From Sulfurovum sp. (GTDB lineage Bacteria > Campylobacterota > Campylobacteria > Campylobacterales > Sulfurovaceae), in NCBI GenBank assembly GCA_021166685.1, contig JAJPEU010000010.1, forward strand, positions 1-64,000: 64,000 bases of DNA. The letters run 5' to 3'. The position numbers and the translations under genes are program-made. Below are positions 1 through 64,000 of the stretch, in pieces. Below the pieces are notes generated by a model, which did not search any database, was not told where the DNA came from, and saw only the letters and a program-made list of their open reading frames with translations. Position 1 is the first letter of the stretch; each line of letters begins with the position of its first letter.

Positions 1-60
1 GATACTTTTACCGGCTTTAATGTCTTTAGCAAATTGCTCTACATCTATTTCTATTTTCAT
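1..60 (-). CDS. 5' end of IS256-like (mutator-type) transposase, cut by window edge
   Basis: Only the first 20 codons are inside the window, starting at the ATG at 60-58 on the minus strand. An AAGGA-type ribosome site lies just upstream. The peptide begins [10 protein letters not shown], which resembles the start of IS256-family transposases, but 20 residues cannot prove it. Support comes from the neighbouring sequence: the stretch to about 119 ends in a terminal-repeat-like sequence running out to GGTCCC, and a recombinase gene is broken exactly there. The rest of the gene lies outside the window. Confidence 0.5.
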
Positions 61-119
61 TTCTGTGTCCTTGGGTATGTGTTATTTTACCCGATTGACA
101 CAGAATTTTGAACGGTCCC
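1..119 (-). mobile_element. End of an IS256-type insertion sequence
   Basis: The stretch from the transposase start codon to about position 119 contains ACACAGAATTTTGAAC followed by GGTCCC. Read outward-in on the minus strand this is GGGACCGTTCAAAATT, the style of terminal inverted repeat found in IS256-family elements. Directly beyond it, integrase coding sequence starts in mid-gene. The boundary is estimated from where recombinase similarity begins; the other end and the target duplication are outside the window. Confidence 0.5.
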
Positions 120-349
120 TTACTTTAAGTAGAAATATAAAAAAAGCAGTCATAAAATCAAAAATTGATAAAAGAGTTACATCCCATATTTTCCGGCACT
201 CTTATGCTACTCATTTATTACAGGCCGGGATAGATTTAAGAAGTATTCAGGAGTTGTTAGGACACAAATCTGTAGAAACTACAATGATCTACACCCATGT
301 CGTAGCAGAGATGAACAAAGGCAAGGTGGCAAGTCCTTTGGATATGTAA
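120..349 (+). pseudogene. 3' remnant of an integron-type tyrosine recombinase
   Basis: About 75 C-terminal codons remain. They carry the tyrosine-recombinase patch [12 protein letters not shown] (HxxR), [10 protein letters not shown] with the second catalytic His, and the nucleophilic Tyr in TTMIYTHV. The ending SPLDM after a GK-rich turn is typical of integron integrases (IntI) rather than XerC/D. An open frame runs from position 20, but its first 30 or so codons are IS sequence, so it is not a native start. The core and N-terminal domains are missing, so it cannot be active. A second copy of the same 3' end lies at 46834-46972. Confidence 0.8.
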
Positions 350-367
350 ACTGCATACTATGCTATA

Positions 368-2167
368 ATGCTCACAGTAAATACGGGAGTTTATCGTTTG
401 GATCATCAAAAAAAATGTACCGTTACCGGGATAGTTAAACAGCTTGCAGCCTATAAAGATGCGTTGATATTAGGTAATATTATTGCACTCTTGGCAGCGT
501 TTCTGGTTGTGATTATCCCGCTGTTTATCCCGATCCTTGTTGATGAACTTCTTTTAGATAAGCCGCACGGCTATATTGCCTGGATAGAGGCGAACCTGTG
601 GCAAAGCGATACCAAAGGGTATATAGCTGCTGTTTTAATTTTAATCTTAATGCTTCGTCTGCTGAGTACTGTACTCTCAATTGTCCAAACAAAAATATTT
701 ATTTCTATATCAAAAAATATTACATACCGGATGAGAGTTTCTTTGCTTAGCCATCTCAAGAGGGTTTCACTGAAGGCGTATGAGATGATGCGTGTAGGTT
801 CGGTAACATCCAAGCTGGTAACGGATGTAGAAACGATCGATAGTTTTGTAAGCTCAACCATCTCTAGACTGATCATAGCGTCTCTAACGCTCTTTTTTTC
901 TGCAATTGTTTTACTGTGGATTCACTGGCAGTTGGCACTTTTTATTTTAATAACCAATCCTTTGGTTGTTTTTTTTACGGCCAGGTTGTCTAGAAATATA
1001 GGAAGATTAAAAAAAGAGGAGAACAAAGCCGTCGAGGTGTTTCAATCCTCTCTTTCGGAGACACTCGAACTTTTTCATCAAATACGGGCCGCCAATAAGG
1101 AAAATTATTTTTTCGGCAAGAGCGAGGAGAAGGCCAGGATGCTTAAAGAGCATGCCATTGCCTATGGATATAAAAGTGATGCCGCGATACGCTATTCGTA
1201 TCTTATCCTTTTGGGCGGATACGAGATATTCAGGGCAGCGAGCATTCTTGCAGTGGCTTACAGCGATTTAAGTGTGGGACTTATGCTGGCTATTTTCTCT
1301 TATCTTTGGGTCATGGTTACGCCTACACAGGATATCATTAATTTTCAGTATTCGCTCTCTACGGCAAAAGCAGCGTGTGATCGTATTAACGAAATTTATG
1401 CATTAAAGCAGGAGGTCTCAAGGGAGGAAAATATAAATCCGTTTAGGGGAAGAAAGGCTGTAGATATCGAAGTGAAAAATCTCACCTTTTCTTATGTAGA
1501 CGGGAAGAATATATTAGAAAATATCAATATGAAGATTAAAGAGGGCGAAAAGGTTGCCATTGTCGGCGCGAGCGGAAGCGGCAAAACCACTTTGGCCAAT
1601 ATTCTTGTGGGCTTTTATCCGCCCAATGAGGGTGAGATTTTATATGGAGGCATATCAGGCAAAAACTTAAAACTCTCAACGATTAGAGAAAATATTCATT
1701 TGATTTTACAGCATCCTAAACTCTTTAATGATACAATGCGTTTCAATTTAACACTCGGTAAAGGCTACAGTGACGCATTGGTGCAAAAAGCACTTGAAAT
1801 TGCGCAGCTTGCAGAAGTAGTCGAGGGGTTAAGCGAAGGGCTTGATACGCTGATTGGAAAAGATGGCATAAAGCTGAGCGGCGGTCAGCGCCAGCGTGTT
1901 GCTATCGCAAGAATGGTGTTGAGCAATCCAAAGGTAGTCATTTTTGACGAATCCACCTCTGCTTTAGATGTCCACACCGAAGCCAAGCTTTTTAGGGCAT
2001 TGCAGGAATTTTTAAAAGAAAAAACAGTCATTACCATCGCTCACAGATTGAGCACTATACAAAATGCAGCATTTATCTATGTGATCGAAGATGGACAAAT
2101 GACCGACAGCGGTACGCCTGAAACACTTTTAAAAAAGGATGAGAGCTATTTTAGCAAAATGATATAA
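368..2167 (+). CDS. ABC exporter, fused membrane and ATPase domains
   Basis: Half-transporter of the multidrug/lipid exporter type (ABCB-like, MsbA-like architecture). Residues about 30-330 form a six-helix type-1 exporter domain. The ATPase follows with Walker A GASGSGKTT (about 399), signature LSGGQRQR (about 502), Walker B VVIFDES (about 523) and the switch His in AHRLST (about 557). It probably works as a homodimer in the inner membrane; the substrate cannot be read from sequence. The start is uncertain: the ATG at 368 overlaps a TGCTATAAT promoter-like box, so a later in-frame start (for example TTG at 398) may be used. It follows an integrase relic and precedes uppP in the same direction. 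Confidence 0.88.
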   Translation: MLTVNTGVYRLDHQKKCTVTGIVKQLAAYKDALILGNIIALLAAFLVVIIPLFIPILVDELLLDKPHGYIAWIEANLWQSDTKGYIAAVLILILMLRLLSTVLSIVQTKIFISISKNITYRMRVSLLSHLKRVSLKAYEMMRVGSVTSKLVTDVETIDSFVSSTISRLIIASLTLFFSAIVLLWIHWQLALFILITNPLVVFFTARLSRNIGRLKKEENKAVEVFQSSLSETLELFHQIRAANKENYFFGKSEEKARMLKEHAIAYGYKSDAAIRYSYLILLGGYEIFRAASILAVAYSDLSVGLMLAIFSYLWVMVTPTQDIINFQYSLSTAKAACDRINEIYALKQEVSREENINPFRGRKAVDIEVKNLTFSYVDGKNILENINMKIKEGEKVAIVGASGSGKTTLANILVGFYPPNEGEILYGGISGKNLKLSTIRENIHLILQHPKLFNDTMRFNLTLGKGYSDALVQKALEIAQLAEVVEGLSEGLDTLIGKDGIKLSGGQRQRVAIARMVLSNPKVVIFDESTSALDVHTEAKLFRALQEFLKEKTVITIAHRLSTIQNAAFIYVIEDGQMTDSGTPETLLKKDESYFSKMI

Positions 2168-2208
2168 AAGGGGATGCTCTATGCTCTTTTTTGTTTTAAG
2201 GGATATAT

Positions 2209-2973
2209 ATGGATATTTTTCAAGCAATCATAATCGGGATCATTGAAGGCTTTACCGAGTTTTTGCCTATTTCTTCAACAGGGCACATGATAGTGGCAAG
2301 TCATTTTTTGGGAGTTTCACAAAATAATCTAACCAAAGCCTATGAGGTGATTATACAATTTGCTGCGATTTTGGCTGTGATGCTCATCTATAAAGAAAAG
2401 ATCAGTTTTAAAAAAAATATACTCTGGCAAAAACTTCTTTTGGCTTTTCTTCCCTTGGCTATAGTAGGTTTTGTCTTCAAGGATCAGGTTAAGGCACTTT
2501 TTACTGTGCAAATTGTGGCATGGATGTTTATTGTCGGCGGAGTAGTGTTTTTGGCGGTAGAGTATTTTTATAAAAACAAACAGATTCATCTTGCAGATGT
2601 TGAGGATGTAAGCTACAAGCAGGCGTTGTGGATAGGAATAGCCCAAATATTTTCTTTGATTCCCGGAACCAGCAGGGCCGGAGCTACAATCATCGGGGGT
2701 TTATTGGTTGGACTGGACAGAAAAACATCTTCAGAGTTCTCTTTTTTGCTTGCCATTCCCGTTATGATGGCAGTAAGCGGATATGATCTGCTAAAACATT
2801 ACCATGAGTTTGCCGATGCACACTGGATGGCGTTTTTTGTAGGTTTTGTCGTTGCTTTTATGGTGGCATATGCAACCATCAAGCTTTTTTTGACTTTTTT
2901 ACAGCATTTTACATTCGTTGCGTTCGGTATCTATCGTATCATATTTGGTGTAATTTTGTTAACATTGATGTAG
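2209..2973 (+). CDS. uppP: Undecaprenyl-diphosphate phosphatase (BacA/UppP)
   Basis: Integral membrane enzyme that removes a phosphate from undecaprenyl diphosphate to recycle the lipid carrier for peptidoglycan and surface polysaccharides. The family motifs are intact: EGFTEFLPISSTGH near residues 13-27 and PGTSRAGATIIGG near 152-164, with the catalytic Glu, Ser and Arg residues. The 254-residue length is normal and the chain is hydrophobic throughout with about eight helices. It lies 41 bases after the ABC exporter and may share its transcript. Confidence 0.96.
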   Translation: MDIFQAIIIGIIEGFTEFLPISSTGHMIVASHFLGVSQNNLTKAYEVIIQFAAILAVMLIYKEKISFKKNILWQKLLLAFLPLAIVGFVFKDQVKALFTVQIVAWMFIVGGVVFLAVEYFYKNKQIHLADVEDVSYKQALWIGIAQIFSLIPGTSRAGATIIGGLLVGLDRKTSSEFSFLLAIPVMMAVSGYDLLKHYHEFADAHWMAFFVGFVVAFMVAYATIKLFLTFLQHFTFVAFGIYRIIFGVILLTLM

Positions 2974-3066
2974 CGTCGATCATAACAAAGGTTGAATTTA
3001 TAAAAGTTCTTGCGAGGGCTTTATTTAAGTTCAAAATCTATTTGAACATTGACATGAAGGTAAAAT

Positions 3067-4449
3067 ATGAAATTTAGTGATTTTGATTTTCATCCTGACC
3101 TCTTTAGGGGGATAAAAATAGCAGGATTTAAAGAACCAAGTCCCATTCAGAAGATGGCGATACCTATCGTTGCAAACGGCAGCGATATGGTAGGGCAGGC
3201 CCATACGGGTACAGGAAAAACAGCAGCATTCGGTCTGCCGATTATAGATAAGATTGCCAAAGGAGAGATAGAGCGTGCATTGGTGATTACCCCGACAAGA
3301 GAGTTGGCTACACAAGTAGCCGATGAACTTTATCATTTGGGACGTTTTGCCGGCATTAGAACCTTGACGGTTTATGGCGGGGTAGGATACGGGAGACAGA
3401 TAGCCTTGATTCATAAGGGGGTACAGATCGTTGTGGCTACACCCGGCAGGCTTAAAGATCTTTATAAAAAAGGAAAAATAGAGACATTTAATCCGGAGAT
3501 TGTTGTTTTGGATGAAGCTGACGAGATGCTCGATATGGGATTTCTGGATGAGATCAAAGAGATATTTGAGTATATTCCCCAAAACAGACAAACGTTACTT
3601 TTTTCTGCTACGATGCCTGAACCCATTAAAGCATTGGCAAATGATATTTTGTATAAACCGGAATTTATTTCAGTGGTGGATCAAGAAGAGACAACAAACA
3701 ATATCATAGACCAGCGCTATTATGTGATTAACGAAGAACAAAGAGATGAAGCGTTGGTGAGATTGCTTGAGACAGAAGAGACGAACAAGTGTCTTGTGTT
3801 TTGCCGTATGAAACGTGAGGTTGAACGAGTGGCGGAGCATCTTGAAGCCATGGGATTCAATGCTAAGGGGCTTCACGGGGATATGGAGCAGATGGAGAGG
3901 GACGAAGTTGTCAAAGCGTACAGAAAAGGACAAGTGAAGATCATGGTTGCAACGGATGTGGCAGCACGGGGACTTGATGTGAAAGATGTCACTCATGTAT
4001 TTAATTATCATATCCCTTTTGATCCCCAAAGCTATGTCCACCGTATCGGCCGTACCGGACGTGCAGGCAAAAGCGGCCAAGCCATTACCCTTGTGACAAC
4101 CGAAGAGTTTAGGGAACTTCAGCGTATCCAAAAAGAGGTAGGGGCGCATATGCGTTTGTCCACCATAGAAGGGGGTGAAGGGATTGACGAGTCCGGCCGT
4201 GAATATTTGGCAGAACAGATCAGAGACATCCCTATTCATCCTGATGCTTCTGCGATGGTGGCATTTATGGGAGAGATGGACCAGCAGATTTTACTGGAAA
4301 AACTCATGTCTCGCATCATAGAACAGGAGCATCACGCGATGACTTCCCGTATAGGGTTTGATCAAGAGATGGTAGACGATATGATGCAAAATTATGCAGA
4401 TGAGCAGAAAGTTACGAGACAGAACAATCGAAGAAAAAAAAGAAGATAA
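3067..4449 (+). CDS. DEAD-box ATP-dependent RNA helicase
   Basis: Full two-lobe helicase of 460 residues. It shows the Q motif (GFKEPSPIQ), motif I AHTGTGKT (44-51), PTRELA, motif II DEAD (148-151), SAT (about 179), and motif VI HRIGRTGRAGK (about 324). The family unwinds RNA duplexes in ribosome assembly or mRNA decay. The C-terminal extension is acidic and then ends in a basic RNNRRKKRR tail, a common RNA-binding addition. It is distinct from the RhlE-like helicase at 12750. Confidence 0.94.
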   Translation: MKFSDFDFHPDLFRGIKIAGFKEPSPIQKMAIPIVANGSDMVGQAHTGTGKTAAFGLPIIDKIAKGEIERALVITPTRELATQVADELYHLGRFAGIRTLTVYGGVGYGRQIALIHKGVQIVVATPGRLKDLYKKGKIETFNPEIVVLDEADEMLDMGFLDEIKEIFEYIPQNRQTLLFSATMPEPIKALANDILYKPEFISVVDQEETTNNIIDQRYYVINEEQRDEALVRLLETEETNKCLVFCRMKREVERVAEHLEAMGFNAKGLHGDMEQMERDEVVKAYRKGQVKIMVATDVAARGLDVKDVTHVFNYHIPFDPQSYVHRIGRTGRAGKSGQAITLVTTEEFRELQRIQKEVGAHMRLSTIEGGEGIDESGREYLAEQIRDIPIHPDASAMVAFMGEMDQQILLEKLMSRIIEQEHHAMTSRIGFDQEMVDDMMQNYADEQKVTRQNNRRKKRR

Positions 4450-4522
4450 TTATTTTTTTTACCTTGAAACAAGCAAAAGTGTTTTAAAATTTCGTTACAA
4501 ATTTGAAATAAGGTTGTCTTAG

Positions 4523-4765
4523 ATGGATATAGTGGGCGAAAGCATTAAATTTATGGTGCTGGGAATGTTAGTGGTATTTACTTTTATTTACGTTCTTGTT
4601 GTACTGATGGGTGTCCAGGCAAAAATTATCAACAAATTTTTTCCTGAAAAAAAGCAGCCAATGGTTTCTTCTGCCTCAGGAGCCGCCCCTGGCGAAGCGG
4701 CAGAAGAAGAATCGCGCCGTATCGCAGCAATCATCGCAGCAGTCTCAGAGTTTCGTAAAAATTAA
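4523..4765 (+). CDS. oadG: Oxaloacetate decarboxylase gamma chain
   Basis: An 80-residue protein with one membrane helix at about residues 9-32 followed by a charged, Ala/Glu-rich cytoplasmic tail. This is the architecture of OadG, which anchors the alpha subunit to the membrane beta subunit of the Na+-pumping decarboxylase. Sequence alone would be weak, but its place directly before oadA and oadB makes the call firm. Spacing to oadA is 20 bases. Confidence 0.85.
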   Translation: MDIVGESIKFMVLGMLVVFTFIYVLVVLMGVQAKIINKFFPEKKQPMVSSASGAAPGEAAEEESRRIAAIIAAVSEFRKN

Positions 4766-4785
4766 TCATACATAAGGTATCGTAA

Positions 4786-6621
4786 ATGGCTAAAAAATAT
4801 ATTGATGTAATGGATACAACTTTCAGGGACGGTTTTCAATCTGTCTTTGGCGGTCGTGTACTTATGAATGATTTCTTTCCTGCAGTCGAAGCAGCAAAGA
4901 AAGCAGGGATCACACATTTTGAGTTTGGAGGGGGGGCAAGATTTCAATCACTCTTCTTTTATCTTCAGGAAAATGCATTTGAAATGATGGACGGTTTCAG
5001 AGAAATCGTGGGGCCTGATGTAAATTTACAAGTGCTTTCTAGGGGTATCAACACCGTGATGCTGGATACCGGAAGCCGCGAAATGATTGAGTTGTTTGCC
5101 AAAATGTTTAAAAAACACGGTACAACAACTGTGCGTAACTTTGACGCGCTCAATGATGCTAATAACCTTGCCTATAGCGCAGAATGTATCAAAAAATATG
5201 ACATGAACCATGAAGTAGTTGTGACCATGATGGATCTGCCTCCAGGATGCAAGGGCGCGCATGATGTAACTTTTTATGAGAAGACATTAAGAAATATTTT
5301 AGATAGCGGTATTCCGTTTGACAGCGTATGCTTTAAGGATGCATCAGGTACTGCAAATCCTCATAAAGTCTATGAAACGATTTATATGGCAAGAAAATTG
5401 TTAGGCGAAAGTGTGCATTTGAGATTGCATACGCATGAAACAGCCGGAGTATCAGTATCTTCTTACCTTGCCGCACTTGAGGCTGGAGCCAATGGTATAG
5501 ACATGGCAGCTTCTCCGGTAAGCGGGGGAACTTCTCAGCCGGATATTCTTACTATGCTGCATGCCACAAAAGGAACCAACTACAATCTTGGCGACTTGCA
5601 GCTGGATAAAGTACTCAAATATGAAGAGACGCTCAAAGCATGCCTCGCTGACTACATGATCCCGCCGGAAGCAACACAGGTGTCGCCTTTAATCCCATTT
5701 TCTCCAATGCCGGGCGGCGCACTTACTGCAAATACCCAAATGATGAGAGATTCCGGAGAACTCGAAAAATTTGATCAAGTGATTGCTGCGATGAAAGAGG
5801 TTGTGGAACGTGGTGGATACGGAACATCCGTTACGCCGGTGAGCCAGTTTTATTGGCAGCAGGCGTACGCAAACGTAATGTTTGGCCCGTGGAAGCAAAT
5901 TGCTCCCGGTTATGGACGTATGGTGCTTGGTTATTTTGGAAAAACTCCGGTTCAAGCAGACGATGAGATCATTAAGCTGGCGAGCGAGAAGCTTGGGCTT
6001 GAGCCTACCACCGAAAATCCTTTGGATATTGCAGATCGTGATGAAACAAAATCGATTGCGTATTGGACCACAGTGCTTCAAAAAGAGGGTCTGAAAACAA
6101 CGGAAGAGAATATTTTTATTGCAGGAGCATGTGATAAAAAAGGAATTGCATTTTTGAAAGGGGAAAGCCCTCTCATGGTAAGAAAAGGTAAACACATTAA
6201 AAGCGGAGAAACTCAAATGGCAGGAAATTATAAAGTAGTAGTAGATGGAAAACAATACGATGTTCAGGTGGTAGAAGGTGATGCAAACATCGAAATCAAG
6301 GAAGTATCGGTTGTTACTGCCCCGGAAAAATTAGCTGTTGCGGCAGGCGGCACAGGAAGCACTGTTGCAGCCCCTGAAAAAGTAGCTGTTCCTGTAGGCG
6401 GTGCAGGAAGTATTGAAATTCATTCCCAAACACCGGGAACTATTTGGAAAATTTTAGTTAATCCGGGTGACAGCATCAAAGAGGGAGAAAAGATTATGAT
6501 CCTTGAAGCGATGAAGATGGAGATAGATATCGTAGCGCCAATAGACGGTGTGGTTGCATCAGTTAACGTCAAAGTAAATGATTCTGTGATAGACGGACAG
6601 CTTTTGGCAACAATGGAGTAG
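4786..6621 (+). CDS. oadA: Oxaloacetate decarboxylase alpha / pyruvate carboxylase B subunit, biotin-dependent
   Basis: Carboxyltransferase that moves CO2 between oxaloacetate and a protein-bound biotin. The N-terminal TIM barrel has the metal and substrate motif [11 protein letters not shown] (about 9-19), the lysine motif [11 protein letters not shown] (about 182) and the HTHET metal ligands (about 216). An Ala/Pro/Val-rich linker with two similar APEK(L/V)AV segments leads to a C-terminal biotinyl domain with EAMKMEI (biotin Lys about 576). RDGFQS replaces the RDAHQS common in this family. No biotin carboxylase gene is nearby and oadG/oadB flank it, so the Na+-pumping decarboxylase role is more likely than pyruvate carboxylase. 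Confidence 0.93.
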
Positions 6622-6623
6622 TG

Positions 6624-7955
6624 ATGAAGATAAAACATCTCTTTTTTTCGATGTTGATGGCCTTTGTGGCGTCGACTTCTTTTCTGCACGCGCAAGAACA
6701 TGCATCAGCTACAGCACAAACAGAGCAACCCAAATCTGATGTTTATGTCGAAAAATCAATGACTCAATTGGCTTCCAGTTTTTACGATACCACCGGTCTT
6801 AAAGCAATGATCTCTCCCAAAGAAGAAGTAGCTAATGGCGAAGGTGAAAAGATGAGTCTTTTCGCGCAGAGCTGGGGTAGATTGATCATGTTTGTGATTA
6901 TTTTCTTTCTTTTTTATCTGGCTATTGCAAAAGGTTTTGAGCCATTATTGCTTTTGCCGATTGCTTTTGGGGGATTACTCGCCAATATTCCCGTTGCCAA
7001 TATGACAGGCGATCACGGAATGCTTGGTATTATTTACAACATGGGTATTGCCAATGAATTTTTCCCGTTGCTTATCTTTATGGGGGTTGGAGCAATGACG
7101 GACTTCGGTCCATTGCTGGCAAACCCAAAAACAGCTCTCTTGGGAGGTGCAGCACAATTTGCAATTTTTGGATCGTTAGTGGGAGCCGCAGCGCTTTCTC
7201 AATATACGGGATTGGTTGATTTCTCATTGCAGCAATGTTCGGCAATCAGTATTATAGGCGGAGCAGATGGCCCAACTTCAATTTTTATCGCTTCAAAATT
7301 GGCACCTGAGCTTATGGGAGCTATCGCTGTGGCGGCATACTCCTATATGGCGCTTGTACCGGTTATCCAGCCTCCGATAATGAAAGCGCTGACTACCAAA
7401 GAAGAACGTCGAATTGTGATGAAGCCGACACGAAAAGTGCACAAGCTTGAAAAATTAATTTTTCCATTGCTTGTCATCGTAATGACATTTCTTGTTTTGC
7501 CTGATGCGGCACCGCTGATTGGAGCATTTGTGTTTGGAAACTTTGCAAAAGAATCCGGGGTGGTAGACAGGCTGAGTAATGAGATGCAAAACTCATTGAT
7601 TAATATTGTAACCATTTTCTTGGGTCTGGGTGTCGGATCAAAGCTTGCTTCTGATAAATTCCTTGTCATGGAAACATTGGGGATTATGGTTATCGGACTT
7701 TTAGCATTTGCTGCGGGTACTGCAGCGGGTGTTTTGATGGCTAAACTGATGAATAAATTTTCAAAAGAACCGATCAATCCTCTTATCGGAGCCGCAGGAG
7801 TTTCTGCTGTACCGATGGCAGCAAGGGTTGCAAGTAAAGTAGGCGCTGAAGCAAGGCCTGGAAATATTCTACTTATGCATGCAATGGGGCCAAATGTTGC
7901 AGGTGTAATAGGATCAGCTGTTGCAGCAGGTGTATTGCTGTCGATATTTAAATAA
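6624..7955 (+). CDS. oadB: Oxaloacetate decarboxylase beta chain, Na+ pump, with N-terminal extension
   Basis: Membrane subunit that couples decarboxylation of carboxybiotin to Na+ export. From about residue 90 it carries family landmarks: [30 protein letters not shown] and C-terminal [15 protein letters not shown]. Unlike typical OadB, it has about 80 extra N-terminal residues: a signal-like hydrophobic start ending near LHAQ, then a polar Gln/Glu-rich stretch. GTG at 6621 is directly followed by ATG at 6624; either keeps oadA and oadB almost touching, so translation is probably coupled. Confidence 0.93.
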
Positions 7956-7967
7956 AACAAAGAGGAT

Positions 7968-9563
7968 ATGATGAGTATTAAGACGCCCAAGGGGCTTGAA
8001 AAACTAGGATTAAAAAATATTGGAGAAATATATTATAATTTAAGTTTTGATGAACTTCAAGCGCATGAAGTTAATCGTGGAGAATGTAAAATCTCTACAT
8101 CAGGCACAGCTATTTGTGATACGGGTATCTTTACAGGAAGAAGTCCTAAAGATAAATATTTTGTCAACCAAGAGCCATCCAATAAACACATTGCATGGGG
8201 AAATGTAAATAGACCTATTGAAAAAAAGATATTCAATGAACTTTTTGATCTTGCGAAAAAAGAACTTTCAGGAAAAAATATTTATATCAACGATGTGTAT
8301 GCCGGCGCCAGCAAAGAAAGCCGAAGATCTATCCGCTTTATTACCGAAGTGGCTTGGCAGGCACATTTTGTGACCAACATGTTCATTCGGCCGACTCAAG
8401 ACGAATTGGAAAGTTTTGAGCCCGATTTTACAGTCTACAATGCATGTAAAACGGTAGACGAGAACTACAAGGCGCATGGTTTAAATTCTGATGTATTTAT
8501 TGCTTTTGATATCGAAGATACGATTTGCGTAATCGGCGGTACCTGGTATGGCGGAGAGATGAAAAAAGGTATCTTCTCGATGATGAACTATTGGTTGCCG
8601 CTTGAAAATAAACTTCCTATGCACTGTTCGGCCAATGTAGGCAAAAACGGTGATGTTTGTCTTTTTTTTGGTCTTTCAGGTACAGGAAAGACCACACTTT
8701 CGACTGATCCAAACAGAGCGCTTATTGGCGACGATGAGCACGGATGGGACAATAACGGTGTTTTCAATTTTGAGGGCGGATGTTATGCGAAAGTAATCAA
8801 TCTGGATCCTAAAAGCGAACCTGAGATTTACGGCGCTATCAGAAAAGATGCTCTTTTGGAAAATGTTGTTTATGATGACAACGGAAGGGTTGATTATTCT
8901 GATGCTTCTAAAACGGAAAATACCCGCGTTTCGTATCCTATTGAACATATTGAAAATTATCAAGTAGGACTTCAGGCAGGGCATCCAAGCAATATAATTT
9001 TTCTTACGGCGGATGCATTTGGTGTGCTCCCTCCCGTAAGCAAGCTTACCAAAGAGCAGGCGATGTACTATTTCCTTAGCGGATATACCGCTAAAGTGGC
9101 CGGTACCGAAAGAGGAATCACGGAGCCTGTGGCAACTTTTTCTGCCTGTTTTGGTGAGGCTTTCCTGCCGTTGCATCCAACGGTATATGCTAAGCTTTTA
9201 GGTGAAAAAATAGATAAACACGGTGTAAATGTTTATCTTGTGAATACCGGCTGGACAGGGGGTTCTTATGGAAAAGGGAAACGCATGAGCATCAAAGATA
9301 CCAGAGCCTGCATTGAAGGAATTCTTAACGGGTCAATCAACGATGCACAGTTTGATACTCTTCCTATTTTTAACCTTGCCATCCCCAAAGCACTTGACGG
9401 TGTAAATGATAATGCTATACTCAATCCAAGAGAGACATGGAAAGATAAGACCAAATATGATGCAATGCTTGCAAAGTTGGCAAAAATGTTCCAAGAAAAC
9501 TTCCGCCGATACGATGATAGAGGCGGTGAATTTGACTATGCTTCTGCAGGCCCTCAGCTTTAA
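7968..9563 (+). CDS. pckA: Phosphoenolpyruvate carboxykinase (ATP)
   Basis: Converts oxaloacetate plus ATP to PEP and CO2, the entry to gluconeogenesis. All expected motifs are present: RSPKDKYFV near the N-terminus, the kinase P-loop [11 protein letters not shown] (about 235), IGDDEHGW (about 255) and TGWTGGSYG (about 427). The 531-residue length is normal. ATG at 7968 is followed immediately by another ATG at 7971. It lies 12 bases after oadB, so it is probably co-transcribed with the decarboxylase that acts on the same metabolite. Confidence 0.97.
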
Positions 9564-9575
9564 TTCTCTTGTTCT

Positions 9576-9608
9576 GCAAAGATTCCCTGCAGGAGAGTCT
9601 TTGCTCTT
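9576..9608 (+). terminator. Possible weak terminator after pckA
   Basis: A dyad GCAAAGA (9576-9582) pairs with TCTTTGC (9598-9604), and the inner TTCC/GGAG-like bases may extend it. Only a short T-containing stretch follows, so termination may be partial and the small downstream gene may be read through. Confidence 0.4.
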
Positions 9609-9667
9609 ATGTGACTCTAAGAAATCTAGAGTATAGTTCCATATATCAAAGTCTAAAGGAAAAGCAA

Positions 9668-9856
9668 ATGGATGTAAACAAAATTAGAAAAGTATGCAGA
9701 CCAATTAGAATTGCAGTAGGGCTTATATTGATCGGTATAGGCTTTTATACCGACATTAAATGGTTCTATCTTGGGATTATCCCATTGATTGCAGGGCTTT
9801 CAAATTTTTGTCCGCTTTGTATGATTACTAAAAAGTGTGACACTGAAATAAAATAA
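9668..9856 (+). CDS. Small DUF2892/YgaP-like membrane protein
   Basis: A 62-residue protein with two hydrophobic segments (about 13-27 and 29-47) and the motif FCPLCMITKKC near the end. This matches DUF2892-type inner membrane proteins (related to the C-terminal part of YgaP), often near sulfur or redox genes; function unsettled. The frame is open upstream, but ATG 9668 is chosen because the AAAGGAAAAGC ribosome site precedes it and the protein homology starts there. A strong hairpin follows. Confidence 0.72.
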   Translation: MDVNKIRKVCRPIRIAVGLILIGIGFYTDIKWFYLGIIPLIAGLSNFCPLCMITKKCDTEIK

Positions 9857-9858
9857 AA

Positions 9859-9888
9859 AACACAAACAGGCTCCTGCTTGTTTGTGTT
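9859..9888. terminator. Strong hairpin terminator
   Basis: AACACAAACAGGC pairs with GCTTGTTTGTGTT, a 13-bp stem with one G-T pair and a short loop, right after the DUF2892 gene. The flanking AATAAAAAA on the left gives a T-run when read on the minus strand, so it is better formed for minus-strand transcripts than for the plus-strand gene it follows. It is probably bidirectional. Confidence 0.65.
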
Positions 9889-10139
9889 GATCTTCTCCTT
9901 CTCTGGTAAGCATTACAAAGAACTATCTTTAAATAAGTGTTAAAAGATAATTTTGTATTATTAAAGAGCTTTCAAAGACACTCAAAAATTTCACGATATT
10001 AAGTGTATTTCAAGACATTTCATAAAAATGTATTGATGTGTGCTATAAGCAAAAACAGGTTCCATACGAACAATATAAAAGAATATTACAAAATTTAAAG
10101 ATATCAACAGCTAGACTAATTTGACTTTGGGATAAAAAC
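9889..10139 (+). promoter_or_regulatory. 251-bp gap before mgtE, no gene seen
   Basis: AT-rich, no credible ORF. It should hold the mgtE promoter and leader. I looked for a magnesium-responsive (M-box) leader and see no convincing match, though it could be too divergent to spot by eye. Confidence 0.3.
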
Positions 10140-11501
10140 ATGAATAAAGAAATTTTAGAAAACATAAAAGAGCTAGAAGAGCATCTGGTAAGACATACCG
10201 AAGGAATGGATCTTGGGGTGCATCCTTATGAAATTGCTGATTTGCTTGTGGAGGTCAAAGAAGAGAGCAAAGAAGCCTATAATGATTTTCTTCAGAAACT
10301 GCCAAAAGATCTTTTGGCGGAGGTATTGGTCGAGCTTCCAAAAACACTTCAAGAAGAAATCTATGAACATTATGGGGCCAAAGAGCTTGCTACGTTGGCA
10401 GAATTTTTGGATACTGATGAGGCGGCTGACCTAATCTTGCACATTGAAGAGCTGGATGAAGAAAAGGCTGATGAAGTTCTTTCAAATCTTTCAGATGAAG
10501 ACAGGGGAACCATTGAAGAGCTTATTTCTTATGACGAGGATGAGGCGGGTGCCTACATGCAGACTGAGCTTTTTGATGCACATTTGGATGAGACGATCGG
10601 AGATTCAGTCAGACGTCTTAAGCGCTTGAAAGAAAACAATGAGATTGATAATGTGCACCATGTGTTTGTTGTGGATGAGAAAAGAAAATTTATCGGGATG
10701 ATTCCTTTGGAGGATTTGATTCTTCATGGCCCCAAAGAGGTATACAAAGATGTGATTGAAGAGGGGATGATTACGGTTTCTGTTGATTCGCATGAAGAGA
10801 TTAAAAATGTAGTAGAAACAGTCAGTAATTACGACTTGAGCGTTATCGCTGTTGTTAATGAAAAAGGTATGCTGCTTGGGCGTATTACCTCGGATGATAT
10901 TTATGATATCATAGAAGAAGAGGCAACCGAGCAGATCTATAATTTGGCGGGAGTCAATGATGTGGCCGAACAAGAAGAGAGTGTATGGAAAATAGGAAAA
11001 TCCAGAGGAGTGTGGCTGGGGCTTAATCTTTTAACCGCAATTGCTGCATCTATGGTGATAGGATTATTTGATGCTACCATACAGTCTATTGTGGCACTTG
11101 CAGTATTGATGCCTATTGTTGCTTCTATGGGGGGCAATGCAGGAACACAGACGCTAACCGTAACCGTAAGGCAGATGGCATTGGGAGATATTGAAGCCGA
11201 TGAAGCAAAAGAGACAATTGTCAAAGAGGTACTTGTTTCCCTGATGAATGGAGCGGTTTATTCTGTGGTGATGGGCATGATTGCTTATGTGTGGTTTCAG
11301 ATGCCTATGCTGGGCGTAGTAATTGCTGCTGCGATGCTGATCAATCTTTTTTCTGCAGGATTTTTTGGGGCAGTTATTCCTCTTGCGCTGAAAAAATTTG
11401 GTGTGGATCCCGCTATTGGATCGACAGTGCTTTTAACAACTGTGACAGATGTTGTAGGATTTTTCAGTTTCTTGGGATTGGCGACTTTGATTTTATTGTA
11501 A
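10140..11501 (+). CDS. mgtE: Magnesium transporter MgtE
   Basis: Gated Mg2+ channel of the inner membrane. The 453 residues show the standard order: acidic superhelical N domain (1-125), two CBS modules (about 130-260, with VDEKRKFIGMIPLEDL and VNEKGMLLGRITSDD), a connecting helix, then five membrane helices from about 285 with the pore motif MGGNAGTQTLTVTVRQ. High intracellular Mg2+ bound by the N and CBS domains is known to close this family. The Ca2+/H+ exchanger follows 12 bases later, so the two form a divalent-cation operon. Confidence 0.96.
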   Translation: MNKEILENIKELEEHLVRHTEGMDLGVHPYEIADLLVEVKEESKEAYNDFLQKLPKDLLAEVLVELPKTLQEEIYEHYGAKELATLAEFLDTDEAADLILHIEELDEEKADEVLSNLSDEDRGTIEELISYDEDEAGAYMQTELFDAHLDETIGDSVRRLKRLKENNEIDNVHHVFVVDEKRKFIGMIPLEDLILHGPKEVYKDVIEEGMITVSVDSHEEIKNVVETVSNYDLSVIAVVNEKGMLLGRITSDDIYDIIEEEATEQIYNLAGVNDVAEQEESVWKIGKSRGVWLGLNLLTAIAASMVIGLFDATIQSIVALAVLMPIVASMGGNAGTQTLTVTVRQMALGDIEADEAKETIVKEVLVSLMNGAVYSVVMGMIAYVWFQMPMLGVVIAAAMLINLFSAGFFGAVIPLALKKFGVDPAIGSTVLLTTVTDVVGFFSFLGLATLILL

Positions 11502-11513
11502 GGAAAATAAAGC

Positions 11514-12692
11514 ATGAATGAAGAAAACCAGATAGAAAAAAGCAAACCGTACCATTGGAAATACTATATTGAAGACTATTGGGATATCGTTCTGGGTGCA
11601 ATAGCTATTGTTGCCGCTATTTTAATGCATAAAAATGGCAATATGGGCATGGCTGTTGCCTTTGCAGCCGTTGGTATCGCCGCGCTTTCATTGACTGTTG
11701 CTGAGGTGGCAGAGATCCTTTCTGAGAGACTTGTGGAACCTTACGCAAGCATGGTGCTTACCTTCAGTGCGGTTATTGTAGAGATCGTTCTTTTGTATAT
11801 TATTTTACTTGAAGCGGTGCATTCCCCCGAAGTTATAGAGACAGTTAAGGGAGGTATTATTTCTGCGGTCATTGTTGACATGAATGTACTTTTGGGGCTT
11901 GCTGTATTTATCGGCGGATTAAAATTTACCGAACAAGAACACAATAAAGAGACCTCCAGTACATACACTACCATATTGTTTGTGACAGCATTGGCTCTTT
12001 TGGTTCCAAGTCTTTTAAGTCAAACAGAGCATGGCAGTGAGGCAACCAGAGAAGCGAGCAGTATCATCGCCGGAGTGTTGATGCTTTTTTATATCATCAT
12101 GTTTATTTTTCAAACAAGAACCCATACGCATTTTTTTCAGGCAACAGCTAAAAGCAGATTTTTTAGACTTAAAAGAAAACTCAGAGAAGAAGGGCAGGAG
12201 ATTGACGAGAATGAACATAGCGGTTACATTTTTGAAAAGTTTAATAATCTGGGCAATTTTGTTATGATTTTTATTTTGATTGGTGTGATTGCTCTAGGTG
12301 CGGAAGTGTTTGCAACTGATGGAGTCGCTCTTGCGAAGGAGTATGGAGTATCCGCAGGACTCTCCGGCTTGATCATCGCCATTGTTGCAGTCGCCCCGGA
12401 AATATTTACGGCAATTAAAGCAGCCAGAAATGATCAGATTCAAAGGGTTGTGAATATTGCCATGGGTGCTTCGACGGTATCCATTCTTTTGACGGTACCT
12501 GTGTTGCTGGCAATGGCATATATGAGCGGGATTGATCTTTTTTTGAATTTTAATCCCCTGCAGATAGGCGCGTTGATCATGACGATTATTTTAGCTTGGA
12601 AGAGTACTGAAGAAGGACAGACAAACTATTTTGAAGGGATGTCGCACTTGATGTTCTTTGTATGTTATGCCATTATTGCTGCTTATTATTGA
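11514..12692 (+). CDS. chaA: Ca2+/H+ (cation) antiporter, ChaA type
   Basis: A 392-residue CaCA-superfamily exchanger with about eleven helices and the two internal alpha repeats. The first carries ALSLTVAEVAEIL (about 62-75) and the second IAIVAVAPEIFTAIKAARN (about 285-303), each with the membrane-buried Glu used for ion transport. Family members export Ca2+ or Na+/K+ in exchange for protons; exact ion preference cannot be judged here. A charged loop at about 205-235 separates the two halves. Co-oriented with mgtE. Confidence 0.88.
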   Translation: MNEENQIEKSKPYHWKYYIEDYWDIVLGAIAIVAAILMHKNGNMGMAVAFAAVGIAALSLTVAEVAEILSERLVEPYASMVLTFSAVIVEIVLLYIILLEAVHSPEVIETVKGGIISAVIVDMNVLLGLAVFIGGLKFTEQEHNKETSSTYTTILFVTALALLVPSLLSQTEHGSEATREASSIIAGVLMLFYIIMFIFQTRTHTHFFQATAKSRFFRLKRKLREEGQEIDENEHSGYIFEKFNNLGNFVMIFILIGVIALGAEVFATDGVALAKEYGVSAGLSGLIIAIVAVAPEIFTAIKAARNDQIQRVVNIAMGASTVSILLTVPVLLAMAYMSGIDLFLNFNPLQIGALIMTIILAWKSTEEGQTNYFEGMSHLMFFVCYAIIAAYY

Positions 12693-12711
12693 AGACGGAT
12701 GCCATATATCC

Positions 12712-12717
12712 GGCTAT
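12712..12717 (+). promoter_or_regulatory. Candidate -10 box for the RhlE-like helicase gene
   Basis: A TATAAT box in GGCTATAATTACG lies about 33 bases before the ATG, with no obvious -35 element. This is usual for Campylobacterota sigma-70 promoters, which rely on the -10 region. Confidence 0.45.
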
Positions 12718-12749
12718 AATTACGATACTTAAATACGAAAAGAGTTATT

Positions 12750-14075
12750 ATGTCATTTGCTACGTTAGGATTATCTGATGAAATTTTTCACGCCTTGCAA
12801 GATAAGGGTTATCAGGAGGCGACAGCCATACAAAAAGCGCTTATTCCTGCCATTTTTACCCGTCGCGATATCTTAGCCGGAGCACAGACGGGTACAGGAA
12901 AAACAGCAGGCTTTGTACTTCCCATTCTGCAATCACTCTTCTTAAGTTTTGAAGCAGGAAAGCATTACCCCAAAGCACTTATTTTGGTGCCCACACGCGA
13001 ACTTGCAAAGCAGGTTCAAGAACAGGTAGCAATCTATGCGAAATATCTTCCCCTGAAAAGTACCGTGCTTTTCGGAGGGGCCAATTTGCAAACCCAGGCC
13101 AATAGACTAAAAGCCGGCTGTGATATTGTTGTAGCCACAAGCGGCCGCTTACTTGAACATTTGGGACAAAAAAACATTTCACTTGACGGTATTGAATATT
13201 TGGTGCTGGACGAGGCTGATACAATTTTGGATATGGGATTTTTGCATGAAATAACACAAATACTCTCCCTGCTTCCGCAAAGACGTCAAAATATCCTTAT
13301 CTCTGCAACACTCTCAGGATCGCTTAAAAGACTCTCCGATCAAATGCTTTACAGGCCCCAACTGATAGAGGTCGACAGCATGGGAACCGGTGCTTCGCAA
13401 GTAAAACAAATTGTATATCCTGTAGAAGCTGAAAAAAAACTTGAGTTGCTTTCTTACCTTATCGGTTCGCGAAATTATAGTCAGGTGTTGGTTTTTGTGC
13501 GCAAAAAAGAGATAGCGGACAAAATAGAAAAAGAACTTAACGAAAGCGGCCTTTGTGCGGCAGGTATTCATGGAGACAAAACTTCCGGTGCAAGAAGCAG
13601 GGCATTGAGTGATTTTAAGGGGGGAAAAGCCAGGGTGCTAGTGGCAACCGATATCGCTGCTAGAGGACTGGATATTCCTGCCCTTGAAGTGGTTATCAAC
13701 TATGACCTTCCTCATGTAGTGCAAGATTACATTCATCGTATCGGCCGTACCGGAAGAGCAGGGAAAAGCGGTCTGGCTATTACTCTTGTTCATGAAAAGG
13801 AGAGGGTTGCACTCAGGGATGTTGAGCGCATGATGGGAAAAGCTATTGCTCAAGAAAAACTTGAAGGATATGCACCTCAAGTGCTTAAAGAACAAAAAGG
13901 AGCAAGAAATACAGAAGACAAAAAGAAAAAAGTAGATGGGGCTTTTGGGAAAAAGAAAAAACAAGACGGCTTAACCAAGAAAAGAAAAACCACCAAACGT
14001 GACGGATATGCTAAATTTGAAATTCCGAAATCAAAAAACGAAAAGAAAAAACAAGGAAAATCGAAACGCTCATAA
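12750..14075 (+). CDS. rhlE: RhlE-like DEAD-box RNA helicase
   Basis: A 441-residue helicase with start SFATLGLSDEI, Q motif, AQTGTGKT (about 48), DEAD (about 154), SAT (about 188), and HRIGRTGRAGKSG (about 328). This start and the long Lys-rich C-terminal tail (from about 385) are typical of RhlE. Such enzymes act in ribosome maturation and RNA decay. Transcribed from its own promoter and ending in a hairpin shared with truD on the opposite strand. Confidence 0.92.
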   Translation: MSFATLGLSDEIFHALQDKGYQEATAIQKALIPAIFTRRDILAGAQTGTGKTAGFVLPILQSLFLSFEAGKHYPKALILVPTRELAKQVQEQVAIYAKYLPLKSTVLFGGANLQTQANRLKAGCDIVVATSGRLLEHLGQKNISLDGIEYLVLDEADTILDMGFLHEITQILSLLPQRRQNILISATLSGSLKRLSDQMLYRPQLIEVDSMGTGASQVKQIVYPVEAEKKLELLSYLIGSRNYSQVLVFVRKKEIADKIEKELNESGLCAAGIHGDKTSGARSRALSDFKGGKARVLVATDIAARGLDIPALEVVINYDLPHVVQDYIHRIGRTGRAGKSGLAITLVHEKERVALRDVERMMGKAIAQEKLEGYAPQVLKEQKGARNTEDKKKKVDGAFGKKKKQDGLTKKRKTTKRDGYAKFEIPKSKNEKKKQGKSKRS

Positions 14076-14108
14076 ATAAAAGAAAGATCCCTCTTTTATT
14101 TTTCTTTT
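14075..14108. terminator. Bidirectional terminator between rhlE and truD
   Basis: AATAAAAGA (14075-14083) and TCTTTTATT (14092-14100) form a perfect 9-bp stem with T-rich flanks on both sides. The genes converge here, and the truD stop codon lies inside the hairpin. Confidence 0.65.
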
Positions 14109-15178
14109 AAAGAAAATTTTCCTATTTCTTCTAAAAATGTAGTTGCATAAGATCCTTTGGGAAGATAAAAGTCTACAGTAAGTATCTGAGCTTCTTCATC
14201 ATAGAGCGTTTTTACATCTTCCGGCCATATCCATGCATATCTTCTGTCCCCCTTGAGGCTTCCCATCTCCGTATCATCATAGGGCTCTTCCAGATGGCAG
14301 GCGTCGCTTTGCGCTCTTAAGGCATTGGCGCCGCAAAGCAGTCCTGTAGGAGAAAGCTTGCCTTCTTTGAAGGTTTGTGCGCTTTGCATCATATCTTTTA
14401 TAAAGTTTGGTTTTCCATAAGGGTAGGCCATAACCACATCCCCTAAAAAAAGTTTAAAAAATTGCGGCTGCTTTTGGAGTACCTTGACAAGTTCTAAAGG
14501 GTATTTTAATTTGTTTGCAGCAGTTATGGCGTCTTCCTTGAAAAGAACAGAAGAGAGTTTAATGCGCGAATGCAGCCATTCGTTAAAAAGATAGCTTTGG
14601 TAAGCTGAGACAAGAAGTTTTTCTCTGGATCCTTTGAGTTTTTTTCCGCTATGGGCGATCTCTTTGCCTTGAAGATAACTTTTGCTATCCTCTCCAAAGC
14701 GTTGGTAGCCAAAGTAGTTGGGAATGCCGTCTGTTTGCATTTTTTTGGCTGTTTTGCTAAAAAGCAATGCATTTTTTTCATTGACATGGTGCAGCACAAT
14801 AGAAAAACGATTTCCTTTAAGGTGTCCTATTTTGAGCGGGGCTTTATTGAAAGTTTTTTCTAAAATTTCTATTTTTTCGGTAGTAAGGTTTTTTTTCAGT
14901 TCTCTTTCGTATTGCTTTGGCAACGAGATATACTGGATGGTTGTCGCACTTTTGTCTTTAAGTCCCGCATAACCTATCTCTTGCTCTTTGAGTCCTGTTG
15001 CCTTGGCCAAAACGGTGATGAGCTTCCATGTGCTCATGTCGGTTTTTTTTATTTTTAATACAAGATAATTTCCTGACCCGGTAAAGGCGTAAAGAGGTAT
15101 TTCTTCAACAAAAAAACGTTCAATAGTCTGCTTAAAATCAAAAGATATCGGGTTGTGGGGGTAGGCATATGTTTTCAT
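14096..15178 (-). CDS. truD: tRNA pseudouridine synthase D
   Basis: Makes pseudouridine at position 13 of tRNA(Glu). The TruD-defining motif GYAGLKDKSATTIQ (about 68-81) contains the catalytic Asp of the KDK triplet. Further family pieces are PNYFGYQRFGEDS and the C-terminal YDDTEMGSLKGDRR. At 360 residues it is full length. Start ATG at 15178; a short gap separates it from the TauE-type gene upstream on the same strand. Confidence 0.95.
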   Translation of the reverse strand: MKTYAYPHNPISFDFKQTIERFFVEEIPLYAFTGSGNYLVLKIKKTDMSTWKLITVLAKATGLKEQEIGYAGLKDKSATTIQYISLPKQYERELKKNLTTEKIEILEKTFNKAPLKIGHLKGNRFSIVLHHVNEKNALLFSKTAKKMQTDGIPNYFGYQRFGEDSKSYLQGKEIAHSGKKLKGSREKLLVSAYQSYLFNEWLHSRIKLSSVLFKEDAITAANKLKYPLELVKVLQKQPQFFKLFLGDVVMAYPYGKPNFIKDMMQSAQTFKEGKLSPTGLLCGANALRAQSDACHLEEPYDDTEMGSLKGDRRYAWIWPEDVKTLYDEEAQILTVDFYLPKGSYATTFLEEIGKFSLKEK

Positions 15179-15244
15179 AGACGAAGTATACCTAAAAACC
15201 TCTCATAAAACATGCAAGGAGAAAGAGTGTTGCGGTTTTTGTTT

Positions 15245-15994
15245 TTATGGGTGTTCAAGTATCTCTTTAACGCTATTTTGTTGCATTTTTTTTATTTTTT
15301 GCTGCATTTGTTCAGGGTAAGCTATAAATTTATACCCTTTGTAGACAGTAAAAAATCCATAGCCGACAACCAAAAGCGCTGCAAGTTTCATCATTGTCCC
15401 GCGCAAGGAACCTTTTTGTAAAAATTTGGTCATAGTGCCCAAGAAAAAAAGAGCAGGTATGGTAGCCAAACCAAAGGTTGCCATAACAATAGCTCCCCAT
15501 AGAGGAGAAGCTGTGCTTGCTGCAAAGATGGCAAAAGAGTAGACTAGTCCGCAGGGAATCACACCGTTTAACATTCCAAGCAAAAAGAAACTTGCATAGG
15601 TTCTGCTTAAGATGAGAGATCTAAATGCCTTTTGAAACCAACCGTTTTTTGAAATAGACCACTCTGCAGAGAGTAAAAACTTAAGATTGCCCACCAGGGA
15701 AAGTCCTGCAAGTATCATTAGTACTCCTGTAAGCAAAAAAAGTATGCCTTTGGTTGTAGGAGTAAAAGCAACCGCTTTTCCCAGGAGACCAAAAAAGGCT
15801 CCCAGCACCGTGTAGGTTGCAACACGGCCGAAGTTGTAAGAAAGATGAGAAGCGGTTTGCTGCATCCATGAAGTTTTGGGATCTATTTTGCTTGAGCTAT
15901 AAGCAACAACTATGCCTCCGCACATGCCGATACAATGACCAACGCTTCCTAAAAAAGCGGTAGCTAGAATGATGAATAGATCAATATTTTCCAT
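15245..15994 (-). CDS. TauE/SafE-type membrane protein (UreH-like domain)
   Basis: A 249-residue protein with six to seven helices. Residues 10-30 contain LGSVGHCIGMCGG, the metal-binding-like GHCxGMCGG motif of the 'sulfite exporter TauE/SafE' (UreH-like) group, and LNGVIPCGLVYSF recurs in the second half. Bacterial relatives are often linked to cytochrome oxidase assembly and copper handling; that role is an inference here. Divergent from the gene at 16092. Confidence 0.78.
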   Translation of the reverse strand: MENIDLFIILATAFLGSVGHCIGMCGGIVVAYSSSKIDPKTSWMQQTASHLSYNFGRVATYTVLGAFFGLLGKAVAFTPTTKGILFLLTGVLMILAGLSLVGNLKFLLSAEWSISKNGWFQKAFRSLILSRTYASFFLLGMLNGVIPCGLVYSFAIFAASTASPLWGAIVMATFGLATIPALFFLGTMTKFLQKGSLRGTMMKLAALLVVGYGFFTVYKGYKFIAYPEQMQQKIKKMQQNSVKEILEHP

Positions 15995-16031
15995 GAAAAC
16001 TCTAATATAGTATCGAATAGCAAAACTATAG

Positions 16032-16052
16032 TATTATTTTGTTAAAATAATA
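16032..16052. promoter_or_regulatory. Perfect palindrome in divergent promoter region
   Basis: TATTATTTT-GTT-AAAATAATA is a perfect 9-bp dyad between two divergent genes. It could bind a regulator or simply reflect AT-rich promoter sequence. Confidence 0.4.
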
Positions 16053-16091
16053 TTAAGGTTCTATTCTTAAGTATGTTTTGCAGGAAATTTG

Positions 16092-16547
16092 GTGTTTAAA
16101 ATCATAAAACGAAATATTTTGAAAATGTTTAGAGAGTTTTTGGTTTATCATCATAGTTCTATGGAGTATAGGGCTAAAATTCTTACGCTGATGGTTTCTT
16201 CTGATGGCGAAATTGATGAATGCGAAAAACAAAAGCTCAAAGAGATTGCCTGCAGGATATATGACGAAGATGCAGAGAGGGCAGAGTTGCTTGTCGATAC
16301 GGTCATAGAATATCATAATAAAATAATAACGATGAACGGATTGGATTTTGATCATCTTGTTTGGCAGGTGGCAAAAGAAACAAAAGAGGCAAGACGTTTC
16401 GCTCAGAAGATAGATTTGGACCTCTTGAGAGAGTTACACGAGTGCGCAGCCGAGGATGAAGAAAATTATCTTTTTCAGGAACGCATTTTGGAGTTTTTGG
16501 AAGAATTAAAAGAAGAATACGGAAAAAAAGATAATGCAAAGATATAG
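16092..16547 (+). CDS. TerB-like helical protein
   Basis: About 151 residues, all-helical and acidic. YRAKILTLMVSSDGEIDECEKQ (about 24-45) resembles TerB/DjlA-like domains, in which an acidic turn follows a helix; function of stand-alone members is unknown. GTG at 16092 fits the AGGAAA ribosome site better than the TTG just before it. The 3' end overlaps acylphosphatase by 14 bases, suggesting coupled translation. Confidence 0.6.
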   Translation: MFKIIKRNILKMFREFLVYHHSSMEYRAKILTLMVSSDGEIDECEKQKLKEIACRIYDEDAERAELLVDTVIEYHNKIITMNGLDFDHLVWQVAKETKEARRFAQKIDLDLLRELHECAAEDEENYLFQERILEFLEELKEEYGKKDNAKI

Positions 16548-16809
16548 ATTTATTGTGAGCGGTGAAGTGCAAGGTGTATTTTACCGAAAATTTGTTTCTC
16601 AAGCGATGATGAAAAAGCAGTTTCAAGGGTATGTAAAGAATCTTGAAGACGGCACAGTTGAGGTTGTGGCAGTGGTTTTTGATGAGGATTTTGACATGGT
16701 GATGCAGATACTTCAAGAAGGCTCTCCTGCAAGCAATGTGAAGGAAATCAGCTATCAAATCATTCAAGATGCTGATTTTGCCACTGACGGTTTTGAGATA
16801 AGGTACTAA
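16534..16809 (+). CDS. acyP: Acylphosphatase
   Basis: A 91-residue alpha/beta enzyme that hydrolyses acyl phosphates. The signature GEVQGVFYRKFV (about 10-21) carries the catalytic Arg, and GYVKNLEDGTVEV (about 32-44) carries the catalytic Asn. Length and motifs are normal. It overlaps the upstream TerB-like gene and is followed after one base by a small Cys-rich gene, so three genes form a tight operon. Confidence 0.93.
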   Translation: MQRYRFIVSGEVQGVFYRKFVSQAMMKKQFQGYVKNLEDGTVEVVAVVFDEDFDMVMQILQEGSPASNVKEISYQIIQDADFATDGFEIRY

Positions 16810-16810
16810 T

Positions 16811-17011
16811 ATGAGCAGCGGATGGGGATGCCAATACATGGGAAGGTATGAAGGCCGAGACAACTGGTGCATGAAGCTTTCCCATGAGTGTGATCCGGGA
16901 TGCAAGGGGTGTATTATTTACAATCAGGTAACTTTCACTCAGCCAAATATCTCAGAAGAGCAGCAGAAAAAGATGAAAAGCCGGAGCGATCATCCGTTGA
17001 AGAAGAGATGA
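16811..17011 (+). CDS. Small Cys-rich protein, unknown
   Basis: A 66-residue protein I cannot place in a named family. It has five cysteines, four of them in WCMKLSHECDPGCKGCI (about 22-39) with an added His, which looks like a metal or Fe-S binding knuckle. The C-terminus is Lys/Arg-rich. No signal peptide or membrane helix is visible, so it is probably cytosolic. Directly follows acyP. Confidence 0.6.
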   Translation: MSSGWGCQYMGRYEGRDNWCMKLSHECDPGCKGCIIYNQVTFTQPNISEEQQKKMKSRSDHPLKKR

Positions 17012-17092
17012 ATGCTGTCGGAAATATGTATTTACGATCTTTGATATAATACTTTTGGAACTTAAATCCATTTTTAAAAGGAAAAGATACAG

Positions 17093-17524
17093 ATGAATGT
17101 AAACGTAGTGTGCCCCTATTGTCTCAAAGTGAACCGAATTCCCAAAAAAGAGAGCTATACTAAAGCTAACTGCGGCCATTGTAAAAATTCTTTACTCAAC
17201 AGTAAGCCTATTGAAGCGGATGCGGCAAAGTTTGGTACGTTTTTGGTCAACTCTGAAATCCCTCTGGTCGTAGACTTTTGGGCGCCGTGGTGTGGTCCGT
17301 GCCGCCAGATGGCTCCTGCATTTGAAGAAGCCGCGCTTAATATGCCATTGAAGGCACAATTCCTAAAAGTAAATACCGAAGAAGAGCCGCAGCTGGGAGC
17401 ACGTTTTGGTATCCGAAGCATTCCCACTTTGATTCTATTTAAAAACGGCAAAGAAATTGAAAGGCTTAGCGGAGCTTTGAGTGCGAGCAGATTGCAAAGC
17501 TGGGTGAAACAATATATAGCATAA
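17093..17524 (+). CDS. trxC: Thioredoxin 2 with N-terminal zinc ribbon
   Basis: A 143-residue thioredoxin of the TrxC type. CPYC (7-10) and CGHC (27-30) form the N-terminal zinc ribbon, and FWAPWCGPC (62-70) is the redox active site; the cis-Pro follows in RSIPTL. It reduces protein disulfides and is often used in oxidative stress. Ribosome site AAAAGGAAAAG precedes ATG 17093. Confidence 0.95.
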   Translation: MNVNVVCPYCLKVNRIPKKESYTKANCGHCKNSLLNSKPIEADAAKFGTFLVNSEIPLVVDFWAPWCGPCRQMAPAFEEAALNMPLKAQFLKVNTEEEPQLGARFGIRSIPTLILFKNGKEIERLSGALSASRLQSWVKQYIA

Positions 17525-17560
17525 ATGTATCTTGTAAAAATCTTGCAGAAATGAAACCAA

Positions 17561-17712
17561 GAGCGACAAATCGCGTGAGCTCTCTGCTGAAGAGCTAAAA
17601 TTGGACTTTGTTCAATTTTTGAGCATAAATTAGAAAGAGCGACAAGTCGCGAGAGCTCTCTGCTGAAGAGCTAAAATTGGACTTTGTTCAATTTTTGAGC
17701 ATAAATTAGAAA
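17561..17712 (+). repeat. Two tandem 76-bp repeats, each with three hairpins, before the response regulator
   Basis: 17561-17636 and 17637-17712 differ at only a few bases. Each unit contains GCGA-N4-TCGC, AGCTCT-N7-AGAGCT and a long dyad AAAATTGGAC-TTT-GTTCAATTTT followed by T's and the stop-like TAG. The last dyad looks like an intrinsic terminator and could end trxC or attenuate the response-regulator mRNA, which starts 10 bases downstream. One frame reads alike in both units and ends in TAG in both, but there is no start in the second copy. Confidence 0.85.
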
Positions 17713-17721
17713 GAAACATAG

Positions 17722-18399
17722 ATGAATAAAGCAAAAATATTAGTAGTAGAAGATGATGCCAATCTCAATGAGACTATCGCTGAGTTTCTTGAAGAAGAAG
17801 GCTATGAAGTAATTTCTGTGTATGACGGATATGAAGCTCAGGAAAAATTGTATGAGAGTCCTTATGATCTCTTGCTTTTGGATGTCAATATCCCAAAAAT
17901 AAACGGCTTTGAGCTTCTGAGGGAAGCTCGAGAAAATGGAGTGGCGGCCCCAGCCATTTATATTACCTCTATGAACTCCGTAGATGATTTAGAAAAAGGT
18001 TTTGGGAGCGGATGTGATGATTATATACGAAAACCATTTGCACTTAAAGAGTTGAAAATACGAGTTGACACCCTCCTTAAAAGAAGTTTTTTCCATGCAT
18101 CGAGTGAATTGATGCCTATTTCTAAAGAAATTGCCTATAATATTAAAAATAATGAGTTAATCATTGATGGCAAAACGATCGGACTGGGCAATAAAGAATC
18201 AAAACTTTTGAAACTTTTTATGAAGCATGAAAACGAGGTGATTGTGCATGAGCGCATTTATGAGTATTTGTGGAATTTTGACGAAGAACCAAGCGATACG
18301 GCATTGCGTACGTATATCAAGAATTTACGAAAAATAATAGGCAAGGACAGAATTGTTAGTGTTAAAAAACAAGGTTACAAGTTCATTGCTGAAAAGTGA
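17722..18399 (+). CDS. OmpR-family response regulator
   Basis: A 225-residue regulator with an N-terminal receiver (acidic DD at 11-12, phospho-acceptor D54 in LLLLDVNIPK, conserved Thr/Ser and KPF near 107) and a C-terminal winged-helix DNA-binding domain ending KKQGYKFIAE. It is paired with the sensor kinase that overlaps its 3' end. The tandem hairpin repeat lies directly upstream. Confidence 0.93.
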   Translation: MNKAKILVVEDDANLNETIAEFLEEEGYEVISVYDGYEAQEKLYESPYDLLLLDVNIPKINGFELLREARENGVAAPAIYITSMNSVDDLEKGFGSGCDDYIRKPFALKELKIRVDTLLKRSFFHASSELMPISKEIAYNIKNNELIIDGKTIGLGNKESKLLKLFMKHENEVIVHERIYEYLWNFDEEPSDTALRTYIKNLRKIIGKDRIVSVKKQGYKFIAEK

Positions 18400-19540
18400 A
18401 AAAAAATCTTTATCTCGATTCTTAGTACTTTATACGGCAATGGTTATATTGATGATCATGCTTCTTTCTGTTTTTTACTATCAAAGCCAAGAAAAACTTA
18501 TGCTTGCACAAGAAAGAGCAATACTTTCCAAATATGCTTACATCCAAACCAAAAGATTGAAAGTCCTGCATCATTTTTTTGACGAGAAGACAACCTATCC
18601 GCGTGACCCCCGTTTTAGATCTGCCATATATGACAATGAATTTGCAAAGATTTTTTCTTTGATTGAAGAAAAAAATATCTATTTTGATAGAGAAATCTAT
18701 ATTGCCGGCAATATGATTCATTTTATTGAAACATTAGATAATTATTATTTGGGTGCAAGATATTTGGTTATCGAAGTTGATAATGATACGGGATGGAAAA
18801 CGGAACTATGGAAGCGTATTTTTGGGTATGGATCGGTTATATTTATCTTTTTTATGCTTTTTGGTTTTTATCTTGCGAAGTTATTTTTGAAGCCTATGCG
18901 TGATTCGATTGTATTGCTCGATAGGTTTATTAAGGATACTACTCATGAGCTTAATGCTCCGCTTGCAGCCATTCTCGCAAATATTGAAATGATGGACATG
19001 GATGTGATGGCAGAAAAAAATAAAAAGAGACTGGCCCGCATTAATATTGCCGCAAAAACAGTTTCCACGCTTTATCAGGATTTGACTTATTTAACGCTGG
19101 AGCATGAAAGACGCAATGAAGATGAACTCGTAGAAATTAAGCCATTGCTAGAAGACAGAATAGAGTATTTTAATGTTTGGATCCAATCTAAAAAATTAGA
19201 ATGTCTTATGGATATGGAAGATGTTGCACTTGTGATTGATAAAAGAAAAGTAACACGCGTGATTGATAATCTTATTTCCAATGCGATTAAATACAACCAA
19301 AGAGGCGGTACAATCGGTATTGAGTTAAGAGAGGGGATGTTGGTGGTTTGGGATACGGGTATTGGGATAGAAAAAGAAAAAATACCCTTCATGTTTGATC
19401 GCTATATGCGCTTTGATGAAAGTGAGGGGGGATTTGGTATAGGATTAAGTATTGTGAAAAAAATCTTGGATGAATATCATATTTCCATTGAAGTTGAATC
19501 GGAAATAAAAAAAGGTACGAGGATAATCATAAAATGGTAA
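18353..19540 (+). CDS. Sensor histidine kinase
   Basis: Two membrane helices (about 22-43 and 157-178) enclose a periplasmic sensor of about 110 residues, followed by the H box TTHELNAPLAAILANIEM, N box DNLISNAIKYN, and G boxes DTGIGIEKEKIP and GFGIGLSIVKK. The open frame begins with TTG at 18353 inside the response-regulator gene; GTG at 18359 or TTG at 18386 are alternatives and the N-terminus is unsure. No typical HAMP domain is seen. Downstream cytochrome genes suggest a redox or electron-acceptor signal. Confidence 0.9.
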   Translation: MLVLKNKVTSSLLKSEKKSLSRFLVLYTAMVILMIMLLSVFYYQSQEKLMLAQERAILSKYAYIQTKRLKVLHHFFDEKTTYPRDPRFRSAIYDNEFAKIFSLIEEKNIYFDREIYIAGNMIHFIETLDNYYLGARYLVIEVDNDTGWKTELWKRIFGYGSVIFIFFMLFGFYLAKLFLKPMRDSIVLLDRFIKDTTHELNAPLAAILANIEMMDMDVMAEKNKKRLARINIAAKTVSTLYQDLTYLTLEHERRNEDELVEIKPLLEDRIEYFNVWIQSKKLECLMDMEDVALVIDKRKVTRVIDNLISNAIKYNQRGGTIGIELREGMLVVWDTGIGIEKEKIPFMFDRYMRFDESEGGFGIGLSIVKKILDEYHISIEVESEIKKGTRIIIKW

Positions 19541-19869
19541 AAAAATTTTTACTTCCAATCATCGTCGTAATGTCATGGGTGATTGCCGAAGATGCTTATG
19601 AGCGCCACTGTGTGCCATGCCATGCACCGCTTCCCACTTCATTGCAAAGAATGTTTATGAATTATTTGCTTGTGTATGGAGGCGAACATAATTTCAAGGC
19701 AGCCCTTAAACATTATTTGCGTTATCCTTCCAAAGATATTTCTGTCATGCCTGATTTGTTTATAGATAACTTTGGTATCAAGGAAAAAAGCACTTTAAGC
19801 GATAAAGAGCTTGATGAAGCGATAGATATCTATTGGAATAAATTTAAGGTTTTTAATAAACTAAAGTAG
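19534..19869 (+). CDS. Small periplasmic c-type cytochrome
   Basis: A 111-residue protein with a signal peptide (to about residue 18) and one haem motif CVPCH at 25-29. The rest is helical, with VMPD at about 71 offering a possible axial Met. It overlaps the kinase gene by 7 bases, so it is in the same operon and is a likely output or partner of the sensor. Confidence 0.8.
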   Translation: MVKKFLLPIIVVMSWVIAEDAYERHCVPCHAPLPTSLQRMFMNYLLVYGGEHNFKAALKHYLRYPSKDISVMPDLFIDNFGIKEKSTLSDKELDEAIDIYWNKFKVFNKLK

Positions 19870-19924
19870 GTATTATCAATTAAGTTGAAAAAAGAAATAG
19901 GAAAATATTAAAAAAGAGAAGAAA

Positions 19925-20254
19925 ATGAAAAAGCTAAACCTTATTTTAGCATTAGGAGCGCTTGTGATAATGACCTCTTTTTCCAATGCTGAAGTTGGGT
20001 CAAAAATTGAAGAAGGGCAAAAACTTTTTAAGAAAAAATTACGCAAAGCGTGTAAATTTTCAGGCATTAAATTTGCTAGATATCATACGCAAGAAGAGTG
20101 GGAGGAGTTTCACGAGCAAGCGAAATTTCCGGAAGAAGCAAAAAGGATTTGCCCAAAATTGGATCTAAAAACAATTAAGCCTTCATGGTGGGAACCTATA
20201 TATGAATTCACTCGGGAATATGGAGAGGGAGGGGGCCATGTACCAAAATGCTAA
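19925..20254 (+). CDS. Cytochrome-like secreted protein without CXXCH
   Basis: A 109-residue exported protein (signal peptide ending SNA at 22). It aligns along its length with the next gene (20380): GQKLF, KACKFSGIKFA, HTQEEWEE, ICPK, and a C-terminal VPKC. The fold order is that of a small cytochrome, but the haem position reads CKFSG, lacking the second Cys and the His. Three cysteines (43, 76, 109) are conserved with the paralog. Role unknown; haem-free electron carrier, metal binder or assembly factor are all possible. Confidence 0.65.
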   Translation: MKKLNLILALGALVIMTSFSNAEVGSKIEEGQKLFKKKLRKACKFSGIKFARYHTQEEWEEFHEQAKFPEEAKRICPKLDLKTIKPSWWEPIYEFTREYGEGGGHVPKC

Positions 20255-20277
20255 ATAGCATTTTTTTGTAACTTCTT

Positions 20278-20317
20278 GAAGCAATTTTTATTGAATCGCT
20301 TCTTTTTTTTCTTTTAT
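20278..20317 (+). terminator. Intrinsic terminator after the TCS/cytochrome operon
   Basis: GAAGC (20278-20282) pairs with GCTTC (20298-20302), extended by ATT/AAT around one mismatch, then a run of eight T's and a T-rich tail. Confidence 0.65.
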
Positions 20318-20379
20318 CCTCACAATATTTTCACAATTTCATGCTAAAATACCAAATCTTAAAAAATAAAGGATAAGAA

Positions 20380-20694
20380 ATGACTAAAATGACTAAATTG
20401 GCACTGACTGCATTGCTTGGTCTTGCTGTGCTTTCAACAACTGCATCAGCTGACTCAAAAAAAGGACAAAAGCTTTATATGAAAACGCTTAAAGCACCAT
20501 GCGGTATGTCAGGAAGTAAATTTGCAGCAACTCATACACAAGATGAGTGGGAAGAAATCAATAATGCCGGTAAATTTGAGGAAGAAGTAAAAAAAATCTG
20601 CCCTAAAGCAAACATGAAACCGGCGCATGCAAAAGATATTTATGATTTCTCATATGAATTTGCATCTGATTCAGGTAACGTACCAAGCTGCTAA
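20380..20694 (+). CDS. Cytochrome-like secreted protein without CXXCH (paralog)
   Basis: A 104-residue exported protein (signal peptide ending ASA at 24). The haem position is CGMSG (41-45) instead of CXXCH. Cys 41, 74 and 104 match the cysteines of the upstream paralog; HTQDEWEEI and ICPK are shared. It has its own terminator-separated transcript with a GGATAAG ribosome site. It may be abundant, given its highly adapted codons, but the role is unknown. Confidence 0.65.
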   Translation: MTKMTKLALTALLGLAVLSTTASADSKKGQKLYMKTLKAPCGMSGSKFAATHTQDEWEEINNAGKFEEEVKKICPKANMKPAHAKDIYDFSYEFASDSGNVPSC

Positions 20695-20741
20695 TATCAA
20701 ATAACTTAAAGTTTCAAAAGTTATAATTTTAACTTTCAAAG

Positions 20742-20769
20742 CTAAGACCTGATTTTGTTTGGGTCTTAG
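20742..20769. other. Hairpin in the gap before the c553 gene
   Basis: CTAAGACC pairs with GGTCTTAG around an 11- to 12-base loop. No T-run follows; instead a purine-rich stretch of about 100 bases runs to the next gene. Could be a processed or structured leader; no RNA family recognised. Confidence 0.35.
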
Positions 20770-20880
20770 GCAAGATGGATGGGCGGCAGACCGAGAGGTG
20801 ATGCTTGGACAAGAGGTAGGGGAGAGGAATATTGCTCTTCTTCAAGATGAATTTTAATAATTTAAAAAAAGGAATTTAGA

Positions 20881-21177
20881 ATGAAAAAAATTGCAATCAC
20901 AATGTTACTTGCAGGCAGTACACTTCTTATGGCGGATGCTGCGGCAACGTATGCAAAATGCGCAGGATGTCATGGAACAAACGGTGAAAAAGTTGCCCTT
21001 GGTAAATCAGCTGTTATTACCGGACAAGACGCTGCTAAAACAGTTGAGCAACTTAATGGCTATAAAGCCGGTACACTTAATCAGCATGGCATGGGTGGAC
21101 TAATGAAAGGTCAAGTTGCATCATTGGATGACGCAGCGATCAAAGAGCTTGCTGATTATATTGCTGCAATGAAATAA
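20881..21177 (+). CDS. Cytochrome c553-type electron carrier
   Basis: A 98-residue periplasmic class I cytochrome. Signal peptide ends near MADA (20), haem motif CAGCH at 27-31, and GMGGLMKGQ (about 70-78) supplies the axial Met. C-terminal helix ELADYIAAM is standard. It carries electrons between respiratory complexes in the periplasm. Strong AAAAGGAA ribosome site. Confidence 0.92.
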   Translation: MKKIAITMLLAGSTLLMADAAATYAKCAGCHGTNGEKVALGKSAVITGQDAAKTVEQLNGYKAGTLNQHGMGGLMKGQVASLDDAAIKELADYIAAMK

Positions 21178-21189
21178 TCATTTTACTTT

Positions 21190-21235
21190 ATTCCAAAAGC
21201 CTAAAATTTTATGGCTTTTGGAATCCTTCTTTTTC
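21190..21235 (+). terminator. Strong intrinsic terminator after cytochrome c553
   Basis: A perfect 12-bp stem, ATTCCAAAAGCC (21190-21201) with GGCTTTTGGAAT (21213-21224), followed by CCTTCTTTTT. Confidence 0.85.
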
Positions 21236-21503
21236 GTAGTTACTTTCTTTTTATCAGTAAAGGTGTTAGATAATACTTTATCTGCTATCCTCAGGTATCC
21301 AAATTTACTTTGGTTTTAGACAAACGATAATAATCAGCCCCCGCGCATACATGATAATTACAATAATTAGATACAATTTAAAATCTTAATATGTCTGAGA
21401 TTGCCAGGCAAAATTGTCAATAAAAGTGCATGCATGCAAGACTGGAAGGTCAAAAGATGAGAACCCAAGAATTTTTATATAGTGTTATAACAGTATAGGC
21501 AGA
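21236..21503 (+). other. Gap before the CAP-domain gene, no gene seen
   Basis: About 270 bases of mixed AT-rich sequence. No ORF, clear promoter or structured RNA recognised. Confidence 0.3.
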
Positions 21504-22730
21504 GTGATGTTATTTTTTCGTGCAGTATATGTAAGTATTGTTATTTTTGTTGTTTCTTCCGGGACTATTAAGGCAGATAATGCCTCTGATGCCCTGAATT
21601 ATCTTAATACGTTACGCAAACATAGCGGCTTGGTTGGGTTAAAATCTAATGCTTTGCTTCAGAAGGCTGCCGTTAATCATGCACGCTACCTTATAAGGCA
21701 CCAGAACGGCGGACACTATGAGCGTCTGGGTATGGCAGGGTTTACGGGTGTCACTCCTTCTGATAGGGTGGTGCATGCAGGCTATGCATCTAAGGCAGTG
21801 ATGGAAAATGTATCTGTTAATACGAGCACTGCCAAGGAGTCTATCGATACTCTTTTTGCAGCTATTTATCATCGATTTGTGTTTTTGAATTTTGATAAAG
21901 ATGAGATAGGTATAGGCTATGCATCCAAAAAGGCAAAAAAGGGATTTTCTTCTTCTTACGTTTATGATCTTGGGTCAACCGCAGCAAACGCACTTTGCAA
22001 AACAAGTCACCCGATGCAAAACGGCATATATTATTTACAGAATATATGCAAAAATACCTCTCTTGCAATACCGCAATCTCTTTATGAGCAAAAAGAAAAC
22101 GAAATACGCTTCAAAAATAATGATATAGTAGTTTATCCGTATGCAAATCAACGCAATATACCGCCTGTTTTCTTTGATGAGTCTCCCGATCCCTTGCCCG
22201 AATACAAGGTGAGCGGTTTTCCTGTCAGTGTACAGTTTAATCCTGCCGTATATCATCAAGTAAAACTTAAAAGGTTTCAACTTTATGATGCGGGAGGACA
22301 AGAAATTAAGAGAAAAAAAATTTTAACCCGCCAAAACGATATACACCGTCGTTTTACCGCTTGGCAGTTTGCTTTAATGCCTTTGCAAAGATTGGAATAC
22401 GGCAGAACATATCGCGTCGAATTTGAAGCTTTGTGCGATGGAAAAAACGTTAAAAGATCTTGGAATTTCAGCACGTTAACACCGGAGGGAAAACTCTATA
22501 AGATTACAAAAAAGCAAACAACCCTGAAAGTAAAAAAAGGGGAAAAAATCATTTTTTATTTTGAGCCAAAACATCCGAAAGATTTGCTGGAGTGTGTTTC
22601 CTACACTACAGGAGTGAGCATGGGCTGCATAGATCAAAATACACTTTGGGCAAAAGTCCCCTCAGATTTTTCCGATACAAGCTATACGCTCAATGCGGGA
22701 AGCAGAAGCGTAAAACTCTTAATTGACTAA
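21504..22730 (+). CDS. Secreted CAP/SCP-domain protein
   Basis: A 408-residue exported protein (signal peptide to about 24). Residues 28-150 form a CAP (SCP/PR1-like) domain with LNYLNTLRKHSGL, AAVNHARYL, a conserved His-containing GGHYERLG stretch and the MENVS segment. About 250 further residues look beta-rich, including a region FPVSVQFNPAVYHQVKLK similar to Ig-like cell-surface modules. Bacterial members are often exported and envelope-associated; the biochemical role is uncertain. Its stop overlaps the convergent sppA stop. Confidence 0.78.
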   Translation: MMLFFRAVYVSIVIFVVSSGTIKADNASDALNYLNTLRKHSGLVGLKSNALLQKAAVNHARYLIRHQNGGHYERLGMAGFTGVTPSDRVVHAGYASKAVMENVSVNTSTAKESIDTLFAAIYHRFVFLNFDKDEIGIGYASKKAKKGFSSSYVYDLGSTAANALCKTSHPMQNGIYYLQNICKNTSLAIPQSLYEQKENEIRFKNNDIVVYPYANQRNIPPVFFDESPDPLPEYKVSGFPVSVQFNPAVYHQVKLKRFQLYDAGGQEIKRKKILTRQNDIHRRFTAWQFALMPLQRLEYGRTYRVEFEALCDGKNVKRSWNFSTLTPEGKLYKITKKQTTLKVKKGEKIIFYFEPKHPKDLLECVSYTTGVSMGCIDQNTLWAKVPSDFSDTSYTLNAGSRSVKLLID

Positions 22731-23578
22731 AGCGATGCCTTTAGTCCATAAAAATAACTTTGTATTTTAAAAATGCTTTTGTTTCCCAGTTGATCCATGA
22801 AGATCTCTAGTTTATCTTTTTCTTTCCAAGTGGGATTTTTGACATTTGCTAAGAGGGCCAGTTGTGTTTTGGCAGTACTCATTGTACCTATCTCATCTAT
22901 TAAACCTGCGGCCTTAGCTCGCACAGGCGAAAAGATATGGGCATCTGCATAGTTGGCAGAATCATTGATATCTAAACCCCGTGCAGCGGCAACATCCTGA
23001 ACAAAGAGTGCATAGATATCTCGGGTCAGTGTTTCAAGCTCTGTGCGCTCTTGCATTGTCCATTCTCTAGTGGGGGTGCCGGCTTCTTTGTAGGTACCCT
23101 GCTTAACAATCTGTGTTTTAATACCTATTTTGTCCATCAGTTCTTCTACATTGGCACTTTCCATGATAACACCGATGGAGCCCACGATTGCTCCTGGATT
23201 GGCAATAATTTTCTGGGCATAAATGGAGCTATAATAGCTTCCGCTCGCCATAATCCCGCTTGCGTAAGCAATAACCGGCTTGTGTTGTTTTAGTTCCTTG
23301 ACGGCATAAGCAATCTCCACTGAAGGAGGAACGGCACCGCCAGGAGAGTTGACATTAAGCAGTACTCCTTTGATGTAAGGATCCTTTTGTGCCTTTTCTA
23401 TTTGCTCGACAATAGCGTCTGCATCCATAATAGGCCCAAAGAGGTCAATTTTTTGAAGATTGGCCGGGTTAAGCGGTGCAGATTCTGGCATAAGAACAAC
23501 AAATGCAATAAGTAAAAAAAGCATACCTAAAAAATGTTGTCCTATCCATTTGATGATATTTCCCAAAGTTTTAAACAT
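22727..23578 (-). CDS. sppA: Signal peptide peptidase SppA, short form
   Basis: Membrane-anchored Ser/Lys protease that degrades leftover signal peptides. One N-terminal helix (about 12-30), then an S49 domain with LNVNSPGGAVPPS (about 74-86), the nucleophile Ser in GIMASGSYY (about 110) and the general-base Lys in KQGTYKEAGTP (about 161). At 283 residues it is the single-domain bacterial form. It overlaps the upstream amidohydrolase gene by 8 bases on the same strand. Confidence 0.94.
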   Translation of the reverse strand: MFKTLGNIIKWIGQHFLGMLFLLIAFVVLMPESAPLNPANLQKIDLFGPIMDADAIVEQIEKAQKDPYIKGVLLNVNSPGGAVPPSVEIAYAVKELKQHKPVIAYASGIMASGSYYSSIYAQKIIANPGAIVGSIGVIMESANVEELMDKIGIKTQIVKQGTYKEAGTPTREWTMQERTELETLTRDIYALFVQDVAAARGLDINDSANYADAHIFSPVRAKAAGLIDEIGTMSTAKTQLALLANVKNPTWKEKDKLEIFMDQLGNKSIFKIQSYFYGLKASL

Positions 23579-24782
23579 ATTGCTCTCCTTGTATGTACAC
23601 CTGTGAGGCCTCTTTGGTGTGCAGAATGGTCCAAAGCGGAATTTCTTCTACTCTTTTGGGGGCATCCGGCAAAGTAATAACCGTAAAATCGGCCAATTTG
23701 TCCGGTTCTATTTTCCCGCAATCAAGATGCAGTATTTGTGCGGCATTTGAAGTGATGGCTTCTATCAATTTTGAAGCCAAACTTTTGAGTTCTATATGTT
23801 CATGCATCATAAGTGCTGCTCTGAGCTCATCAAAGATTGAAAGGGTGTTGTTGGAACTGAGTCCGTCTGTAGCCAGAGAAAAAGGAAGAGTCAGTTTTTC
23901 TATAGCAAGTCTTCCGCACCCCAAATAACGATTGGAGCGCGGGCAGTGTGCAATGGAGTGTCCTTGTTTGCTTAAATGTTTCAACTCTTCTTCGTTAGCC
24001 TGGGTGCAATGGGTAAAATGGGTAGGGTAACCGTCAAATGTTTTTATAAATTCTTGAGCTGTAGTAAAAGGCCGGCTTTGGTTGAAATAAGTTTCAAAAA
24101 AAGGTTTAAATTCTCCATCTGAGTTATCCAGCCACGATCTTTCGGCGGGACTTTCGAGCAGATGTGCACTTAAGGGGTGATGGTTTTCTTTGGCAAGCTT
24201 CACAATATGTCTAAGCGCAACCGGATGAACCGAATAGGGAGCATGAATGGCAACACCGGGTGTAATGCGATCTTCCTTGTGGCCGCATGACAGTTTGAGC
24301 CGTTCTTGAAAATCGGCATAAAGTATATCAATATTTTGAGGATTGCTGCCTATGAATTCATTGAAAAAGACGACTCTTTGCGGGGTTTTAATGCAGGCTT
24401 CAAGTTCCAATCCGAAACTGGAAATGGCACCAAAAGAAGTGATCCCTGAACGAAGCATTTCTTGGCAGGCGTTTTGCATGATATGCATATTGCAGCCTTT
24501 TGTGAGTCCGTCGCGATCGTCTATGACCGAATACAGCCACGGGATGAATGAGCCGTATTCCAGTGTGGTTTTGTTGGAAGAAAACTCCAGGTGCACATGG
24601 GTGTTGATAAAGCCGGGATAAAGTACAGAATGAGGTTCTGTGGTAATCAATATGGCATTTGGGTATTTTTGCTGCAACACTTCCAAGGGAGCTATTTCGC
24701 TGATAGTTTGGGTAAAAGCAACGGCATGGTTGTTCAAAAACCCCGCAGGGGTGTAGATGTAGTCGGCCGCGATTATCTTCAT
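23571..24782 (-). CDS. Amidohydrolase, probable aminodeoxyfutalosine deaminase
   Basis: A 403-residue COG0402 metal-dependent hydrolase. Metal ligands appear as NTHVHLEFS (about 61-69), AIHAPYSVHP, and HCTQ, and the terminal Asp in ATDGLSSNN (about 320). Older annotations call such proteins chlorohydrolases. A Nitratiruptor COG0402 protein has been shown to deaminate 6-amino-6-deoxyfutalosine in the futalosine menaquinone pathway; by relationship and taxon this gene is a good candidate for the same step. Neighbours (aroQ, sppA) do not prove it. Confidence 0.7.
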   Translation of the reverse strand: MKIIAADYIYTPAGFLNNHAVAFTQTISEIAPLEVLQQKYPNAILITTEPHSVLYPGFINTHVHLEFSSNKTTLEYGSFIPWLYSVIDDRDGLTKGCNMHIMQNACQEMLRSGITSFGAISSFGLELEACIKTPQRVVFFNEFIGSNPQNIDILYADFQERLKLSCGHKEDRITPGVAIHAPYSVHPVALRHIVKLAKENHHPLSAHLLESPAERSWLDNSDGEFKPFFETYFNQSRPFTTAQEFIKTFDGYPTHFTHCTQANEEELKHLSKQGHSIAHCPRSNRYLGCGRLAIEKLTLPFSLATDGLSSNNTLSIFDELRAALMMHEHIELKSLASKLIEAITSNAAQILHLDCGKIEPDKLADFTVITLPDAPKRVEEIPLWTILHTKEASQVYIQGEQYV

Positions 24783-24846
24783 AAATGCTATCCTTTAATA
24801 CTATTTAGATAAAATAATACCCAAAATAAATAAATAAGGTAATCCA

Positions 24847-25329
24847 ATGAAAGTCGTCGTTATCCAAGGTCCAAATCTTAATATGCTAGGTGTAAGAGAA
24901 CAAAATGTCTATGGCTCAATGAAGCTAGAGGATATTCATACACAAATGAAAGCATATGCAGATCAAAACAAACTTGAAATCGAATTTTTTCAAAGCAACC
25001 TTGAAGGTGAAATTGTAGATCGCATTCAGGAGTGCTTAGGGGATGCGGACGGCATTATCATCAATCCTGCAGCCTATACTCATACTTCTATTGCAATTCG
25101 TGATGCAATAGCAGCGGTACAGATCCCAACGATTGAAGTACATCTTTCAAATATCCATCAAAGAGAAGAGTTCAGACATATCTCGCTTACTGCCCCGGTA
25201 TGCGCGGGTCAAATCCTGGGAATGGGGCCGTTTGGCTACCATTTGGCAATGGTAGGAATGAAACAGATACTTAGCGAAGTAGCTGCAATGAGAGCACGTG
25301 TTCAAAACGCGCAAGCTCAGGCAAAATAG
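24847..25329 (+). CDS. aroQ: 3-dehydroquinate dehydratase, type II
   Basis: Third step of the shikimate pathway. Motifs include [16 protein letters not shown] (about 7-22; Arg and Tyr of the active site), [15 protein letters not shown] (about 75-89) and [14 protein letters not shown] (about 98-111; catalytic His). 160 residues, slightly longer than usual through an Ala/Gln-rich tail. Divergently transcribed from the amidohydrolase. Confidence 0.97.
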
Positions 25330-25378
25330 TACTCTGTTTAGAAGATAGTTTTAAAACAATTAGCCTTAAAAGACCACT

Positions 25379-26398
25379 ATGAACTATATGCTCAAAGATG
25401 AAAATGCTATCTATTATGAATGCGGATACAGTTGTGACAATGCACTTTATCTGCGGGCAGGAAGTGAAGCTTTTTTTATTACCGACAGCCGCTACACGAT
25501 TGAAGCGCAAGAGAGGGTGAGGGATGCACAGGTAATTATCGATGGTGATCTGTATGGTACAGCAGTAAAACTTTTGGAAAAAACTAAAGTCAAGAAAGTG
25601 ATTTTTGACCCCAAAGAATGGAGTGTTGCAGGATATGAAAAGCTCAGTTTGCATTCAAAAATTGATTTTAAACCGGTTGTAGACTATTCGCATAAAAAAC
25701 GTATTATCAAACGTGATGACGAACTCAAGATTCTTGCCAAAGCCGCCAGATTGGGAGCGAAAGCATTTAAAAATTTAGCCAAAGCCTTTAGAGAAGAAGG
25801 TGTAGGCAAAGATGAGTTCGGCCTTACCTATATGGCCAGAGCTGCATTAAGTAATTTTGGAAAATATGAACTTAGTTTTGCTCCCATTGTAGCATTGGGG
25901 GCAAATGCAGCAAAACCCCATGCGATGCCAACTGATGATGCGCTCCATAAAAATGACCTTCTCCTGGTGGATGCAGGATTAAAGTATAAACGATACTGTT
26001 CAGACAGGACGCGTACGGTACGGTTTGGTAAGAATTTTACCTTCAGTACTAAACAAGCATTCAAAAACAAAGAGATGCAAAAAGCCTACGATACAGTGCT
26101 CAAGGCCCATGATAATGCGATCAAAAAAGCACGTTCCGGAATGAAAGCCAGGGAAGTAGACGCTTTGGCGCGAGACATTATCACCAAAGCAGGATTTGGA
26201 GAATATTTTGTGCACTCTACCGGCCATGGTGTAGGGCTTGATATCCATGAGATGCCTTATGTTTCAAATAAATCTGATACAATCATTGAAGATGGAATGG
26301 TATATACTATCGAGCCGGGAATTTATATACCGGGCAAATTTGGTATTCGTATCGAGGATATGGTGGCAATGGTAGGCGGGAAAGCCATTGTGCTATAA
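25379..26398 (+). CDS. Xaa-Pro aminopeptidase (M24 family)
   Basis: A 339-residue dinuclear metallopeptidase that releases residues preceding proline. The C-terminal pita-bread domain has all five metal ligands: Asp in LLLVDAGLKY, Asp in CSDRTRTV, His in HSTGHGVGLDIHE, Glu in YTIEPGIY, Glu in IRIEDMVAM. The N-terminal creatinase-like domain (1-115) is short, as in PepQ-type enzymes. Follows aroQ closely and precedes folK by 12 bases. Confidence 0.92.
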   Translation: MNYMLKDENAIYYECGYSCDNALYLRAGSEAFFITDSRYTIEAQERVRDAQVIIDGDLYGTAVKLLEKTKVKKVIFDPKEWSVAGYEKLSLHSKIDFKPVVDYSHKKRIIKRDDELKILAKAARLGAKAFKNLAKAFREEGVGKDEFGLTYMARAALSNFGKYELSFAPIVALGANAAKPHAMPTDDALHKNDLLLVDAGLKYKRYCSDRTRTVRFGKNFTFSTKQAFKNKEMQKAYDTVLKAHDNAIKKARSGMKAREVDALARDIITKAGFGEYFVHSTGHGVGLDIHEMPYVSNKSDTIIEDGMVYTIEPGIYIPGKFGIRIEDMVAMVGGKAIVL

Positions 26399-26410
26399 GA
26401 GGACTGACCT

Positions 26411-26947
26411 ATGCTAAGAAAACAGCTTGATGGCAGCAACACATTGATTGCAACGGCCTATTTTCCTTATGTCTCATCGCAGAGCGGCGGACACAAAGCG
26501 CTTCTTGGCCTTGGAGGAAACGTAGGGGATACAGTGCGCCGTTTCAAACATTTGTTTTGGTATTTTAATCGTTCTTCTTTTGTTCATATACTTCAAACCG
26601 CACCCATTTTAAAAAATCCGCCTTTTGGGTATATGCAGCAAGACGATTTTTATAATACTTTGATGCTTGTAGAAACTTTTTTAACGCCTAAGGCATTATT
26701 GCGGTATCTGTTGAAAGTGGAGAAAGTTTTTGGTCGTAAACGGCTTTTTAAAGACGGGCCAAGAACACTGGATATTGATATCATATTTTATGAAAATGTA
26801 AAGATGAAAACAAAAACCTTGACACTGCCTCATCCGGGATGGATGAAAAGAGACTCAGTACTGATCCCTTTGGCGTATATGGGGCAAACAAGAGATAAAA
26901 GAAAAACTTTCTCAAAGAGAGCATGTCTGCAAGAAAGAAGAGCATAG
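26411..26947 (+). CDS. folK: HPPK, 2-amino-4-hydroxy-6-hydroxymethyldihydropteridine pyrophosphokinase
   Basis: Folate pathway enzyme that transfers pyrophosphate from ATP to the pterin. LGLGGNVGDTVRRF (about 33-46) and GPRTLDIDIIFYENV (about 117-131, with metal-binding Asp pair) are the family signatures. The N-terminal 30 residues before the core are an extra segment. Ends inside the upstream open frame of flhF. Confidence 0.92.
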   Translation: MLRKQLDGSNTLIATAYFPYVSSQSGGHKALLGLGGNVGDTVRRFKHLFWYFNRSSFVHILQTAPILKNPPFGYMQQDDFYNTLMLVETFLTPKALLRYLLKVEKVFGRKRLFKDGPRTLDIDIIFYENVKMKTKTLTLPHPGWMKRDSVLIPLAYMGQTRDKRKTFSKRACLQERRA

Positions 26948-26997
26948 ATGAGAGTCTCTATCGCTTGTTGAAAAGAATTAATGATAAAGGTAGCGGT

Positions 26998-27978
26998 ATG
27001 ATAAAGGAAACATTTGTAGCCTCTGATCCAGTCAGCGCATATGAACAGGCCATTAAAAAATATGGAAATAATGTGACGTTGGTTTCTGCTAAACAGATAC
27101 AGCATGAAGATGGAAAGTTGCGCAGTGAAATTGTTATTGAAGTTGCAAAAAATCTTTTTATGGAAAAATCTTTTGGAAAGGTGTCAGCAAGGAACACTGC
27201 TGAAGAAGTCAAAAAATTATTTTTAAATAAAGGGATCTCTTCTGTTTGGCTTGAGATGATGTTTGAATCTCTTGAAGAAAATTCTATTTTGGAGGATAAG
27301 CCGCTTCTTGTTTCCTATCTTATCGAAGAGATTGATGAGGCTTTAAAAATTAAAGAAGAAGACCTTTCGTCCCCAAAAGTGATGATGCTTGTGGGTCCTA
27401 CGGGTGCCGGAAAAACTACAACGATTGCGAAATTAGCCGCACGCTATGCTTATTTGATGGACAGGCCCTATAAGGTTGCCTTGTTGAATCTTGACAATTA
27501 CAAAGTGGGTGCGGTTGAACAGTTGGAGCATTATGCGGATATCATGCAAATAGAGCACGTATCGATTGGTTCCACGGACGAATTTAAGAAAAACCTTGAG
27601 CGTTTTTCAGACTATGATGTGATTTTGATCGATACCGCAGGCATGTCTCCTTACGATACGCGTAAATTTATAAAGACGATAGGATTCGTTTCCTGTGATG
27701 CCGCAAAAAAGATCGAAGTTGCTTTGGTGCTGGCAGCAACAGTGAAGTATGAAGATATGGAAGATATCTATAAAAATTTTTCTTTTTTAAATCTCAGCAG
27801 TGTGATTATAAGCAAGTTTGATGAAACAAAACACTTTGGAACACTTCTTAATTTTATGCTGCTGTATAAATTGCCTATGAGTTATTTTTCCATAGGGCAG
27901 GAGGTGCCTGACGATCTTATGGTTGCAGACAAAGAGTATCTTCTGGAGCAATTCATCGGAGACATGGATGAAAACTGA
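26998..27978 (+). CDS. flhF: Flagellar biosynthesis GTPase FlhF
   Basis: SRP-type GTPase that places the flagellum at the cell pole. I chose ATG 26998 because MIKETFVASDPVSAYEQAI matches the FlhF B-domain start; the frame is open further upstream into folK. The N domain follows, then the G domain with GPTGAGKTTTIAK (about 133), DNYKVGAVEQL, and DTAGMSPYD. At 326 residues it is shorter than many FlhF proteins because the linker after the B domain is short. No ylxH/flhG gene follows; a FliN-like gene does. Confidence 0.9.
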   Translation: MIKETFVASDPVSAYEQAIKKYGNNVTLVSAKQIQHEDGKLRSEIVIEVAKNLFMEKSFGKVSARNTAEEVKKLFLNKGISSVWLEMMFESLEENSILEDKPLLVSYLIEEIDEALKIKEEDLSSPKVMMLVGPTGAGKTTTIAKLAARYAYLMDRPYKVALLNLDNYKVGAVEQLEHYADIMQIEHVSIGSTDEFKKNLERFSDYDVILIDTAGMSPYDTRKFIKTIGFVSCDAAKKIEVALVLAATVKYEDMEDIYKNFSFLNLSSVIISKFDETKHFGTLLNFMLLYKLPMSYFSIGQEVPDDLMVADKEYLLEQFIGDMDEN

Positions 27979-28435
27979 AACACAAGCAGTTCGTTTGGCA
28001 AACATGATGCAAAAACGACCGCTTTATCCTGAATACGAGCTTGCTCTGCCTTGGGTTCAGATTAAAAAAAGTGCGCTTAAAAAATTAAGCAAAGGTGATG
28101 TGCTGCTTTTTGGGCTTGACAGCCTTAAGATGATACTTGTGGATGACAAAAAGAGTATTGCCGGCGTTCAATTGGATGCAACGCATCAAAATAGTGTAGA
28201 AATCATTTATGTCAATGAAGAGATGCAGCAGCAGGTAAGTGAAAAAAAGTATAAAATCCTTAAATGTTCTTTTGGTTTTGTTCAGAGCAGAAAGCTTGAG
28301 ATAGGGCATAGAATGAGTATTTCGTCGTTAAATTTGAAAGAGGTGGCGCTTTTTGTAGAAGGAGTCTGTATCGCAAAGGGCTCTTTGGTTAATGTGGATG
28401 AAGAAATTGCCATAGAGATAACAAAAGTGAATTGA
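27968..28435 (+). CDS. FliN-like SpoA-domain protein
   Basis: A 155-residue protein starting at ATG 27968, overlapping the flhF stop by 11 bases. The last 70 residues match the SpoA fold of FliN/Fli[43 protein letters not shown]. The N-terminal half ([19 protein letters not shown]) resembles the second SpoA-like half of FliM/FliY-type proteins. A role in the flagellar motor C-ring is likely. It lacks the CheC-like middle domain of FliY, so it is FliN- or FliM-tail-like, not a full switch protein. Confidence 0.7.
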
Positions 28436-28436
28436 A

Positions 28437-29456
28437 ATGAAAAAAAAAGTATTGGTCGGAATGAGCGGCGGGGTTGACTCTACGGTTGCGGCTATTTTGC
28501 TTCAAAAAGAGGGATATGAGGTGGAGGGTGTCTATATGAAGCTTCACCATAAGGAAGGGTATCATGAGCAAAATTTTCTCAAAGCCAAACGTGTAGGCGA
28601 ATACCTGGGAATCAAAATCCACTTCAAAGACCTTTCCGAAGCATTCCAGGAAGAAGTGTATGATTACTTTGTGGAGAGCTACAAGCAGGGATTAACGCCA
28701 AATCCTTGCGTGATGTGCAACAGAACCATCAAATTTGGAAAAATGATTGAGTTTGCAGACAGCATAGGCGCAGATTTTGTAGCGACGGGACATTATATTA
28801 AGTGCGACGGTGAGTTTATTTATGAAGCCGATGATCCCAATAAAGATCAGAGTTATTTTCTATGTCAAGTCAAGAAAGAGGTTTTGTCTAGATTGATTTT
28901 TCCATTGGGCTCATGGGTAAAAGACGATGTCAAAGAGTATGCCGCCAGCATAGAAGTGCTTCAAGATTTTGCTGTACAAAAAGAGAGTTCGGAGATCTGT
29001 TTTGTGGAAAATACTTACGATGAAGTGTTGGCAAAGCATATGGATATAGACATGCCGGGCGAAACCATAGATACTCAAGGCAATGTAGTGGGAACGCATA
29101 AAGGCTATATGCACTACACTATAGGCAAAAGGAGAGGATTCTTTGTCAACGGCGCCCATGATCCGCATTTTGTATTGGACATCGAACCTGAAAAAAACCA
29201 AATCATTGTAGGAACAAAAGAAAAACTTGAAGTAAATGCCTTTGAGGCAAAGCAGATCAATCTTTTTGAGGAAAAAAAGGAGTTTGACTGCAAAGTGAAA
29301 GTGCGCTATAGAACAAAAGCTGTTGCTTGCCGTGTCACGATAGAAAACGAAAGAGCCAAAGTAAGTTTGGAAGAGCCGGTTTTTGGGTTGGCCAAAGGTC
29401 AGATTGCAGCATTTTATGAGGGGCATAAACTGATAGGAGGAGGGGTAATCTGCTAG
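28437..29456 (+). CDS. mnmA: tRNA 2-thiouridylase MnmA
   Basis: Inserts sulfur at uridine 34 of certain tRNAs. PP-loop [15 protein letters not shown] (8-22), catalytic Cys in [15 protein letters not shown] (about 88-102) and the second catalytic Cys in SSEICFVEN (about 184-192). Length 339 is normal. It begins two bases after the FliN-like stop, in the same operon. Confidence 0.96.
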
Positions 29457-29469
29457 GCATGCCTTCGGA

Positions 29470-30003
29470 TTATTCTTTTGAAGAGTTTTGCTCTTTAGAT
29501 TCTCTTTCGTTCCTTTCAAACGTTTTGGAATCTTTTTCTTTCTGGACCGAAGAGATCCAAAGCCAGTTGATCAGAAAATAGACCAAACCTGAAACCACAA
29601 TAGAATAAAAAGCAGTTCCGACATAAAGGGGTACAAGTATGTCTGAAAAATGTGCGGTAAACCATTCCATGGTAAGCTCTATATCCTGAATTCCTTCACG
29701 TCCCAAGATAAAATTACCTGTCAGATATTCTATAAAGTAAACTACAGGCATGGTAAAAGGATTGGTAAGCCAGACCATGGAGAGAGCTATGGGTACATTG
29801 AAACGTACAAAGGGGGTAGTGGCAACCACTGCAAGCATTTGCATCGGCATGGGAATAAAAGCCCAAAAAAGTCCTACAAACACACCTCTGGTCACCGTCT
29901 TTCGATTGATAGAAAGATAAGTTCTTGGAAGATTGTATTTGTCTAAAAAAGTATCTATTTTGCTTTTTTCGGATGACTTTCTTTTAAAGACTTTACGTAT
30001 CAT
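29470..30003 (-). CDS. DUF2062 membrane protein
   Basis: A 177-residue inner membrane protein with three or four helices between about 30 and 155. GLFWAFIPMPMQM and LTNPFTMPVVYFIEYLTG match the DUF2062 family, whose function is unknown. Both termini are highly charged, rich in Lys, Ser and Glu. Convergent with mnmA, and divergent from prs. Confidence 0.8.
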   Translation of the reverse strand: MIRKVFKRKSSEKSKIDTFLDKYNLPRTYLSINRKTVTRGVFVGLFWAFIPMPMQMLAVVATTPFVRFNVPIALSMVWLTNPFTMPVVYFIEYLTGNFILGREGIQDIELTMEWFTAHFSDILVPLYVGTAFYSIVVSGLVYFLINWLWISSVQKEKDSKTFERNERESKEQNSSKE

Positions 30004-30117
30004 GCCGCTCCTGATAAAATAATTTGCGTAAGTGTAGTGTCGCAGAGCTTTAAATCACCTTTTTATTAAGTTTGGTGTAAAATACATTCCAACAAATAGA
30101 TACAAAAAGGTACACCC

Positions 30118-31053
30118 ATGAGCGGATATATGATTTTTTCGGGCACTGCAAATCCAGAGCTTTCTCAGCAGATTGCAAATTATCTTGAAATGCCTCTTTC
30201 AAGAGCAACAATCAATCGTTTTTCAGATGGCGAAATCAATGTGCAGATCGCAGAAAGTGTGCGCGGTAAAGACGTGTTTATCGTGCAGCCTACTTGTGCG
30301 CCTGCAAATGATAATCTCATGGAGCTTCTTATTATGACGGATGCGCTCAAGCGTTCTTCTGCCAAATCAATTACTGCGGTTGTGCCTTATTATGGGTATG
30401 CCAGACAGGACAGAAAAGCTGCACCCAGAGTTCCGATTTCTGCAAAACTGGTAGCCAATCTTATGGAAACAGCCGGAATCACCCGTATGGTAACCGTAGA
30501 TTTGCATGCTTCTCAAATCCAAGGGTTTTTTGATATACCGGTGGATAATCTTTATGGGGCTATTTTATTTATAGACTACATTAAGGCGAAAAATCTTCCA
30601 AATCCCGTCATCGCATCTCCGGATATCGGGGGTGTAGCAAGAGCAAGATATTTTGCAAAAAAACTGGGTCTTGACATGGTTATTGTCGACAAGAGACGTG
30701 AAAAAGCCAATGTGGCAGAAGTGATGAATATCATTGGCGACGTAAAAGGCAGAGATGTCATTTTGATTGATGACATGGTAGATACGGCAGGAACCATGCT
30801 TAAGGGGGCGGCTGCACTTAAAAAACTCGGCGCAAACTCAGTTATGGCGTGCTGTACACATCCTGTACTCTCGGGACAAGCCTACGAGCGTATCGAAGAG
30901 GGGGATTTGGATGAATTAGTCGTGGCAAATACCATTCCAATGCAAAAACAATCACCCAAGATCAAAATGCTTTCTACGGCCTCTATGCTGGGGGAAGTGA
31001 TACGAAGAGTGCATAACAACGAGAGTGTAAACTCACTGTTTGAGACGAATTAA
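30118..31053 (+). CDS. prs: Ribose-phosphate pyrophosphokinase
   Basis: Makes PRPP from ribose 5-phosphate and ATP. Motifs: [10 protein letters not shown] (about 36), [10 protein letters not shown] (about 96), [14 protein letters not shown] (about 128), the flexible Lys/Arg loop [11 protein letters not shown] (about 192), and the PRPP-binding [14 protein letters not shown] (about 218). The last base of its stop codon is the first base of lepA. Confidence 0.97.
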
Positions 31054-32864
31054 TGACAAAAACAGTACCTCAATCCCATATACGTAATTTTTCAATTATT
31101 GCACATATTGACCATGGGAAATCAACTTTAGCTGACCGTATTATACAAGAGTGCGGAGCAGTATCCGAAAGACAGATGTCCTCACAGGTCATGGACACCA
31201 TGGATATTGAAAAAGAACGCGGCATCACCATTAAAGCGCAAAGTGTTCGGTTGGATTACAAGAAGGACGGGGAGGATTATATCCTCAACCTTATCGACAC
31301 TCCGGGCCATGTTGATTTTTCATATGAGGTGAGCCGTTCTTTAGCTTCAAGTGACGGCGCATTGCTCATTGTGGATGCCGCACAAGGTGTGGAGGCCCAG
31401 ACTATAGCCAATGTCTATATCGCCATGGAAAATAATCTGGAACTTTTACCTGTTGTCAACAAAATAGACCTTCCTGCTGCTGATCCCGATAGAGTGCTGG
31501 CCGAATTGGAGGAAGCTATAGGGATTGATGCAACCGAGCACAATCTTGTTTCGGCCAAAACAGGAGAGGGGGTTAAAGCCCTTATTGACTCTATTATCGA
31601 GCGTGTACCTCCGCCCAAGGGGGATGCGAATGCACCCGCTAAAGCATTAATCTATGACAGTTGGTTTGACAATTATCTGGGGGCACTTGCCTTGGTGCGT
31701 GTATTTGACGGAAGTATCAAAAAAGGACAGATGGTCAAGGTGATGGGGACAAAAGATGAACATCAAGTGCTTAATCTCATGTATCCAAATCCTATCGCAC
31801 CTGTCAAGACCAATGAAATTCGTACCGGCGAGATCGGTATTGTGGTGATGGGATTAAAAACAGTAGATGCCCTTCAGGTGGGTGATACCATTACTGATTC
31901 TAAAAATCCAACTGCAGAGATGATTGCAGGATTTGAGCCGGCAAAACCTTTTGTATTTGCGGGGATCTATCCTATAGAAACGGATAAATTTGAGGATTTG
32001 CGTGATGCGCTGAATAAACTTAAACTCAATGACTCTTCGCTCAGCTTTGAGCCGGAAAGTTCGATGGCGCTTGGGAGCGGATTTAGGACAGGCTTTTTGG
32101 GAATGTTGCATATGGAGGTGGTCAAAGAGCGGCTTGAGCGTGAATTTGACTTGGAGCTTATCGCTACTGCACCTACGGTAGTGTATCGTGTGAAGCAAAC
32201 CAACGGAACAGAGCTAGAGATACAAAATCCCAGCGAACTTCCCGAGCCGCAAAAGATAGATACAATTTATGAGCCTTATGTCAAAGCAACGATCCTGACA
32301 CCCCAGGAGTATGTAGGAAATCTCATAAAACTGCTCAATGACCGCCGCGGAATACAGATAAAGATGGACTATCTCAGTGAAACGCGTGTGCTCATGGAGT
32401 ATGATATTCCCATGAATGAAATCGTAATGGATTTTTATGACAAGCTAAAATCCATAACGAAAGGCTATGCGAGTTTTGATTATGAGCCGATCGGATTTAG
32501 GCCCGGCAACCTTGTCAAGCTGGATATCCGAGTAGCGGGAGATATCGTGGATTCCCTTTCAATCATTGTGCCCGAAGAGAAAGCGCGTACAAGAGGACTT
32601 GCTTTTGTTGCGCAGCTAAAAGAACTTATCCCCAGACAGCTTTTTGAGGTGGCGATTCAGGCAAGTATCGGCAACAATGTCATTGCACGAAGCAATGTTA
32701 AATCGATGGGCAAAAATGTGACGGCAAAATGTTATGGTGGAGATATTACGCGAAAAAGAAAGCTTTTGGAAAAACAAAAAGCAGGGAAAAAACGTATGAA
32801 ATCCATCGGGAAGGTTGAAGTCCCGCAAGAAGCATTTATGGCCGTATTGAAGCTTGAGGGCTGA
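31053..32864 (+). CDS. lepA: Elongation factor 4 (LepA)
   Basis: Ribosome-associated GTPase. G1 [14 protein letters not shown] (about 17-30), switch motif [12 protein letters not shown]3 DTPGHVDF (about 79), G4 NKIDLP, followed by domain II, two EF-G-like domains and the LepA-specific C-terminal domain ending in the basic stretch [17 protein letters not shown]. 603 residues, normal. One-base overlap with prs. Confidence 0.97.
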
Positions 32865-32870
32865 GAATAA

Positions 32871-33317
32871 GTGGGCTGGGCACTGCATCTGCATCTTCTT
32901 GCTGCCATCTCTTGGATCGGGGGTTCTATTTTTATGTTTGTGTTGGGTGTTTCGTTGAGAGACAAACAAAAACAAAAAGAGGTTTATCCTCATCTTGGAC
33001 CGATATTTGGGTATTTTGAGCTGGTTGCTTTAATTCTTTTGCTCGCAACAGGTACGTATATGATAGTGGATAACGGATTGATTTATCAACTCTCAAGCGA
33101 TACAGACTCCGAAGTGCTTGATTCCTTACGCAAGAAGCTCTGGCTTGTTGGCGTACTTTTGATATTGACCGTTATCCATTTTGTGATTGCGCTCAAAACT
33201 AATACCAAAGAGAGAACACCCGTGCAAAACCTTTTTTCAAGAGGCTCTTCAATGCTGATATTTCTGCTGAACCTTTGGGTGCTGCATTATGCAATGGTGA
33301 TACGGGACATATTATAA
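32871..33317 (+). CDS. CopD-like/DUF2214-like membrane protein
   Basis: 148 residues, four predicted helices, starting with GTG 32871 six bases after lepA. The start WALHLHLLAAISWIGGSIF with conserved His and Trp resembles the first helix of CopD-type and related haem- or copper-linked membrane proteins, and a second His sits in the last helix (VLHYAMVI). These could bind haem. Function unknown. Confidence 0.6.
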   Translation: MGWALHLHLLAAISWIGGSIFMFVLGVSLRDKQKQKEVYPHLGPIFGYFELVALILLLATGTYMIVDNGLIYQLSSDTDSEVLDSLRKKLWLVGVLLILTVIHFVIALKTNTKERTPVQNLFSRGSSMLIFLLNLWVLHYAMVIRDIL

Positions 33318-33513
33318 TCTGCCGGATTAACTTCGCTAAATTCTACTCATTGGGAAAATGAAGAAATTTTTAGAAACAAAAGAGAGTAAAAATAAATTTA
33401 TCCAAGAATCCAACACCTTTTGATAGCATAGTTTTACAATAAAGTTTGATACAATAAAAAACGGGGTAGTGTGCGGGATAGGTGATATGTCCTGAAAACC
33501 AAAAAGGGGAGGA

Positions 33514-34128
33514 ATGGAAATGTTTATAGTAAATCAAATAGTTTGGAAAAAAGCTGCAGCGGTATGCTTTTTAATATCGGCAATTGCCTGCAGCGCGGCA
33601 GCAGATGATGTGACGGACAGTATCGAGGAAGCTGTTGATGCCTATAAAAAAGGTGAATATAAAAAAGCAAGCGAAGAGCTTACCTATGCACTCGAGTCCA
33701 TTAACCAGAAAAAAGGAAATAGTCTTAAAATCTATCTTCCGGAGCCTCTTGAAGGCTGGACGGCGGACGAAGCAACTGCGCAGACGGCAAATGCAGCTAT
33801 GCTGGGAGGAGGAACAATGTTGAGCCGAACCTATCATAAGTCCGAATCCCTCATTACGATAGAAATGGTCATGGATTCTCCGTTAATGCAAGGAATAGCA
33901 ATGATGATGGCCAATCCGATGTTTAGATCTTCAGAAATAGGAGAGCTTACTCGGATCAACAAAGAAAAAGCGATGATTAAATACGACAACAAAGAAAAAT
34001 CAGGCGATATTACAATGATTGTGGCAAACCGTATTATGGTAACAGTAAAAGGTGAAACTGTCTCCAAAGAAGAGCTGATCGCATATGCGAAGGCAATTGA
34101 TCTTAAAAAACTTAAAGCAATGGAATAA
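33514..34128 (+). CDS. Secreted protein of unknown function
   Basis: A 204-residue exported protein (signal peptide ending AAA near 31). Residues 35-66 look like one TPR-type helix pair (AVDAYKKGEYKKASEELTYAL). The rest contains LPEPLEGWTADEAT and two Met-rich stretches (MVMDSPLMQGIAMMMANPMF). I do not recognise a named family. A GGGGAGGAATGG site precedes the start; ATG 33520 is an alternative. Confidence 0.6.
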   Translation: MEMFIVNQIVWKKAAAVCFLISAIACSAAADDVTDSIEEAVDAYKKGEYKKASEELTYALESINQKKGNSLKIYLPEPLEGWTADEATAQTANAAMLGGGTMLSRTYHKSESLITIEMVMDSPLMQGIAMMMANPMFRSSEIGELTRINKEKAMIKYDNKEKSGDITMIVANRIMVTVKGETVSKEELIAYAKAIDLKKLKAME

Positions 34129-34190
34129 TAAAGTTAGGTTTATGAAAAATAACTCTTTGATCCATAAAACTAAAATCCGCAATCAGTACG

Positions 34191-34199
34191 TGTTATAAT
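34191..34199 (+). promoter_or_regulatory. Extended -10 box right before comF-like gene
   Basis: TGT-TATAAT ends 6 bases before the ATG at 34205, with no Shine-Dalgarno between. Transcription would begin at or one base beside the start codon, suggesting a leaderless mRNA. Confidence 0.5.
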
Positions 34200-34204
34200 T
34201 TCGT

Positions 34205-34780
34205 ATGCGATGTTTTTCCTGTTCAAAACTTAGTTTTTCCATCCTCTGCAAAAGCTGTCAAGAGAAGCTTTTTGTGCCTACGATTACCAAAAGGACGGTA
34301 GGTACTTTGGAAGTGGTCAGTTTTTTTAAATATTCTGCCTTGGAATCCTTGCTTCATACCAAGCATAAGCCCGAAGGGTATCGTATCTTTAGGGCTTTGG
34401 CTCAGATGACGATGCGTCCATTCATCGAAAAGTTTATGCAATTTGATGATAAAAAGATATGTGTTGTCGGAATTGATGAGCGGGTTAAAAACGGTTATGC
34501 GCATGTGGCATTATTGACACATGTCATGAAACACAAAAATGCAATACCTTTGCATGGCGCCCTTATGGCCAAAAACAAAGTCAACTATTCGGGCAAAACC
34601 CTTCAGTACCGTTTGGACCATCCCAGGGATTTTGTTTATAAAGGCAAGCCTAATATCGATGTGGTGCTTGTGGATGACATCATCACAACGGGCATTACGC
34701 TTCAAGAGGCGCAAAAAGTGCTGCTGGAACACGGGGTGAATGTGCTTTTTGCGTTGACTTTGGCAGATGCGCAGGAGTAG
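34205..34780 (+). CDS. ComF-type phosphoribosyltransferase-like protein
   Basis: 191 residues. The N-terminus has two Cys pairs (CFSC, CKSC) forming a zinc knuckle. The C-terminal phosphoribosyltransferase-like domain carries VVLVDDIITTGITLQEA (about 156-172). ComF/ComFC homologs are linked to DNA uptake in naturally competent bacteria. No other competence gene is nearby. Confidence 0.85.
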   Translation: MRCFSCSKLSFSILCKSCQEKLFVPTITKRTVGTLEVVSFFKYSALESLLHTKHKPEGYRIFRALAQMTMRPFIEKFMQFDDKKICVVGIDERVKNGYAHVALLTHVMKHKNAIPLHGALMAKNKVNYSGKTLQYRLDHPRDFVYKGKPNIDVVLVDDIITTGITLQEAQKVLLEHGVNVLFALTLADAQE

Positions 34781-34818
34781 CTGTTTTATAAAGCAGTTTT
34801 TTTGAAGTAAAGGATACA

Positions 34819-36765
34819 TTATCTGCATGAAATACAACAAATTTGATTGCTGCTGTCATTATTATTGCTGTACTTTTTCCAATCTATCGGTTTTAAAGCC
34901 GCAAGGCGTTTTTGATACTCTTCTTTGCTGATCTCCTCGTAGGGCATCTGTTCATAGATGCCTGTTGTATTGTAGGGCATCATGGAAACTGATTTGATGA
35001 GCGGCACAAACCGTGCGAGCATATGTTCGATCTGGCCTCCTTCTTCTTGCGCATCAAAAGAGATCGTGCAGCTGACCATATTGTCACTCCATTCGCGCTG
35101 AAGCATCGCCAAGAAAGCAAACTGCTCCCATGCGGATACTTCCGATACTTTGCGGGTTTTGCCCTGATCTATAGGAAATTCGAAGACTGTCGTGTTGGTG
35201 CTGTAGCGGTCCGGCTCATTGGGGATGTCGGCTGACTTGAGTAGCTTGCAAATGGGGGCGTCATTTGCTACCCGCATACGGCGGATGGCGTAGCGGAAGT
35301 TTGGGAAGTGCATCCCGGAGCTGACCCCGACAAGTTGGCTGATGGTACCTGATGGTTTTACTGTGGTTACCCGTATCGAAGGCGGGATATTGGCTTGGGC
35401 AGCCAGTTTGCGGTTAAGTGAATACACCAGCTTATATCCTTTTCGCAGTCTGCGGATCAGTTCCGCCGTCCCCAGCATATCGAGCATCTCTGTAATCCCT
35501 GAAAGGCTCACGCCGATGCGGCGGTTTCGCAAGATGATTTCATTGGTTTCGCTCCGGTGTGTCGGAAGCAGCGCTACAGTGGAGGCGTAAAAGGCGGCAA
35601 ATTCCAGCGCTTTGTAAAATGCTGCTTCGTCTTCGCAGCGGGTATGAAAGACTTCGGCAAGGTTGCACAGCTCGAAACTCTCCAGCGCAATCTCGGAGCA
35701 GGGGTTTGCCAGATAGGCTTTGTCTTTCGCTTTTTCGCCGTATCTGGCATACTTCTGTACATTGATCAGGTTCATGATGCCCGGTTCGCCGTTGTCTTTG
35801 ATATGTTTGGCAATGCAGGAAAGTTTTTGGAAGTCTTCGTCTTTTTCAAGCACGACGGTGTTATTGGATACCCACCCTATGGCAGCGCGTTCGGGGTTTT
35901 TGGCATAGTCTTTGAGTTCCAGAAAGGTTTTATCATCGATCGACCCCAAAGCGATCTGCGCACTTCGCCGGACATTGCCTGCCACGACGCAGACACCGAT
36001 AGCGTTCATAATATCTGCAACGCACCGCGTCGAATTGCAAAGGCCCTGAGCGTAGGTATCAAGGTAGCTTTCGATACGCTTATGCAGCTGTTGCAGCGGT
36101 GCAGGCCCTGAAGCCGTACCGCCAAAGCCTTTGATGGGCGAGCCTTCAGGGCGGATCGCAGAATAGTCAAAAACATGCCATGCTCCGTTTTTGGTATAGC
36201 TTTCTATCAGCAGCCTGACTGAAGCGACCCATCCCTCACGGCTATCGGGAATGATAAATACGGCAGGGCGGCTTTTGTGGGGCATAGAGACATTTTCGCC
36301 TTTCCAGGCGGTATTGAACCCTACGCCTACGCCGCACATCAGCATGTCCATCGTCCAGTCTGCCGCCGCCGCCAGCTCGGCGGTATCGACTGCGCCGCAG
36401 TTGTTCAGCGCCGCACTTCCGCGCTCATAAATATAGTCCGTTCCCATGATCCACAGTCCCCGTCCGGGAGGCAGCCACTGCATCTGAAACATGGCATCTG
36501 CCAGCGCATGGGCATACGTCTGCCATTGCTGTTCATTCCATGATAGATCGTTCATAATGTAGTGGTTTTTGCGTACGGAGATCACACCGTTGATTACACG
36601 TATCACGGTATCGGCCCAGTGTTCCTGCGAGCCGTCAGGTTTGATGCGGCTATAGGTGCGGTAGTAGACCGCTTCGCCAAAACCCCCAAAGCCAAAATAT
36701 GCCTGCTTTTTGCGAAGCTCTTGGCAATAGGTTTCATCCAGGTAAAAGCGCTCTTTGACGATCAT
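34819..36765 (-). CDS. nrdJ: Class II (B12-dependent) ribonucleotide reductase
   Basis: 648-residue reductase of the single-chain adenosylcobalamin type. Active-site features: LNNCGAVD (about 120) with the first redox Cys, ANPCSEIALESFELCNL (about 360) holding the catalytic Asn-Cys-Glu, and a second redox Cys downstream. The C-terminus ends in a Cys cluster (CCISCR) expected to recycle the active-site disulfide. No partner small subunit is present, matching class II. The gene is clearly more GC-rich than its neighbours (for example GCCGCCGCCGCCAGC at 36362), a sign of transfer. Ribosome site AAGGATAAAAC precedes the ATG. Confidence 0.88.
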   Translation of the reverse strand: MIVKERFYLDETYCQELRKKQAYFGFGGFGEAVYYRTYSRIKPDGSQEHWADTVIRVINGVISVRKNHYIMNDLSWNEQQWQTYAHALADAMFQMQWLPPGRGLWIMGTDYIYERGSAALNNCGAVDTAELAAAADWTMDMLMCGVGVGFNTAWKGENVSMPHKSRPAVFIIPDSREGWVASVRLLIESYTKNGAWHVFDYSAIRPEGSPIKGFGGTASGPAPLQQLHKRIESYLDTYAQGLCNSTRCVADIMNAIGVCVVAGNVRRSAQIALGSIDDKTFLELKDYAKNPERAAIGWVSNNTVVLEKDEDFQKLSCIAKHIKDNGEPGIMNLINVQKYARYGEKAKDKAYLANPCSEIALESFELCNLAEVFHTRCEDEAAFYKALEFAAFYASTVALLPTHRSETNEIILRNRRIGVSLSGITEMLDMLGTAELIRRLRKGYKLVYSLNRKLAAQANIPPSIRVTTVKPSGTISQLVGVSSGMHFPNFRYAIRRMRVANDAPICKLLKSADIPNEPDRYSTNTTVFEFPIDQGKTRKVSEVSAWEQFAFLAMLQREWSDNMVSCTISFDAQEEGGQIEHMLARFVPLIKSVSMMPYNTTGIYEQMPYEEISKEEYQKRLAALKPIDWKKYSNNNDSSNQICCISCR

Positions 36766-36905
36766 GTTTTATCCTTGTTCTTCCGTTGCATTAAACATTC
36801 ATACTTATTTTCTTGTTTCCGCAGTTTTTGTTTGTAGTGCACGCACGGTTTTGTCGGAATGAGAAAATTGATAGATTGCTTTTGTTTTCCATCCATCCTT
36901 CGGAA

Positions 36906-37292
36906 TTATTTGTCTTTTATTGTAACCAATGTCAAATTGTGCAGTCCGTTCTTTTGAAGCATATCCAAGACTAAAACGATCCTTTTGTAGATCACCTCTT
37001 CATCTATTCTTATAATAATGACTCTTTTTTTATCTGTTATTTTTTTCAGTGCCTCTTCAAGCAGTTCAAGTGTTACCTCTTTACCTCCAAACGCGATCTG
37101 CTCTTCGGAAAGTTCAATGGTAATCCGCTCTTCTTCAATATCCAGTTTCTGTGCGTTAGAGCTGGGAAGATTTAAGAGAAGCGCCAATTCTTCTTTTTTA
37201 AATATCGATGTGACGATAAAAAATATAATCAGGATAAACACTACATCAATAAGCGGTGTCATCTCCAGCTGTAACGGTTCCCGCCGTTTCAT
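36906..37292 (-). CDS. exbD: ExbD/TolR-type energy-transducing protein
   Basis: 128 residues: one N-terminal membrane helix with the essential Asp in EMTPLIDVVFILIIFF (about 9-24) and a periplasmic domain. Works with ExbB and TonB to pass the proton gradient to outer-membrane receptors. Overlaps exbB by 4 bases. Confidence 0.93.
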   Translation of the reverse strand: MKRREPLQLEMTPLIDVVFILIIFFIVTSIFKKEELALLLNLPSSNAQKLDIEEERITIELSEEQIAFGGKEVTLELLEEALKKITDKKRVIIIRIDEEVIYKRIVLVLDMLQKNGLHNLTLVTIKDK

Positions 37293-37795
37293 AATTGCTC
37301 CAGCACTTCTTTTTCAATGTCGATCTCAATCTTATCCAGAAGACTCATGAAGTAGTTATAGCCGATATAGTGAGGGATGGCCACGATCAGTCCGGCAACC
37401 GTCGTGATCAAGGCAACAGAAATACCTGAAGAGAATACCGCGGGATCTCCAAGCCCCTGTTGGCTGATAGCATCAAACGCACTTAAGACACCGACCACCG
37501 TTCCAAGCAAGCCTAAAAGCGGCGCAATAGAGGCAATGGTCTTAACCGTATTCAGCCCAAATTCCATCGATTTGATCTGGGCATCAATCGCATTTTGCAT
37601 GGATGTTTGCTTGGTGGGAAGATTGTGTTCGCCGACAAAGGAGAGGATTTTTTTGATGATCTTCTCTTTTTGCCATCTTGCTATAGCCAGAACGATAAAT
37701 TTCCATACCATGATCGTAAAACCGATAATATTCAATCCAATGAGAATATAAACGATAATACCGCCTCTGTCTATATAGTGCATCATATCTAGCAT
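37289..37795 (-). CDS. exbB: ExbB/TolQ-type proton channel
   Basis: 168 residues with three helices; the family core PLLGLLGTVVGVLSAFDAI (about 90-108) and ALITTVAGLIVAIPHYIGYN (about 128-147) are clear. At 168 residues it is a short form. Lies 9 bases after tonB. Confidence 0.93.
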   Translation of the reverse strand: MLDMMHYIDRGGIIVYILIGLNIIGFTIMVWKFIVLAIARWQKEKIIKKILSFVGEHNLPTKQTSMQNAIDAQIKSMEFGLNTVKTIASIAPLLGLLGTVVGVLSAFDAISQQGLGDPAVFSSGISVALITTVAGLIVAIPHYIGYNYFMSLLDKIEIDIEKEVLEQL

Positions 37796-37804
37796 TGTAA
37801 ACTC

Positions 37805-38599
37805 CTAATTCAAAATTTTATATTTGATCGATACCGATAAAGAAACGGATTGTTTACCAACCTCTTCAGGGATGGGAGGAAATGATCCGATTTCTTTAAG
37901 TACCCTGACCGCGGCAAGATTTAACCGTTCATGGGAACACTTTTTTACCACACGAATATTACCGATTGCACCATCTTTGCTTATCGTAAAGGTAACATAC
38001 ACGATACCCTCCTGCCTCAATTTTTTTGCGATGCTCGGATATCTTTTTTTCCGCTCTATTATCTTTCGTACTTTTAAATAATAATGTTCTTTAAGCGCTC
38101 CTCCCCCTCCAGATCCTGATATCTGTCCTCCGGACAGCCCTTCTGAAGCACTTTTCATATTTTTGGTTTTGGTTCTTTGGTTCCTTGATTCTTTTTTCTT
38201 GACACTCTCTTTTTTTTTGATAGGCTTTGGAATTGCCGGGACCTTCTCCTCTGCCGTAAGTTTAGGTTCGGGGAGAGGAATTTCTTCAATGACAGGTTCG
38301 TCAATAGGGTCAGGAACAATTTCTTCAATGACAGGCTCATCAACAGAATCGGGAACAGTTTCTTCCATTATAGGTTCATCAACAGACTCGGCTCCTTTGA
38401 TGGAAACCTGTTGGAGATTTACAACAAAAGAAACTTTTCCACCGGCCTGTGCTTCATATATTTGCTGATCGACCTTATACGAACTCAGCACATACGTATG
38501 GAGCAGCACAACAATGACAAATGAAGAAAAGAAAACAGTTTTACTCTTCATGTATTCGGGCCTGTCTCCAACGTTGATTTTATATTTATTTTTATACAA
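37805..38599 (-). CDS. tonB: TonB with acidic repeat linker
   Basis: 264 residues. After a cytoplasmic start there is a membrane helix (about 23-40), then an acidic linker with repeats of (V/I)DEP(V/I)(I/M)EE at about 78-110, a Lys-rich segment, a Gly-rich hinge and a C-terminal TonB domain with YPSIAKKLRQEGIVYVTFTI. The true start may be the ATG at 38548 (MKSKTVFF). The periplasmic linker is expected to span the envelope. No TonB receptor gene is nearby. Confidence 0.9.
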   Translation of the reverse strand: MYKNKYKINVGDRPEYMKSKTVFFSSFVIVVLLHTYVLSSYKVDQQIYEAQAGGKVSFVVNLQQVSIKGAESVDEPIMEETVPDSVDEPVIEEIVPDPIDEPVIEEIPLPEPKLTAEEKVPAIPKPIKKKESVKKKESRNQRTKTKNMKSASEGLSGGQISGSGGGGALKEHYYLKVRKIIERKKRYPSIAKKLRQEGIVYVTFTISKDGAIGNIRVVKKCSHERLNLAAVRVLKEIGSFPPIPEEVGKQSVSLSVSIKYKILN

Positions 38600-38850
38600 A
38601 ACGTGTAAAGAAAAGTAAGACGTACAAATGAATAAGCATCTATTGAACTCTCAACTTTCCTCACCTCTCACTGCCTATACTGATACTGCTATAGATCGAC
38701 AGTACACCAATATAGATAAGATCGTTAATATTATAACCTTTTGAAGGTTGAATTCAAAGTCATTTTCTATGGTTTCTTCCAGCTGTATGTTTTTAATTTT
38801 TGCCGTATAAATATTATCGTATTCTTTTATGCAATGAACATGATTTACTA
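38600..38850. other. Gap upstream of tonB, no gene seen
   Basis: About 250 bases of AT-rich sequence. I looked for a Fur-type operator because tonB systems are often iron-regulated and did not see a convincing one. A short dyad AACCTT-TTG-AAGGTT lies near 38736. Confidence 0.3.
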
Positions 38851-38854
38851 TTTT

Positions 38855-38945
38855 AAAGAGCAGGGTTTAATGAGAGCAGGGTGATGGAAGTGCCACGGCT
38901 CGATCCATTTCTCATTTCCAGGCTGTACACAAGTCAAGGAAACTG
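38855..38945 (+). pseudogene. Relic of a Sir2-type gene (middle part)
   Basis: The stretch closely resembles 47333-47415 inside the intact sirtuin gene. Shared blocks include GAGAGCAGGGTGATGG, CACGGCTCGATCCATT and GTCAAGGAAA, which encode ESRVME, HGSIH and CQGK of the sirtuin. An in-frame stop (GTTTAATGA) and several shifts make it non-coding. Only about 90 bases are recognisable and both flanks lack further similarity. Confidence 0.75.
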
Positions 38946-38968
38946 CGAGAATGAGAATACAATACCCG

Positions 38969-39934
38969 TTAGTGCGTGCGCTGGAGCGTGCACCCGCCAA
39001 GAATCTCTTTTTGCGTAGCGTTTATGATGGATTGAATTTCACTGTTGTTTGAAACAGCTTTTTTAATGATTGCCATCGCTTGTTTGCGCCTGCCTGTACG
39101 GCATAAGAGATCAGACAAATTGTTAAGTGCCAGAGGATGCAGAGGCTCTATGGATAAGAGTTTACGATAGTATTTTTCTGCGGCAGTGAATTTGTTTGAG
39201 TGATAGTAAGCATTAGCTAATGCAAAAAGTATATCAATGTCTTTTGGCCAACGTTGCAAAGCGCTTCTATATGCAATGATAGCGTTGTCTCTCATACCTG
39301 TTTTTTCAAGATCATATGCAGATCGTAGAAATGCTTTGGACGAAGCGGTTGCCGGCAAATATCCCGGCGGAAGAAGCACAACACCCCAATTGCCGCTTCG
39401 TTCCCACAGTCTTTTGAATGTTGCAACGTTCATTGCTTCATTCGGCCGATCGGAAAAGTGCATCAAAATGGTCTGATCCTTCTTGTTGTATCCTGTTACA
39501 GGAGCATAATGCCATAGCGGATACCAAGAATAGCCTCGGTTAAGCAGTACGATGACAGGATGTTGTTTTTCCAGTTCATGGAGCAGTGCATCAAGTGTTG
39601 GCGCCAACGTATAGGCGAGCAGACCGTTTGCCCGTGCAGTGGCCATCAGTTCTATTTGCAGTGTGCCGCCTTTTGCGGGAATCAATGTCCGTGCATCGAG
39701 TTCCTCCTGCGATAGACGGGGAGTATAGGAGGTTGTTGCATGCCAGTAGGAGGAGATCATTTCGATCGATGTAGCCGCGCACAAGTCGGAGCGCGGAGTC
39801 ACAAAAGGAACGCTGATACTTGATGAAGTAACGCGTTGTGTTGATAATACTAAAGGCTCTTTGGGCCCACACCCGCTTAGTATCATCGCAGCAGCGAGAG
39901 CCGGCAGGAAGCAGGTGAGGCAGTCTTTTTTCAC
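38969..39934 (-). CDS. PA2778-type lipoprotein with C39-like peptidase and TPR domains
   Basis: About 321 residues from GTG 39934, chosen because it follows the upstream stop at once and gives a clean lipoprotein signal (AAAMILSGC). The peptidase-like part has Cys in DLCAATSIEMISSYW, an oxyanion-like GGTLQ, and His in LWHYAPVTGYN, as in C39 bacteriocin-processing peptidases. Residues from about 210 form TPR repeats. It matches the PA2778 family, known next to PA2779. Function is undescribed. Confidence 0.8.
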   Translation of the reverse strand: MKKDCLTCFLPALAAAMILSGCGPKEPLVLSTQRVTSSSISVPFVTPRSDLCAATSIEMISSYWHATTSYTPRLSQEELDARTLIPAKGGTLQIELMATARANGLLAYTLAPTLDALLHELEKQHPVIVLLNRGYSWYPLWHYAPVTGYNKKDQTILMHFSDRPNEAMNVATFKRLWERSGNWGVVLLPPGYLPATASSKAFLRSAYDLEKTGMRDNAIIAYRSALQRWPKDIDILFALANAYYHSNKFTAAEKYYRKLLSIEPLHPLALNNLSDLLCRTGRRKQAMAIIKKAVSNNSEIQSIINATQKEILGGCTLQRTH

Positions 39935-39935
39935 T

Positions 39936-40325
39936 CTATCGGACAGAACGGGTAAAATCAAAGACTTTAGTCAATCCGAGAATATCCGTAATCAGTAAAA
40001 CGACAAAGATAAATACGGCAGCACCGACCAATGTACCAAGAACGTCACCGCCAGCCGGCAACGTATCTATCTCATTGACAAATCTTGATGCCTCTTCGTC
40101 CGTCATTGCTGCAACTCTGTCTTTGATCATTTTTGGTTCAACATCCATTTGTTCCAATATTTTTGCAACGTCTTGACGAGCAGCAAATTGAATGATCCTG
40201 TCTTTTGAAGATAAAATTTCCGTTTGTTTGAAAAGAGCTTCTGTAGAAGCTATTTGTGCCCACGAAGTTTGAGTAAACAGTGTTATGCTTAAAATGAATG
40301 ATAAAATAAGTTTTGATATATTCAT
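39936..40325 (-). CDS. PA2779-family membrane protein
   Basis: 129 residues with a signal peptide (to AQ near 24), a helical domain with MTDEEASRFVNEIDTLPAGG, and a C-terminal membrane helix (about 94-118). This is the PA2779 family, always seen beside a PA2778-like peptidase in the examples I know. It probably partners the lipoprotein encoded downstream. Function unknown. Confidence 0.8.
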   Translation of the reverse strand: MNISKLILSFILSITLFTQTSWAQIASTEALFKQTEILSSKDRIIQFAARQDVAKILEQMDVEPKMIKDRVAAMTDEEASRFVNEIDTLPAGGDVLGTLVGAAVFIFVVLLITDILGLTKVFDFTRSVR

Positions 40326-40526
40326 TAGTAATCCTTCTTGATTAATTTTGATAACTTTTTAAAATTTAAAAGACCGATATCATTATCTGTTATTTTAATT
40401 GTCTTATGATTAAATACTGCTTATGGTTAAAAAAGGCGGTGACTGAATCTGCTGCATTTGCCTCATTGTTGCCGACGTGAAAAGGTGAGTGTCCGCTCGC
40501 TTTTGCGGTCAAAGCATGTGTTAGAT

Positions 40527-40555
40527 TTGGAAAGAGGGACATTTTTTACTATAAT
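40527..40555 (+). promoter_or_regulatory. Promoter for ovoA
   Basis: TTGGAA (40527-40532) and TATAAT (40550-40555) are 17 bases apart, a good sigma-70 promoter 39 bases before the ovoA start. Confidence 0.6.
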
Positions 40556-40593
40556 AGAATTTCATAGAAAAATTATATCCAAAAGGGAATATT

Positions 40594-42693
40594 TTGAGTA
40601 AGTTTAGTTTGTATCCGGTTACTTTGGATGGTTTAGATATAGCGGCAAAAAGAGAAGAGATAAGGGCATATTTTCACAACACTTATGATATTTTTGAGAA
40701 GATTTTTGAAGTGCTTAAAAGCGATGAGGTCTTTTACAAAAAATCGGAACCGACCCGCCATCCGATGATATTTTATTTTGGACATACCGCAACGTTTTTT
40801 ATAAATAAACTTATCCTCATGAAGATAATCAAAGAGCGTATAAATCCTGAATTTGAATCCATTTTTGCAGTCGGCGTGGATGAGATGGAGTGGGATGATT
40901 TGGAGAGCGGACATTACAGATGGCCCAAAGTCGATGAGGTTAGGGCGTATCGTAAAAAAGTAAGAGAGATTGTTGATGAACTTATAACTACGCTTCCGCT
41001 AACCCTTCCCATAACGCAAGACTCCGATATGTGGATAATTTTAATGGGGATAGAGCATGAGCGCATCCATATAGAAACTTCTTTGGTTTTGCACCGTCAG
41101 ATGCCCATAGAGTTTATACAAGAAGTTGAAGAGTTTAATATCTGCACCCACTCCTCAAGCGCGCCTAAAAATGAGATGCTTGCTATTAAAGGCGGCGATG
41201 TTGTTTTGGGTAAAGAGAAGTCGCACAATCTCTACGGATGGGATAACGAATATGGCAGATATTCGCACTATGCGGACGATTTTAAGGCTTCAAAATATTT
41301 GGTAAGCAACGGCGAATTTATGGAGTTTGTAAAAGAGGGCGGATATGAGGATGAAGCTTTTTGGGACGAAGAGGGAAGAAGATTTTTAAAAATAAGCGGC
41401 GCAAAACACCCGACTTTTTGGGTAAAGGATGGAAACGGTTTTAAATACAGAACACTTGCCAAGGTTATAGATATGCCCCTTGACTGGCCTGTTGATGTAA
41501 ATGCGCTTGAAGCAGAGGCGTTTTGCCGCTACAAAAGCAAGAAAGAGGGGGCAAACTACTCTCTGCCCAGCGAAACAGAATACCGCCTTATATACGAGTA
41601 TGCAAAACTAGAGGATATTCCGGACTTTCACGAGAGCAGGGCAAATTTGAATTTCTACCACTATTTCAGCTCATGTCCCGTAAATGAGTTTGGTTTCAAC
41701 GGTATATACGATGTGGTCGGAAATGTGTGGCAGTGGAGCCGCACGCCGATTTTCGGTTTTGAGGGATTTGAATTTCATCCGGCATACGATGACTTTTCAA
41801 CACCGACATTTGACAATAGGCATGCGCTCATTTTAGGTTCATCGTGGGCAAGCAGCGGAAATCTTATCATGAAACATTCCCGTTATGCGTTTCGCAGACA
41901 CTTCTACCAAAATGCCGGGTTTAGATATGTCATCTCAAAAAGCGAGTCAAAGAGTAAAAACGATGTTTACGAGAGCGACGAGCTTGTGTCGCAGTATTGC
42001 GAGTTTCAGTACGGAGATGACTATTTCGGCGTGAAAAACTTTGCAAAAGAAACGGCAAACATAGCTTCAAAATTTGCAAAAGAACGCACAAAAGCACTTG
42101 ACCTTGGCTGTGCGACAGGTCGTTCAACGTTTGAGCTTGCAAAGCGTTTTGATGAGGTAGAGGGGATCGATTTCTCTGCCAGATTTATAGGTGTTGGCGT
42201 AAAGCTCAAAAATGAGGGCTATGTAGCCTACATGGCAAAAACGGAGGGAGATTTGAGTCAAGAGAAAAAAGTAACCATACAAGAGCTTGGTTATGAGAGC
42301 ATAAAAGAGAAAGTCGCTTTTTGGCAAGGCGATGCGTGTAACCTGAAACCGAATTTCAACTCTTACGACTTAGTTATGGCGACAAATCTTATAGATAGGC
42401 TCTACAATCCGCGGCTCTTTTTGGACAGTGTTCATGAGAGGCTAAACAGGAACGGAGTTTTGATGTTGACCTCTCCCTATACATGGCAAGAGAGTTCAAC
42501 CAAAAAAGAGTTTTGGCTCGGCGGATACAAAGATGAGAACGGCAAAGAAGTTAAAACGCTAGATACGCTAAAAGAGATTTTGAACAAAAATTTTGAACTT
42601 GTTCATCTGCAGGATTTGGAGTTTGTCATAAGAGAGACAGCCAGAAAGTTTCAGCACAGCATAGCGCAGGTGAGTGTTTGGAGGAAAAAGTGA
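40594..42693 (+). CDS. ovoA: 5-histidylcysteine sulfoxide synthase / methyltransferase OvoA
   Basis: First enzyme of ovothiol A synthesis. The N-terminal DinB-like helical domain (iron ligands in MGIEHERIHIETS, about 151-163) is followed by an FGE-sulfatase-like domain (about 205-450, DVVGNVWQWSRTP) and a C-terminal SAM methyltransferase (LDLGCATGRSTFELA, about 497). It joins histidine and cysteine as a sulfoxide and later methylates the product. TTG start at 40594 after AAAAGGGAAT. 699 residues fits full-length OvoA. Confidence 0.93.
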   Translation: MSKFSLYPVTLDGLDIAAKREEIRAYFHNTYDIFEKIFEVLKSDEVFYKKSEPTRHPMIFYFGHTATFFINKLILMKIIKERINPEFESIFAVGVDEMEWDDLESGHYRWPKVDEVRAYRKKVREIVDELITTLPLTLPITQDSDMWIILMGIEHERIHIETSLVLHRQMPIEFIQEVEEFNICTHSSSAPKNEMLAIKGGDVVLGKEKSHNLYGWDNEYGRYSHYADDFKASKYLVSNGEFMEFVKEGGYEDEAFWDEEGRRFLKISGAKHPTFWVKDGNGFKYRTLAKVIDMPLDWPVDVNALEAEAFCRYKSKKEGANYSLPSETEYRLIYEYAKLEDIPDFHESRANLNFYHYFSSCPVNEFGFNGIYDVVGNVWQWSRTPIFGFEGFEFHPAYDDFSTPTFDNRHALILGSSWASSGNLIMKHSRYAFRRHFYQNAGFRYVISKSESKSKNDVYESDELVSQYCEFQYGDDYFGVKNFAKETANIASKFAKERTKALDLGCATGRSTFELAKRFDEVEGIDFSARFIGVGVKLKNEGYVAYMAKTEGDLSQEKKVTIQELGYESIKEKVAFWQGDACNLKPNFNSYDLVMATNLIDRLYNPRLFLDSVHERLNRNGVLMLTSPYTWQESSTKKEFWLGGYKDENGKEVKTLDTLKEILNKNFELVHLQDLEFVIRETARKFQHSIAQVSVWRKK

Positions 42694-43871
42694 ACTATGA
42701 CTTTTCAGTCTCTGCACCAAGAGAAGATACAAATGCGGAAAAGTACGCTCTTAGAGAGAAGCTTTTCGGTACAAATGAGGTGCTTCCTGTGTGGGTGGCG
42801 GATATGGATATCGATACGCCATGTTTTGTGCTTGAAGCGGTAAAAAAACGCTTAGAGCATCCCGTCATAGGGTATGAGGAAGTGCCGCCAAGCATGTTTC
42901 TTGCCCAGATAGAGTGGATGAAAAACAATCACGGTGCGGAGTTTGCCTTAGAAGAGATGCTCTATTCGCACTCGGTGGTAGCAAGTATGAACGTCGCCAT
43001 AGAAGCATTTACGCAAAAGGGCGATAAAGTTATCGTCCAAACACCCGTATATCCGCCATTTTTTCACAGTGTCATAGAGCATGAGAGAGAGCTTTTGAAA
43101 AATCCTCTCAAACACAGAGAGGACGGAAGCTACACTTTTGACATAGATGATTTAAAATCAAAAATAGACAAAAAAACCAAACTTCTGCTTCTGTGTTCTC
43201 CGCACAATCCTGTCGGGCGTGTTTGGAGGAGAGAAGAGCTTGAGGAGATTTTAGAACTCTGTTTGAAGCATAACATCGTGGTATTTAGTGACGAGATCCA
43301 CTGCGATTTGGTGTATGTGCCAAATGTGCATATTCCGTTTGCCTCTTTGAACCAAAGAGCAAGAGAGATAACCGTCACGGCTATCGGTCCCGGGAAAACA
43401 TTTAACATGGCGGGTTTTGCCATAAGCGCGGTTGCTATACCAAACAAAGAGTTAAGAGCAAAATTTAAAAACGTTTACGACCGCATACATTTTGCGCACG
43501 GGTGTTCTCTCTCTCATGCCGCCTTTGAAGCTGCGTACAGGGAAGGCAAAGAGTGGCTCGAAGCGCTTCAAATACATCTGTTGAAAAATTATCGGATGCT
43601 AGATGAGGTATGCAAAAAGTTTGGACACCGCATAAAACTTACCCCGATGGAGGGGACATATTTGGCTTGGCTTGACTGCAGAGGTTTGGGGCTTTGCGAC
43701 AAAGAGTTGAGAGATTTTTTTGTTCATAAGGCGGGGCTTGGACTAAGCACAGGGATAAGTTTTGGCAGAGAGGGAAGCGGTTTTATGAGATTGAATTTTG
43801 CAGTCTCCTCTGCGAAAATGGCACAAGTGATAGAAAAACTGCAAAAAGCATTGCAAGAGCATAGGAACTAG
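42690..43871 (+). CDS. ovoB: PLP-dependent sulfoxide lyase OvoB
   Basis: MalY/PatB-like fold-type I PLP enzyme of 393 residues that would split the OvoA sulfoxide to 5-thiohistidine. GTG 42690 follows a GGAGG site and overlaps the ovoA stop as GTGA, so the two are translationally coupled. PVYPPFFHSV, CSPHNPVGRVW, SDEIHCDL and the PLP-Lys in GPGKTFNMAG are present. Stand-alone similarity would say cystathionine beta-lyase; the coupling to ovoA decides the call. Confidence 0.85.
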   Translation: MNYDFSVSAPREDTNAEKYALREKLFGTNEVLPVWVADMDIDTPCFVLEAVKKRLEHPVIGYEEVPPSMFLAQIEWMKNNHGAEFALEEMLYSHSVVASMNVAIEAFTQKGDKVIVQTPVYPPFFHSVIEHERELLKNPLKHREDGSYTFDIDDLKSKIDKKTKLLLLCSPHNPVGRVWRREELEEILELCLKHNIVVFSDEIHCDLVYVPNVHIPFASLNQRAREITVTAIGPGKTFNMAGFAISAVAIPNKELRAKFKNVYDRIHFAHGCSLSHAAFEAAYREGKEWLEALQIHLLKNYRMLDEVCKKFGHRIKLTPMEGTYLAWLDCRGLGLCDKELRDFFVHKAGLGLSTGISFGREGSGFMRLNFAVSSAKMAQVIEKLQKALQEHRN

Positions 43872-44018
43872 AAGTGGTTAAGAAAAATTGGGATGGTATA
43901 AGTTTCAGTTGCATGCAACGAAACAACGAATGACAGAGCAACACGGCTTAACTTTAAAAACTTCATACTTATCCTTAAATTTAGTTTTAAATAGTTATTT
44001 TACAAATATCAGTTTGTA
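43872..44018. other. Gap between ovoB and the cassette attC
   Basis: Short AT-rich tail with no gene. It marks the chromosomal side of the integron cassette insertion. Confidence 0.3.
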
Positions 44019-44135
44019 GTATAACGCAAAGCTAAGGGGCGGCTACAAGCGGCGCGTAAAATACGAAGCATGCGCCGATTGGAGACGTCCAGCGAGCAAC
44101 GCGAGCGAACCTTGAGCGCCTTGTTATGTGCCTTA
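44019..44135 (-). repeat. attC recombination site, distal end of the cassette
   Basis: On the minus strand, the outer site ACATAAC is followed by AAGGCGCTCAAGG, and the other end shows CCCTTAGCTTTGC followed by GTTATAC. The two arms pair (CAAGGCGCTCAAGG against the complement GCAAAGCTAAGG) with an unpaired C, as in attC. The arms enclose a variable GC-rich centre, giving about 110 bp in total. The DUF262 stop codon lies in the outermost bases. Confidence 0.82.
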
Positions 44136-45971
44136 ATCAGATTCATCTATTACGGTTTCATTTGTTTCTATTGTGTCAATTACATCAAATGTTAAATCGT
44201 TAAGTTTTGTTTTTAAGTCAGCCAAAATACTATTCACTCTACTTTCTATAAATTGGTCAATGGCGTCTTCTGGCAATACTCCGCTTCTTGCCCAATCTAG
44301 TATCTCACCGGAAAGTAAATGGGAAGGCATAATTGCTTCAAATTCTGGTTTATCGTAGTCTTTCATGTACTCAAGTGGATTTCTATTTGTAATATCAAGA
44401 TTCGTTATTTGCGTTAAATAAGCAATATTCATTAAGCTGTCGCTTGTTATTTTATTTTTATGTTTGTTGTTCAGAACATATTCAGAATTTGTGGGAAAAA
44501 TGTGGTGTAGATTTGGTTTGTCGGTGGAGAAAAAGAAGTTTTGAACTAACACTTCTCTGTCGCAATGTTCCCAATCTTTGGGTTGGGCGCTTGCATATAG
44601 CGCCAAAATAGCTCTACTCATTCTGCCTTTTGAGCTATACGTTGCCGAACGAAGTCTTTGCTTGTCTATTAAGAACCGGTCAAATGCAAGAGGTTCGTTT
44701 TTCTTTCCTTTGCTTAGGAATTCTATATGTTGTCCTAACTGCGTTGTATTGCTTAATTTATCTTCATTGTGAAAGCTATTAAACCAAAAATATTTTTTCA
44801 GTAAACCATAGTCAGGGGAGCTATTTTTATAAAAGTAAGCTGTAACGGTAAAATAAAAGTAACGAAATGGAATTAAGTATGGGGTTTTTAGATGCAAATG
44901 ATTTTCAAAAAAGTCAAACGTTTTTAGCATGGCTTTCTTTGTTTCTTCCCACACTGCCAAAATATGTTCTGTTTTTATTTCATTCAAGTACCTGTCTGTA
45001 ATATTTCTTACTCCACTATCAGGAACATTGTGATTTATGATAATTGCCAGTATTTGTAGATAATCAAGGTCACTAATTTTCAGGAACTCACTGTTATTAT
45101 GATCTCTAAAATCATCAATTAACTCACGGAGATAAAATCCATCTTCACTTTGTGTAGCTGTCTTGAATGTTTTTGCTACAACAATATCAAATATATTTAA
45201 TGGTTTTCCTGCTTGATTTATTCTCTCAAAAATCTGACAAACTTCTGAAACCTGAATGCCTTTAACTTCTATGAATGAAATTCTGTAATTATCAAGAACC
45301 CCTTTAATTTTTGAAAGCTCTAATAGTATTTGATGATTGAAGTCTTTGTTGACAGTTTGACTATTGAATACGCTTGTCTGAACAGTCGTAAAGTTGTTTT
45401 TTATGTCTATAAGTTTAACGATTAACCCTTCATCAAATTTCTTTTTCTTGACTGTATTAGGCTTTAATTCTCCGTTTCTGTCATCAATTTCACTCCAAAA
45501 TAAAAACCTGCTACGGTAGCTTTCATCGTCTGTGTCGCTGTCAATCGGAATTGTAAGGTCAACATAGATCAAAGGATTGAATCCTGGCCGCCCTTCAATG
45601 CTTCCACCGTAAAGAGATGTCAAAAGTGAAGTCGTTCTCTGTTGCCCATCAAGAATATATTGATATTCTGTTCTGCTAAAATTTGTATCTGTAATTTGAT
45701 GCCCACCAATTTGTCTATGATTTTGAAGTTTTAAGTCAGTTTTCCAAACAAGAATGCTTCCCAGAGGATAGAATTTATAAATGCTGTCCCATAGTTTTTT
45801 AACATTTTGCTGTTCCCAAACTACGCTGCGCTGAAAAGTTGGAATTTGATAGTTCTTAGCGATTAACTCGTCAAGGTAAGTTGTCAAACCTTTGTTTGTA
45901 GGAAATATCCTGTCTGTGTAATTCATTTTTTCTTCCTATTAATTTGTGGTACTTCTAACTAAGGCACATAA
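44025..45971 (-). mobile_element. Integron gene cassette carrying a DUF262 protein
   Basis: One ORF and its attC, read on the minus strand. The cassette starts after G at GTTATGTGCCTTA (45972-45960) and its attC begins with the exact reverse complement TAAGGCACATAAC (complement of 44123-44135). Such pairing is expected only if these ends were joined in a circular cassette. A second attC lies at the upstream junction. No integrase is intact here; only a 3' relic remains at 46834. Confidence 0.82.
44133..45926 (-). CDS. DUF262 protein with C-terminal HNH-like motif, probable defence nuclease
   Basis: 597 residues. The DUF262 ParB/Srx-like core shows IPTFQRSVVWE (28-38), DGQQRTTS (93-100, the nucleotide-binding signature) and FERINQAGKPLN (233-244). 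The C-terminal part has LHHIFP (473-478) and N500, as in the HNH-type DUF1524 module of GmrS/GmrD-like type IV restriction enzymes. The expected role is nucleotide-stimulated cleavage of modified foreign DNA; not proven. It lies between two attC sites. Ribosome site AGGAAGAAAAA precedes the ATG. Low GC content, unlike the attC centre. Confidence 0.82.
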   Translation of the reverse strand: MNYTDRIFPTNKGLTTYLDELIAKNYQIPTFQRSVVWEQQNVKKLWDSIYKFYPLGSILVWKTDLKLQNHRQIGGHQITDTNFSRTEYQYILDGQQRTTSLLTSLYGGSIEGRPGFNPLIYVDLTIPIDSDTDDESYRSRFLFWSEIDDRNGELKPNTVKKKKFDEGLIVKLIDIKNNFTTVQTSVFNSQTVNKDFNHQILLELSKIKGVLDNYRISFIEVKGIQVSEVCQIFERINQAGKPLNIFDIVVAKTFKTATQSEDGFYLRELIDDFRDHNNSEFLKISDLDYLQILAIIINHNVPDSGVRNITDRYLNEIKTEHILAVWEETKKAMLKTFDFFENHLHLKTPYLIPFRYFYFTVTAYFYKNSSPDYGLLKKYFWFNSFHNEDKLSNTTQLGQHIEFLSKGKKNEPLAFDRFLIDKQRLRSATYSSKGRMSRAILALYASAQPKDWEHCDREVLVQNFFFSTDKPNLHHIFPTNSEYVLNNKHKNKITSDSLMNIAYLTQITNLDITNRNPLEYMKDYDKPEFEAIMPSHLLSGEILDWARSGVLPEDAIDQFIESRVNSILADLKTKLNDLTFDVIDTIETNETVIDESD

Positions 45972-46034
45972 CGGTTGAGTTGAGAAATATTTGAGCCGCA
46001 GGGTCAAATATTCCTCTCCAATGATTTGTTATGT
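45966..46034 (-). repeat. attC site at the upstream junction of the cassette
   Basis: On the minus strand ACATAAC ... GTTATGT bound a 69-bp hairpin. Its centre pairs AATATTTGA with TCAAATATT around CCTGCGG, and the outer arms TTGGAGAG and CTCAACTCAA pair with bulges. This belongs to the preceding cassette, whose ORF tail ends in it. Confidence 0.8.
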
Positions 46035-46079
46035 TTCTATATTTAATAGCTGTTCAAATTCTTCTTGATTTTCTATGTC
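46029..46079 (-). pseudogene. 3' tail of a second integron cassette gene
   Basis: Sixteen codons on the minus strand read DIENQEEFEQLLNIET and then TAA inside the upstream attC. The reading frame breaks at the REP sequence (46079). This is the expected tail of a cassette gene destroyed when the RAYT/REP element came in or by deletion. Too short to identify. Confidence 0.55.
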
Positions 46080-46119
46080 GTTTTTCTCGTCCCACCTCTC
46101 CTTAGGTGGGATGCATAGG
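46079..46119. repeat. Left REP palindrome of the RAYT element
   Basis: A 41-bp sequence with an internal hairpin CCCACCT-N6-AGGTGGG. It is the reverse complement of 46788-46828 with one mismatch. Confidence 0.85.
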
Positions 46120-46148
46120 AAGGCTGAAAGTCATTAAACTATGACAGT

Positions 46149-46682
46149 CTACCAGAACCTATCAACCTCTATCAATCCGCTCATCCCATTATAGTCTCTT
46201 GCACTTGAATATCTCCAATGTTCAGGCTTATCCACGTATCCTCTTTTTACAGGGTTTTGATGGATATATTCGATCTTGCTTTTTAGCATAAGGTCATTCT
46301 GTATCAATTTTGGTTGATAACCTTCCTCCCATACCTGATAGGTTTTCTCTTTTCTGTGAGCCTTTTTATAAAATGCCAACTGATCCAATAAGGTCGTAAC
46401 ATTTTCTTTATGTAAAAGCTTCAGCAGCTCTACAGCTGTAAACTTCTTAAAAGATGCCATACTTTTTTTTAAGTCATTACTTTGTACAACCATATGCAAG
46501 TGGTTTTCGAGTATCACGTAAGCGTGTAGCTTTAGAGCATCTTGTTTTTGTAAAAACTTCAGGCAATTCAGTACGATCTCTACACTCTCTTTTCTTGTAA
46601 ATATAGGTAGCCAATGTAAGATCGTGCATGTTACAAAATGTGGATGGGTTGGTTCATAGATTTTATATCTGCTTCTTCCCAT
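46149..46682 (-). CDS. REP-associated tyrosine transposase (RAYT, IS200/IS605 Y1 type)
   Basis: 177-residue Y1 transposase-like protein. The HUH motif is HLHMVV (about 65) and the C-terminal YIHQNPVKRGYVDKPEHWRYSSARDY holds the nucleophilic Tyr. It starts near the N-terminus with GRSRYKIYEPTHPHFVT, typical of RAYTs. It is flanked by inverted REP palindromes, so it forms a REP/RAYT unit, likely domesticated or able to mobilise REPs. Confidence 0.9.
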   Translation of the reverse strand: MGRSRYKIYEPTHPHFVTCTILHWLPIFTRKESVEIVLNCLKFLQKQDALKLHAYVILENHLHMVVQSNDLKKSMASFKKFTAVELLKLLHKENVTTLLDQLAFYKKAHRKEKTYQVWEEGYQPKLIQNDLMLKSKIEYIHQNPVKRGYVDKPEHWRYSSARDYNGMSGLIEVDRFW

Positions 46683-46787
46683 GATTTCTCTTTTTTATTA
46701 AGTATAGATGACTAAGAGATTGATGAGAACTTTTATGTCAGATTGTAATATTTTTTTAGTTTCAGGGATTATCAGTTATAGAGTATG

Positions 46788-46828
46788 CCTATGCATCCCA
46801 CCTACGGAGAGGTGGGACGAGAAAAACG
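46788..46828. repeat. Right REP palindrome of the RAYT element
   Basis: The inverted partner of the left REP, 40 of 41 bases complementary, again with an internal GTGGG hairpin. Integrase-like sequence begins five bases beyond. Confidence 0.85.
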
Positions 46829-46833
46829 AGGGA

Positions 46834-46972
46834 TTTATTGCAGGCCTGGATAGATTTAAGAAGTATACAGGAATTACTTGGGCATAAAAGTGTAGAGACG
46901 ACCATGATCTATACCCATGTGGTGGCAGAGATGAACAAAGGCAGGGTGGTTAGTCCGTTGGATATGCTATAA
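46834..46972 (+). pseudogene. 3' remnant of an integron-type integrase
   Basis: About 45 codons read [20 protein letters not shown], then the Tyr-bearing ETTMIYTHV and [13 protein letters not shown], ending at TAA 46970-46972. DNA and protein closely match 224-349. The first catalytic boxes are gone, replaced by REP sequence. Its plus strand position to the right of minus strand cassettes is the arrangement expected for intI next to its cassette array. Confidence 0.78.
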
Positions 46973-46973
46973 T
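46965..46973 (+). promoter_or_regulatory. Extended -10 box overlapping the integrase relic stop
   Basis: TGC-TATAAT ends 7 bases before the sirtuin ATG at 46980 with no ribosome site, so a leaderless mRNA is likely. Confidence 0.5.
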
Positions 46974-46979
46974 TTTCCC

Positions 46980-47798
46980 ATGAACATGACACAAAATCTG
47001 CAAAAAGTTAAACAATTGTTACAACAAGCCGATGCGATCTTTATTACTGCCGGGGCAGGGATGGGGGTTGACAGCGGGCTGCCCGATTTTAGGGGGAAAG
47101 AGGGATTTTGGCAGGCCTATCCCAAAGCCAAAGCGCTTGGGCTGGAGTTTGAAGAGCTGGCAAACCCCAAGTGGTTTGAGGATGACCCCAAACTTGCATG
47201 GGCCTTTTACGGCCATAGGCTCCATCTTTACCGTGATACCGTACCTCATGAGGGTTTTAAAAAACTGCTTGAGCTATCTTATACTAAAAAATATGGTTCT
47301 TTTGTTTTTACTTCCAATGTCGATGGGCAATTTCAAAAAGCAGGGTTTGAAGAGAGCAGGGTGATGGAGTGTCACGGCTCGATCCATTATCTGCAATGCT
47401 GCAATGACTGTCAAGGAAAGGTATGGAGCGCAGAAAATACCAATATCGAGATCACGGAAAGCTTTCAGGCCAAAGAACCGCTGCCAAGCTGTCCTTCGTG
47501 CGGCGGTATGGCACGGCCGAATATCCTGATGTTCGGAGACTTTGGATGGAACTATCATCGTACAAATGCACAAAGAGAGGAGCTTAAAAGTTGGATGCAG
47601 ATGCTGGAGGATCATGGAGCGAAGCTAGCCGTTATCGAAGCGGGGGCAGGTACGGCCGTGCCCACCGTGCGAAATACCTCCCGGCAGATAGCCAAAAATT
47701 TCGACGTGCCTTTGATACGGATCAACCCTAAAGAGAGTTTTGGGGCAGCGATCGAACTGCCGATAGGGGCGCTTGAAGCACTGAATAATATTATATAA
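46980..47798 (+). CDS. Sir2-family NAD-dependent protein deacetylase
   Basis: 272 residues. NAD motif GAGMGVDSGLPDFRG (about 24-38), SNVDGQF (about 111-117), catalytic His in MECHGSIHYLQC (about 130-141), four zinc Cys in CNDC and CPSC, and INP near the C-terminus. Removes acyl groups from lysines using NAD. The GVDSGLPDFRG form and the extended insert differ from CobB and place it in another bacterial sirtuin group. Two degraded copies occur at 38855 and 48480. Confidence 0.9.
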   Translation: MNMTQNLQKVKQLLQQADAIFITAGAGMGVDSGLPDFRGKEGFWQAYPKAKALGLEFEELANPKWFEDDPKLAWAFYGHRLHLYRDTVPHEGFKKLLELSYTKKYGSFVFTSNVDGQFQKAGFEESRVMECHGSIHYLQCCNDCQGKVWSAENTNIEITESFQAKEPLPSCPSCGGMARPNILMFGDFGWNYHRTNAQREELKSWMQMLEDHGAKLAVIEAGAGTAVPTVRNTSRQIAKNFDVPLIRINPKESFGAAIELPIGALEALNNII

Positions 47799-47869
47799 TA
47801 TATCGTCTTTTTCTGCTTGAGCATCGAGCATTTCAGAACGATATTTTTCTTTTCGGATCTCTTCGGAAT

Positions 47870-48352
47870 TTACTGAATCTCATCCAACAATGACATCATA
47901 TTGCGGTAATGGTCTCCATGCCAGTAGATGCGTCCGCATGCGGGGCATTGTTCGAAATAGTCAAAATTTTTTTTAACCCCTTCAGGCAAAAGATGTATGA
48001 TTTTCTCTTTTTCGACAATGCGAAGAGGGGTGTTGCAGATGGTGCAGCGGGGAAAAGTATGGGCTTTTTTGCTGAGGCCAAACCGGGTAAATAGCGCTTG
48101 GAGCTGTTCTTGGATATCGGTAGGCAATAGATAAAATGCGTTGGCTTTTTTGCGCTTTGAAAGTTCTTTGTCTCTTGTGAGGATGATGCGCTCTTCCTGG
48201 TTGGCAAGTTTGATAAGATCATTGTCTTCGATATGAGGAAAGTATAATGTATCGTATCCTAAAATACGCAGATATTTGGCCAATCTTCCAAGATGGCAAT
48301 CGGCGATAAATTTCGGAGGGTTCATAGGCATGACATCATCTATGTGCTGCAT
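47870..48352 (-). CDS. Mut7-C RNase-like (PIN) protein with zinc ribbon
   Basis: 160 residues. N-terminal PIN-like fold with FIADCHLGRLAKYLRILGYDTLYF and TRDKELSKR (acidic catalytic residues), then a zinc ribbon with CTIC and CPAC pairs. This is the Mut7-C family, related to RNases; activity in bacteria is not established. The first Met may be too early; MNPPK nine residues in is another start. Convergent with the sirtuin. Confidence 0.85.
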   Translation of the reverse strand: MQHIDDVMPMNPPKFIADCHLGRLAKYLRILGYDTLYFPHIEDNDLIKLANQEERIILTRDKELSKRKKANAFYLLPTDIQEQLQALFTRFGLSKKAHTFPRCTICNTPLRIVEKEKIIHLLPEGVKKNFDYFEQCPACGRIYWHGDHYRNMMSLLDEIQ

Positions 48353-48479
48353 TCGCTTTTATCGTTTGGCGCACCGATCGTTTGTAAAAATATTTCCATA
48401 AAAAACAGTATATCTAAAATATCGCATTTTGAAAGATTTTTTCCCTCGTTCCCAAGCTGGAGTTTGTCTGTACACCATG

Positions 48480-48585
48480 GGAGCGATAAAAGCAGATGTG
48501 ATCTTTATCAATCCTCGTGAAGGCTTCGGCGCAACAGATAGAGATTCCTGTGAATGCACTCGAGGCACTTATTGATATTATATAA
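48480..48585 (+). pseudogene. 3' relic of a sirtuin gene
   Basis: A stretch reading IKADVIFINPREGFGA, then after a frame change QIEIPVNALEALIDII and TAA, parallels the intact sirtuin end (FDVPLIRINPKESFGAAIELP, GALEALNNII). The frame is broken in the middle, so it is not expressed as a whole. The rest of the gene is gone. Confidence 0.78.
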
Positions 48586-48709
48586 TATACTAATTATATA
48601 TGGTTTCGTTTGCGCTTTCTTTAGGACTTAGACACAATAGAACAAATAGGATAAATTAACTCCTATTTAAACCGGATATGCTATACTAAGAAAAAAGCAA
48701 AGAGATTGT
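48586..48709 (+). promoter_or_regulatory. Promoter region before the repeat protein
   Basis: ATATGCTATACT around 48677 resembles an extended -10 box, about 27 bases before ATG 48710. The remainder holds no gene. Confidence 0.35.
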
Positions 48710-50095
48710 ATGGCATATGCTAAAATGGAACTGGATGCATTGTTGAGAGAATCAGAGGGTGCGAAGGTACTTTTTTTAGGAAAAGAAGGGGTCTTTACCA
48801 AGGCGGAGACCGAGCGTTATCTGAAGCGATACGGTATTGCCCGAACCGAGAATTTTGAAACAGGAGTTGTCGGTGTGATAGAGCATCACCGGCTTAATCC
48901 CGTCGAAGAGGATATTTCTTCTTTGGCGTATGAGCAAAATATCCCGCGCTACAAGCTTGCAGAGTTTGAAAAGCTGCTTTCTGAAAATATCGATGATGAT
49001 CAATTGTTGATGGGAATAAAACTCAGCAATGACCAAGAACGTATTTTTCGATTGATTAAAAATGGACATTTGAATGACGCTCTTTTTGTGAAATTGCTCG
49101 ATATGTATTGTTGGCACCATGATGATGAAGACAATATGCAAGACCGTGAAGTGATAATGGCTACCTTGCGTCGATATATCAAGATAAAGCCAAACGAGGA
49201 GGATTTGCTCTATTCGCCTTTGACGCTGAACCGTTTATCAAGAGAGGCTACGGATCCAAGATTGCTCTATGCTTTGATCGGTTTTCAAAATATCAGTTTT
49301 TTACAAAAAGGCAAACAGAAAATAACCCTGCACGAAATCATAGCAGCAAACAGGCACATAAATCAAACTGTTGTTTCCCGGCTGTTGAGTTTGCGTGATG
49401 AAGGCGTGGATATGTATCTAGCTTGCAATGAGAGCCTGGATCCGGCATTGTTGCAAAAATTTGCCCAAAGAGACAGTCGCGCGATCAATGAAGCTTTAGC
49501 CTCCAATTCAAATATTGATGACGCTATGTTTTTTTCTTTGCTTGGCAAAACATCCGATACAGTGAAGTTGTTGCTTTGGTATCAGCCAATTACCATGCAG
49601 AGATATCTTTGGATCAAAGAAAAAGTCACAGACAAGGTTCTGTTTGCCTCTTTGGGAGACAATAAACATATCGCACAAGAGGTGCTTCAAGCACTGCAAG
49701 AGGATGAAAATAATGCGCTTTTAGAGCGTTTATGCACAAACAATACGGTTCCGCCACTTGTTTTGAAAACTATATTTGAAAGAAAAATCCCTCAAGTTTA
49801 TCCTTTTCTTGCAAAAAATATTTCAACGCCGGTATGCATACTTGAAGAACTTTATGAAAAACAGGGCGAAAATGTTGAAATTTTAAAAAGTCTAGCCTCA
49901 AATGCGTCTACACCCCAAAAGATACTCTATAGCCTGTATGAGAGAGATCAATTTGAGATCAATGAGGCATTGGCAAGCAATCCTTCGACACCGCTTGAGT
50001 TTCTCAATATTTTCAAGATAGACACGCGTTTGCGTAATGCGCTTACCGCCAATGAAACATTTGTGGCAAGTATCACACAGTCTTTGGGGTTGTGA
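48710..50095 (+). CDS. Leucine-rich-variant/HEAT-like repeat protein
   Basis: 461 residues, soluble, with no catalytic motif seen. The second half repeats a helix-pair unit such as ASN(S/A)STP(Q/L)KILYSLYE and LASNPSTPLEFLNIF, with further ALASNSNIDDAMF and LAKNISTPVCILEEL copies. These resemble leucine-rich variant (LRV) repeats, a protein-binding scaffold. It lies directly before a MoxR ATPase, so it may be its adaptor. Function unknown. Confidence 0.7.
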   Translation: MAYAKMELDALLRESEGAKVLFLGKEGVFTKAETERYLKRYGIARTENFETGVVGVIEHHRLNPVEEDISSLAYEQNIPRYKLAEFEKLLSENIDDDQLLMGIKLSNDQERIFRLIKNGHLNDALFVKLLDMYCWHHDDEDNMQDREVIMATLRRYIKIKPNEEDLLYSPLTLNRLSREATDPRLLYALIGFQNISFLQKGKQKITLHEIIAANRHINQTVVSRLLSLRDEGVDMYLACNESLDPALLQKFAQRDSRAINEALASNSNIDDAMFFSLLGKTSDTVKLLLWYQPITMQRYLWIKEKVTDKVLFASLGDNKHIAQEVLQALQEDENNALLERLCTNNTVPPLVLKTIFERKIPQVYPFLAKNISTPVCILEELYEKQGENVEILKSLASNASTPQKILYSLYERDQFEINEALASNPSTPLEFLNIFKIDTRLRNALTANETFVASITQSLGL

Positions 50096-50121
50096 TGAGA
50101 AGAGAATAAGAATGGAAATAA

Positions 50122-50190
50122 ATGAAAAATCTGAGCCAAGGGCGAAGTTTTCTCAAAGAGAGTGCAAGCACAAGAGTGAGAGGAATTTAA
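50122..50190 (+). CDS. Leader peptide-like small ORF 1
   Basis: 22 codons reading MKNLSQGRSFLKESASTRVRGI. The first 10 residues are repeated by ORF 2 just downstream. Weak or no ribosome site. The two may act as leader peptides controlling moxR; translation is untested. Confidence 0.35.
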   Translation: MKNLSQGRSFLKESASTRVRGI

Positions 50191-50219
50191 AAGGGGCTTT
50201 GGTCCAAAAGGAGATATAA

Positions 50220-50255
50220 ATGAAAAATCTGAGCCAAGGGCGAAGCTTTAGTTAG
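50220..50255 (+). CDS. Leader peptide-like small ORF 2
   Basis: 11 codons, MKNLSQGRSFS then TAG, starting six bases after an AAAAGGAG ribosome site that is better than that of ORF 1. It repeats the start of ORF 1 on the DNA level. Confidence 0.4.
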   Translation: MKNLSQGRSFS

Positions 50256-50260
50256 AGGAA

Positions 50261-50291
50261 TTTAAAAGGGGCTTTGCTCCTTTTAAAGGAG
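50261..50291 (+). promoter_or_regulatory. Two mutually exclusive hairpins covering the moxR ribosome site
   Basis: TTTAAAAGGGGC (50261-50272) can pair with GCTCCTTTTAAA (50276-50287). Alternatively CTCCTT (50277-50282) can pair with AAGGAG (50286-50291), which contains the Shine-Dalgarno of moxR (AAAGGAG). The upstream copy at about 50186-50213 has a damaged first hairpin. Confidence 0.55.
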
Positions 50292-50300
50292 ATATAAACT

Positions 50301-51305
50301 ATGAAAGCATCAGATATTACAAAAGTAGTCAGCCGTCTTATTGAAAAGAAATTGCCGGTATTTATCTGGGGGGCACCGGGAATAGGGAAATCTTCTGTTG
50401 TCAAACAAATTGCCAAAGAAAAAGCTTTGGAATTTTTTGACCTGCGGCTTTCCCTGCTTGATCCTACCGATCTTAAAGGTATCCCGTTTTTCAACGCAGA
50501 GACAAAAGAAGGGGTGTGGGCAAAACCAAGTTTTTTGCCGAGCCGGCCTGAAAGCAAAGGAATACTTTTCCTTGATGAGATCAACACCGCTCCTCCGGCC
50601 GTACAGGCTTCTGCTTATCAGCTTATACTTGATAGAAAAGTAGGAGAATATGAACTGCCGGAGGGTTGGAGCGTTGTTGCAGCGGGTAATCGTGAGAATG
50701 ACAGAGGGGTAGTTTACAAGATGCCTCCTCCGCTTGCAAATCGTTTTGTGCACTTTGAAATGGAGGCGGACTTTAATGACTGGAAAGCATGGGCATTTAA
50801 AGCAGGTATCGAAAGCTCCATTATTGCCTATTTGGCTTATGACAAATCTATGCTTTTTACTTTTGATCCGACCTCCAACGAAAAGAGTTTTGCGACACCA
50901 AGATCTTGGGAATATGTTGATACTATCATCAAGTCAGCTATAGAAACAGATTTAATATTAGATAGTATTAGCGGGGCTGTGGGACGTGAAGCTGCTGTGG
51001 GGTATTTGAGTTTCAAAAAAGTAATGAATCAATTGCCCGATTTTTCTTCCATACTTGATGGGTCGCTTGAGGCAACAGAGGAAGAAGATACCAGAGTCGT
51101 TATGGCACTTGCTATCGGCTTGGTTAATGCACTTTTGGAAAATCAGAGTGAAGCTGCCGTAGATAATGTCCTAAAATTTTCTCTTGCTCTTCCGGGTGAG
51201 TTTGCTATCATGCTGATCAAAGATATGCAACAAAACAGGATAGATGTTGAAGGGTCTGGTGTCTGGGGGGAATGGGTGAGGAAGTTTGCCTATCTTTTAA
51301 GTTAG
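50301..51305 (+). CDS. MoxR-family AAA+ ATPase
   Basis: 334 residues. Walker A GAPGIGKSSVVKQ (about 24-36), Walker B LFLDEINTAPPAVQ (about 92), sensor AAGNREND, and the C-terminal lid with TPRSWEYV. MoxR ATPases remodel partner proteins together with VWA-domain proteins. A VWA protein of the matching DUF2201 type occurs 5 kb downstream (56228), now separated by metal genes on the other strand. ATG 50301 has AAAGGAG 9 bases upstream. Confidence 0.92.
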   Translation: MKASDITKVVSRLIEKKLPVFIWGAPGIGKSSVVKQIAKEKALEFFDLRLSLLDPTDLKGIPFFNAETKEGVWAKPSFLPSRPESKGILFLDEINTAPPAVQASAYQLILDRKVGEYELPEGWSVVAAGNRENDRGVVYKMPPPLANRFVHFEMEADFNDWKAWAFKAGIESSIIAYLAYDKSMLFTFDPTSNEKSFATPRSWEYVDTIIKSAIETDLILDSISGAVGREAAVGYLSFKKVMNQLPDFSSILDGSLEATEEEDTRVVMALAIGLVNALLENQSEAAVDNVLKFSLALPGEFAIMLIKDMQQNRIDVEGSGVWGEWVRKFAYLLS

Positions 51306-51444
51306 AGGTTTTTTGTGTTTTCTTGTTCTTTTATTGCTTGGCATTCTTCATAATCAAACTGTTGGGATGGCCGGAAAGTTCCATCCAAAAGTGAAACCAT
51401 CGCCACCGCCATTAAATCTTTTGTTCGTTTTAAAAAGGACTTCA

Positions 51445-51681
51445 TTAGCTGGATTGAATTATTTTTTTAATTTCATCGACGCCAAGAAGTTTTCCTGTGC
51501 TTACAACTTTACCGTCAATGACAAGCCCGGGGGTATTTATGACACCGTATTCCATAATCTTTTGAATATTTTCGACTTTTTCTATCTGCGCAAATTTGCC
51601 GCTTTGTGCCACTGCCTGTTTCGCCGCTTCTTCAAGGGCTTTGCATTTGGCGCAACCCGTTCCTAAAATTTCGATTTTCAT
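51445..51681 (-). CDS. Small thioredoxin-like protein
   Basis: 78 residues from ATG 51681. MKIEILGTGCAKCKAL holds a CXXC-type redox pair, and VINTPGLVIDGKVVS contains the cis-Pro region. Typical of the redox-active disulfide-type small thioredoxins next to YraQ/ArsP permeases. An open frame extends upstream but has no support. Overlaps the next upstream gene by 4 bases (ATGA). Confidence 0.8.
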   Translation of the reverse strand: MKIEILGTGCAKCKALEEAAKQAVAQSGKFAQIEKVENIQKIMEYGVINTPGLVIDGKVVSTGKLLGVDEIKKIIQSS

Positions 51682-51923
51682 AATAAACACCCCTTCATCA
51701 TCGGTTCCAACTCTTCTGCCTTTACATCGCCTGTGACCGTGATGCTCGCACCGTTCTCCTCTGCCGATACTTCGATATTTTCGATCTTTTCCATCATTTG
51801 CGGATCGCATGCGCAACTGCACTGCCCATCCAGGCACTCCTGCACCTTGGCCGCAATATCTTCTGCTTTGAAACCGCCTAAAAACGCTTTCACGCCACTC
51901 TTTGTATTGTTTACTTTAAACAT
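51678..51923 (-). CDS. Small Cys-rich protein of the ars/permease operon
   Basis: 81 residues. Residues 32-39 show CSCACD and there is a late GCLL with one more Cys. Otherwise beta/alpha with an acidic character; resembles a small metal-binding or MTH-like domain. Sits between the permease and the small thioredoxin, so a role in metalloid or redox handling is likely. No named family recognised. Confidence 0.6.
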   Translation of the reverse strand: MFKVNNTKSGVKAFLGGFKAEDIAAKVQECLDGQCSCACDPQMMEKIENIEVSAEENGASITVTGDVKAEELEPMMKGCLL

Positions 51924-51934
51924 AATTTCTCCTT

Positions 51935-52879
51935 TTATAAAATTGCATTGAAAAGGTACCCAATCACCACAATGCCGCTTCCGACAATGGCAAAAAAGAT
52001 ACCAATGAGCTTGAGTGAAATCACTCTTTTGAGTATCAACGCTTCAGGCAGACTAAGCGCTGTTACCGCCATCATAAATGAAAGTGCTGTGCCCAAGAGC
52101 ATCCCTTTGCTTGTCAATACTTCTACTAAAGGCATCACGCCTGCGGCATTAGAGTACATGGGGATACCCATTAAGACGGCGATGATGACAGCAAAAGGAT
52201 TACCCTCGCCGGTGTAGCGGGCAATGAAGTCTGTAGGGATGTACCCATGTATCCACGCACCCACACCCACACCGAGCAACACATAAAGATAAATTTTCTT
52301 GAAAATATCCGCCGTATAGCTCCACGCCTCTTTGGTTCTGGCCGCAAGTGCAAGCTTAACAAGGTGTGCTTCGAGTTTGTTATCTGTAGGCCGAATATCT
52401 ATAAGTATCTCTTTTTCCACGCCCATTTTTCCTATCATATACCCACCGATGATGGCAACCATCAGTCCGAAACCGATATAAATGGCTGTAACCTTCCAGC
52501 CAAACAGTCCAAAAAGCATGGCAATGGCAATTTCGTTGTTCATTGGTGCAGAAATAAGATAACTAAATGTGACTCCCACTGGGATTCTTGCTTGAATAAA
52601 GCCCAAAAAAAGAGGAATCGCAGAACAAGAACAAAACGGGGTAATAATCCCAAACAAGGAAGCGCCTATATGTCCGTAGAGTGTTGATTTACCCTGAAGA
52701 TGTGCACGAACATATTCTGTATTAACCCATGTTCGTACAAAAGAGACGACAAAGATGATAGCCAAAAGTAAAAACCAGATTTTGATCGTATCATAGAGAA
52801 AAAAGTGCAAAGCATCGCCGAGACGGCCTGAAAACCCCATCCAATCTTGGATAATTGTTCCGCTCAATTCCTGCCACAT
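51935..52879 (-). CDS. YraQ/ArsP-type permease
   Basis: 314 residues with about eight helices. The hallmark TPFCSCSAIPLFLGF (about 107-121) with a Cys pair and SAPMNNEIAI are characteristic of the DUF318 permease family that includes ArsP, an exporter of organoarsenicals in Campylobacter. Substrate here could be arsenite, organoarsenical or another thiophilic compound. Adjacent arsC supports an arsenic role. Confidence 0.85.
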   Translation of the reverse strand: MWQELSGTIIQDWMGFSGRLGDALHFFLYDTIKIWFLLLAIIFVVSFVRTWVNTEYVRAHLQGKSTLYGHIGASLFGIITPFCSCSAIPLFLGFIQARIPVGVTFSYLISAPMNNEIAIAMLFGLFGWKVTAIYIGFGLMVAIIGGYMIGKMGVEKEILIDIRPTDNKLEAHLVKLALAARTKEAWSYTADIFKKIYLYVLLGVGVGAWIHGYIPTDFIARYTGEGNPFAVIIAVLMGIPMYSNAAGVMPLVEVLTSKGMLLGTALSFMMAVTALSLPEALILKRVISLKLIGIFFAIVGSGIVVIGYLFNAIL

Positions 52880-52881
52880 AA

Positions 52882-53286
52882 TCAGTCACATAATTCAGAT
52901 TTAACGATCGGCAGGAGCTCTTTCTCGATGAGATCGAGCGTTTTGGCATATTCTTCGGTCGCTTTGCCGCTGGGGTCCTCAAATGCAACATGGATTGTTT
53001 TGACCGCTTTGGGGAACATCGGGCATGTCTCATGCGCATGGTCGCAGACTGTAACCACGAGATCAAACGGCGTATCTATCACGGTATCGATCGTTTTGGA
53101 GTGATATGTATCTTTCCAGTATCCTTTTTTCTCAAGAAGAGCCTGAGCATTGGGATTGACTTTTCCGCTGGCTTTAACGCCGGAACTTTGAGCAGCTATG
53201 CAATTTCCCATTTTTGCATTAATGAGTGCTTCCGCCATAATGGAGCGGCAGCTGTTGCCGGTACAGAGGATTAAAACATTTTTCAT
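52882..53286 (-). CDS. arsC: Arsenate reductase, low-molecular-weight phosphatase type
   Basis: 134 residues from ATG 53286. Phosphatase loop CTGNSCRS at about 8-15 and the relay Cys pair in VTVCDHAHETCP (about 79-90) mark the thioredoxin-coupled ArsC. The open frame adds MYL upstream, but ATG 53286 overlaps the end of an upstream frame as ATGA, a typical translational coupling. Reduces arsenate to arsenite. Confidence 0.9.
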   Translation of the reverse strand: MKNVLILCTGNSCRSIMAEALINAKMGNCIAAQSSGVKASGKVNPNAQALLEKKGYWKDTYHSKTIDTVIDTPFDLVVTVCDHAHETCPMFPKAVKTIHVAFEDPSGKATEEYAKTLDLIEKELLPIVKSELCD

Positions 53287-53378
53287 AAGGTACAACTTTC
53301 TTTTTGAGATAATTTGATTAATGGAGGAAGTTCGATCTCCAAGCAGCGGATTTCAGCCAAGGCGCCACACGGCTTCGT
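53283..53378 (-). pseudogene. Possible 3' remnant of an arsR-like regulator
   Basis: A minus-strand frame of about 30 codons reads ALAEIRCLEIELPP and LIKLSQKESC before TGA, which overlaps the arsC ATG as ATGA. This is the place where arsR usually ends, and the ending resembles ArsR C-termini of this phylum. The N-terminal DNA-binding part is absent. Similarity is weak, so this stays tentative. Confidence 0.35.
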
Positions 53379-53468
53379 GTAGATTAAAATACAAGACCAT
53401 GATATATATGCGGTCAACAAGTGCGGAATTATTTCTAAAAAAGTCCGCCGCCGCCTTTCTTGAGGTAT

Positions 53469-53513
53469 AGTGTAGCAAAATATAAATAATATATCAAGAT
53501 ATATTGATATATT
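53469..53513 (-). promoter_or_regulatory. ars promoter with an ArsR-like palindromic operator
   Basis: AATATATCAA-N6-TTGATATATT (53488-53513) is a perfect 10-bp dyad. Its minus-strand right arm supplies TTGATA as a -35, 17 bases from a TACACT -10 (complement of 53469-53474). ATCAA-N6-TTGAT resembles ArsR/SmtB-type operators. It lies about 200 bases before arsC, with no intact regulator in between. Confidence 0.6.
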
Positions 53514-53594
53514 ATTCTATAATTCTTTTGGCTTGCTCTCGATCGCCCATTAAAAGCTTGAAAAGGCTTAAGTCAAACCGGCGGTTTTTATGCC

Positions 53595-54395
53595 TTACTT
53601 TTTAGGAAAAAGAAGTAAAAAAACCCCTAACAATACAGCAGAAACAAGAATGATGGACGCGCCCGAAGTAAGGTTGTACGCATAAGAGAACCAAAGCCCC
53701 ACGAGCGTAAAAAAAGTAGCGATAAGCCCGGAGATAAACATCATGGAAAAAAGACTATGGGAGAGTTTTTCGGCGATATAAACAGGAATGGTAAGCATGG
53801 CTATAACAAGGATAAGTCCTACAACCTTGATGGCTATAACTACGGTCAAAGCCGAAAGCACCAAAATAAGCGTATAGAAAAAACGAACAGAAATGCCTCT
53901 GAGTGTAGCATACTCGCTGTCGTAAGAAACCGCTAAAATATCTCTGTACCAGAAGATCATCACAAAAAGTATCACACCAAGCAAAATCCCCATAAAGTAG
54001 AGATCCTCTGCGGTAACTGCAAGAATAGAGCCAAAGAGGTAACTCATCAAATCAACATTATATCCCGGTGTCATATCTGTAAATATGATACCTATCGCCA
54101 TACCTACTGCCCAAATAAGTCCGATGAAAGTATCGATGCGGTGACGACTATGGAGTGTCAACGAGGCGATCAGCAGTGCTGCTGCTACCGCAAAAAGTGA
54201 TGCTCCCAAAAAAACAGGGATTCCAAAAAAGATCGCCAAGCCTATCCCGCCATACGAAGCGTGGGCAATGCCGCCCGCCAAAAAAACCATACGGTTCACG
54301 ACAATAAGCGAGCCTATGATGCCCGCAGCGAAACTGACCAGCACACCTGCAACCAGCGCATGCTGAATAAATTCAAACTGGAGTGCCTCTATCAT
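53595..54395 (-). CDS. Zn/Mn-type ABC transporter permease
   Basis: 266 residues from ATG 54395, chosen because it overlaps the ATPase stop as ATGA. Eight or nine helices, family signatures IGSLIVVNRMVFLAGGIAHASYGGIG and GLILVIAMLTIPV of the ZnuB/MntB/TroC group. The metal cannot be read from it. No substrate-binding gene is adjacent. Confidence 0.9.
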   Translation of the reverse strand: MIEALQFEFIQHALVAGVLVSFAAGIIGSLIVVNRMVFLAGGIAHASYGGIGLAIFFGIPVFLGASLFAVAAALLIASLTLHSRHRIDTFIGLIWAVGMAIGIIFTDMTPGYNVDLMSYLFGSILAVTAEDLYFMGILLGVILFVMIFWYRDILAVSYDSEYATLRGISVRFFYTLILVLSALTVVIAIKVVGLILVIAMLTIPVYIAEKLSHSLFSMMFISGLIATFFTLVGLWFSYAYNLTSGASIILVSAVLLGVFLLLFPKK

Positions 54396-55195
54396 TTTTT
54401 TGTGCTCCATTTGATTTGATTTTCTTTTTTTGCGTATCTGTGGTCTTTTTGGGTGCCAAGCATTTGTAAAAGTTCCACTTCGCAAAAATGTTCTTCTTGG
54501 CTATGGGGATGGAACATCATTTTTTTATCGCTGATATCGTGAAAAGAGAGCCTTTTGTTTATATGTGCGGCTTTATTGGCATATTCAAGTATCACGGAGA
54601 TATCATGACTTACGACAATGACGGTCATGTTTTGATTTAGGATTTTTAAAAGCTCATAGATCTCTCTTTGTCCCTGAATGTCTATATTGGAAGTGGGTTC
54701 GTCCAGCATAAGGATTTTCGGATGGGCGCAGAGTGCCCTGGCAATCATGACGCGTTGTCTTTGTCCCCCAGAGAGTGAACCTATTTTGCTTTGTGCAAAT
54801 GCCCCCATACCAACCTGTTCAAGCGCACCCATGGCACAAGCTATCTCCTCTTTGCCGTATCCAAAGAGAGGTTTTTTGCTTCCGACATGCCCCATAAGTA
54901 CTACTTCTATGACTTTGATAGGAAAATCAGTATTGATATTTGTATTTTGCGGAACATACCCGATCAAAGAGACACTCTGCGAAGGGGATTTGCCCATTAT
55001 CTCAATAGAGCCCTGTTTGCTTTTAAGAATACCAAGAAGCAGTTTAAGCAGAGTAGATTTGCCTCCTCCGTTGGGACCAATGATGGCAAGGAAGTCTTTC
55101 TCTTCTACTGCCAGAGAAATATTGTCAAGTATGATCTGTTTATCATAAGCAAAGGTAAGGTTTTTCACTTCTATGACGGGTACTGTTTTTTTCAT
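54392..55195 (-). CDS. Zn/Mn-type ABC transporter ATP-binding protein
   Basis: 267 residues with Walker A GPNGGGKSTLLKL (about 39), Q-loop, LSGGQRQRVMIARAL (about 142) and Walker B LMLDEPTSNID. Matches the ZnuC/MntA family and pairs with the following permease. A 74-bp gap separates it from the sensor-like gene upstream. Confidence 0.92.
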   Translation of the reverse strand: MKKTVPVIEVKNLTFAYDKQIILDNISLAVEEKDFLAIIGPNGGGKSTLLKLLLGILKSKQGSIEIMGKSPSQSVSLIGYVPQNTNINTDFPIKVIEVVLMGHVGSKKPLFGYGKEEIACAMGALEQVGMGAFAQSKIGSLSGGQRQRVMIARALCAHPKILMLDEPTSNIDIQGQREIYELLKILNQNMTVIVVSHDISVILEYANKAAHINKRLSFHDISDKKMMFHPHSQEEHFCEVELLQMLGTQKDHRYAKKENQIKWSTKK

Positions 55196-55268
55196 GGGCG
55201 TATTATAGCAAAAGAGTCGTCATCTTTAATGGGAATGAGGTTAAATAAGCATGCAATGACAGACAACA

Positions 55269-56129
55269 TCACTCTTTTTTGTTAGCCAGGTAGATAAACA
55301 CAGACAAGGAGAGTACAACAAAAGAAATACCGCTCATCAGATAAAGCGCGTTGATCATATCCGGATTTTCTTTCATGGCTATCTTGAAGACTACCATGAG
55401 AGTTTCGATTGCCAGTGCAATAAGAATTGTAAAAAGAAATTTTGTGAGCACTTTAACTTCGCCTTTTTCGTCTTTGATATAGCTTTTGTAAAATACTTCC
55501 TGCTCTAAAACTGTTTTGGCCAAATCAAATATTGCCAGACCCAATGTGGCTGCAATGATGGGCTTAAATATCGTTTGTATGGAAAGATCCAGAGAAAATA
55601 TGCTTTGAAAAAAATTGATCCCTGCGTAAAGTATGGCAACAAAGGCGATCGCCATCATAAAAAAGCCCACAAACAAATAAAATATTTCTTGAAAACGGCT
55701 GAACATTACATGTTTTTCTATAAAGCCCAGCCTTTCGATAAGCCTGCTGAGGTTAAAATCCATAAAAATAATTTTATTTCCTTCTTTTTTGCTTACGGTA
55801 ATGCAGAGATTTTGCGTAGGGGTGCTTTTGTAGGGCGCAGTAAACGCAAAATCGTTTTCTTTAATACTTAAACGATTGATCAGGTAATGTCTGTCTGCAC
55901 CCTTGGCCTCTTCATCTATTTTATTTGGAAAGATGTTGGGAGAAATTTGTAATTTTGTTTGGCTGTCGACGACATATACCAGCTCAAGCGATCTAAATGT
56001 TTTAAAAAGTTTTTTATAATGATCAGCCTCCATGCCAGAAGCGTAACCTATATTATTGTGAAAAGTATCTTCTATGAACGCTTCAACTTTTTCTTTGTGT
56101 TCATGGTAAATATCAATATACTCTTTCAT
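55269..56129 (-). CDS. Membrane protein with extracytoplasmic sensor-like domain
   Basis: 286 residues from ATG 56129 (the frame starts 11 codons earlier, but the ribosome site fits this Met). An N-terminal domain of about 150 residues carries a PDC/CACHE-like pattern (LELVYVVDSQTKLQISPN) and RHYLINRLSIKENDFAFT), then four hydrophobic segments (about 167-195, 202-220, 243-260, 271-293). No known output domain is seen; function unknown. Confidence 0.6.
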   Translation of the reverse strand: MKEYIDIYHEHKEKVEAFIEDTFHNNIGYASGMEADHYKKLFKTFRSLELVYVVDSQTKLQISPNIFPNKIDEEAKGADRHYLINRLSIKENDFAFTAPYKSTPTQNLCITVSKKEGNKIIFMDFNLSRLIERLGFIEKHVMFSRFQEIFYLFVGFFMMAIAFVAILYAGINFFQSIFSLDLSIQTIFKPIIAATLGLAIFDLAKTVLEQEVFYKSYIKDEKGEVKVLTKFLFTILIALAIETLMVVFKIAMKENPDMINALYLMSGISFVVLSLSVFIYLANKKE

Positions 56130-56212
56130 TTTGACTCCTTCATGTTTATATAAGTATGGCACAATTCAAACAGATGCGAGTGCCGTAAATTGTATAATTT
56201 TTCATCAAACTT

Positions 56213-56221
56213 TGCTATAAT
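56213..56221 (+). promoter_or_regulatory. Extended -10 box right before the VWA gene
   Basis: TGC-TATAAT ends 7 bases before ATG 56228 with no ribosome site, again fitting a leaderless mRNA. Confidence 0.5.
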
Positions 56222-56227
56222 CATTGC

Positions 56228-57487
56228 ATGACACGCCTAGAGAAAATCGCCCAAGCCAAAGCCAAACTGATGCTCGACCATCCTTATTTTGGAACGATAG
56301 CCTCTGCATTAAAGCTCGAACAAAGCGACAATACCGAGTCGTTCCTTTCTGACGGTACCCGCTTGCAGTACAATGATGAATATTTTGACAGCGCGGACGT
56401 CAAGGAGATAGAATTTGCACTTGCAAACGGGGCGATGCACGCGGTACTGGAACATACAAAACGTACCAACAGCCGCTATGATTGGCTATGGCAGTTGGCA
56501 ACAGACTATACGGTCAATGCCATGCTGGTGGGCAACGGCCTGCAGCTTCCGCCTAGAGCGAATTACCAAGAACGGTTTAAGGGGATGTATGCCGAAGAGG
56601 TTTATGAGATGCTGCGTTCAGAGATTATCAATGAAGAACACAGCGGTGATGAAAATCTCAAAGAGCACGCACAAGAAGGACAGGGCAAAAGCAACAATGA
56701 CGGGGCACCCCAAGAAGATGCGGAAACTTCCGGGGATCGAAATAAAAATAACGGCAAGAGCACCACATTAAAAAGTGCCAACAAGCAAAATACTTCTCAA
56801 AACAAAAGAATACTTCAGGACACAGAGTCTGATGAAGTGAAAGCGGAAAATTTAGACAAAAATACGGAATCTTTGCAGCAAGAGTTTCAAGAGCAGTTTG
56901 AGCAGATATTTCAAAAACTCAATCGGCAGGGCAGTTTGCCAAAAGATCTGGAGTTCGTCGTTCCTGAATATTTTTCCCACAAGATCCATTGGCGCGAAGT
57001 ATTGTATCGCTATATCGCTTCGTATGCTAAAAGCACGTATGCATTTATGCCTCCCAACATGAAATATCTTTACAGGAATATCTGCCTGCCGAGTCTAAGC
57101 TCGGATTTGCTGCGCATTGTTGTTGCGGTGGATACTTCGGGTTCTGTGGATGAATCCCTTTTGGGTATATTTTTGTCAGAAATCAATGCAATCATGGAGA
57201 GTTATCCCAACTACGAGATAGATTTGATTACCGCGGATGCACAGATACGGTCTCATAGGATTTTTTTGCCGGGCGAACCTCTTGAATATAAAATAAACAG
57301 CAGGGGAGGAACTGATTTTCGTGCCGTGTTTGACTATGTTGAGACGCATATTGATTATCCGACGCTGCTGCTTTATTTTACTGACGGCTATGGCGTATTT
57401 CCTGAGCGTGAAGCTCCTTTTGATGTGTTTTGGGTTATGCCAAAAGCTCTGGATGTCCCCTTTGGGGAAATAATAGTGTTGGATTGA
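56228..57487 (+). CDS. VWA-domain protein of the DUF2201 type
   Basis: 419 residues. The N-terminal DUF2201-type region has ANGAMHAVLEH and RYDWLWQLATDYTVN, a degenerate zincin-like pattern. Residues 130-240 are a hydrophilic Gln/Asn/Lys-rich linker. The C-terminal VWA domain has the MIDAS motif VAVDTSGSVDES (about 299-310) and GGTDFRA. Such proteins usually partner a MoxR ATPase as a chaperone pair. The next gene (MotA-like) starts 68 bases later and may be co-transcribed. Confidence 0.85.
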   Translation: MTRLEKIAQAKAKLMLDHPYFGTIASALKLEQSDNTESFLSDGTRLQYNDEYFDSADVKEIEFALANGAMHAVLEHTKRTNSRYDWLWQLATDYTVNAMLVGNGLQLPPRANYQERFKGMYAEEVYEMLRSEIINEEHSGDENLKEHAQEGQGKSNNDGAPQEDAETSGDRNKNNGKSTTLKSANKQNTSQNKRILQDTESDEVKAENLDKNTESLQQEFQEQFEQIFQKLNRQGSLPKDLEFVVPEYFSHKIHWREVLYRYIASYAKSTYAFMPPNMKYLYRNICLPSLSSDLLRIVVAVDTSGSVDESLLGIFLSEINAIMESYPNYEIDLITADAQIRSHRIFLPGEPLEYKINSRGGTDFRAVFDYVETHIDYPTLLLYFTDGYGVFPEREAPFDVFWVMPKALDVPFGEIIVLD

Positions 57488-57555
57488 GGTTCTCATCAGC
57501 CTTTTATATACTCATTTTAAGTATAATTTTTAAAATTGTACCTTTAGGATTTTTT

Positions 57556-58662
57556 ATGTTAGAATTTGATAAAAATCAAGAAACTTCATGTATCTCCCGC
57601 TCTTTTGCTTTGCTGTTTATCCCTTTTGTTTTTCTGCTGGGGCTTGTGTTGGGATATTTGGATATCATACCTTTAAAAGTGGAACTGCACACCCTTGTGA
57701 TCGTAGCTTTTATTTTTATTGTTTTCGTTCTTTTTGCGCAGCATAATGCCAATTATGCTGCCTGTTATATGAGGGGATCATTTGTAAAAATGGAAGGGGC
57801 GCTCCAAAATGCGCTTCGTGCCAATGCTCTGACCATTATGGAAAAAACAAAATCAACCCTCAATGTGCGTGAGTTTATCGCTGAGTACTACAAAGATATC
57901 CGTAATGATAATTTTGCCAGAGTGGCGCCCTCTGTTTTTCCTATGCTGGGAATTCTTGGAACGTTTATCGCTATTGCACTTTCTATGCCGGACTTTACCG
58001 TCAAAGATCTTGAAGCGCTTGATCGTGAGATATCCATACTTCTTTCTGGGATAGGGACAGCGTTTTATGCATCTATTTATGGGATTATGCTTTCTCTTAT
58101 ATGGACCTATTTTGAAAAAAGAGGCAATGCCAAAATTGATAAAAATATTCTCAGCCTTGAAAAAATTTACAACTCCAGAGTATGGACAAAAAGCGAACTC
58201 ATCAAGCATGAACATACGCAAAGTGAACTCAAAGATCAGCAGATCGTCCAAACACTCAAAGAGACTTTCAATCTTGACTTTATCAAAGAGCTCAATGAGC
58301 AATACTTAAAAAACTTTACAACTATCATCAATGAGACAACACACAGCTTTGGAGAACTGACTAAAAATCTTCAATATGTCACAACCGATCTGCGTATGAC
58401 GCTTGAAAAAGTACAGGACCGTCAAGAGAGTATCAATGCCGTTTCTGCAATCAAGCAGAACATTGAAGGCTTTAACTCCAACGCCAAAAATCTTCAAAAA
58501 GCGATGGAGCGTTTTGACGGAAGCGTGGACCATACCTTTGATAAGATAGATCAAGAGGTGGGAGAGATTGTAAAAAAACTTACTGATTTTGCACAGATTA
58601 TTTCAGAGCAGAATCAGATGATACTAAAAAATACAGCAAGCAGCAAAGAGGATACAAAATAG
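57556..58662 (+). CDS. MotA/TolQ/ExbB-like proton channel with long helical tail (ZorA-like)
   Basis: 368 residues from ATG 57556. Two N-terminal helices (about 16-37 and 45-66), then MLGILGTFIAIALSMPD and LSGIGTAFYASIYGIMLSLIWTYF (about 130-210), the conserved pore helices of the MotA/TolQ family. A C-terminal tail of about 150 residues is predicted coiled coil with no extra membrane segment, as in ZorA. Followed by an OmpA/MotB-like partner sharing one base. Function unknown; a force-generating stator or Zorya-like defence complex is possible. Confidence 0.75.
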   Translation: MLEFDKNQETSCISRSFALLFIPFVFLLGLVLGYLDIIPLKVELHTLVIVAFIFIVFVLFAQHNANYAACYMRGSFVKMEGALQNALRANALTIMEKTKSTLNVREFIAEYYKDIRNDNFARVAPSVFPMLGILGTFIAIALSMPDFTVKDLEALDREISILLSGIGTAFYASIYGIMLSLIWTYFEKRGNAKIDKNILSLEKIYNSRVWTKSELIKHEHTQSELKDQQIVQTLKETFNLDFIKELNEQYLKNFTTIINETTHSFGELTKNLQYVTTDLRMTLEKVQDRQESINAVSAIKQNIEGFNSNAKNLQKAMERFDGSVDHTFDKIDQEVGEIVKKLTDFAQIISEQNQMILKNTASSKEDTK

Positions 58663-59774
58663 TGTTTAGTAGAAAAAGTACAAGCGAAGAAAGCAATTTC
58701 TGGATATCTTATGCTGATTTGATGGCAGGATTGCTTTTTGTATTTATCCTCCTTATCGGAGCTATCGTCTCCAAGTCTATTATTCTAAAAACAGACCTTC
58801 ACGAAAAAGAAGATGCGCTTACACTGATGTCTCAGACACTTCAAAACAAAGAACGCACTCTTGATGAGTTGAGCGCTTCGCTTTCTAAAAATAAAGCACT
58901 TTTGGGTAAAAAAACCGATGCACTTTCTCAAAATGAACAAATTTTGAAACTTAAAGAAGATGAGATCAAAAAGCTCAATGCCATGCTGCTTGAAGCCAAC
59001 ACCCAAAAAGACTTGCTGAGCAACAAGGTAGTTATCGTACAAAATCTTCTCAAAGAGAGCAACACCACCATCAATACGCAGACTAAAAAAATCGAAGAGT
59101 ATGAAGGCAAAGTTCTTGTGCTTTCCAGTGAGCTGAACGAAGCAAACAAAACCGCCAAACTCAATGATGAAAAGCTGTTGGCGCTGCTTAATGCACTGGA
59201 TGAAAAAGAAACCAGATACGATGAGCTGGTAGCCAGCCTTCAAGCACAAAAAGCAAAGATAAAAGCGCTTACGGGCATCAAGCTCAAAGTCATCGCCGCA
59301 CTCAAAGAAGAGCTGGGGGACAAAATAGCCATAGACAGACAAAGCGGTTCGCTTAGACTTGCATCAAATATCTTATTTGACAAAGGAAGTGCGGAACTAA
59401 AAGAAGAGTCCAAAGCCAGTCTTAAAAAGGCATTTGAAGAGTATGTGGGCGCACTGGTAACCAATCCAAAGATCAAGCCGCATCTGGATAGAATTATCAT
59501 TGAAGGGCATACCGACAGTGACGGGGGATACCTTTACAACCTTGATCTTTCACAAAAGCGTGCCTTGGCAGTCATGAATTTTTTACTTTCGCTTGATTTT
59601 GCTAAAGAACAAAACATTAAACCTCTTCTTATCGCATCCGGACGTGCTTTTTTGGATGCGATCAAAGTAGACGGAGTTGAAAATCAAGAAGCCTCGAGAC
59701 GAATCGAGATCAAATTTGGATTGAAAAATGAAGATGCAATGCATGAGATAGAAAAGGTTCTAGATGCGCAATGA
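58662..59774 (+). CDS. MotB/OmpA-like partner with coiled-coil stalk
   Basis: 370 residues from GTG 58662 (its G is the last base of the previous stop). One membrane helix with the essential Asp in SYADLMAGLLFVFILL (about 16-31), then a coiled-coil of about 175 residues, then an OmpA/MotB peptidoglycan-binding domain with SNILFDKGSAELK, IIEGHTDSDGG and NLDLSQKRALAVMNFLLS. It would anchor to the wall and couple proton flow to work with the MotA-like protein. The stalk is longer than in flagellar MotB. Confidence 0.8.
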   Translation: MFSRKSTSEESNFWISYADLMAGLLFVFILLIGAIVSKSIILKTDLHEKEDALTLMSQTLQNKERTLDELSASLSKNKALLGKKTDALSQNEQILKLKEDEIKKLNAMLLEANTQKDLLSNKVVIVQNLLKESNTTINTQTKKIEEYEGKVLVLSSELNEANKTAKLNDEKLLALLNALDEKETRYDELVASLQAQKAKIKALTGIKLKVIAALKEELGDKIAIDRQSGSLRLASNILFDKGSAELKEESKASLKKAFEEYVGALVTNPKIKPHLDRIIIEGHTDSDGGYLYNLDLSQKRALAVMNFLLSLDFAKEQNIKPLLIASGRAFLDAIKVDGVENQEASRRIEIKFGLKNEDAMHEIEKVLDAQ

Positions 59775-59928
59775 TTTTGAACCCAAACATCTTCAGCGCG
59801 CTAAAGACAATCTTTCCAAATCCCTTGAGGGTTACCAGTCTGCTGTGCAGCAAAACAAACTGGCGCAAAAAGAGCAGAAAAAAAAACGTACTTTTTGGGA
59901 ACACTTGAAGGGGCTATTTGTCCGTTAG
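59764..59928 (+). CDS. Tiny basic protein after the stator-like pair
   Basis: 54 residues, ATG 59764 in a shifted frame overlapping the end of the OmpA-like gene by 11 bases. Highly charged, with QKEQKKKRTFWEHLKGLFV at the C-terminus that could act as an amphipathic membrane anchor. Its 3' end overlaps the convergent mltG by 15 bases. Codon use and position suggest it is real, but no family is recognised. Confidence 0.5.
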   Translation: MRNDFEPKHLQRAKDNLSKSLEGYQSAVQQNKLAQKEQKKKRTFWEHLKGLFVR

Positions 59929-60954
59929 GTTTTGTTCGTTTTGCAAAGCAGAGAAGGTGGAATTTTCCTCTTGGGCTTTTTTCTCTTTGAGATAGTCTTT
60001 AAAGAGCTTAATGTTTTTTCTGTGTTCTTCATAATCGTGCGTAAAGTTGTGTTTTCCTTCTTTGTTGAGCATAAAAAAAAGATAATCGTTTTTATGCGGG
60101 TAGGTTGCGGCTCTAAGCGCTTCAAGACTCATGGTGCCTAAGGCATGCGGCGGGAGCCCTTTGTATTTATAAGTATTAAAGGGGCTTTCGTCTGTTCTGA
60201 TGCGCTCGGCAGTAACGACGGTATGCGAATAAGGGCCGTAGTTGAGGGTGCTGTCCATCTGCAGTCTCATATTTTTTTTCAGCCGGTTGTGAATCACCGA
60301 AGAGATAGCAGGCATTTCATCTGCAAGATTACTCTCTTTTTGGATAATCGAAGCTATGATGTGTGTCTGTTTAAATTTCGATATATCGGCTTCTTGCAAA
60401 TGCTCTTTCGCGAAAGTTTCAAGCATTTGTTTGGAGCGTCTAAAGAGATACTCCATCGTTGTTTTTTCATTAGCGGTTCTGGCTATAGTGTATCGATAAG
60501 CAAGGATATCTCCCTCTTCAAACCGGGCATATTTTTTATAGTAGTGCATGAGTTTCTTCTCATCCAGCTTCATATCGTTTGCCAGGCGCTTGACGACTTC
60601 CTCTTTGGTTTCTCCCGCATAGATGACTACCTTCATAGTGGATGCTTTTTTGCGATGCAAATAGGCATAAAAAAGAAAACGCCCGTGCTTTTTAGGATCT
60701 GCCTCGTACCACCCTTTCATGGGAACACGGATAAGTTTGATCATAAACGCATCAATCCATGTTACATCGTAGCCGTTTTTTTTCAGTGTTTGTTCAACAG
60801 TTTCAAAATCGGAAGCGGGAAGATAAAAAGTGGCAGTGGCATAAGTGATGGGGATAAAATTATACGCCAAAGGCAAGAATATTAAAACGGCAAAGATTTT
60901 TAAGTAGGTTACAAAACGGCTGTATTTTTGAGAAATAATCTGTTTCATTGCCAA
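59914..60954 (-). CDS. mltG: Endolytic murein transglycosylase MltG
   Basis: 346 residues, one N-terminal membrane helix (about 15-35), a LysM-like region with EEVVKRLANDMKLDE and the catalytic Glu in IIASIIQKESN (about 212-222), followed by LQMDSTLNYGPY and GLPPHALGTMSLEAL. Cuts nascent glycan strands to set their length. Follows the site-2 protease gene closely on the same strand. Confidence 0.94.
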   Translation of the reverse strand: MAMKQIISQKYSRFVTYLKIFAVLIFLPLAYNFIPITYATATFYLPASDFETVEQTLKKNGYDVTWIDAFMIKLIRVPMKGWYEADPKKHGRFLFYAYLHRKKASTMKVVIYAGETKEEVVKRLANDMKLDEKKLMHYYKKYARFEEGDILAYRYTIARTANEKTTMEYLFRRSKQMLETFAKEHLQEADISKFKQTHIIASIIQKESNLADEMPAISSVIHNRLKKNMRLQMDSTLNYGPYSHTVVTAERIRTDESPFNTYKYKGLPPHALGTMSLEALRAATYPHKNDYLFFMLNKEGKHNFTHDYEEHRKNIKLFKDYLKEKKAQEENSTFSALQNEQNLTDK

Positions 60955-60962
60955 TGCTTTGA

Positions 60963-62090
60963 CTAGTCTTCCAATTCCATTTTTAACGCGATGAATTCAA
61001 GCAGGTCTTTGAGAGTGATGATCCCTACGGCTTTGCTGTTTTCGGTTACCAGCAGTCGGCTTGCCCCCGTGGCGTTCATTTTGACAAGGGCGTCATTGAC
61101 GGCAGTGTCGATGCTGACGGAATTGTTTGTGTTTTTTGGATGCATGACGCCGCCGGCGGTATACTGCGTGCGCCCTTCTTGCGGAACGGCTTTAATGTCT
61201 GCAATCGTGATCATTCCTACAATGCTATCCTCTTTGGTTACGGGGTACATTTTATGCGGGTAATGAGAGAGGTAGGTGTCGACAAGCTCTTTTAGGGTGA
61301 TGCCGTAAGGAACAGTGACGGGAGAAGGATTCATAAAGTGGCGTACCGATTTTCCGCTGAAGGACTGTTTTATCAGTAAAGAATGATAAGAGGCATTGGC
61401 AGCGCTAAAAAGAAAAGATCCGATCAGTATCCACCATAATCCTCCGATGACATTGCTTGCGATCATATTGACAAAGCCGATAAAAATAATGCTCACGGCA
61501 AAAAACAGGCTGATGCGCGAAGCCATTTGGGTTGCCCATCGGATGTCTTTCTTTTTCCACCATAAAAAAGAGCGAAGTATCCTTCCCCCGTCCGTCGGAA
61601 AAGCAGGAAGCATATTGAAAATGGCCAGCAGCATGTTGATCGTGCCAAGGTATCCTAAAACACCGATTATGGGTATGGGCAGCCCTGTAGCGTCTCCAAC
61701 GGTATGAAGTGTGCTAAATAAAACTGAAAGCAAAAGACTCGCTATCGGTCCGGCGATCGCCATCAAAAACTCGACTTTTGGATTTTGCGGTTCGTCTTTC
61801 ATTTCGGCCACGCCCCCAAAGACAAAAAGCGTTATATTCTGTATCTTAAGGCCGTATTTTCTGGCGATAAAGGCATGAGAAAATTCATGAATGATAATGG
61901 ATGCAAAAAGGCCCATAGCTCCCGCTATGGCCATCATCCAGTAAGTTTGCTCGTCAAGTTCTGTAAAACGCGCAGGAAAAAAACCTTCCGCAAGCGACCA
62001 GATGACCAAAAAAAGAATGATAATCCAGCTGCTGTCTATTCTTACGTTAAATCCGAAGAGTTTTAAAAGCGTTATTTTATTTTTTAGCAT
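60963..62090 (-). CDS. Site-2 protease (M50) with CBS domains
   Basis: 375 residues from ATG 62090 (frame open 21 codons upstream without a good start). Zinc motif HEFSHA (about 67), second ligand motif in FPTDGGRILRSF (about 168), four to six helices, then two CBS domains (about 250-375). Intramembrane protease of the SREBP/SpoIVFB-like group. CBS modules probably sense adenine nucleotides. Target unknown. Confidence 0.9.
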   Translation of the reverse strand: MLKNKITLLKLFGFNVRIDSSWIIILFLVIWSLAEGFFPARFTELDEQTYWMMAIAGAMGLFASIIIHEFSHAFIARKYGLKIQNITLFVFGGVAEMKDEPQNPKVEFLMAIAGPIASLLLSVLFSTLHTVGDATGLPIPIIGVLGYLGTINMLLAIFNMLPAFPTDGGRILRSFLWWKKKDIRWATQMASRISLFFAVSIIFIGFVNMIASNVIGGLWWILIGSFLFSAANASYHSLLIKQSFSGKSVRHFMNPSPVTVPYGITLKELVDTYLSHYPHKMYPVTKEDSIVGMITIADIKAVPQEGRTQYTAGGVMHPKNTNNSVSIDTAVNDALVKMNATGASRLLVTENSKAVGIITLKDLLEFIALKMELED

Positions 62091-62230
62091 CCTGCATCCC
62101 GTTTTCTTTGGTTTTATTATAGCGGTTTTTTTTATGGCGGCGCTATGGTGCAAGCTGTTGCGGCCATTTGACCATAAAAATTTTATCAGGTTGCAAAGAC
62201 TATAATGTTTTATTTATAAGGATTGTATCT

Positions 62231-62506
62231 ATGATCATCTGTCATTGCCATATGCATATGGAATTGCCTTACGTTTCTTCTCTAAAAGGGCGCAGAAGCG
62301 TTTTAAACAGCCTCAAAGAGAAACTTAAAGCTTTCAATGTTTCTGTGCTGGATCTGAGCGGGGAATATGCCAAAGAGGCCGATGTGGCGTTTGTTTTTCT
62401 TTCCCATGACTCCAAAAGTACGGCACAGTACAAAGAGAAGATAGAGCAGATGCTGGAGCGTAATTTTGGCGAGTATATGTATGAGCTTGAGTATGAGGAG
62501 ATATAA
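62231..62506 (+). CDS. DUF503 family protein
   Basis: 91 residues starting at ATG 62231 after an AAGGATTG site (the frame opens earlier without support). MELPYVSSLKGRRSVLNSLKEKL and VFLSHDSK match DUF503, small proteins of unknown function, often near ribosome-associated genes. Possible nucleic-acid binding. Confidence 0.7.
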   Translation: MIICHCHMHMELPYVSSLKGRRSVLNSLKEKLKAFNVSVLDLSGEYAKEADVAFVFLSHDSKSTAQYKEKIEQMLERNFGEYMYELEYEEI

Positions 62507-62534
62507 ATCCCATTCTTAACCCGTACGCTAGTAG

Positions 62535-62996
62535 TTATTTTTCAGGAAGTATCTGACCGGGAAGATGCGGGAAACGTTTTTTGAGTTCCATAAAATAGTT
62601 GGGACTGTCGATGCATTCGGGGTTTTCCGGTTCGGTGCAAGGCAATTCCGCTATTTTCCACTTTCCATGCTGAAAATACAGTAAAGCTGAGATATCCTCG
62701 TAGTGATTGATACCGTCCGGTGACTGGGGAAGAACATGCACCCAGGCCCAATCTTTTGTAGCCTTAAGGTATTTTACGACAAACACTGCTTTTACTCCCT
62801 GCGTTTGAATGATCTCATTTCTGAGTGTATCAAGAATATTTTTACGCACCAAGCTTCCTTTTTGGGGCGTAAGAAAGCTGTTTTGTTGGCTGGGCGATAG
62901 TGTCTTTTTGGTCGTTTTGTTGTCTTCTTGAGCACTAGAGCCCATCGTTGTGCCCAGAACAAACATGATCAATGCCGCACCATATCTTTGTTTCAT
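62535..62996 (-). CDS. Secreted protein of unknown function
   Basis: 153 residues with a signal peptide (cleavage after SSAQ, about 23). The mature part has KAVFVVKYLKATKDWAWVHVLPQSPDG and a nearby DISALLYFQHGKWKIAELPC segment, reminiscent of small DUF4440/NTF2-like or SH3-like exported domains; not firmly identified. Confidence 0.55.
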   Translation of the reverse strand: MKQRYGAALIMFVLGTTMGSSAQEDNKTTKKTLSPSQQNSFLTPQKGSLVRKNILDTLRNEIIQTQGVKAVFVVKYLKATKDWAWVHVLPQSPDGINHYEDISALLYFQHGKWKIAELPCTEPENPECIDSPNYFMELKKRFPHLPGQILPEK

Positions 62997-63051
62997 AATT
63001 TTTATCTTTGACCTTTCCGAATTTTCATTGTATTTTTTATTTTAGCACAAT

Positions 63052-63504
63052 TTAATTTTTACGGTGTTTTGTCAAAAATCGGTGCAAGGCATTGGCAAAC
63101 GCATGGACATCTTTTTGGCTGAAAGGTTTAGGGCCTCCTGTCATCTCCCCGCTGTTTCGTATTTCTTCCATAAGGTTGCGCATGGCTAAATACTGTTTGA
63201 TGTTGTCGATACTGTAAAGTTCGCCTCTGTGGTCTATGGCATGGGCATTTTTTGAGATAATGCGGTCAGCCAGAGGGATATCTGCCGTGATGACAAGATC
63301 GCCTTCTTTGACCATTTCTACGATTTGATGATCTGCTTCATCGGCCCCTTGTTCTACGGTGATGTATCGGATGTGTTTTGAGCTGCCTATCGTGATACGT
63401 TTGTTTGATATCACAAAGGTGTTCAAAGAAAGCCTTTCGATACTGCGCAGTACAATGGGCTTAAGAAGATTGGGGAAAGCATCCCCGTCGATATAGAGGG
63501 TCAC
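63052..63504 (-). CDS. YaiI/YqxD family protein (DUF188)
   Basis: 150 residues. MTLYIDGDAFPN (1-12), TVEQGADEADHQI, and VITADIPLADRIISKNAHAI are the family motifs of a PIN-like fold of unknown function. Overlaps the next upstream gene by 4 bases. Confidence 0.93.
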   Translation of the reverse strand: MTLYIDGDAFPNLLKPIVLRSIERLSLNTFVISNKRITIGSSKHIRYITVEQGADEADHQIVEMVKEGDLVITADIPLADRIISKNAHAIDHRGELYSIDNIKQYLAMRNLMEEIRNSGEMTGGPKPFSQKDVHAFANALHRFLTKHRKN

Positions 63505-63719
63505 AGTATCTCTTGCACTCTTCCTACTTCTCCGGTATGTAAGCGCACTTTGATGCCGTGAGGATGAGTGGAGGAATTGGTAAGAATTTTTTGGACCTTG
63601 CCGTACGTCAATCGGCCCGAAGCCTGATCTTCTTTCAAAACGACAGCCACTTCTTGCCCGTATTTGATATTGGCGCGTACTTTTCCGTCTAAAGGAGGCA
63701 TTTTAATCTTTCGGTTCAT
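63501..63719 (-). CDS. YwbE family protein (DUF2196)
   Basis: 72 residues from Met at 63719. GKVRANIKYGQEVAVVLKEDQASGRLTYG and HPHGIKVRLHTGEVGRV are the YwbE signature. Function unknown. Overlaps the DUF188 gene as ATGA, and the upstream partial gene by 17 bases. Confidence 0.9.
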   Translation of the reverse strand: MNRKIKMPPLDGKVRANIKYGQEVAVVLKEDQASGRLTYGKVQKILTNSSTHPHGIKVRLHTGEVGRVQEIL

Positions 63720-64000
63720 AGTTGAGTACTTTTTTGACCGTATCGACCGAACAGAAAAAAAGTGCATCAAATATAGGGTTGAGTCTTGTGGTATGTGCGT
63801 CTATCACTTCAAAAGGCTGAAAGAAAAAACCGCTTCCGTCTTCTTTTCGTTCGGGCCTTACCGTAAAAACGACGGGCTTGAGGGTGCGTACAAGATTGAG
63901 CACTTTTTTATAATTTTTGTCTGTTTCTTCGGGGAGGAGATTGCCGCGTTTACTTTCTCCCAGGCGTGCTTTGAGAAGAAGCTGGAGTTTGTCGTTGAAG
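63703..64000 (-). CDS. C-terminal part of an unknown protein, open at the window edge
   Basis: About 98 residues are visible; the start is beyond 64000. It is hydrophilic with no signal peptide in view. The end has VLNLVRTLKPVVFTVRPERK and FFFQPFEVIDAHTTRLNPIFDALFF, with no family recognised. Probably co-transcribed with the YwbE-like and DUF188 genes downstream. Confidence 0.6.
   Translation of the reverse strand, partial: FNDKLQLLLKARLGESKRGNLLPEETDKNYKKVLNLVRTLKPVVFTVRPERKEDGSGFFFQPFEVIDAHTTRLNPIFDALFFCSVDTVKKVLNYEPKD

What the first reader, a model, noticed from the sequence alone, without database searches (positions are those of the whole stretch)
44019..46034. Integron cassette with a DUF262 defence-type protein, bounded by two attC sites
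The start of the cassette (TAAGGCACATAAC, 45960-45972) is the exact reverse complement of its own attC start (44123-44135), which is the mark of a circularised cassette. Two attC-like hairpins of different core and length flank one ORF. The cargo combines DGQQR (93-100) and an HHIFP HNH-like motif, so it may be a stand-alone GmrSD-like anti-phage enzyme. I know of few described cassettes in this phylum.
Basis: partly seen in the sequence, partly recalled or inferred. Interest (0 to 1): 0.75.

Follow-up and report, generated by a model that had tools for sequence, protein, structure and literature searches.

The report
Phage-defence-type integron cassette, integrase decayed
A gene for a probable DNA-cutting anti-phage enzyme sits in the genome as a genuine integron gene cassette beside the ruins of a dead integron integrase, and the recombination tag on the gene is almost the same as the tag on hospital beta-lactamase cassettes although its sister genes in other phyla carry unrelated tags.

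Summary
On the minus strand, 45972-44019 is one integron gene cassette. It carries a 597-aa DUF262 + HNH (GmrSD/BrxU-like) ORF. attC1 (46034-45966, 69 nt) lies before it and its own attC2 (44129-44019, 111 nt) ends it. A covariance model built without window sequence finds attC1 at E=2.8e-9. attC2 is 89% identical to the attC of the blaOXA-129 cassette on class 1 integron plasmids. A strict site scan finds both; 0 of 300 shuffles give two. No full-length intI was found in the genome, so this is a decayed integron. Near copies of the ORF (74-90% aa) occur in Bacteroidota, Chlorobiota, Nitrospirota, WOR-3 and others, mostly as cassettes, but in none of 396 other genomes sampled from the host phylum. 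At equal ORF divergence the sister cassettes keep similar attCs (77%), whereas here attC and leader are unrelated to theirs: the cassette ends were replaced. The class is known (defence genes in integrons); the gene/attC re-pairing is the valuable part. Anti-phage activity is inferred, not shown.

The parts
44133..45926 (-). ORF of the cassette, 597 aa, DUF262 (GmrSD_N) + HNH/DUF1524-like C-terminus; motifs KLWDS (44-48), DGQQR (93-97), HHIFP (474-478), N500, N509
   Evidence: PF03235 1.6e-29; PF07510 0.037, below cut-off; BrxU 7P9K, E=1e-11
44019..44129 (-). attC2, the cassette's own attC: R'' ACATAAC 44129-44123, L'' CCTTGAGC-side arm with bulged G, L' GCTAAGG, R' GTTATAC 44025-44019; OXA-10/OXA-129 type
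45927..45972 (-). leader of the cassette; its first 13 nt (45972-45960) are complementary to the R'' side of its own attC2 (44123-44135)
45966..46034 (-). attC1, attC of the preceding cassette: R'' ACATAAC, L'' TTGGAG with extra G, R' GTTATGT; host-phylum type
46029..46079 (-). 3' end of the preceding cassette's ORF (...DIENQEEFEQLLNIET*), stop codon inside R'' of attC1
   Evidence: sequence
46078..46829 (.). RAYT (REP-associated tyrosine transposase) element with 42-nt inverted ends 46078-46119 / 46788-46829; transposase ORF 46149-46682 minus
   Evidence: (NF047646, 2.1e-28)
46829..46972 (+). intI relic 2: last ~45 codons of an integron integrase (contains the Tyr box, lacks both catalytic Arg)
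   Evidence: (TIGR02249 1.9e-13); up to 95% identical to intI C-termini of same-family genomes
119..349 (+). intI relic 1: C-terminal ~76 codons of a second integron integrase, cut by an IS end at the contig edge
   Evidence: (84% DNA identity to relic 2)
43868..43966 (-). possible 5' remnant of a third cassette (32-codon ORF with signal-peptide-like start); tentative
46980..47798 (+). flanking chromosomal gene (Sir2-type deacetylase); in same-genus genome G145 a nearly complete intI ends about 10 bp before it, as the relic does here
42678..43871 (+). flanking chromosomal gene (aminotransferase); syntenic in G084, where the interval holds no integron

Best explanation
This is a gene cassette in the remains of a chromosomal integron (anatomy shown here). 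An IntI of the host lineage once inserted the circular cassette next to attI by recombining the folded bottom strand of its attC (inferred from the known integron mechanism). Later the integrase was lost: a RAYT element now lies where attI, the 5' part of intI and most of the first cassette should be (event inferred from the junctions). The cassette is therefore frozen in cis, although both attC hairpins are intact and a suitable integrase in trans should still move it (inferred). The cargo is a single-chain GmrSD/BrxU-like enzyme. The DUF262 domain (KLWDS, DGQQR) is expected to bind and hydrolyse NTP, and the HNH domain (HHIFP...N...N) to cut DNA, most likely modified phage DNA (inferred from BrxU and Eco94GmrSD). 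The same coding sequence occurs across phyla as a cassette, but not always with the same recombination ends: on this branch the leader and attC were exchanged for a different set, the attC being the type also found on blaOXA-10/OXA-129 cassettes (sequence relation shown; route unknown).
For: attC statistics and models, with class 1 integron attCs as positive controls. attC2 = OXA-type attC. intI relic in the divergent orientation, at a junction shared with G145. ORF stop codon inside R'' of attC1 and self-complementary cassette ends. Homologues as cassettes with their own attCs in several phyla. ORF divergence with attC conserved (L051-L055: ORF 82.4%, attC 77%, z about 12-13) against WIN-L051 (ORF 81.0%, attC 47%, z about 3) and attC2-OXA129 (86%, z 22-24). 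Conserved leader GCCATTAT... in L051-L056 and L062, absent here. Purifying selection on the ORF: against L051, dN 0.057 with pS 0.74. BrxU as the only PDB match, E=1e-11.
Against: attC2 alone scores E=1.1 with R1. No attI and no complete intI remain, so past cassette insertion cannot be demonstrated directly. GmrSD_C is below the Pfam cut-off. The AlphaFold model was too poor to use (pLDDT 50). WIN's place inside the Bacteroidota-attC clade has moderate support only (89/90). No phage or enzyme data exist.
Confidence: 0.86

Rival explanations
1. The two hairpins are ordinary inverted repeats or terminators next to a defence gene that arrived by some other route; the integron look is chance.
For: attC2 scores only E=1.1 with the covariance model.
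Against: 0 of 300 shuffles give two sites; attC1 E=2.8e-9; attC2 is 89% identical to a resistance-cassette attC and only over the attC; intI relic adjacent in correct orientation; the terminator scan finds none.
Confidence: 0.02
2. The gene existed as a non-cassette chromosomal gene (as in L057, L058) and was made into a cassette anew with an OXA-type attC, i.e. the cassette was formed again rather than having only its attC swapped.
For: Both leader and attC differ from the sister cassettes while the ORF is conserved; homology ends about 7 nt before the ATG and about 24 nt before the stop; non-cassette or decayed copies exist (L052, L057, L058).
Against: No intermediate with the same ORF subtype and no attC is known next to an OXA-type attC; no group II intron in the ten sources scanned.
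Confidence: 0.35
3. No replacement took place: the attC and leader simply diverged beyond recognition in a very old cassette, and blaOXA-10/129 cassettes later took this attC.
For: Synonymous sites between WIN and the sisters are heavily diverged (4-fold difference 0.51-0.60, pS about 0.74-0.82).
Against: Sister pairs with nearly the same ORF divergence keep 71-77% identical attCs and alignable leaders; the leader motif is shared even with L062 of the other clade. It would still require a gene/attC re-pairing on the OXA side.
Confidence: 0.15
4. The protein is not a defence enzyme but a DUF262/HNH protein of another role, e.g. competition between mobile elements or DNA repair.
For: No experiment exists; the match to GmrSD_C is weak.
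Against: Characterised relatives (GmrSD, BrxU, SspE, TgvB, GrwA; PMC8565348, PMC12409362) restrict phage or foreign DNA; PADLOC defence-candidate profiles match over nearly the full length.
Confidence: 0.15

Closest known systems
BrxU (PDB 7P9K/7P9M), single-chain GmrSD-family type IV restriction enzyme (PMC8565348)
   Same: About 590 aa, N-terminal DUF262 with RLFDS/DGQQR-like motifs (here KLWDS/DGQQR), C-terminal HNH with DHIYP-like motif (here HHIFP at residues 474-478)
   Different: Only the N-terminal domain aligns well by sequence (profile positions 15-107, E=5e-9; weaker second stretch 197-253); the Asp before the catalytic His is His here; carried as an integron cassette, not in a BREX island
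Integron-borne phage-defence cassettes (Darracq et al. 2025, Kieffer et al. 2025, as summarised in PMC12409362)
   Same: A one-gene defence-type cassette with attC in an integron, with no convincing promoter of its own
   Different: Integrase dead; host is another phylum; a 1.8-kb type IV-like enzyme, large for a cassette
blaOXA-10 / blaOXA-129 gene cassettes of class 1 integrons
   Same: attC 83-89% identical to attC2 over most or all of its length
   Different: Entirely different gene; leader not similar
Sedentary chromosomal integrons / CALINs (definitions in PMC8618304)
   Same: intI + attC cluster on a chromosome; loss of intI by insertion/deletion is one of the listed origins of CALINs
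   Different: Here the relic of intI is still visible, so the CALIN can be assigned to its dead integron

Membership tests
Integron gene cassette | Single ORF ending in an attC site with R''/R' (RYYYAAC/GTTRRRY) cores and inner L''/L' pair with an extrahelical base | tested here: met
   (one of the four variable core positions departs from the strict consensus, as in other attCs of the family)
Integron gene cassette | Cassette start complementary to its own R'' (circular form closes a longer stem) | tested here: met
   13 of 13 nt; 9-10 nt in L051, L055, L060, L062
Integron gene cassette | Recombined by an IntI | not testable with these tools
   needs a recombination assay; the near-identical OXA-129 attC sits in a class 1 integron array
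Complete integron | Functional intI gene and attI next to the array | tested here: not met
   only C-terminal relics at 46829-46972 and 119-349; no full intI in G000; attI not found, its position is occupied by the RAYT element
CALIN (attC cluster without integrase) | Two or more attC within 4 kb and no functional intI | tested here: met
   attC1 and attC2 are 1.84 kb apart
GmrSD type IV restriction enzymes (BrxU, Eco94GmrSD) | DUF262 domain with DGQQR motif | tested here: met
   PF03235 103.9 bits, cut-off 33.2; D93-R97 invariant in 13 sequences
GmrSD type IV restriction enzymes (BrxU, Eco94GmrSD) | C-terminal DUF1524/HNH domain with (E/D)H(I/L/V)xP and downstream N residues | tested here: inconclusive
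   PF07510 14.4 bits, below cut-off 23; HHIFP, N500, N509, N514 invariant or nearly so, but H replaces E/D
GmrSD type IV restriction enzymes (BrxU, Eco94GmrSD) | NTP-dependent cleavage of modified DNA | not testable with these tools
   biochemistry needed
PADLOC candidate PDC-M55C / HEC-05 | Profile match over the whole protein | tested here: met
   1.1e-38, residues 9-581 of 597
PADLOC candidate PDC-M55C / HEC-05 | Whole candidate system with any partner genes | not tested
   the window cassette holds one gene only

The most novel reading that the evidence does not exclude
One anti-phage gene lineage has circulated across several phyla as an integron cassette and has been re-fitted with different recombination ends along the way: the coding sequence alone is kept while leader and attC are replaced, here by an attC of the type that the resistance genes blaOXA-10/OXA-129 carry. 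That would be a well-controlled natural case of a gene acquiring an attC again, the unsolved step of cassette formation, and would show that defence and resistance cassettes draw on the same pool of attC modules.
Probability: 0.5. Interest if true: 0.72.

Novelty: new member of a known kind. Interest (0 to 1): 0.55.

Why it matters
How genes acquire attC sites and become cassettes is still listed as an open question (PMC8618304). Leon and Roy 2009, as cited in PMC3053210, concluded that a cassette gene and its attC are not linked. This locus adds a control that makes the point measurable: sister cassettes with the same ORF divergence keep their attC, this one does not, and its attC is that of clinical beta-lactamase cassettes. 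It also links environmental defence cassettes to the attC pool of hospital resistance cassettes and shows integron decay caught midway.

Tried and rejected
A loose R''/R' + stem scan gave nearly as many hits in shuffled as in real sequence (310 against 418) and was dropped for the strict version. Rfam has no match in the region. No close relative in IMG/VR viral contigs. AlphaFold on the 13-member alignment gave pLDDT 50, so no fold search was made. Group II introns as cassette-makers: none in the ten sources scanned. 'Recent cross-phylum transfer' was considered and dropped: synonymous sites between WIN and its relatives are near saturation, so the 74-90% protein identity reflects strong constraint, not recency. 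A promoter of its own: promoter-like hits no more than in shuffles. Misassembly/contamination: rejected because flanking genes on both sides are syntenic and 81-96% identical to G084, while intI relic and attC1 are of host-family type.

Full report
Observation. The ORF between them is 597 aa on the minus strand (45926-44133). A strict scan for attC architecture (R'' and R' cores, at least two outer core pairs, an L''/L' helix, MFE fold with the cores paired) returns exactly two sites in 43501-47100: 46034-45966 and 44129-44019. Dinucleotide shuffles average 0.033 sites, and none of 300 has two.

Are they attC sites? I built a covariance model (R1) from nine attCs of other genomes, none from the window. 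In the window it has two hits, both of them the reported sites: attC1 at 46.5 bits (E=2.8e-9) and attC2 at 12.9 bits (E=1.1). In the whole genome attC1 is the only significant hit (E=7.9e-8). As positive controls the model recovers attCs of class 1 integron cassettes (dfrA21, catB2, catB3, aadA1 and others), and gives the known blaOXA-129 attC 14.3 bits, so a long attC of this type scores low with this model. attC2 needs no model: over 108 nt, and only there, it is 88.9% identical to the attC of blaOXA-129, and over 97 nt 84% to that of blaOXA-10; 43 plasmid records carry such a site. The same attC type also follows an unnamed ORF in pHH128 and one in an IMP-13 array. Both sites show the extrahelical base in the L arm on folding.

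Integrase relics. A second relic, 84% identical in DNA, lies at 119-349 and is cut by an insertion-sequence end that recurs at three other contig ends. No full-length intI was found in the genome (the assembly is 94% complete). In the same-genus genome G145 a nearly complete intI ends about 10 bp before the same Sir2 gene, so relic 2 is the stump of an orthologous integron. Between relic and cassette lies a RAYT transposase element with 42-nt inverted ends (46078-46829; NF047646 2.1e-28). The first cassette survives only as 16 codons whose stop lies inside R'' of attC1. In G084 the flanking genes are syntenic, but the interval holds other genes and no attC.

Host. attC1 resembles sites on Aliarcobacter plasmids. 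In the family, 31 of 150 genomes have an intI match over the family cut-off and 38 of 150 an attC found by R1. From the Aliarcobacter link and the gene content I infer Campylobacterota; integrons in that phylum are already listed (PMC8618304).

Cargo. DUF262/GmrSD_N is clear (1.6e-29); the GmrSD_C match is sub-threshold. PADLOC PDC-M55C covers residues 9-581 (1.1e-38). The only PDB match of the family profile is BrxU, 7P9K (1.1e-11). The motifs KLWDS, DGQQR and HHIFP correspond to RLFDS, DGQQR and DHIYP of BrxU (PMC8565348) and to the motifs of the GmrSD family (PMC4619093); they are invariant or nearly so in 13 homologues. Non-synonymous change is low (dN 0.057 against L051) while synonymous sites are heavily diverged (pS 0.74), so the enzyme has been under strong purifying selection. 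The inferred mechanism is NTP-dependent cutting of modified phage DNA by one chain; nothing here tests it.

Relatives and the attC question. Fourteen loci in GTDB genomes encode relatives at 74-90% aa over the aligned part, from Bacteroidota, Chlorobiota, Ignavibacteriota, Nitrospirota, WOR-3, Treponema and Pseudomonadota including the isolate Acinetobacter sedimenti; most are MAGs, so individual host assignments carry binning risk. The sampled phylum of the window (397 genomes) has no other close copy and no other attC2-type site. Cassette features flank at least eight of the relatives (L051, L053, L054, L055, L056, L060, L061, L062; probably L059), with a start complementary to its own R'' in most. 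L052 keeps only the leader and R'' core; L057 and L058 show no clear attC. The attC types differ: a 133-nt type in L051-L056 (83.8% identical to a site on an Empedobacter plasmid), 72-75-nt types in L060/L061, the 111-nt OXA type here. The control that matters is: L051 and L055 differ in the ORF about as much as L051 and the window do (82.4% against 81.0% DNA identity), yet their attCs are 77% identical (z about 12-13), while attC2 is 47% identical to that of L051 (z about 3, background) and 86% identical to that of blaOXA-129 (z 22-24). The leaders say the same: L051-L056 and even L062 share GCCATTAT..., the window does not. In the ORF tree the window groups with L051-L054 inside the clade of the 133-nt type (support 89/90). 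The simplest reading is that the ends of the cassette were replaced on the window's branch, by an attC swap plus a new leader or by forming the cassette again from the bare gene. Leon and Roy (2009, cited in PMC3053210) already concluded that genes and attCs are not linked; this case supplies a cross-phylum comparison with an internal yardstick.

What is shown and what is not. Shown: two attC sites, cassette architecture, integrase relics, gene family, cross-phylum homologues with unlike attCs, near-identity of attC2 to OXA-type attCs. Inferred: order of decay events, mobility in trans, enzyme mechanism, anti-phage role, route of attC replacement.

Noticed in passing
window 119-349: Second integron-integrase relic (84% DNA identity to the one at 46829-46972), cut by an IS end (window 1-118) that occurs at the starts of contigs C5, C8, C18 and C20.
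   Followed up: partly
window 46078-46829: RAYT transposase bounded by 42-nt inverted ends like a transposable unit; a 69%-identical RAYT lies beside an attC in L088 (G019).
   Followed up: partly
L100 (Aliarcobacter faecis plasmid pAFAEC 19149-31228): attC-rich cassette array on a plasmid with two adjacent DUF262 genes, an HNH gene, DUF2971 (PDC-S31) and other defence candidates between Campylobacterota-type attC sites.
   Followed up: partly
L101 3985-4991 (Aliarcobacter butzleri plasmid): A Shedu (SduA, 1.8e-90) gene lies in a stretch with two attC hits (4603-4674, 4998-5067).
   Followed up: no
L052 5946-7830 (Acinetobacter sedimenti): Copy of the same gene with cassette leader and R'' core but no attC body, directly in the chromosome: a cassette that lost its attC or was inserted without it.
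   Followed up: partly
window 34001-37000: GC rises to 0.46-0.51 (window mostly about 0.41) over a ribonucleotide-reductase-like ORF (34819-36765); possibly foreign. It also holds the only other strict attC-scan hit (36313-36409), probably chance.
   Followed up: no
L135 (G084), the ~30 bases just before sir2: Bases before sir2 read ...NPFDML*, resembling the last codons of intI: possible minute vestige of the same integron in a genome that otherwise lacks it.
   Followed up: no
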